Shown here one piece after another: positions 1-21,700 of a stretch of 21,700 bases of DNA; the first letter of the stretch is position 1, and each line of letters begins with the position of its first letter. Under the pieces are notes generated by a model that did not search any database, was not told the DNA's origin, and saw only the letters and a list, made by a program, of their open reading frames with translations. Made by a program: the position numbers and the translations under genes. The DNA is from a virus, in IMG/VR virus record IMGVR_UViG_3300035698_003432, positions 1-21,700 of that record; one strand, 5' to 3'.

Positions 1-1
1 T

Positions 2-376
2 AAAGATATGTGTACTAAAAATGGGTATGAAGTAAATCTTAAAAGATTTAAAAACGAAATGTTATTAAAAAATAAAAATCCAAAAGTATTTTTAATGGAA
101 TCTGATTATTTAAAAATTCCAGACAATAATTTTGATAACGGAGTTATGTTTTTAAAAAAAATTGGTTTCATAAAAACAGGATATCATAATAGCTACATTC
201 AAATTAATAATTCTATTATAGATTATTGTAGAAAATTAGGTAATTATCTTTTTAATACATGGTATTGCCAAGAGTCTTTTAAAAGAAATACTCATTATTT
301 TGGTGATCATAGTAGTGTCGATCATTACAAAGCTTCTCGAGAACGAAAACAAATTAATAATAAAAGTTTAAATTAA
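2..376 (+). CDS. hypothetical protein, possibly 5'-partial
   Basis: Open frame with a first ATG at 8 giving 122 residues. The frame is still open to the left edge, so the true start may lie outside the window; no ribosome site can be judged. The protein is Lys/Asn-rich with a hydrophobic-aromatic middle and a His-rich stretch near the C-terminus (THYFGDHSSVDHYKASRERK, residues about 96-115). No catalytic motif or membrane segment is evident and I do not recognise the family. The stop codon directly abuts the ATG of the next gene, which suggests co-transcription. Confidence 0.6.
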   Translation, partial: KDMCTKNGYEVNLKRFKNEMLLKNKNPKVFLMESDYLKIPDNNFDNGVMFLKKIGFIKTGYHNSYIQINNSIIDYCRKLGNYLFNTWYCQESFKRNTHYFGDHSSVDHYKASRERKQINNKSLN

Positions 377-577
377 ATGACTGATATAAATAAATACAAA
401 AGTTTAGCTGTTGACCATACTTGTTATGGCAATATTGGTAAGTTAGCAAAAGTTCTAGCACCCGGTGTTAAAATTTCTAGGGCTCAAGTAATAAAAATTT
501 TAGTAGAAGACAAAATGAAAAAATTAAAAGGTTCTATTATTAAAGGTAAAATAGCCAGATGGATTACAAATGATTGA
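377..577 (+). CDS. small hypothetical protein (66 aa)
   Basis: Starts immediately after the upstream stop codon with no clear Shine-Dalgarno site, so translation is probably coupled. It is a small basic protein with a Lys-rich C-terminal half. The segment around residues 33-50 (SRAQVIKILVEDKMKKLK) could be a DNA-binding helix, but that is only a suggestion from composition. The family is not recognised. Confidence 0.55.
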   Translation: MTDINKYKSLAVDHTCYGNIGKLAKVLAPGVKISRAQVIKILVEDKMKKLKGSIIKGKIARWITND

Positions 578-632
578 AACTATAATAGCTATTGAAATAG
601 CTTTAATAATATTTTATCTAATAACTAACTAA
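570..632 (+). CDS. possible 20-aa hydrophobic peptide
   Basis: A 20-codon frame overlaps the end of the preceding gene in another frame and stops just before the ribosome site of the next one. The peptide is almost entirely hydrophobic (IIAIEIALIIFYLI) and could span a membrane. It has no Shine-Dalgarno site of its own. AT-rich DNA easily produces Ile-rich frames by chance, so this is weak. Confidence 0.2.
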   Translation: MIETIIAIEIALIIFYLITN

Positions 633-642
633 AGGAGAACAA

Positions 643-861
643 ATGCCTAAATACTATGTACTTAAAAAAAATAGATTTGAAACTCTAGAACTAGAATTAC
701 CCTCAAAAGATTTTAGCGAAGAGGTATTAGAAACTCAAGAATTGGGATTAGATCCTTTTTCATATGATTCTAAAGAAGAAGCTCTTAAAGTAAAAAAAGC
801 TTTGCAAATAATATTTAAAAAATCAACGTGTATTTTTGTTGTTGTAGAGGAGATTGAATAA
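643..861 (+). CDS. small acidic hypothetical protein (72 aa)
   Basis: A strong ribosome site AAGGAG at 632-637 precedes the ATG with a short gap, fixing the start. The 72-residue product is rich in Glu and Lys, with a hydrophobic C-terminal strand (CIFVVVEE). No motif is recognised. The stop codon overlaps the next start as TAATG, so the two genes are probably translationally coupled. Confidence 0.7.
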   Translation: MPKYYVLKKNRFETLELELPSKDFSEEVLETQELGLDPFSYDSKEEALKVKKALQIIFKKSTCIFVVVEEIE

Positions 862-1076
862 TGGATGATGCAATAAGAAATATAGAAGAGATGGAAGAAA
901 AAATTAAAGTGTTAACTAGAAAAAAAGATTTACTAAAAGAGATTTGTAAAAAAGCTGGTAAAGAAATTAAAGAATTAAAACATGATAATAAATTGTTAGC
1001 TAATGATATAGCTGACATGAATAAAGTTATAGAATCGTTTGAAGAAAAGAACGAACCCTTGAGCCCTAAACTCTGA
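861..1076 (+). CDS. small coiled-coil protein (71 aa)
   Basis: Starts within the TAATG overlap with the gene before and has GAGGAG at 847-852 as ribosome site. Nearly the whole protein (residues about 5-62) has the heptad-like pattern of Ile/Leu spaced among Glu/Lys that is typical of a coiled coil, for example IRNIEEMEEKIKVLTRKKDL. It probably oligomerises. No catalytic residues are visible and the function is unknown. Confidence 0.65.
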   Translation: MDDAIRNIEEMEEKIKVLTRKKDLLKEICKKAGKEIKELKHDNKLLANDIADMNKVIESFEEKNEPLSPKL

Positions 1077-1108
1077 TAGAGTATACTGAACCCACTGTCA
1101 TTTAAGTC

Positions 1109-1135
1109 TTGCATTAAATAAAATAATTTTATAAT
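1109..1135 (+). promoter_or_regulatory. possible promoter (TTGCAT-15-TATAAT)
   Basis: A perfect -10 hexamer TATAAT at 1130-1135 lies 15 bp after TTGCAT at 1109-1114. The -10 is only one base from the annotated ATG at 1137, so a transcript from it would begin inside the next gene. It either serves genes further downstream or is a chance match in AT-rich DNA. Confidence 0.3.
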
Positions 1136-1136
1136 T

Positions 1137-1352
1137 ATGGGTAGAACAAAAAAATTACTAAATTGTAATAAATGTAGAGGCAGCGGAATTGTCTTTGGTG
1201 TTAGTAACGGTTACATCGAACATATATGCATTTTCTGTAATGGATCAGGAACCAAGAGACACGCTTCACGGCCCTCAGAAGCTAAAATAGTTACGGCATT
1301 AAAGATTTGTGAGGATTATGTCAAAGGGAAAAAAAACGGGTGGTATCACTGA
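1137..1352 (+). CDS. DnaJ-type zinc-finger-like small protein
   Basis: The 71-residue product carries two CxxCxGxG motifs, CNKCRGSG (residues 10-17) and CIFCNGSG (residues 31-38). This is the repeat that binds zinc in the cysteine-rich domain of DnaJ/Hsp40 proteins; one zinc between the two motifs is expected. There is no J domain, so it is not a DnaJ co-chaperone as such. Stand-alone proteins with such a pair are common in phages, usually without a known role. No ribosome site is visible before this ATG, so the exact start is uncertain. The next gene overlaps its 3' end. Confidence 0.7.
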   Translation: MGRTKKLLNCNKCRGSGIVFGVSNGYIEHICIFCNGSGTKRHASRPSEAKIVTALKICEDYVKGKKNGWYH

Positions 1353-1596
1353 ATTAACTAAAACGTTAATCACGTTATCTAAAAGACTTTCTAAATCTGA
1401 ATATAATCGAGTAATATCAACGTTTTATGCAGTATTGAACGGTGTAAGCTATGGCTATGATGATCCAATGTCACCACAGTTTTTAAATGATGCAAGGGAT
1501 ATAAGATCACTTCATGTAGGTCAGGGAATAAAAGAAGTTAAAGATAATATTGTAAGTTTTAAACTGGTCAAAGGTGGTAAAGATGACTCAAAGTAA
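1318..1596 (+). CDS. hypothetical protein (about 92 aa)
   Basis: The frame opens at GTG 1309, but ATG 1318 gives MSKGKKTGG and follows a GAGG at 1311-1314; both starts overlap the previous gene. The product is mostly helical in appearance, with a segment LTKTLITLSKRLSKSEYNRVISTFYAVLNG followed by a Gly/Asp-rich part. No motif is recognised. Its 3' end supplies the ribosome site AAGGTGG for the next gene. Confidence 0.6.
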   Translation: MSKGKKTGGITELTKTLITLSKRLSKSEYNRVISTFYAVLNGVSYGYDDPMSPQFLNDARDIRSLHVGQGIKEVKDNIVSFKLVKGGKDDSK

Positions 1597-1801
1597 TTAT
1601 AATGAGTCTATGAATACCAGAGAAAAATTAACAGATATAAAAGAATATATTAAGTTTGAAAATTTAAAAGGCGCAGACATCACAAATATTATTGAAGATG
1701 TCCATGAACATTATGAGGTCGCAACTCGATTAAGTTGGAATAAATCGAAGGGCTATTATCATGATCTACTCACTAGACTTGTTAAAACTTATGGGCATTA
1801 G
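1583..1801 (+). CDS. small hypothetical protein (72 aa)
   Basis: The frame extends to GTG 1574, but ATG 1583 sits five bases after AAGGTGG (1571-1577) and is the better start. The acidic product has the segment ITNIIEDVHEHYEVATRLSW near the middle and no recognised domain. It overlaps the preceding gene by 14 nt and the following gene by 41 nt, as part of a compact operon. Confidence 0.6.
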   Translation: MTQSNYNESMNTREKLTDIKEYIKFENLKGADITNIIEDVHEHYEVATRLSWNKSKGYYHDLLTRLVKTYGH

Positions 1802-2228
1802 AGTGGCCCGGGATTTAATAGAAGCTAATCATATCAATCAAGAACAGAAGTTGTGGAGACATGTTATTTTAAATGCATTTGAAGATGCACGTTTAAAAAC
1901 AACGGATCGTAAATCCTCTATAAATAAATTAGAAGCTCATGACTGGATTAATGAATCGAAAGATTTTAACCAGATTTGTTGGTGGGCCGGTTGGGATCCC
2001 GATGAGGTCAGGATTAGATATAGAAAAGCATTAAAGAGTATGGAGATAACATTTAATATTAAACATATAAAATGGCGTGAATATTATACCATGTACAATG
2101 AATTAAAATTTGAAGCAGATAAAGATAAAAGAAGAGCTCTTAGAAAATTAGTAGAGCAAAAAAGAAAAGATGTATTTAACTGTAAGTCTGTTGTTATGAC
2201 TACTTTTTTTATTACCGTGAAAGCTTAG
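1761..2228 (+). CDS. conserved phage-type hypothetical protein (155 aa)
   Basis: GAAGGG at 1747-1752 supports ATG 1761, although ATG 1791 is a possible alternative. The central part EAHDWINESKDFNQICWWAGWDPDEVRIRYRKAL (residues 59-92), with its WW and acidic residues, looks like a compact conserved domain of a kind I associate with marine phage proteins of unknown function. The C-terminal part is a charged helix (about 105-137), ending in an unusual hydrophobic tail VVMTTFFITVKA. That tail coincides with a 7-bp inverted repeat at 2196-2202 and 2226-2232, so the natural end may have been altered. Function unknown. Confidence 0.65.
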   Translation: MIYSLDLLKLMGIRVARDLIEANHINQEQKLWRHVILNAFEDARLKTTDRKSSINKLEAHDWINESKDFNQICWWAGWDPDEVRIRYRKALKSMEITFNIKHIKWREYYTMYNELKFEADKDKRRALRKLVEQKRKDVFNCKSVVMTTFFITVKA

Positions 2229-2381
2229 TCATGGTGGTACCCTTCTTACATTCAGTATAAGGAACATGTATAATGATACCAAATTTCTTGGGCATTGGCT
2301 AACGAAAAAGAGGGAGACTGAATTGGATACTGAGTGCCTTAAACAAATAAGGCCAGGAAGTGAAACCTGACCTTACCCTAA

Positions 2382-2439
2382 CTAAAAATGGAGCTTAAAA
2401 ATGAATAATAAGCTTTCATTAGAGATATACGCATATTAA
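2382..2439 (+). pseudogene. orphan leader with 12-codon ORF
   Basis: The segment AACTAAAAATGGAG followed by a short A-rich stretch and ATG at 2401 closely matches the leaders of genes at 4148, 4822, 6315, 7744 and 8791. Here, however, the reading frame stops after 12 codons (MNNKLSLEIYAY). It may be the remnant of a gene deleted after its leader, a leader peptide, or a chance match. The excellent ribosome site makes it likely that ribosomes do initiate here. Confidence 0.4.
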
Positions 2440-2460
2440 TAAAAGTCAAGTTATAATTCG

Positions 2461-2559
2461 AGATACATTTCTAAGGGTTACTTATTATTTATTAATGTTA
2501 CTTAGTGCGACTTATTTAAGATATTTTTTAGAGATGTATTTTTAAGGGTTACTTATTAT
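2461..2559 (+). repeat. 28-bp direct repeat, two copies 71 bp apart
   Basis: Copies at 2461-2488 and 2532-2559 share the core TAAGGGTTACTTATTAT and differ at three of 28 positions. The shorter element GTTACTTA occurs a third time between them, and a related GTTGCTTAT lies in reverse at about 2605-2615. No coding frame explains the conservation. Confidence 0.8.
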
Positions 2560-2570
2560 AATCCGAGATG

Positions 2571-2622
2571 CGTGGTACTGTAATAAATGGTAACAGTCTG
2601 TGATAAATAAGCAACAACCACG
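2571..2622. other. hairpin-forming segment
   Basis: CGTGGT (2571-2576) can pair with ACCACG (2617-2622), and ACTGT (2577-2581) can pair with ACAGT (2593-2597). The resulting branched stem-loop sits directly after the 28-bp repeats. It may be a protein-binding or structured RNA element; this is inference. Confidence 0.4.
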
Positions 2623-2641
2623 GTTCACGGGTCTTTCCTAC

Positions 2642-2847
2642 TATACCCTCTCCTTAGAAAAAAAAAAAATATTTTTTATTTGTATAGGCTAAATAACTAG
2701 GAAACTAGGAAAAATAGCGTCAAATAAGGAAAGTAGAGCAAAATAGACTAGGAAAACACTAGGAAAATTCCTAGTAGTTCTAGGAAAACAGAGGATCCAG
2801 GACCTGTTTTTTAATTTTATTTTTTTTATTTCTAGGATGAGGGTATA
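2642..2847. repeat. inverted repeat enclosing A/T tracts
   Basis: The 19-mer at 2829-2847 (TTTCTAGGATGAGGGTATA) and the reverse complement of 2642-2660 (TTTCTAAGGAGAGGGTATA) agree at 16 of 19 positions. Each copy has a long A/T homopolymer tract on its inner side. The right copy ends 32 nt before the terS start. The symmetry resembles paired protein-binding sites or divergent regulatory elements. Confidence 0.65.
2697..2788. repeat. CTAGGAAA iteron-like cluster
   Basis: CTAGGAAA occurs at 2697, 2705, 2748, 2759 and 2780, with a degenerate TAAGGAAA at 2725 and an inverted TTCCTAG at 2768-2774. The 2759-2774 stretch forms CTAGGAA-AA-TTCCTAG. Five exact copies of an 8-mer within 92 bp is far beyond chance, suggesting a multi-site binding region for a protein such as a terminase small subunit, replication initiator or repressor. 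Confidence 0.7.
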
Positions 2848-2879
2848 TGGTGGCAGGAAAAAATCGGTTATATTGAGAT

Positions 2880-3389
2880 ATGCCTAAAAAGAAAAACAGT
2901 TTAAAAACCAGTGAAGAGCTAACAATCAAACAGAGAATGTTTGTTGATAAATTAGTTAGTGAATGGGGCCAGATATCAAAAGTTGATGCCGCTAAATTTG
3001 CAGGGTACACATCTAAAAACAAATACGGGCCAACTGAGATTGCTTCAAGATTACTTAACCCTGATATGAATCCTCACGTTGTTAGATATTTAGAAAAAAG
3101 ATTACAAAGAGAGACAGACAAATACTCTAAAGATAAATTAAGGGCGTATAAAACATACGACATACTAAAAGATGCTGCATCAAAAAAAGGACAATTCACA
3201 GCAGCGATTAATGCAGAATACAGAAAAGGACAAATGGCAGGATTTTTTGTAGATAAAAAAGAAATTAATCATATTGGATTGGAGGGCATGTCTCGTGAAC
3301 AACTTGAACAACGCTTATCTGAACTTGAAACCAAGATCGGAGAAGGCAAAAACATTATTAACGTTACGGCAGAAGAAATTACTTCATAG
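2880..3389 (+). CDS. terminase small subunit (putative)
   Basis: The 169-residue protein begins with a basic tail and then LTIKQRMFVDKLVSEWGQISKVDAAKFAGYTSK (about residues 14-46), the helix-turn-helix segment typical of Terminase_2-like small subunits, where newly replicated DNA is recognised. A second conserved part ASRLLNP...VVRYLEKRL follows. The C-terminal GLEGMSREQLEQRLSELETKIGEG is a helical oligomerisation and TerL-contact region in such proteins. Length is normal for the family. The large subunit lies about 6 kb downstream at 9512, an unusually distant pairing. The non-coding repeats immediately upstream could be its binding sites. The ribosome site is weak (GAG at 2875). Confidence 0.8.
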   Translation: MPKKKNSLKTSEELTIKQRMFVDKLVSEWGQISKVDAAKFAGYTSKNKYGPTEIASRLLNPDMNPHVVRYLEKRLQRETDKYSKDKLRAYKTYDILKDAASKKGQFTAAINAEYRKGQMAGFFVDKKEINHIGLEGMSREQLEQRLSELETKIGEGKNIINVTAEEITS

Positions 3390-3399
3390 CGGTAATTGG

Positions 3400-3528
3400 A
3401 TGGTTGTGTTCAATGAGATACACAATCCAACTATTAACTCTTCAGTAGGTAATGTTACTGTTTCTGTTGACGACCATATATTAGAAAAAGAATTAGCTAA
3501 CGATATAACTTATGAGAATGAAGTTTAG
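3400..3528 (+). CDS. small hypothetical protein (42 aa)
   Basis: The frame is open from 3274, but the first part overlaps terS out of frame; ATG 3400, ten bases after the terS stop, is the first start outside it. The product is acidic with alternating Val/Thr typical of a short beta sheet (NSSVGNVTVSVDD). No ribosome site is obvious. Its stop codon is the first base pair of the following 31-bp repeat. Confidence 0.45.
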   Translation: MVVFNEIHNPTINSSVGNVTVSVDDHILEKELANDITYENEV

Positions 3529-3589
3529 GAATCTTGAAGTGTATATGGGAATTTTTTAGGAATCTTGAAGTGCCCATGGTAATTTTTTA
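3528..3589 (+). repeat. 31-bp tandem repeat, two copies
   Basis: Two adjacent copies (3528-3558 and 3559-3589) begin with GGAATCTTGAAGTG and end with AATTTTTTA, differing only in the middle. The core AATCTTGAAGTG is shared with the triple 57-bp array at 7460-7629, and a degenerate copy (AATCTTGAATTATTTTTTA) starts at 3939 after the next gene. Confidence 0.85.
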
Positions 3590-3601
3590 GAAAGGTAAAA
3601 T

Positions 3602-3940
3602 ATGAAAAAAAAGAAAAATAAAAAAAAATCAAAAAGAAAATTTAAAAAAATATTTCCTTTGAATACAAAAACGCTGGGCAATGATATAACAAAATATCCA
3701 TTTGTAGAGATAGAATGGCTTGATATTGAGGGTGACGCAGGTTGGAGTAATACAAAAGATTTAAATAAAGAAATTTTACCAACGTGTGTATCTAAAGGTT
3801 ATCTATTAAGTCAAAAAAAAGGTATAACCAGAATATTCTCTGATTATATAAAGACTAAAGAAAAGCCTACATTTGATACTATTGGTAATACAACTATAAT
3901 TCCAACAGCAGTAATACAGAATATAAAAAAAATAAATTAA
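3602..3940 (+). CDS. conserved hypothetical protein, Lys-rich N-terminus
   Basis: AGAAAGG at 3589-3595 provides a ribosome site. The 112-residue product starts with an extreme poly-Lys segment (MKKKKNKKKSKRKFKK), then a small globular part: FVEIEWLDIEGDAGWSN (about residues 34-50), LPTCVSKGYLLSQKKGITRIFSDYI (59-83) and a beta-rich TIGNTTIIPTAVI. The body resembles small conserved phage proteins of unknown function that have a DxEGDxxW-type segment. The basic tail may bind nucleic acid. It stands alone between two repeat-bearing intergenic regions. Confidence 0.65.
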   Translation: MKKKKNKKKSKRKFKKIFPLNTKTLGNDITKYPFVEIEWLDIEGDAGWSNTKDLNKEILPTCVSKGYLLSQKKGITRIFSDYIKTKEKPTFDTIGNTTIIPTAVIQNIKKIN

Positions 3941-3977
3941 TCTTGAATTATTTTTTAAACACTATATGTAGTGTTCC

Positions 3978-4070
3978 ATGAATGATTTTATAGCACTTTT
4001 AGTGAGAGGCTTTGTATTTTTTCCTATTACATTTATTATTATAATAATATTATTATTATTAATCACTTAA
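3978..4070 (+). CDS. possible 30-aa membrane peptide
   Basis: The frame encodes a short soluble start followed by a continuous hydrophobic stretch (FVFFPITFIIIIILLLLIT), enough for one membrane helix. There is no convincing ribosome site, and AT-rich DNA favours Ile/Leu frames, so existence is doubtful. Confidence 0.3.
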   Translation: MNDFIALLVRGFVFFPITFIIIIILLLLIT

Positions 4071-4079
4071 AATAATTTC

Positions 4080-4106
4080 TTGACTATCCTATTTACATGG
4101 GATAAT
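4080..4106 (+). promoter_or_regulatory. promoter with overlapping operator-like palindrome
   Basis: TTGACT (4080-4085), 15 bp, then TGG-GATAAT with an extended -10 form (GATAAT 4101-4106). The spacer is a 20-bp imperfect palindrome, TATCCTATTTACATGGGATA (4085-4104), with 7 of 8 arm positions matching. A repressor bound there would block the polymerase. A near-identical element lies before the gene at 8791. It would drive the gene at 4148. Confidence 0.6.
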
Positions 4107-4147
4107 GCTCTATTTAACTTTAATTAAACTAAAAAAAGGAGTTAAAA

Positions 4148-4738
4148 ATGGGATTTGATTTAAACGGACTTAATCCAAAAAACATAAAAATAGAAAAACC
4201 AAAAAGACCTGACAATGTTTATAAATTATCAGATAAAGAGCAGGAAAAATATTTTAGAAAAGAACATAAATATTTAGAGCAATCTGGTACTTATTTTAGA
4301 AATAATGTTTGGTGGTGGAGACCTTTAGCAGAATATGTAGTTGAACATACTAAAGTAATTAATCAAGATAAAATTACTTTAGAGGGTTGGAGTAGTAATT
4401 CTGGCTTTGAAGTTGATAATGAGTTAGCAACACAAATTGCTAATCAGCTTGACGCTTTAATTAAATCTGGTCACACTAAAAAATATCAATCAGCTTACAT
4501 GTTAAGATTTAAACAAGCTGAAATTGGTAATGCTAAAATCCAAAAAGAAATAGATAAACTAGATAAACTTCCTAGAAATAAAGATTTAGCACCTGCTGAT
4601 TATAATACAAAAGATACTGCAGAATGGGATAGACTTTATCAAAAACAAGATAGACAAGCCTCATATCCATTTTCTGAAAAAAATGTAAAAGAGTTCTCTA
4701 TATTTTGCAGAGCAAGTGGTGGATTTAGTATTTGTTAA
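4148..4738 (+). CDS. conserved phage hypothetical protein (196 aa)
   Basis: AAGGAG at 4136-4141 within the shared leader defines the start. The N-terminal half contains GTYFRNNVWWWRPLAEYV (about residues 47-64), a Trp-rich helix; the middle is charged and Lys/Asp-rich; the C-terminus YPFSEKNVKEFSIFCRASGGFSIC (173-196) is a distinctive conserved ending, with two Cys and GGF. I associate this architecture with small proteins of unknown function in many phages, often early-expressed. No catalytic motif is evident. It is the first gene of an early unit with its own promoter. Confidence 0.7.
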   Translation: MGFDLNGLNPKNIKIEKPKRPDNVYKLSDKEQEKYFRKEHKYLEQSGTYFRNNVWWWRPLAEYVVEHTKVINQDKITLEGWSSNSGFEVDNELATQIANQLDALIKSGHTKKYQSAYMLRFKQAEIGNAKIQKEIDKLDKLPRNKDLAPADYNTKDTAEWDRLYQKQDRQASYPFSEKNVKEFSIFCRASGGFSIC

Positions 4739-4746
4739 AAATTTTT

Positions 4747-4790
4747 GGGTGTTTTTGTCTAGTCGTTAAGTCACATGATAAAAAACACTC
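4747..4790 (+). promoter_or_regulatory. promoter within an inverted repeat
   Basis: TTGTCT (4755-4760) and GATAAA (4777-4782) are 16 bp apart, a reasonable promoter. They lie within a 10-bp inverted repeat GGGTGTTTTT (4747-4756) / AAAAACACTC (4781-4790), with one G-T pair and a 24-nt loop. The arms overlap the promoter hexamers, so the repeat may be an operator. A role as terminator for the upstream gene is less likely because no T run follows. Confidence 0.45.
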
Positions 4791-4821
4791 GCAGTAAATA
4801 AACTAAAAAATGGAGTAAAAA

Positions 4822-5451
4822 ATGAGTAAACAAATAAGTAAAGACAATAAAGAGTTTTGGGAGAATAAAATTAATAAAAATTTTAATCTTAAAATTCAAG
4901 CTATAAAAAGTATGCACCTTGCAGAAATCAGAGAGAAGAGTGAAAAAAACTTTGGTAGCTTTACTAAAACGCTTCAAATTGAAAAGGATTTGAAAGCAGT
5001 TGATCTAGCAGAAAGTGATTACAATGCTTTTTTTCAAAGTATTGATAAACTACTCAATGCTAAAAAAATAAAGTTAAGAGACGCTTCTCAAAAATTAGAA
5101 ACCAAACTAAAAGATTGGTCAGCTAATCGTAATTGGGATAATAACAATTATAGTAGTAGTAGTGAAAGAATACCTAGTTGGGATTTTGACAATAAAGATA
5201 CTTACTCTTTAACTACTGATTTCTATAAATTTTTAGAAAATAAGTGCCATGAGGAAACAGAGAAAGCCTTTTATAAAACTAAAAAAGGTGAAGAGTTGAA
5301 TGTACTAGCAGAAGCTCAAGATGAAGCTATTACCTTGCTACATACAGATATGATTGGTTCAGAGGTATTAAAATGTATTAGTGATATTGCTAAAAAATCA
5401 AAAATAGCAATCTCAATACCACAACCAAGCATTAAGCAATTATCAGCTTAA
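4822..5451 (+). CDS. hypothetical protein, mainly helical (209 aa)
   Basis: The shared leader AACTAAAAAATGGAG ends 6 nt before the ATG. The first 95 residues are charged helix with coiled-coil character (KDNKEFWENKINKNFNLKIQAIKSMHLAEIREKSEKN). A Ser/Asn/Trp-rich linker follows at about 97-125 (NRNWDNNNYSSSSERIPSWDFDN). The C-terminal domain (130-209) is again helical. No enzyme motif is recognised. It follows the 4148 gene, from which it has a separate promoter-like element, and may act early in infection. Confidence 0.65.
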   Translation: MSKQISKDNKEFWENKINKNFNLKIQAIKSMHLAEIREKSEKNFGSFTKTLQIEKDLKAVDLAESDYNAFFQSIDKLLNAKKIKLRDASQKLETKLKDWSANRNWDNNNYSSSSERIPSWDFDNKDTYSLTTDFYKFLENKCHEETEKAFYKTKKGEELNVLAEAQDEAITLLHTDMIGSEVLKCISDIAKKSKIAISIPQPSIKQLSA

Positions 5452-5460
5452 ATTAACTAG

Positions 5461-5481
5461 CCCTATGTTATGAGCATAGGG
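5461..5481 (+). other. 7-bp hairpin after the 4822 gene
   Basis: CCCTATG (5461-5467) pairs perfectly with CATAGGG (5475-5481) across a 7-nt loop. No T run follows, so it is not a standard terminator; it may be a processing site or attenuate read-through into the next small genes. Confidence 0.45.
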
Positions 5482-5494
5482 TATTAAAGGATTT

Positions 5495-5647
5495 ATGAAT
5501 ATAAAAACTGTTGAAAAAGAAATTTTAAATGCACTAGAAATTAATACTAAAGTTGATTGGTGGTTTAATGAAACTACACCTAGAGAAGAGTTTAAAGATT
5601 TAAAAAAATTCGTAAAAAAACTATTTAAAGAATATAAAGAGGGTTAA
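5495..5647 (+). CDS. small hypothetical protein (50 aa)
   Basis: ATG at 5495 follows AAAGGA (5485-5490), a good ribosome site. The 50-residue product (MNIKTVEKEILNALEINTKV...) is a charged, probably helical protein with DWWFNET in the middle and a Lys-rich end. The stop codon abuts the next ATG, arguing for a real gene in a compact operon. No known family. Confidence 0.55.
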   Translation: MNIKTVEKEILNALEINTKVDWWFNETTPREEFKDLKKFVKKLFKEYKEG

Positions 5648-5848
5648 ATGACTAAAAACTTAAAGACAGAATATTTTAGTGAAAGTAAGCAAGATTGGAT
5701 TGATGTAGAAACTATGTCCGATATTCATGTTAGAAGAGCATTTGTTAAAATGTTAAAAAAACAACCTAGTTATGAAGTTATAAAAGAAGAGTTAAGATGT
5801 ACTGAATTAAAGTTGGAAAAAATTAAAGAGGTTTTTAAATGGGGATAA
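5648..5848 (+). CDS. small hypothetical protein (66 aa)
   Basis: Starts directly after the upstream stop, with GAGGG at 5639-5643 as ribosome site. The protein has a short N-terminal strand region and a long C-terminal helix (ELRCTELKLEKIKEVFKWG). It overlaps the next gene by 10 nt. Function unknown. Confidence 0.6.
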   Translation: MTKNLKTEYFSESKQDWIDVETMSDIHVRRAFVKMLKKQPSYEVIKEELRCTELKLEKIKEVFKWG

Positions 5849-6228
5849 TCACACCAGAAAAATGGTCATTTAATGAGTTCTCAATTATGGAGAATGGTAA
5901 AATAAAACTTCATTTGTGGGATTACCATAAATGGAGTACGCTAGATGTTAAACCAGAAAACATATTTAGTCGTTCAACCTTTTATGAGGGCAATGATAAA
6001 AGAAAAATACATAAATGTTTAGTATTTAATTATCATTTAGAAGAGGCAGAGGATAGTACAGTTGAATATATGAGTAATAGCCCTACTGTTTTAAAGACTA
6101 TAAGAAATAAATACAATGATGATGTTGAGCAGTATATGGATTATTCCAGAGGGCACTTTCATTGTCAGTATAGCATTTGCAGAATTGACCTAGAAGATAA
6201 GCAATATAGAGCATTAAAAAAAAGTTAA
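5839..6228 (+). CDS. hypothetical protein (129 aa)
   Basis: The start lies inside the end of the preceding gene, with AAAGAGG at 5824-5830 as ribosome site. The sequence alternates beta-type segments (KIKLHLWDYHKWSTLDV) and charged loops, and ends with a His/Cys-containing stretch, YSRGHFHCQYSICRIDLEDKQYRAL (about 102-126). The H-x-H-C...C arrangement might bind metal, but this is speculative. Last gene before a new promoter-like region. Confidence 0.6.
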   Translation: MGIITPEKWSFNEFSIMENGKIKLHLWDYHKWSTLDVKPENIFSRSTFYEGNDKRKIHKCLVFNYHLEEAEDSTVEYMSNSPTVLKTIRNKYNDDVEQYMDYSRGHFHCQYSICRIDLEDKQYRALKKS

Positions 6229-6236
6229 TTTTTAAT

Positions 6237-6272
6237 TTGACTTATCTTATTAAATAATTTATCAATGGGATA
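6237..6272 (+). promoter_or_regulatory. promoter/operator-like region
   Basis: TTGACT (6237-6242) is followed by TATCTTAT (6243-6250) and, 14 bp further, ATGGGATA (6265-6272), the same two half-sites found before the genes at 4148 and 8791 but with a longer spacer. No -10 lies at ideal distance from this TTGACT, so the site may be altered or act mainly as operator. The following leader matches the other early genes. Confidence 0.4.
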
Positions 6273-6314
6273 TATAACATAAGTTATATAAAACTAAAAA
6301 TAGGATAAATAAAA

Positions 6315-6656
6315 ATGAGTAATACAATAAAAAAAACTCAAGATGTATTAGCCCTTAAATTAGAAACCAAGGCGTTTAAATATATTGAGATTACAGATCA
6401 AATAAGAGAACTTACTAAAATAAGAACTGTTTTAAAAGATGAGATAGTTCCCGTAATTAATAACTATAAAGATAAAAGAAAAAACTTTAAAGATATTAAG
6501 ATTGGTAAAACTACTGTTGATTTCTTTCTTGAGGTATTAGAGAAAGACGTTAATAGATTTGATACAACTCAGTTCAAAAAAGATGAGCCAAAGTTATATA
6601 CAGACTATTTAAAACCATCTACTTCTATTGAGTTAAAAGGTAAAATATTATCTTAA
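6315..6656 (+). CDS. hypothetical protein (113 aa)
   Basis: Preceded by the shared leader with AGGAT at 6302-6306. The N-terminal 60 residues are a helical, Lys/Glu-rich region (ALKLETKAFKYIEITDQIRELTKIRTVLKDEI) that may form a coiled coil; the C-terminal part, KIGKTTVDFFLEVLEKDVNRFDTTQFKKDEPKLYTDYLKP, looks globular. The layout resembles small phage proteins that bind or modify host factors, but nothing specific is recognised. Its stop overlaps the following small gene as TAATG. Confidence 0.65.
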   Translation: MSNTIKKTQDVLALKLETKAFKYIEITDQIRELTKIRTVLKDEIVPVINNYKDKRKNFKDIKIGKTTVDFFLEVLEKDVNRFDTTQFKKDEPKLYTDYLKPSTSIELKGKILS

Positions 6657-6817
6657 TGGATACATTAAATATAATATTGCATATTACATTAGTACTAATT
6701 AGCTTTACTGTTGCTTTTTTAGGTGTGGTAATTCTTTTTAGTGTTGATGTGTGGCTAGGCTTTACTATGGCAGTTATGGGTTTAGCTTTATCAGTTAAAA
6801 TAATGGAGAGGTCTTAA
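6656..6817 (+). CDS. small two-helix membrane protein (53 aa)
   Basis: Starts in a TAATG overlap with the previous gene, indicating translational coupling. The 53-residue product has two hydrophobic segments, about residues 4-28 (LNIILHITLVLISFTVAFLG) and 32-48 (WLGFTMAVMGLALSV), and a short charged tail. Small membrane proteins of this kind in phages can be holins, superinfection-exclusion factors or of unknown role; the location away from lysis genes gives no preference. The stop lies one base before the next ATG. Confidence 0.6.
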   Translation: MDTLNIILHITLVLISFTVAFLGVVILFSVDVWLGFTMAVMGLALSVKIMERS

Positions 6818-6818
6818 T

Positions 6819-7043
6819 ATGAAAAATAGCTATAAAGGTTATTGGTTCTGTTGTGAAACAATCTTTAGAAAAGAGATTGAAAACATACTTAACCCTAGAA
6901 AGTGGATTTTATTAATTGAAAGCAAAGTAAATAATAAAACTCATGCAGTTGATTTAAGCGATAAAATAACAATGGGAGAAGTGTTAGAACTAGCTTATAA
7001 AGAAATTGATAAACTAGTAATGGAAGAGAGTAAACAAGCATAA
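6819..7043 (+). CDS. small hypothetical protein (74 aa)
   Basis: Has GGAGAGG at 6805-6811 as ribosome site, inside the previous gene. It contains the Cys pair FCCET (about residues 10-15), a strand NPRKWILLIESKVNN and a C-terminal helix GEVLELAYKEIDKLVMEE. No family recognised. It closes the operon before the hairpin at 7050-7087. Confidence 0.6.
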   Translation: MKNSYKGYWFCCETIFRKEIENILNPRKWILLIESKVNNKTHAVDLSDKITMGEVLELAYKEIDKLVMEESKQA

Positions 7044-7049
7044 GTATTG

Positions 7050-7087
7050 ATTTGCACCTATTATTGACCTATTAATAATGGGTGCAA
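7050..7087 (+). promoter_or_regulatory. 15-bp hairpin covering the nuclease start
   Basis: TTTGCACCTATTATT (7050-7064) pairs with AATAATGGGTGCAAA (7073-7087) over an 8-nt loop, with one G-U pair. The right arm contains GGGTG and the GTG start codon at 7082. In RNA this would hide the start codon; in DNA it is a near-perfect operator-like palindrome. Confidence 0.6.
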
Positions 7088-7438
7088 ACTAAAGAATCAA
7101 AGCTATGGAATAGAATAAAACTATTAAAGTTAAAAGGTCAAATTTTTCGCATAGAATCTAATACAATTAATGGAATACCAGATGTTTATTGGCTTATAAA
7201 TGGTAGGTCAATTTGGATTGAACTCAAAGCAAATAATATCAAGAATTGTAATCTATCAAAGTGGCAATTTAATTGGCATTTAAAACATAATACCAATGGT
7301 GGCAAGGCATATATTTTGTGCCTAAAGCCCCACTTGGAGTGGGGCTTCCAAATTCTCGAGGTGCGTGAACCGAGAACCTTGGTGCTTTTAAAAAGTTTCA
7401 AGAACCTTGATGACGCTTTTAAATTTTTAGACGCATGA
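7082..7438 (+). CDS. VRR-NUC-type endonuclease (putative)
   Basis: 118 residues starting at GTG 7082, the only start downstream of an in-frame stop at 7076. Residues 23-49 show the PD-(D/E)xK nuclease signature: RIESNTINGIPDVYWLINGRSIWIELK, with D34 of the GIPD motif and E47-x-K49. LSKWQFNWH (58-66), with Q62, matches the helix that follows in VRR-NUC and Holliday-junction-resolvase-like enzymes, which cut branched or structured DNA. Length suits a stand-alone phage nuclease, which would act in recombination or DNA processing before packaging. The C-terminal 35 residues are encoded by more GC-rich DNA, including a perfect hairpin (7325-7347) and sequence resembling the repeats that follow. 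Confidence 0.75.
   Translation: MQTKESKLWNRIKLLKLKGQIFRIESNTINGIPDVYWLINGRSIWIELKANNIKNCNLSKWQFNWHLKHNTNGGKAYILCLKPHLEWGFQILEVREPRTLVLLKSFKNLDDAFKFLDA
7325..7347 (+). other. perfect 10-bp hairpin inside the nuclease gene
   Basis: AAGCCCCACT (7325-7334) and AGTGGGGCTT (7338-7347) are exact complements around a TGG loop. It lies in codons about 82-89 of the nuclease. It is GC-rich against an AT-rich background and has no T run, so it is not a classical terminator. Confidence 0.7.
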
Positions 7439-7459
7439 ACCACGCCTCTCGGCTTTCAT

Positions 7460-7629
7460 AATCTTGAAGTGCCTAACCATGTTTTTCGCTTCTCTATTAC
7501 CTTTACATAGTTTCAGAATCTTGAAGTGCCTAACCATGATTTTCGCCCCTATAAAACCTTTACATAGTTTCAGAATCTTGAAGTGCTATAACTAACTTTT
7601 CGCTCTTCTTTACCTTAACATTAGTTCAG
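7460..7629 (+). repeat. triple 57-bp tandem repeat
   Basis: Units begin at 7460, 7517 and 7574, exactly 57 bp apart, each starting AATCTTGAAGTG and ending near AGTTTCAG. Units one and two are close copies (AATCTTGAAGTGCCTAACCA in both); unit three has diverged in the middle. The region has no coding frame. The core is the same 12-mer as in the repeat pair at 3528-3589. Confidence 0.9.
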
Positions 7630-7685
7630 GTCCTGGAGCTGGTGAGCTCTATATATATAAAGAATAAAAATAATTAATTATTTGT
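7630..7685. other. AT-rich spacer with small hairpin
   Basis: After the repeat array a 6-bp hairpin GGAGCT/AGCTCT (7635-7650, loop GGTG) is followed by an alternating AT tract. No gene or T run is present. It separates the repeat array from the promoter at 7686. Confidence 0.35.
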
Positions 7686-7714
7686 TTGACAGGTTAACCA
7701 GTCCCATGTTAATA
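7686..7714 (+). promoter_or_regulatory. strong sigma-70-type promoter
   Basis: Consensus -35 TTGACA (7686-7691), a 17-bp spacer and TTAATA (7709-7714) as -10. The spacer carries GGTTAACC, an 8-bp palindrome that could be an operator. It precedes the leader and ribosome site TGGAG (7731-7735) of the gene at 7744. Confidence 0.65.
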
Positions 7715-7743
7715 AGATGCTTAACTAAAATGGAGATAAAAAA

Positions 7744-7923
7744 ATGACTACAAAAAAAATAAAAGATAGCTGCAGCCCTAACGGCTGGCCAGCTGGTAAA
7801 CCGTGGACCGAGAAGGATGCAGCTGAAGCGGATGCAGCGGCAAGCTTTGGTTTTGATCGTTCGGACTTTACTGATACTGGTGAAGATCTTCAGGAACTAA
7901 TCGAACTAACGGAGGGTAACTGA
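7744..7923 (+). CDS. small acidic protein (59 aa), partner of gp88-like gene
   Basis: ATG at 7744 follows TGGAG with the shared leader. The 59-residue product begins MTTKKIKDSCSPNGWPAGKP and continues with an Ala/Asp-rich acidic segment (EKDAAEADAAASFGFDRSDF). DNA here is richer in G and C than its neighbours. Its stop overlaps the start of the gp88-like gene as TGATG, so the two are probably translated together. No family recognised. Confidence 0.6.
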   Translation: MTTKKIKDSCSPNGWPAGKPWTEKDAAEADAAASFGFDRSDFTDTGEDLQELIELTEGN

Positions 7924-8618
7924 TGCCTTTATTAAATTATTACAGTCAAACCAAAATGGCTAAGGGTGAGAAATTCGGATATAAAACCGCAATTCTACAT
8001 TTAGCACCTTATAATATGAGCGGTAAAAATGTTTGCCCGAAGGCCGTGACTGGTCCAGGGGGATGTGTTGACCCCTGTTTAAATACATCAGGACGGGGCC
8101 AAATGAATTCGGTGCAGCAAGCCCGGATCAATAAGACTCAGCATTATTTTACAAACAAAAATGGTTTTTTGTGGGAGCTCTCAAAAGAAATACAGCAGCT
8201 GAAGCAGCGGGCAAAAAATCAGGGCTTTAAATTTGCGGTCCGTTTAAACGGTACAAGTGACCTGGCCTGGCATCGTATGAAAGTTGATGGCGGTTCGACT
8301 CTAATGGAGCTGCACCCTGATGTTCAATTTTATGATTATACAAAAGTCCTGAATTATTTGGATCATGATATTAAAAATTATAATATCACCTTCAGCGACT
8401 CAGGGGCCAATGATGGAGACATTAAGCTGGCAATGACTCAGGGCCATAACGTGGCCGTAGTGTTTAAGAATGCATTGCCCAAAAAATACCAGGGCCGAAG
8501 GGTTATAGATGGAGATCTTCATGACTTAAGATTTCGAGATCCTCGAGGCGTGATCGTTGGGTTAATAGCTAAGGGCAAGGCAAGGCATGACACCAATAAT
8601 AAATTTGTGAGGGTTTAA
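7923..8618 (+). CDS. gp88-family protein (putative)
   Basis: 231 residues. The N-terminal part KTAILHLAPYNMSGKNVCPKAVTGPGGCVDPCLNTSGRG holds three Cys (C38, C48, C52), as in the gene-product-88-like family of phage proteins, where this cluster (typically CPG...C..xC) is the hallmark. Later segments FKFAVRLNGTSDLAWH (about 103-118), YDYTKV, YNITFSDSGANDG and VAVVFK alternate strands and helices as in a TIM-barrel-like fold. Activity of the family is not established to my knowledge; a metal-cluster or nucleic-acid role is possible. It starts in a TGATG overlap with the 59-aa gene, and the GC-richer codon use of both suggests acquisition as a unit. Confidence 0.7.
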   Translation: MPLLNYYSQTKMAKGEKFGYKTAILHLAPYNMSGKNVCPKAVTGPGGCVDPCLNTSGRGQMNSVQQARINKTQHYFTNKNGFLWELSKEIQQLKQRAKNQGFKFAVRLNGTSDLAWHRMKVDGGSTLMELHPDVQFYDYTKVLNYLDHDIKNYNITFSDSGANDGDIKLAMTQGHNVAVVFKNALPKKYQGRRVIDGDLHDLRFRDPRGVIVGLIAKGKARHDTNNKFVRV

Positions 8619-8619
8619 A

Positions 8620-8709
8620 ATGGACAACTTTTTTGTAATGCTGGTGCGGCTTATGATGTTTGCACCGGTCCTGTGTTTGGTTGTGGTGCTGCTCATATTC
8701 TTAGTTTAG
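8620..8709 (+). CDS. possible 29-aa membrane peptide
   Basis: ATG two bases after the gp88-like stop, with GAGGG at 8609-8613. The peptide (MDNFFVMLVRLMMFAPVLCL...) is one hydrophobic helix. The tight spacing and GC-richer bases than elsewhere support a real small gene, but length alone makes it uncertain. Confidence 0.4.
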   Translation: MDNFFVMLVRLMMFAPVLCLVVVLLIFLV

Positions 8710-8728
8710 GGGTGTGACAATATAGTAC

Positions 8729-8755
8729 TTGATTATCTTATTTAGATGGGATAGA
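8729..8755 (+). promoter_or_regulatory. promoter with operator-like palindrome
   Basis: TTGATT (8729-8734), 15 bp, and GATAGA (8750-8755), with TATCTTATTTAGATGGGATA (8734-8753) spanning the spacer. It differs from the 4085-4104 element at only two of 20 positions. It would drive the metallopeptidase-like gene at 8791. Confidence 0.5.
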
Positions 8756-8790
8756 TTAACAGCATGAACAAACTAAAAAAGGGAAATAAA

Positions 8791-9225
8791 ATGAAAACAA
8801 AACAAATAAATAACTTTAAAATGAATGACGATACTTACAAGCTAAGACGTGAAGTGATTAATATTTTATACGAAGCAAAAAAAAGAAAATGCAGGTTGCC
8901 TCGTATAAATGTTAGAATCGGCTCAGCGACTGAGAAGCATGAAAATGTTCTAGGCGTTGGGGGATCTCTAAATATTTGGATTACAAAAAAAGCAATTGAT
9001 CGAGGTTATAACTACTTACTACATGTTACATTGCATGAGCTTTGTCACGCTGTATTTAATTTAGATCATAACGAAAATTGTAAACTGATGGCATCTTCTA
9101 TTGGTGAGCCTTGCGAGGCCGAGGAATCGTGGGACATCTTTCAACGTTACGCCTACTTACATTTTTGTAAAGATATAAAGCAAGCAATCGCAAAAGGTAA
9201 AGCAAGCTTAAATGCTACCGCTTAA
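8791..9225 (+). CDS. HExxH zinc metalloprotein (putative peptidase)
   Basis: The frame opens at ATG 8764, but ATG 8791 follows the shared AACTAAAAAAGGG leader and is preferred (144 residues). LLHVTLHELCHAVFNLDH (residues 76-93) is a zincin motif: H82 and H86 bind zinc and E83 is the general base; D92 occupies the usual third-ligand position and H93 follows it. A second conserved acidic patch EPCEAEESWDIFQRYAY (106-122) could supply the ligand instead. Phage proteins of this size with HExxH have been linked to SprT-like or peptidase domains, but substrate is unknown. It is the last gene before the terminase unit. Confidence 0.65.
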   Translation: MKTKQINNFKMNDDTYKLRREVINILYEAKKRKCRLPRINVRIGSATEKHENVLGVGGSLNIWITKKAIDRGYNYLLHVTLHELCHAVFNLDHNENCKLMASSIGEPCEAEESWDIFQRYAYLHFCKDIKQAIAKGKASLNATA

Positions 9226-9232
9226 ATTTTCC

Positions 9233-9265
9233 CTAAGCCCGGCCCTAACAGGCCGGGTCCCTTAG
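9233..9265 (+). terminator. GC-rich hairpin, terminator-like
   Basis: CCCGGCC (9238-9244) pairs with GGCCGGG (9251-9257) over a 6-nt loop, extended by CTAAG (9233-9237) / CTTAG (9261-9265) with a small bulge. It is the strongest GC stem of this part and follows the stop codon of the gene at 8791 closely. A T run is lacking, so it may end transcription only partly or need a factor. Confidence 0.5.
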
Positions 9266-9392
9266 AGGTACCAGCCGATTTAAAAACTTTTAAAATAAAT
9301 ATTTACGAATTTTTAAGATTTAATGCCGGCCTTTTGCCTTCTTTACCTTAACCTTGTCGGATATATAGAAGTAGTATGCTGTGAAAACTCTA

Positions 9393-9490
9393 AAGGGACC
9401 CCTAAAGGGGACCAATGCTTTTAAAGGTAAGTTGTTATGCCAATAAAAATAGTGTAAAGTAAAAAGTCTAAGGGACCCCTAAAGGGGACC
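9393..9490 (+). repeat. 21-bp GC-rich direct repeat, two copies
   Basis: Identical 21-mers at 9393-9413 and 9470-9490, 77 bp apart, read AAGGGACCCC followed by TAAAGGGGACC. Each is itself a near-tandem of AAGGGACC and has a CCCCT/AGGGG dyad. They lie just before terL (start 9512). In an AT-rich genome this conservation suggests a functional site such as cos/pac or a late regulator site. Confidence 0.85.
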
Positions 9491-9511
9491 TAGCAAATAT
9501 ATTTTATATTT

Positions 9512-10990
9512 ATGGTAAACAAAGAATTACTAACCACAGAAGAACTTCGATTAAGACTCGAGAAGTTGATGATAGAACATATTAAATTATGTCAGGACAA
9601 CTTTCTATATTTTGTTCAAGAGATGTGGCCAGATTTTATTTGTAGAAAAGAAAAGGAACCTTCTAAGTGGGGCCATCACCAAATAATTGCAGATGAATTT
9701 ACTAAAATTTCAAAAGATAAAGTAGGTAGGCTTATTGTTAACATGCCACCTAGGCATACTAAATCTGAATTTGCATCAGTTTATTTTCCTGCATGGATGA
9801 TTGGTAAGTATCCTAAAATGAAAATTATGCAGGTATCCCACAACGCAGAATTATCAGGAAGATTTGGTGCTAAGGTAAGAAATTTAATTGATAGTCCAGA
9901 GTATAAAAATATATTTGGAGATGTTAAACTTAGAGAAGACTCAAAAGCAAAAGGCAGGTGGGAGACTAACCATGGCGGTGAGTACTTTGCAGCGGGTGTT
10001 GGCGGATCTATCACAGGTCGAGGGGCTGATTTGCTTATCATAGATGATCCACATACAGAGCAAGATGCTTTGTCTAAGAATGCAATGGAAAGAACTTATG
10101 AATGGTACACTGCCGGACCACGGCAACGTTTACAACCAGGTGGTTCTATTGTTCTCGTGATGACCCGTTGGGCCGAAGACGATCTAACAGGTCGTCTGCT
10201 AAAAGCATCAGACCAACCCAAATCAGACAGATGGCGTACAGTATCATTCCCAGCAATCCTACCGTCCAACAAACCAGTTTGGCCAGAGTATTGGTCACTA
10301 GAGGAATTAGAAACGGTAAAAGCTTCTTTGACAGTGAGGAACTGGTCTGCACAATATATGCAAGAGCCAACCTCAGAGGAGGGAGCACTTTTAAAAAGAG
10401 AATGGTGGTTACCTTATCCATATAAAAATTTACCATATTGTAATCATATTATCCAGAGTTATGATACAGCATTTTCAAAAAAAGAAACAGCCGATTATTC
10501 AGCTATTACGACTTGGGGTATATTTACTCCAGAAGATGGTGAAGCAGATGCTCTTATACTAATAGATGCTATTAAAGGTAAATGGGATTTTCCAGAATTA
10601 AAAGCTGTAGCACTAGACCAATATAAATATTGGGAACCAGAAACCGTGATTATTGAGGGTAAAGCTAGTGGTCAGTCATTAATTCAAGAGTTGCGTAGAA
10701 TGGGGATACCTGTTATAGATTTCACTCCAGGAAGAGGACAAGACAAACATTCACGGGTCAACGCTGTATCACCTATATTCGAAAGTGGTCAAGTGTGGTA
10801 CCCAGAAGGAGAAGATTGGGCAGAAGAAGTGATTGAAGAGTGCGCAGCATTTCCTCACGGATCACACGATGATTATGTTGATAGTACTACCCAAGCTATG
10901 ATAAGATACCGTCAGGGTTATTTTATTTCAATTTCTTCTGACGAGAAGTATGACCAGAAACAAAAGGATCCTAAATATATATATTATTAA
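9512..10990 (+). CDS. terL: terminase large subunit
   Basis: The 492-residue DNA-packaging motor cuts and pumps DNA into the procapsid through the portal. ATPase motifs: a degenerate Walker A, MPPRHTKSE (residues 78-86), Walker B LLIIDDPH (174-181) with catalytic-type acidic residues, and the coupling motif VLVMTRW (214-220). The C-terminal RNase H-like nuclease shows D318 in QSYDTAF, E382 in VIIEGKASG, and the HDDYVD group (452-457). Length and layout fit complete TerL proteins of the Terminase_6 type. Most frames in other phases here are shadows. No clear ribosome site is visible; the start at 9512 is nevertheless the first in this frame. It precedes the portal gene, as in most tailed phages. 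Confidence 0.92.
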   Translation: MVNKELLTTEELRLRLEKLMIEHIKLCQDNFLYFVQEMWPDFICRKEKEPSKWGHHQIIADEFTKISKDKVGRLIVNMPPRHTKSEFASVYFPAWMIGKYPKMKIMQVSHNAELSGRFGAKVRNLIDSPEYKNIFGDVKLREDSKAKGRWETNHGGEYFAAGVGGSITGRGADLLIIDDPHTEQDALSKNAMERTYEWYTAGPRQRLQPGGSIVLVMTRWAEDDLTGRLLKASDQPKSDRWRTVSFPAILPSNKPVWPEYWSLEELETVKASLTVRNWSAQYMQEPTSEEGALLKREWWLPYPYKNLPYCNHIIQSYDTAFSKKETADYSAITTWGIFTPEDGEADALILIDAIKGKWDFPELKAVALDQYKYWEPETVIIEGKASGQSLIQELRRMGIPVIDFTPGRGQDKHSRVNAVSPIFESGQVWYPEGEDWAEEVIEECAAFPHGSHDDYVDSTTQAMIRYRQGYFISISSDEKYDQKQKDPKYIYY

Positions 10991-11005
10991 TTAAAGGAGA
11001 ATACC

Positions 11006-11725
11006 ATGGGAAAATTAAGTGATAAATTAAAGAAAATAGGTAAGGCCGCAATTGTTGCAGGCGCTGCTTATGGCGCATCAAAAATGATGGCTAATAAAAA
11101 AGGAATTGCTTTCGGTAGACCGAAAGAAGGAACAATTGATCAGATGGCTAAAAATAGAAAGCTACCTTCTAACCTAACTAAAGATATGGGTATGAATAGA
11201 AAACTAGGAGATGTTAAAACAGTTCCTTTTAAAGGAAACAAAAAATCTATTTATGCAAGTGATGATGGTTCAATTCAAAAAGGTGACAAGCTTTATAAAA
11301 ATAAAAATGTCTATAAAAATAGAAACAAAAATATAGCTACAGCAAAAAAAGAAACTAATATTTTTGGTGGAATGACTGCGGAACAAAGAGCAGCTAAAGC
11401 TGCTGAAAGAAAAGCTAGAATATTAGAGTTCCAAAAAAATAAAAATAAAAAAGCTACTGGCGGAATGACTAAAGCTAAATCAGGTAAAATGATTAAAGCT
11501 AATTCTGGTAGAATGAATCTTCTTGAACAAATGGGAAGATTAGATTCTAAAAAAAGACCCGACAGTAATGTTAGAGCTGAAAAGAGAAGAGTAATATCTG
11601 AACTTAATAGCGGTGCTAAAAAAGGTAAGATGATGAAATACAATTCAGGCGGTATGGCTGATGTTACTACTAGAGGTCAAGGTGTTGTATTAGCAGGAAA
11701 GAAAACAAAAACTTATATTTGCTAA
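11006..11725 (+). CDS. Lys-rich basic protein with SGKM-type repeats
   Basis: AAAGGAGA before the ATG is a strong ribosome site. The 239-residue protein has a small hydrophobic N-terminal helix (AAIVAGAAYGASKMM, residues 13-27), a long Lys/Asn-rich middle with many KNK segments, and repeated short motifs, KSGKM, NSGRM, KKGKM, NSGGM, between about 155 and 215. It ends with GQGVVLAGKKTKTYIC. The composition and place between TerL and portal suggest a minor virion or ejected protein that binds DNA, seen in other marine phages; direct proof is absent. The stop abuts the portal ATG. Confidence 0.65.
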   Translation: MGKLSDKLKKIGKAAIVAGAAYGASKMMANKKGIAFGRPKEGTIDQMAKNRKLPSNLTKDMGMNRKLGDVKTVPFKGNKKSIYASDDGSIQKGDKLYKNKNVYKNRNKNIATAKKETNIFGGMTAEQRAAKAAERKARILEFQKNKNKKATGGMTKAKSGKMIKANSGRMNLLEQMGRLDSKKRPDSNVRAEKRRVISELNSGAKKGKMMKYNSGGMADVTTRGQGVVLAGKKTKTYIC

Positions 11726-14104
11726 ATGGCTGAAATAGAAAAAGATATAAATCTACTGGAGGAAACTCCAGTAGGTTCAGAAGACATTAATGAAGAAGTT
11801 AATGTTGAGATAGAAGGAGACGAAGAAGTCTCTGTAGAGGATGTTGTATCTGAAGTAGATGAGCACTATAAAAATATTGCAGAGGACATGGATGAACGTG
11901 ACCTTAAAAGAATGGCTTCTTCATTAGTAGCCGAATATAAAAAAGATGTTATTTCAAGAAAAGATTGGTCAGACAGTTATACTAGAGGTTTAGACTTACT
12001 AGGTTTTAAATATGTAGATATGACAAGACCGTTTAAAGGCTCGGCAAGCGTGCATCATCCATTACTTGCAGAAGCCGTTACTCAATTTCAAGCGCAAGCT
12101 TATAAAGAATTATTACCTTCAGATGGCCCAGTAAGAGTTAGAGTTATGGGAACTGAAGATCCAGCTAAGATGAACCAAGCTACACGGGTCCAGGATTTCA
12201 TGAACTATATGTTAATGGAAAAGATGGAAGAATATACTCCAGACTTTGATCAACTATTATTTTATTTACCTCTAGCAGGATCTGCATTTAAAAAAGTTTA
12301 TTATGATGAGATTATGCAAAGAGCAGTATCAAAGTTTGTTCCTGCAGAAGATATTGTAGTACCTTATTATGCTACAGATTTACAAGACTGTGAAAGAATT
12401 ACTCATGTTATTAGAATGGGTGAAAATGAATTACTAAAAAAAATGGAAGCTGGTTTTTACAGAGATGTAGAGATTAAACCTTCTCAACCAGAAGAATCAC
12501 AAATACAAAAAGAATATCAAAAGATTGAAGGTGTTACTCCAACAGGTCAAGATAGATATGATCATACTGTTTTAGAAATGCATGTTGATTTAAATTTAGA
12601 AGAGTTTGAAGTAGATAATGCTGAGAAAGCTATTAAGGTTCCGTATATTGTAACAATAGATGAAGGTAGTAATGAGGTATTATCTATTTACAGAAACTAT
12701 AAAATTGATGACGATTTAAAAGTCAGACAGAATTATTTTGTTCACTTTAAATTTTTACCTGGTTTAGGTTTTTATGGCTTTGGTTTAATTCATATGATTG
12801 GTGGTTTAACTAGAACTGCTACTCAAGCATTAAGACAGTTATTAGATGCAGGTACTTTAAGTAATTTACCAGCAGGTTTCAAGAGCCGTGGTATTAGAAT
12901 CAGGGATGATGATCAACCTTTCCAACCTGGTGAGTTCAGAGATGTAGATGCGCCTGGTGGAAATATAAAAGATCAGTTTCAAATGCTACCTTTCAAAGAA
13001 CCAAGCGCCACGCTTTTCCAGCTACTAGGCTTCGTTGTGGGTGCAGGACAAAAGTTTGCAGCAATCACGGATATGGCAGTTGGCTTAGATGAGCAAAACA
13101 GATCAGTAGGTTCGACTATTGCAATCCTGGAACGTGGCTCACGGGTCATGACAGCTATTCACAAAAGATGTTACTATGCAATGAGACAGGAGTTTAGAAT
13201 GCTAGGTAAAGTTTTCGCAGACTATCTACCCCCTATTTATCCTTATTCAGTCTATGGTGCAGACCAAGCAGTTAAACAAACAGACTTCGATGACAGAGTA
13301 GATGTTATCCCAGTTGCAGATCCTAATGTTTTCTCAATGTCACAAAGAGTAACGTTAGCAAATGAAAATTTAAAAATTGCACAATCTAATCCACAACTTC
13401 ACAACTTAAGAGAAGCTTACAGAAGAGTTTATGAAGCATTGGGAACTAAAGATATAGATCAAGTATTACGTCCAGAAATACAACCTATACCTAAAGATCC
13501 GGCAATCGAGAACCTTGAAGCATTACAAATGCAAATGCCTAAAGCGTTCCCTACACAAGATCATAAAGCTCATATCCAAGCTCATAGAGCGTTTATGGCA
13601 ACAAGAATGGTACAGATTAATCCAATGGTGATGGCTTTATTACAAGGACATATCTCGGAACACGTTTCAATGTTAGCTCAAGGGGAAGTAGGAGCAATGC
13701 TTCAAGAAGATCCTATGATGCAACAAGAATTACAAGCGGATCCAGAAGCAGCACAAATTAAAGTTGAGGCTCTAATTGCACAACAAATTGCTAAGATTAC
13801 AACAGAACTTGCACAAGAAGAAGCAGGAGGCCAAAAACAAGACCCACTAGTTGCATTAAAGCAAAGAGAACTAGACTTAAAAGCGATGGAGTTACAGAGA
13901 AGAAGTGAAAGTGATATGATGACTAATGAACTTCAACAAGAAACTCTTGATGAAAGAATGGATATTGAGAAGATGAAGCTAGAAGATAATGAAGACCAAG
14001 CAGCAGAAAGAATTAGAATTGCTGAAACTAAGCTAGCTCAGAATAGAATGATTGCAGAAGAAAGATTAAGAGTTCAAAAAATGAGAGATAAAAATAAAAA
14101 CTAA
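11726..14104 (+). CDS. portal protein (P22 type)
   Basis: 792 residues. The portal forms the dodecameric ring at one capsid vertex through which DNA passes. An acidic leader (1-50) is followed by DERDLKRMASSLVAEYKKDVISRKDWSDSYTRGLDLLGF, then TRPFKGSASVHHPLLAEAV (the wing start typical of P22 gp1-like portals), a core with LPLAGSAFKKVYYDEI, and a conserved RQLLDAGTLSNLPAGFKSRG segment. The region ITDMAVGLDEQNRSVGSTIAILERGSR is also typical. The final 110 residues (about 680-790) are a Gln/Glu/Met-rich coiled coil matching the long P22 barrel. Very long for a portal but normal for this type. It overlaps the next gene by one base. Confidence 0.88.
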   Translation: MAEIEKDINLLEETPVGSEDINEEVNVEIEGDEEVSVEDVVSEVDEHYKNIAEDMDERDLKRMASSLVAEYKKDVISRKDWSDSYTRGLDLLGFKYVDMTRPFKGSASVHHPLLAEAVTQFQAQAYKELLPSDGPVRVRVMGTEDPAKMNQATRVQDFMNYMLMEKMEEYTPDFDQLLFYLPLAGSAFKKVYYDEIMQRAVSKFVPAEDIVVPYYATDLQDCERITHVIRMGENELLKKMEAGFYRDVEIKPSQPEESQIQKEYQKIEGVTPTGQDRYDHTVLEMHVDLNLEEFEVDNAEKAIKVPYIVTIDEGSNEVLSIYRNYKIDDDLKVRQNYFVHFKFLPGLGFYGFGLIHMIGGLTRTATQALRQLLDAGTLSNLPAGFKSRGIRIRDDDQPFQPGEFRDVDAPGGNIKDQFQMLPFKEPSATLFQLLGFVVGAGQKFAAITDMAVGLDEQNRSVGSTIAILERGSRVMTAIHKRCYYAMRQEFRMLGKVFADYLPPIYPYSVYGADQAVKQTDFDDRVDVIPVADPNVFSMSQRVTLANENLKIAQSNPQLHNLREAYRRVYEALGTKDIDQVLRPEIQPIPKDPAIENLEALQMQMPKAFPTQDHKAHIQAHRAFMATRMVQINPMVMALLQGHISEHVSMLAQGEVGAMLQEDPMMQQELQADPEAAQIKVEALIAQQIAKITTELAQEEAGGQKQDPLVALKQRELDLKAMELQRRSESDMMTNELQQETLDERMDIEKMKLEDNEDQAAERIRIAETKLAQNRMIAEERLRVQKMRDKNKN

Positions 14105-14916
14105 TGCCTTTTAAATCAGATAAACAAAGAAGATATTTATACGCTGAGAAACCTAAAGTTGCAAAAAAGTTTGCAATGGATTCAGCTAAAAAAGGTAAGC
14201 TGGCTAAATTAAAAAAAGGAGACTCTGTAGATACAGGAGATTTTGGTTCAGAAGCAGCTAATGATGCAAGTTTATCTGCTGGAAATCAAAGTGTTGGTTA
14301 TGGTGGAAGCGATGGAGATCCAAGAACTGGGGGTGGAGTTACCACAGGACCAGCAACAGTAACAGTTAACCCAGGGCCTAGACAAATTCCAACAATAGGA
14401 CCTTTAAGTTGGGGTATTAATAAGGTATTAAAATCTTCGTGGCAATCAAAAAATGAAAAAACAGCAAGAGAGGAAGATCTTCTTGGTGGAGAGATGCAAA
14501 CAACAGGAAATGTAGCAACAGGCCCTGCCGGTGGTGGCGGTGAAGGTGGCGGACAAAAAAACAAAAAATGTCCAGATGGAAGTAATCCACCCTGTAAAAC
14601 TACAGCTAAAAAAACTACCAGATCAAAACCTGTAGTAAAACCAGTACAACAATTTGATAATTTTAAAGCTTATAAAAAAGGTAAAATGATTAGTACACAG
14701 AATAAAGTAAATGGTGTTGTTACAGCTTTAAAAAAAGCTTCTAAATTACATGCAGGTCAAGCTAAAACATTATCAAAATTAAAATTAAATAAAGGCGGTG
14801 GAGTACCCTATGGTCCACCACCACTAAGAGGACCTAACCCACAAGTACCTCCAGTAAAATTCTCCAGAGGTGGAAGATCTGCTTTAAGGGGAACTAAATT
14901 TAAAGGGGTATTTTAA
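14104..14916 (+). CDS. conserved basic low-complexity virion-type protein
   Basis: TAATG overlap with the portal gene. The N-terminus MPFKSDKQRRYLYAEKPKVA is the small KSxKQRRYL motif seen at the start of many phage proteins of unknown function. After it come Gly/Thr/Pro-rich low-complexity stretches (GPAGGGGEGGGQKN), a Cys pair CPDGSNPPC and a Lys-rich C-terminal half with KKGKM and GGGVPYGPPPLRGP. The composition indicates disorder. With the basic gene before the portal it shares KKGKM-type motifs, suggesting a related head or ejection role (inference). The stop overlaps the next start as TAATG. Confidence 0.65.
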   Translation: MPFKSDKQRRYLYAEKPKVAKKFAMDSAKKGKLAKLKKGDSVDTGDFGSEAANDASLSAGNQSVGYGGSDGDPRTGGGVTTGPATVTVNPGPRQIPTIGPLSWGINKVLKSSWQSKNEKTAREEDLLGGEMQTTGNVATGPAGGGGEGGGQKNKKCPDGSNPPCKTTAKKTTRSKPVVKPVQQFDNFKAYKKGKMISTQNKVNGVVTALKKASKLHAGQAKTLSKLKLNKGGGVPYGPPPLRGPNPQVPPVKFSRGGRSALRGTKFKGVF

Positions 14917-15299
14917 TGTGGTTTCAAGCAATCAAATTAGCAGTTTCTGCAGGATCAAAAATTTACGCTAACAAGCAAAAAACAAAGATAGCCATGTCTG
15001 ATGCACAGCTTATGCATGCATCTCGTATGGCCGAAGGTAAAGAAGCTTACCAAGGAAAATTGTTAGAAGCACGTCAATCAGATTGGAAGGACGAGGCCGT
15101 TCTTATTGTGCTCTCGGCCCCTATAGCAATTTTGGCCTGGGCAGTTGTAAGTGATGATCCGACAGCGATGGACAAAGTAAAACTGTTTTTCGAAATGTTC
15201 TCAGAGCTTCCTAAATGGTTTACAAATTTATGGATTCTTGTCGTGGCAAGTATTTATGGTATTAAGGGAACACAAATATTTAAGGGCGGTAAAAAATGA
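14916..15299 (+). CDS. holin-like membrane protein (putative)
   Basis: 127 residues. The first 50 residues form an amphipathic helix (FQAIKLAVSAGSKIYANKQK...). RQSDWKDEAVLIVLSAPIAILAWAVV (about 53-78) starts with the charged lead-in and first membrane helix, and LWILVVASIYGIKGTQI (104-120) is the second, followed by a basic tail KGGKK. The pattern WKDE-hydrophobic helix-loop-helix-basic tail recalls the phage/GTA 3TM holin-like family, which makes holes for lysis. It also could be an ejected membrane-active protein given its place among head genes. The stop overlaps the next gene by four bases (ATGA). Confidence 0.55.
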   Translation: MWFQAIKLAVSAGSKIYANKQKTKIAMSDAQLMHASRMAEGKEAYQGKLLEARQSDWKDEAVLIVLSAPIAILAWAVVSDDPTAMDKVKLFFEMFSELPKWFTNLWILVVASIYGIKGTQIFKGGKK

Positions 15300-15451
15300 A
15301 CCTAGCTAGAGATCTAGAAAAGCAAATTAGAGAAAAAAGATTAAAGGATTCTGCTATTGCTCAACTTAGAAAAAGAAGTAAAGATTCTATTGCAAGACCT
15401 AGAGCGGAAAAAAACATGTTATCAAAAAATCCTGATATGCAGAAAATATAA
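15296..15451 (+). CDS. small basic protein (51 aa)
   Basis: Starts in an ATGA overlap with the membrane protein gene, with GGGCGG just upstream. The 51-residue product is Lys/Arg-rich and helical (LEKQIREKRLKDSAIAQLRK...). Stop and next start overlap as TAATG. Tight coupling supports a real gene; no family recognised. Confidence 0.6.
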   Translation: MNLARDLEKQIREKRLKDSAIAQLRKRSKDSIARPRAEKNMLSKNPDMQKI

Positions 15452-15609
15452 TGTTTAAAAAATTAATAGATAAAATCTTTGGAAAAAGATGTAAGTGTGC
15501 GCCTGAAGCCCCTAAAGTTAAAGTAAATTATTCCACAATGAATAAAGGGGATCTTAAAAAGCTTGTGGATAAAGGTCAAATAAAATCTATTTACAAACCC
15601 TATAATTAG
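15451..15609 (+). CDS. small basic protein (52 aa)
   Basis: TAATG overlap with the previous gene. The N-terminus MFKKLIDKIFGKRCKCAPEA is an amphipathic helix followed by a Cys-x-Cys; the rest has Lys/Tyr-rich KLVDKGQIKSIYKPYN. The CKC may be redox- or metal-related, but it is only two Cys. Unknown function. Confidence 0.6.
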   Translation: MFKKLIDKIFGKRCKCAPEAPKVKVNYSTMNKGDLKKLVDKGQIKSIYKPYN

Positions 15610-15624
15610 TTGTAAAAATTCCTT

Positions 15625-16191
15625 ATGATTGAAGGGGATAGCGTAGAATACGAACTACTAACAAAGTGGGCAAAGGATTTTAATTGCCAAGGTTATAAAT
15701 CTTGTGAGATAGGTGTTAGACAAGGACTTGGTTCAGCAATAATATTAAATAGTGTTAGAAATAATTACATACATGTTGGTGTAGATCCTTATGCAAATTT
15801 AGAGTACCAACATTACGATACCACTGAGCCTAAGTCTTTTGATTATACAGATCAGATGAGAGATACTTTATTAAACGATTTATATAAGTACAGAAATCAA
15901 GGACAATTTACCTTAGCTAATATGACTGATATAGATTTTATGAATCATCCAGATCATAAAAATTCAAAATATGCTTTTGTTCATTTTGATGGTCCCCATA
16001 TGACTAAAGATGTAGTTAGAGAAGCGCTCTGGTTTGCAGATAGAGCTGCACCTCATACTCGTTTTGTTTTTGATGATTACCCTACATTTGATATGCCTTT
16101 AATTACTCAGATGCTAAATTATTTTGGTTTTAAAATTATAGATAAGGGAGAACATAAAATTTGTTTATCTAACAAAGATGAAAATATATAA
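15625..16191 (+). CDS. class I methyltransferase, Methyltransf_24-like (putative)
   Basis: 188 residues. SCEIGVRQGLGSAIIL (26-41) is motif I of the Rossmann-type S-adenosylmethionine-binding domain, and HVGVDPY (50-56) with D54 provides the ribose-binding acidic residue. YAFVHFDGPHM (116-126) and FVFDDYPTFDM (147-157) are the post-motif strands conserved in Methyltransf_24 enzymes. The acceptor is unknown; such enzymes modify sugars, small molecules or proteins. Its place in the virion operon could mean modification of a structural protein or glycan, or simply transcriptional convenience. No good ribosome site is seen. Confidence 0.65.
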   Translation: MIEGDSVEYELLTKWAKDFNCQGYKSCEIGVRQGLGSAIILNSVRNNYIHVGVDPYANLEYQHYDTTEPKSFDYTDQMRDTLLNDLYKYRNQGQFTLANMTDIDFMNHPDHKNSKYAFVHFDGPHMTKDVVREALWFADRAAPHTRFVFDDYPTFDMPLITQMLNYFGFKIIDKGEHKICLSNKDENI

Positions 16192-16194
16192 AAT

Positions 16195-16392
16195 ATGATT
16201 GACCCATTTTCATTTGATACCTTTAAAAATCTAATTAAAAAAGAAATAGATGTGACAAAAGAACATCTTTGCTATGGGGTTGATTCCATGGATAAACTGA
16301 TGTATGCTCGAGGCAGACTCAGCGCTTTAGAAACGCTGCTTCAGGATATTAAAAACCTGCAAAAGGAGGATAACGATGGCGACAATGATTGA
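16195..16392 (+). CDS. small hypothetical protein (65 aa)
   Basis: Three bases after the methyltransferase stop. It is mainly helical (FSFDTFKNLIKKEIDVTKEHL...ARGRLSALETLLQDIKNL) with an acidic end, and may be a small oligomer. Its 3' end carries the ribosome site AAGGAGG (16363-16369) for the GroES-like gene, with a 17-nt overlap between the two. Confidence 0.65.
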   Translation: MIDPFSFDTFKNLIKKEIDVTKEHLCYGVDSMDKLMYARGRLSALETLLQDIKNLQKEDNDGDND

Positions 16393-16804
16393 ACAACCTA
16401 CAGCTGAATTTAAAGAAGCTAAGGAAGAAAATCAAGTACCTACAGATCCACAAGGCATCAAAGAATATCTTGAAATCATACCAAACCCAGTAGGATACCG
16501 AATGTTAGTCAGACCATGGTCTGGACATAAAAAAACAAAAGGTGGACTTTTATTAACCGAAGAAACATCAGATAAAATACAGATGACAACAGTTGTTGCC
16601 CTTGTAGTTAAAATGGGTGATCTTTGTTATAAAGATGAAAGTAAATTTCCCAAAGGTGCTTGGTGTAAAGAAGGCGACTTTATCATTTATGGTAGATATG
16701 CCGGCTCACGATTTCAAACTAAATTCGGTGAACACCGAATACTCAATGATGACGAGATTATAGGAACAGTCAAAAAGCCAGAAGATATTCTCCGTTTATT
16801 TTAG
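16376..16804 (+). CDS. GroES-like co-chaperonin (Cpn10 fold)
   Basis: 142 residues. After a 36-residue extension come PVGYRMLVRPW (38-48), the mobile loop KKTKGGLLLTEETSDK (52-67) with a GG followed by three hydrophobic residues as in GroES IVL, and VVALVVKMGDLCYKD, EGDFIIYGRYAGSRF and ILNDDEIIGTV of the Cpn10 barrel. It would cap host GroEL and help fold a capsid protein, as phage T4 Gp31 does. No GroEL gene is in the window, so host GroEL would be used. The gene directly precedes the scaffold and capsid genes, which fits assembly help. Longer than bacterial GroES (about 97 residues) because of the N-terminal extension. Confidence 0.8.
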   Translation: MATMIEQPTAEFKEAKEENQVPTDPQGIKEYLEIIPNPVGYRMLVRPWSGHKKTKGGLLLTEETSDKIQMTTVVALVVKMGDLCYKDESKFPKGAWCKEGDFIIYGRYAGSRFQTKFGEHRILNDDEIIGTVKKPEDILRLF

Positions 16805-16813
16805 GAGGATAAA

Positions 16814-17881
16814 ATGGCAGAAGTAAAAGACTATAGTGCAGAAGCACTAATGAAAAAAGAAAGTGATGTTCCTTTAGATATTGATGATTCTAATGAAACA
16901 GTAATAGAGTTAGACCAACCAGAAAAAAAAGAAGAATTACCCAATCTTGATAGAGGGGAAGTTGATTTAGGTGGGACAGCCCATACTAAAGAACCAGAAA
17001 AAAAAGAAGAACTTCAAATAGAAGAGACAGGAGAAGAAACTAAACTTGTTAAAGAAGAAGTTAAACTTGTTAAAGAAGAAGAAAAACTTGTTAAAGAAGA
17101 AGACAATTTAGTTAAACATTCTGACAACTATCAAAAAAGAATTGATAAGCTTACTAGAAAATACAGAGAAGCTGAAAGAAGAGAAAAAGCTGCTTTAGAT
17201 TTTGCTAAGGGTTTACAAAAAAAGTATGACACTACTGTCAGAAAAGCTGATACTTCAGAGGATCAACACTTAAAAGAGTTTGATGCTAGAGTGGATGCTC
17301 AAAGAGAACAGGTCAAGAACGTACTTCGTGATGCTATTGAAAAGCAAGATACTGATAAAATCATGGAGGCAAACGATAGACTAACTCAATTAGCTGTAGA
17401 AAAAGAAAAAGCTAGATTAGAGATGGGAAATCGTGAAGAGCAGAAGAAGATAAAAGAAGAAGAAGTTAAATCAACAACAAACGTTGAAGCAAACAATCTA
17501 GAGACTCAACCTACCCAACAACCAATTACACCTAAAGCTAAGAAATGGGCTGAAGAAAATACTTGGTTTGGGGATGACGACGTCATGACTAATGCTGCAA
17601 TCACTATTCATAATAATTTAGCTCAAGAGGGGCTTGAACTGGACAGTGATGAGTATTATACTGAAGTAAATACAAGACTACGGAAATATTTTCCAAGTAG
17701 TTTTGGTGCTAATGACGAGCCTGAAAAGGAGAAACCGAAACCCGTCCAAACGGTTGCTTCGGCTGGTCGTAAGCAACAGGGACGCAAAACTGTGAAACTC
17801 TCGCAATCACAGGTAGCTATTGCTAAAAGATTAGGCGTGCCACTAGAGGAATATGCTAGATACGTGAAGGAGGATAATTAA
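16814..17881 (+). CDS. putative scaffold protein
   Basis: AGGAGG overlaps the upstream stop as ribosome site. The 355-residue product is highly acidic and helical, as expected for scaffolds that organise capsid subunits and then leave. Residues 77-104 are four 7-residue repeats of the form KLVKEEx. A long coiled-coil region (about 100-215) follows, then TPKAKKWAEENTWFGDDDVMTNAAITIHNNL (about 240-270), a segment common in scaffolds just before the C-terminal capsid-binding part. The C-terminus is basic, KQQGRKTVKLSQSQVAIAKRLGVPLEEY. Placement between GroES and capsid gene supports the call; no protease domain is visible. Confidence 0.75.
   Translation: MAEVKDYSAEALMKKESDVPLDIDDSNETVIELDQPEKKEELPNLDRGEVDLGGTAHTKEPEKKEELQIEETGEETKLVKEEVKLVKEEEKLVKEEDNLVKHSDNYQKRIDKLTRKYREAERREKAALDFAKGLQKKYDTTVRKADTSEDQHLKEFDARVDAQREQVKNVLRDAIEKQDTDKIMEANDRLTQLAVEKEKARLEMGNREEQKKIKEEEVKSTTNVEANNLETQPTQQPITPKAKKWAEENTWFGDDDVMTNAAITIHNNLAQEGLELDSDEYYTEVNTRLRKYFPSSFGANDEPEKEKPKPVQTVASAGRKQQGRKTVKLSQSQVAIAKRLGVPLEEYARYVKEDN
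17042..17125 (+). repeat. 21-bp coding tandem repeat (scaffold)
   Basis: Units at 17042-17062, 17063-17083 and 17084-17104 begin with AAACTTGTTAAAGAAGAA, and a diverged fourth unit occupies 17105-17125. In the protein they form heptads of KLVKEEx; this is a recent in-frame expansion. Confidence 0.9.
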
Positions 17882-17883
17882 TT

Positions 17884-18357
17884 ATGACAAAAATAGACAA
17901 AACTTCACGCAGTTCAGAGGATAGAAGCAAAAAAGAAGCTCCTAAATCTTGGACTCCATCATCCAGTTTGGATGCCCCAGATGCACCACATGGTTTTTCT
18001 CATCGTTGGATAAGAACTACCATTCAAGGTTTTGATGATGCAACAAATGTATCAAGAAAACTTAGAGAGGGTTGGGAATTTGTAACTGCTGCCACACTAA
18101 TAAGTGAAATAGGTGACAGTCATGGATATCCAGTTCTTGAAGAAGGCAAACATAGGGGGTTAATCGGGATTGGGGGCCTTGTGCTGGCAAGGATACCGAC
18201 AGAGATACTTGAACAACGTGCAGCCTATTTTAAAAGGCTAACAGACGACAGAATGAAAGCGGTTGATTCAGATCTTATGAAGGAACAGCACCCGGAGATG
18301 CCAATCAATATTGAGAGGCAATCCAGAGTGACCTTTGGTGGTAGAAACAAGAAGTAA
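17884..18357 (+). CDS. conserved virion-associated hypothetical protein (157 aa)
   Basis: AAGGAGG at 17867-17873, inside the scaffold end, is the ribosome site. The N-terminus is Ser/Lys-rich and probably disordered (SRSSEDRSKKEAPKSWTPSSS). A compact part follows: HRWIRTTIQGFDDATNVSRKLREGWEFV (about 40-67), YPVLEEGKHRGLIGIGGLVLARIP (82-105). This order between scaffold and capsid gene is one I associate with marine phage genomes, suggesting a head-assembly role, but no function is proven. Confidence 0.65.
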   Translation: MTKIDKTSRSSEDRSKKEAPKSWTPSSSLDAPDAPHGFSHRWIRTTIQGFDDATNVSRKLREGWEFVTAATLISEIGDSHGYPVLEEGKHRGLIGIGGLVLARIPTEILEQRAAYFKRLTDDRMKAVDSDLMKEQHPEMPINIERQSRVTFGGRNKK

Positions 18358-18417
18358 TCTTTTTGCAATACCTACAGTGGTCTTAAATTAACAAACGTTT
18401 AATAGGAGACAAACAAC

Positions 18418-19005
18418 ATGGCAAACGTATCAGAAAAGTTCGGTCTTAGACCTTACAGAAAACTAGACGGAACACCATTAGTTGGAGCTCAGAACAGATA
18501 TAGAATAGCAGCAGGTTATGCAACTGCAATATTTCAAGGGGATTTGGTTATACCAACTGCCGCTGGAAATGTTGAAAGACATACAGCAAACACTTCTAAC
18601 GCTGTTGTGGGTGTATTTAACGGATGTTTTTATAATGATCCAACAACTCAGAAACCAACTTGGAAAAACTATTATCCTGGTGGCGTAACTCCAACACAGG
18701 GCGGAATAACTGCCTTTGTTGTAGACGATCCAGATGCAGTTTTTTTAGTGGATTCTGATGGTACTTTTAGTGCTGCGGATTTATTTAAAAACTATTCAGT
18801 TACTAACACAACTGGTGTAACACAAACAGGGAACTCTCAAGTTCAGCTAGACTACTCAGAGTCAGGAACGCAGGTTACTTACGTAATTCAAGCAATTGAT
18901 ATTTCGCAAGATCCAGCTAACAGCACTGAATCAGCAGCTAACGGGAATATTCTTGTTAGAATAAACAATCACTTCTACAGACAGGCAACAGTCGGTCTGG
19001 CGTAG
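18418..19005 (+). CDS. putative head decoration / virion protein (195 aa)
   Basis: TAGGAG upstream of the ATG is the ribosome site. The protein is rich in Thr, Asn, Gly and Val, with beta-type stretches throughout and no Lys-rich tail: FGLRPYRKLDGTPLVGAQNRYRIAAGYATAIFQGDLVIP at the start and VVGVFNGCFYND in the middle. This resembles small phage capsid decoration or stabilisation proteins next to the major capsid gene. No enzymatic motif is seen. A 24-nt gap separates it from the capsid gene. Confidence 0.65.
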   Translation: MANVSEKFGLRPYRKLDGTPLVGAQNRYRIAAGYATAIFQGDLVIPTAAGNVERHTANTSNAVVGVFNGCFYNDPTTQKPTWKNYYPGGVTPTQGGITAFVVDDPDAVFLVDSDGTFSAADLFKNYSVTNTTGVTQTGNSQVQLDYSESGTQVTYVIQAIDISQDPANSTESAANGNILVRINNHFYRQATVGLA

Positions 19006-19028
19006 GTCAACATATAAGGAAATAAACT

Positions 19029-19946
19029 ATGGCTATATCACGAGCACAACTAGTTAAAGAACTAGAGCCAGGTCTAAATGCTTTATTTGGCCTGGAATAC
19101 AACAGATATGAAAATCAAGATAAAGAGATTTTCATGACTGAAACATCTGACAGAGCTTTCGAAGAAGAAGTAATGTTAAGCGGTTTCGCTTCTGCACCCA
19201 CTAAACAAGAGGGCGCTGGAGTTGTTTTTGACGATGCACAAGAAACATTTACTGCACGTTACACACACGAAACAATCGCTTTAGCATTTGCTATCACGGA
19301 AGAAGCAATCGAAGATAACCTATACGACAGATTAGCTGCAAGATACACAAGAGCTCTTGCAAGATCTATGTCGAATACGAAGCAAGTAAAAGCAGCGCAG
19401 GTACTAAACCAAGCTCAATTTACTGCAGTAACAGGTGGAGACGGAGTATCATTAATTAATAATGCTCACCCACTAGCTACTGGCGGTACTTTTAGTAACA
19501 GATTAGCTACTCCATCTGACTTGAACGAAACTTCACTAGAGCAATCGTTAATTGACATCGCAGGATTTGTTGATGAAAGAGGTTTAAGAATCGCTCTTCA
19601 GGGAATGAAAATGATAATTCCAAAAGAATTACAATTCACAGCTGAAAGATTGATGAAATCTCCTAATAGAACAAGTACTGCAGATAACGATATCAATGCT
19701 ATCTATCAAATGGGAATGGTACCTCAAGGTTACAGAGTGAATAACTTTTTAACTGATACAGATTCATTCTATCTTTTGACTGATGTACCTAATGGACTTA
19801 AACACTTCGTTAGAGCACCATTGAAAACTGCTATGGAAGGTGACTTCGATACTGGAAACGTTAGATTTAAAGCTAGAGAAAGATACAGCTACGGCTGGTC
19901 TGACCCTAGAGCTATATTTGGTAACGGAAATTTACCGACTAGCTAA
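19029..19946 (+). CDS. major capsid protein (HK97 fold)
   Basis: 305 residues; AAGGAAA upstream. No long scaffold-like delta domain is visible at the N-terminus. Features consistent with an HK97-fold shell protein: an N-terminal arm (AISRAQLVKELEPGLNALFGLEYNRY), an E-loop-like part VMLSGFASAPTKQEGAGVVFDDAQETFTARYTHE (about 48-81), a spine helix region EEAIEDNLYDRLAARYTRALARSMSNTKQVKAAQVLN (91-127) and a C-terminal P/A-domain with KHFVRAPLKTAMEGDFDTGNVRFKARERYSYGWSDPRAIFG. It is followed at once by a strong terminator, as for the most abundantly made protein. Assembly would be with the scaffold and GroES-like protein upstream. Confidence 0.85.
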   Translation: MAISRAQLVKELEPGLNALFGLEYNRYENQDKEIFMTETSDRAFEEEVMLSGFASAPTKQEGAGVVFDDAQETFTARYTHETIALAFAITEEAIEDNLYDRLAARYTRALARSMSNTKQVKAAQVLNQAQFTAVTGGDGVSLINNAHPLATGGTFSNRLATPSDLNETSLEQSLIDIAGFVDERGLRIALQGMKMIIPKELQFTAERLMKSPNRTSTADNDINAIYQMGMVPQGYRVNNFLTDTDSFYLLTDVPNGLKHFVRAPLKTAMEGDFDTGNVRFKARERYSYGWSDPRAIFGNGNLPTS

Positions 19947-19970
19947 TACTTTATAACAGTATTAATATTT

Positions 19971-20000
19971 AAAGGGGGGCTTTCAAGCCCCCCTTTTTTT
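19971..20000 (+). terminator. rho-independent terminator after capsid gene
   Basis: GGGGGGC (19974-19980) pairs with GCCCCCC (19987-19993), with A-T extension on both sides, followed by seven T (19994-20000). Textbook terminator on the + strand that closes the capsid operon. Confidence 0.95.
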
Positions 20001-20053
20001 ATGTATAATAAAAAGACCTAGAAAATAATAATTTTGTAGACTGTCTGGGCAGA

Positions 20054-20088
20054 CGCTATAGAGACTACATTATTTAACCGCTATAGAG
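20054..20088 (+). promoter_or_regulatory. repeated CGCTATAGAG, possible phage promoter
   Basis: CGCTATAGAG occurs at 20054-20063 and 20079-20088, 25 bp apart, between the terminator and the next gene. CTATAGAG recalls initiation regions of promoters used by single-subunit phage RNA polymerases. No such polymerase gene is in the window, so this is only a suggestion; it could also be a duplicated regulator site. The second copy overlaps the ribosome site GAGGAG. Confidence 0.4.
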
Positions 20089-20099
20089 GAGAAACTATT

Positions 20100-20654
20100 A
20101 TGGCAAGAACAACGTTTGACGGACCAATAAGATCCCAAAATGGATTTATTGGAATTGGTCCAAATATGATACAAGCAATAACAGGAACTGTTGCTGACAG
20201 TAAAACTAATATCGATGAATACCAAGGTAAAGTATTAACAATAAGCGATGCCAATACTGTTTTTAATTTACCCGACATTAATTCAACAGCTAACAGTGCT
20301 GTTGCTGGACCAGGAACTGATCCGAACTCTGCAAACAATGTAGGGATGATTTATGAATTTGTTGTAACTGCAAGTTTAACAGGTGCAAACACTTTTGTTT
20401 TAAACGCAGGTGCTTCAGCAGGTCATGCATTAGCTGATGTGTTTAGAGGAATGGCTATTTACAATAACACAGCTACTGATCCAGGAGCAGTTACAGCTTT
20501 TTCTGCTGGTGGAACTGACACTCTTACTTTGACTGCTACTACTAAAGGTGGACTAGAAGGTGCTCACATTAAATGTAGAGCAGTTGCTGGTTTAATCTGG
20601 CAAATAGAAGCACAATTGATTGGTAATGGAGCATTTGCTAATCCTTGGAGTTAA
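20100..20654 (+). CDS. putative virion structural protein (184 aa)
   Basis: GAGGAG at 20086-20091 fixes the start. The 184-residue product is rich in Ala, Gly, Thr and Asn, with beta-strand patterns (GKVLTISDANTVFNLPDI, MIYEFVVTASLTGANTFVLNAG, GTDTLTLTATTKGG) as in beta-sandwich virion proteins of decoration or fibre type. The sequence appears stand-alone, without catalytic motif. It is the first gene after the capsid terminator, so it may have its own promoter. Confidence 0.6.
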   Translation: MARTTFDGPIRSQNGFIGIGPNMIQAITGTVADSKTNIDEYQGKVLTISDANTVFNLPDINSTANSAVAGPGTDPNSANNVGMIYEFVVTASLTGANTFVLNAGASAGHALADVFRGMAIYNNTATDPGAVTAFSAGGTDTLTLTATTKGGLEGAHIKCRAVAGLIWQIEAQLIGNGAFANPWS

Positions 20655-20664
20655 TAAATAATTA

Positions 20665-20684
20665 GTGGCTCCTTCGGGAGCCAC
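20665..20684 (+). other. UUCG-tetraloop hairpin
   Basis: GTGGCTCC (20665-20672) and GGAGCCAC (20677-20684) are exact complements closed by TTCG, the very stable C(UUCG)G RNA tetraloop. A T run does not follow. It lies between two virion genes and may stabilise or partially terminate the transcript. Confidence 0.8.
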
Positions 20685-20700
20685 AAACACAGGAGAATTT

Positions 20701-21027
20701 ATGTTTAGAGGAGATATACAAGCAACAAGATCAACTGCTGCTGCAGGCGCAGCCGCAATTATTGCACAGCCAATAAGACTTAAGGGAATTATTGTTGCTA
20801 GTGATGGTGGTGGAGCTGGTGTTTTAGAGTTAACTACAACTTCAAATGTAGGGGTTACTTTATTTATTGCAGATGTACCTACTGGAGATTTAGTTAATTT
20901 TTCTTTTCCAGATGATGGTATTGTTTTTCCAAATGGAATTTTTTGCAAGACAAAAACAAATATTGCAGCTTATACATTATTAACTGATAAATACTCAGGA
21001 CCTAATCTTACTACTACCAACGGCTAA
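20701..21027 (+). CDS. putative virion protein (108 aa)
   Basis: The frame opens at GTG 20665 inside the hairpin, but ATG 20701, shortly after AGGAG (20691-20695), is the clear start. The 108-residue product is Ala/Thr/Gly-rich with strands (IRLKGIIVASDGGGAGVLELTTT, GVTLFIADVPTGDLVNFSFP), similar in style to the previous gene and probably a small virion protein. Its stop lies within an 18-bp palindrome that also covers the next start. Confidence 0.65.
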   Translation: MFRGDIQATRSTAAAGAAAIIAQPIRLKGIIVASDGGGAGVLELTTTSNVGVTLFIADVPTGDLVNFSFPDDGIVFPNGIFCKTKTNIAAYTLLTDKYSGPNLTTTNG

Positions 21028-21044
21028 TACTCATGCATGAGTAT
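21027..21044. promoter_or_regulatory. 18-bp perfect palindrome over stop/start
   Basis: ATACTCATG-CATGAGTAT is an exact palindrome that includes the last base of the upstream stop codon and the ATG (21033) of the next gene. Intergenic dyads like this can be protein-binding sites or form a cruciform/hairpin that limits translation. Confidence 0.7.
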
Positions 21045-21341
21045 ACTCTTGAATTATTAGGATTTAAAAAGGGTGGCATGCCACGTAGAAATAAAAGTAA
21101 TTTTAGATCTACAAAGAGTGGTGCAGGGATGACAGAAAAAGGTGTCATGGCCTATAGAAAAAAGAATCCCGGATCTAAATTAAAAACAGCAGTAACAGGT
21201 ACAGTTAAAAAAGGTTCTAAAGATGCTAAAAGACGTAAGTCTTTTTGTGCGAGAAGTGCTGGACAAATGAAAATGTTTCCAAAAGCTGCTAAAGATCCTA
21301 ATTCTAGATTAAGACAGGCTAGAAGAAGATGGAAATGTTAG
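21033..21341 (+). CDS. conserved Lys/Arg-rich phage protein, DUF6321-like
   Basis: 102 residues (ATG 21033; ATG 21078 is an alternative start after AAGGGTGG). The core TKSGAGMTEKGVMAYRKKN, PGSKLKTAVTGTVKKGSKDAKRRKSFCARSAGQM and KDPNSRLRQARRRWKC is a highly characteristic, widely conserved phage sequence that I associate with DUF6321. The role is unknown to me. Strong positive charge suggests binding to DNA, perhaps as a packaged or injected protein. The unusual 18-bp palindrome covers its first start codon. Confidence 0.7.
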   Translation: MHEYTLELLGFKKGGMPRRNKSNFRSTKSGAGMTEKGVMAYRKKNPGSKLKTAVTGTVKKGSKDAKRRKSFCARSAGQMKMFPKAAKDPNSRLRQARRRWKC

Positions 21342-21371
21342 GTATAATACAGTTCTAAAAAGGAGATAAAA

Positions 21372-21470
21372 ATGGAAAAAATTAAATCTGAAATACAACA
21401 CATAATAACTGATCATAAAAAATTAGCTATTGCTGTGGTTATTATAATTGCTGTCTTAGCAATTAGTTAA
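21372..21470 (+). CDS. 32-aa single-helix membrane protein
   Basis: A strong ribosome site AAAAGGAGATAAAAATG and ATG 21372 support this small gene. Residues about 18-31 (LAIAVVIIIAVLAI) form a membrane helix after a charged N-terminus. The size would fit a small lysis-related or virion membrane protein, but nothing more specific can be said. TATAAT upstream at 21344-21349 may be a -10 without a clear -35. Confidence 0.6.
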   Translation: MEKIKSEIQHIITDHKKLAIAVVIIIAVLAIS

Positions 21471-21486
21471 TATTAAAATAATAGAT

Positions 21487-21700
21487 ATGAACATTGCAGA
21501 GTTATTCAAAAAGAATTTTGTATTAGTACCTGTCATAGCATCCGTTCTTTTTGGGACATTCACTGGCGTTAAATACGTTGTCAATTTAACTGACACAATC
21601 AATGCTAATCAATTAGCAATCATAAAAATACAAGAAGTTGAGATAAAAGATCTTAGAAGAGATCTAGCTTACGAACAAGAAAAGATGGCAGATGTAAAAA
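21487..21700 (+). CDS. membrane-anchored coiled-coil protein, 3'-partial
   Basis: The frame from ATG 21487 stays open to the window end (71 complete codons). Residues about 10-33 (NFVLVPVIASVLFGTFTGVKYVVN) form a membrane helix, followed by a charged helix (QLAIIKIQEVEIKDLRRDLAYEQEKMADVK) with coiled-coil character. This is the layout of an i-spanin-type lysis protein or of tail/ejection membrane proteins; the C-terminus is missing so neither is established. No strong ribosome site is visible. Confidence 0.55.
   Translation, partial: MNIAELFKKNFVLVPVIASVLFGTFTGVKYVVNLTDTINANQLAIIKIQEVEIKDLRRDLAYEQEKMADVK

Follow-up and report, generated by a model that had tools for sequence, protein, structure and literature searches.

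The window, which is the whole stretch of 21,700 nucleotides of viral DNA analysed here, contains an array of the 8-bp word CTAGGAAA directly upstream of a gene for a small terminase subunit (terS). As judged from its sequence and from that of its relatives, the most likely role of this array is that of the DNA-packaging initiation (pac-type) site of an HTVC023P-type pelagiphage. The terS product of the window shared 61.9% identity with its counterpart in Pelagibacter phage HTVC023P and the large subunit (TerL) 79.8%, and the window is therefore taken as a fragment of an HTVC023P-type pelagiphage. Pelagiphages of this type infect SAR11 and are described as widespread (PMC9599517).

The features of the array are summarized in Table 1. 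Exact copies of CTAGGAAA start at 2697, 2705, 2748, 2759 and 2780, all on the plus strand, and no other exact copy occurs in the 21,700 bases. The array spans 2697-2787, which is 93-183 bp upstream of the terS start at 2880. A minus-strand CTAGGAA at 2768 forms the dyad CTAGGAA-AA-TTCCTAG with the site at 2759, and an extra CTAGGA is located at 2832. The array is bracketed by two inverted arms of 30 nt each, which are 87% complementary and separated by 146 nt. An earlier note on this DNA had described five exact copies within 92 bp, an inverted copy with its dyad and flanking inverted repeats, and all of these were recovered.

Table 1. Coordinates of the array, its arms and the terminase genes in the window, and of the second repeat array in three relatives
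Feature	Position	Strand	Basis or remark
Left tandem pair, CTAGGAAA x2, 8-bp period	2697..2712	+	Exact matches, simulations
Spacer	2713..2747	.	43-44 bp from site start 2705 to 2748 in most relatives
Right doublet, CTAGGAAA at 2748 and 2759, 11 bp apart	2748..2766	+	
Inverted site CTAGGAA, dyad with 2759 site	2768..2774	-	
Distal site CTAGGAAA	2780..2787	+	
Left arm, TATACCC...CTTAG then A-tract	2642..2671	+	Inverted-repeat search; arm-pair comparison
Right arm, T-tract then CTAGGA...GGGTATA	2818..2847	-	Inverted-repeat search; arm-pair comparison
terS, 169 aa, Terminase_2-like, predicted N-terminal helix-turn-helix, proposed array reader	2880..3389	+	
terL, large terminase subunit	9512..10990	+	phrog_38, Terminase_6C
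GTTGTACTCG-type iteron array, L021	~3934-4060		
GTTGTACTCG-type iteron array, L012	~4128-4290		
GTTGTACTCG-type iteron array, L023	~2955-3035		

Several other repeats were observed around the array. Imperfect direct repeats of ~32 nt (88%) lie upstream of it at 2457-2559 and are absent from the compared stretch of the close relative L002. The motif CACGG-NN-CACGG is present at ~2617-2633, just outside the left arm, and by eye it recurs in many relatives with other array words. The sequence AGCTTAGTCATGGTGG(G)TACC is common to the window (~2222-2242) and HTVC023P (~10679-10699), in both of them near the end of the gene upstream. Tandem repeats containing AATCTTGAAGTG, with units of 31 bp and 57 bp, occupy the intergenic positions 3524-3590 and 7454-7626, and similar ATCTTGAG/ATTGAG repeats, identified partly by eye, are found in HTVC023P at 12469-12565 and ~14905-15060; these are possibly dispersed regulatory elements. 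The Rfam search of the window gave no match.

The bare number of CTAGGAAA copies is only mildly unusual, the shuffle mean being 1.44 with five copies reached in 2 of 100 shuffles. It is the clustering and not the number that exceeds chance. The maximum for any non-low-complexity 8-mer was 3 copies per 92 bp in 300 first-order Markov simulations of 21.7 kb and 4 copies, reached once, in 200 simulations with the local intergenic composition, compared to the 5 observed. CTAGGAAA is the most clustered 8-mer of the window, tied only with the overlapping ACTAGGAA. It is also the most clustered 8-mer in the complete genome of HTVC023P, where 5 of its 7 copies form one cluster (11680-11771) upstream of terS. 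A chance or low-complexity repeat without function could be suspected in such an A/T-rich region, where the bare count was matched by 2 of 100 shuffles; with the clustering above all simulations and the layout conserved among related contigs, which refutes this reading, its probability is negligible.

The occurrence of the array in relatives was analysed by scanning viral contigs for the tandem 16-mer CTAGGAAACTAGGAAA, which gave 84 stretches. A terS relative was present downstream on the same strand in 71 of these contigs, with no discordant case, and the distance from the tandem pair to the aligned terS start in the 71 was 44-255 bp with a median of 186. Four stretches were, by eye, arrays ended by the locus or contig end before terS (L062, L064, L069 and L085). 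The other nine, also by eye, were isolated two- or three-copy stretches in other sequence with the rest of the array missing, one of them (L076) having three tandem copies ahead of an unrelated reading frame; these nine were taken for chance. In the blastn search of positions 2600-2880 against 50,697 phage records, HTVC023P was the sole match at E <= 0.01. Among 20 long records, most of the records in these one-locus-per-genome counts not being known to be complete, all 11 with the CTAGGAAA array (class A) had the cluster at a single place and scattered single copies elsewhere; the tandem pair is the one exact part of the array in G011, and the copies of G014 are spread across ~490 bp. The CTAGGAGT cluster, counted in 18 whole records, was found only in the four class-B records, once in each, with scattered single copies elsewhere. 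Enrichment of CTAGGAAA at the array only, which the earlier note had named as support for a site, held in the window, in HTVC023P and in the long CTAGGAAA-array contigs, apart from the scattered single copies.

The geometry of the sites was compared in 31 non-redundant arrays anchored on the tandem pair (sites 0 and 8 given), allowing one mismatch per site and leaving out the rearranged array of L054. Further sites were located at 50-52, 61-63 and 81-84, and 14 of the 31 arrays had an inverted site at 69-71. In the right doublet the second site, assigned from the listed positions, was at +61 to +63 in 26 arrays and at +73/+74 in 5, and no forward site was present at +64 to +72 in any of the 31. 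The right-hand sites of L007, L055, L063, L075 and L117 were shifted 10-12 bp further, to 73-74 and 93-94, and the first site of the doublet was not recognised in four of these five. A spacer that differs by roughly one turn of the helix suggests that a single complex contacts the DNA on the same face. The near-fixed layout with changing words also suggests a multi-site protein-binding complex.

The left and right arms of the same genome matched better than arms paired across genomes, with a mean score of 33.5 compared to 25.9, and the best of 5000 re-pairings gave 30.2. This match holds on average; individual arm pairs were modest, 12 of 50 being in the top tenth with the median at 26%. The pairing of the arms is supported, short of proof, as related genomes are not independent. 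An IHF-consensus-like word was observed in the spacer, perfect in 4 of 31 arrays and with one mismatch in 6 of 31, mostly in one register; only the 4 perfect words were individually rare in shuffles, and the spacer of the window has 3 mismatches. An IHF site at this place in some relatives is suggestive only.

The gene next to the array was characterised by profile searches and a structural model. The terS product of the window scored 22.6 bits against Terminase_2 (PF03592), which is under the curated cut-off of 26.1, and matched phrog_51 (terminase small subunit) with E = 1.3e-5, while PF03592 was matched by all 34 aligned relatives at E <= 0.01. The AlphaFold2 model was good at residues 1-80 and poor beyond, with a mean pLDDT of 72.6. 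Residues 13-76 of the model aligned with the DNA-binding domain of SF6 G1P (2cmp) with a Z of 7.8 and 1.7 A over 56 residues, and the same model gave Z 7.7 with 4zc3 and Z 6.4 with 3zqq, a structural Z below 8 alone being no proof. The re-alignment had named small terminases in four of its top five rows and a phage protein in the first. The Foldseek search of the model against the PDB gave no match at E <= 0.001, and the sequence search of solved structures gave no terminase match. The terS product scores as a Terminase_2 or SPP1-like small terminase with a predicted helix-turn-helix of the SF6 G1P type. In record G012, TerL is in three pieces (L283-L285), one of which has an internal TGA and TAG, and the other matched records read through; assembly error, decay and insertion are all possible explanations of this split.

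The earlier note had left a pac site and origin iterons side by side. As the array adjoins a Terminase_2-type gene and CTAGGAAA is enriched only there, the pac site is now the leading reading and a probable one, and the origin stands as the alternative. At such a site several helix-turn-helix domains of a TerS oligomer would contact the CTAGGAAA sites on a near-fixed helical geometry, with these sites framed by the two inverted A/T-tract arms. A wrapped or looped complex would bring in TerL, which would cut nearby and start headful packaging of the concatemer. We infer that TerS is the reader, that cleavage takes place here and that packaging is headful.

The ends of the available records were analysed with respect to the array. 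The terS start, located by hand in 12 records of at least 55 kb, was at widely varied places and at least ~3.6 kb from the contig end. Of 10 long contigs, two carried short end repeats, of 77 and 93 bp, and eight carried none; direct terminal repeats would look alike. Circularised genomes are also reported in the HTVC023P-type group (PMC9599517). The varied terS positions and the end repeats argue against fixed ends at the array and leave headful packaging unproven. Fixed physical ends at the array were considered and rejected: contig ends at most 600 bp upstream of terS were found in 16 of 98 rows compared to ~5.4 expected, yet they were scattered over 57-575 bp. The 98 rows were taken from 115 after leaving out matches cut inside terS, rows of 35% identity and repeats of one contig. 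The excess of contig ends is tentatively read as assembly breaks in a variable region. The titles, abstract openings and passages covered contained no packaging site for the HTVC023P-type group; for the 80 such genomes of PMC9599517 there was none in the passages on terminase, repeats or packaging or in the section on core characteristics. A 125-bp direct terminal repeat was taken as evidence of packaging in another pelagiphage type (PMC10504331), and the 33.6-kb Lederberg EXVC029P is predicted to be circularly permuted (PMC7892664); neither belongs to this group.

The array word was compared in the region upstream of 67 non-redundant terS loci. An exact CTAGGAAA pair was present in 32, and by eye CTAGGAGT was assigned to 10, TTAAGAAA to 2, TTTAGGAA to 5 and CCAGGAAA to 1; the remainder, also by eye, were L194 with a diverged CTAGGAAA and 16 loci with other words or none recognised. 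The words CTAGGAAA and CTAGGAGT excluded each other in the last 330 nt, CTAGGAAA being found in 0 of 10 CTAGGAGT arrays and CTAGGAGT in 0 of 32 CTAGGAAA arrays. CTAGGAAA was also present in 4 of the 5 TTTAGGAA arrays and in the CCAGGAAA array, and single deviant copies were common among the CTAGGAAA arrays; a clean change of word is limited to CTAGGAGT and the two TTAAGAAA arrays. The arrays of L007 and L163 have the common layout 0+, 8+, 52-, 74+ and 94/95+ with different words. The trees of TerS, TerL, PolA and primase (21, 16, 20 and 21 tips, records lacking or splitting the gene being omitted) all placed the CTAGGAAA pair G001/G019, the source records of L004 and L007, together with the CTAGGAGT phages at local support values of 0.956-1.0, and the placing of other groups differed between the four trees. 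As four trees join this pair to the CTAGGAGT phages, the word was probably switched within the lineage containing both.

The layout and the words are consistent with a packaging-identity code formed by the array and its reader, in which the geometry of the site would be frozen and the word rewritten at the sites; we propose this tentatively, as a reading with the balance of probability against it. The rewriting within it would be clean to CTAGGAGT and TTAAGAAA and partial to TTTAGGAA and CCAGGAAA, with further words in distant relatives. The gene trees were also tried as a pointer to the gene of the reader and were rejected for this purpose, as TerS, TerL, PolA and primase all agreed on G001/G019 and none was singled out. 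Covariation between TerS and the motif was rejected as well, no residue region separating the motif classes beyond phylogeny in the sets of 62 of the 67 proteins and then 45, from which short or too distant proteins and those of other classes were left out. The recognition-helix region did not consistently differ more between motif classes than within them, and the recognition-helix letters of class C were the same as those of some class-A proteins. The class-B proteins entered the 62-protein comparison without their first nine residues, the query L020 starting at residue 10; from this late anchor the class-B distances between array and terS are 27 nt too long, and the spacings within the array are unaffected.

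The main alternative to the pac site is a replication origin, in which the repeats would be iterons for a phage initiator, the A/T-rich flanks would unwind, and the adjacency to terS would only reflect the meeting of the replication module with the late module at this place. The combination of direct repeats and A/T-rich DNA is the textbook layout, and SPP1 oriL and oriR are described with direct repeats and an AT-rich unwinding element (PMC6316719). No initiator is annotated beside the HTVC023P array, however, where many proteins are of unknown function, and primase, helicase and polymerase are ~5-10 kb off. In L012, L021 and L023, which have other array words, there is a second and more classical tandem array of GTTGTACTCG-type iterons (~16-bp period, up to ~9 copies, ~0.4-0.9 kb upstream of terS), and this is a competing origin candidate. 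In HTVC023P the GC skew ran almost monotonically and did not switch at the array, an outcome that speaks neither for nor against an origin. The genomes with inverted terS are on the side of the origin, as a look-alike array keeps a similar module border in them. There are two such genomes, HTVC027P and 023Pt_psg01, both distant members of the HTVC023P type. In 023Pt_psg01, TGGCACA, which ranks first among the 7-mers of the 20 kb read, forms a cluster at 13631 with five copies in 150 bp, and terS is near this cluster on the minus strand at 14383-14916. In HTVC027P, a similar-looking GTTACAATG/GTTTCAC array was located by eye at ~14780-14880 and did not emerge from the exact-word scan. If these two arrays are the same element, the array marks a module border close to terS and not always the region upstream of terS. 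An origin is on the whole a possible but unlikely explanation of the array.

The position upstream of terS is also that of an operator or upstream activating region for terS and the late operon, as in autoregulation by TerS. According to a title cited in PMC6316719, the terminase of SPP1 represses its own production, and a TATG-n-TATAA-like box, seen by eye, abuts the terS start in many relatives. About six phased sites inside inverted A/T-tract arms are nevertheless elaborate for a single operator, and no second array was found elsewhere in the window or in HTVC023P. As the look-alike arrays sit by an inverted terS in HTVC027P and 023Pt_psg01, and not upstream of it, a pure promoter reading is lowered while the pac site and the origin both remain; an operator is improbable. 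An attP-like or other recombinase site, with inverted core sites and arm-type direct repeats, has a superficial likeness to the inverted arms and direct repeats here, but integrase and recombinase are absent from the deposited annotations of HTVC023P and HTVC027P, in which many genes are unannotated, and HTVC027P is called lytic (PMC12753301), making this reading highly improbable. For DSL-LC04 and L034, neither inspection by eye nor the list of top repeats showed a comparable array. Repeat tracts of GCTTG(A/T/C)GGCTTGAAGCTTG were observed in two gene-border regions of HTVC027P, at ~16500-16560 and 17390-17440.

The pac site of phage P1 has hexanucleotide repeats with an IHF site, and in P1 pac and lambda cosB one short word occurs in two groups with a spacer, beside or inside a small packaging gene. 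The present array resembles them in its grouped copies of a short word and in the possible IHF-like spacer word of some relatives, whereas its word and spacing are different and the IHF-like word is weak, and missing in the window. Lambda ori is an iteron origin. The direct repeats and adjoining A/T-rich DNA are similar to those of iteron origins such as SPP1 oriL/oriR and lambda ori, but the array lacks an annotated adjacent initiator and its constant neighbour is terS. It also differs from uniform tandem iterons in its mixed orientations and its spacings of 8, 11, 21 and 43 bp.

The pac region of SPP1 is described as three sets of direct repeats over the small-terminase promoters and the gene start (PMC4737164; PMC6316719), where G1P attaches to pacL and pacR and brings in the large subunit, which cleaves the DNA between the two (PMC6316719). 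The likeness of the pelagiphage array to SPP1/SF6 pac consists of direct repeats beside the terS start and a small terminase predicted to have an N-terminal helix-turn-helix of the same fold. The repeats also vary between close relatives in both systems, the SPP1 boxA repeats being reported as absent in SF6 (PMC4737164). The pelagiphage array differs in lying wholly upstream of terS, with one 8-bp word, near-fixed spacing and inverted arms; SPP1 pac enters gene 1 and has three repeat boxes, and its binding and cleavage are known, while those proposed here are read from sequence. The isolated DNA-binding domain of SF6 TerS is reported to have little preference for the pac repeats and a weak one for TTAGGTT (PMC4737164), and repeats near terS therefore need not be TerS sites. 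The TTAGGTT preferred by SF6 resembles the [C/T]TAGGAA core of the present sites, which is a coincidence worth testing.

If the array is the pac site, it would provide a concrete packaging signal for the HTVC023P-type pelagiphages, along with a natural set of DNA-site variants, each matched to a protein variant, in which the geometry stays nearly constant. With such a set, the selection of its own genome by a small terminase could be tested directly; the mechanism of this selection is called poorly defined (PMC4737164). If the packaging-identity code were also true, co-infecting sister pelagiphages would each package their own DNA only, and the word switches would be genetic isolation barriers between lineages.
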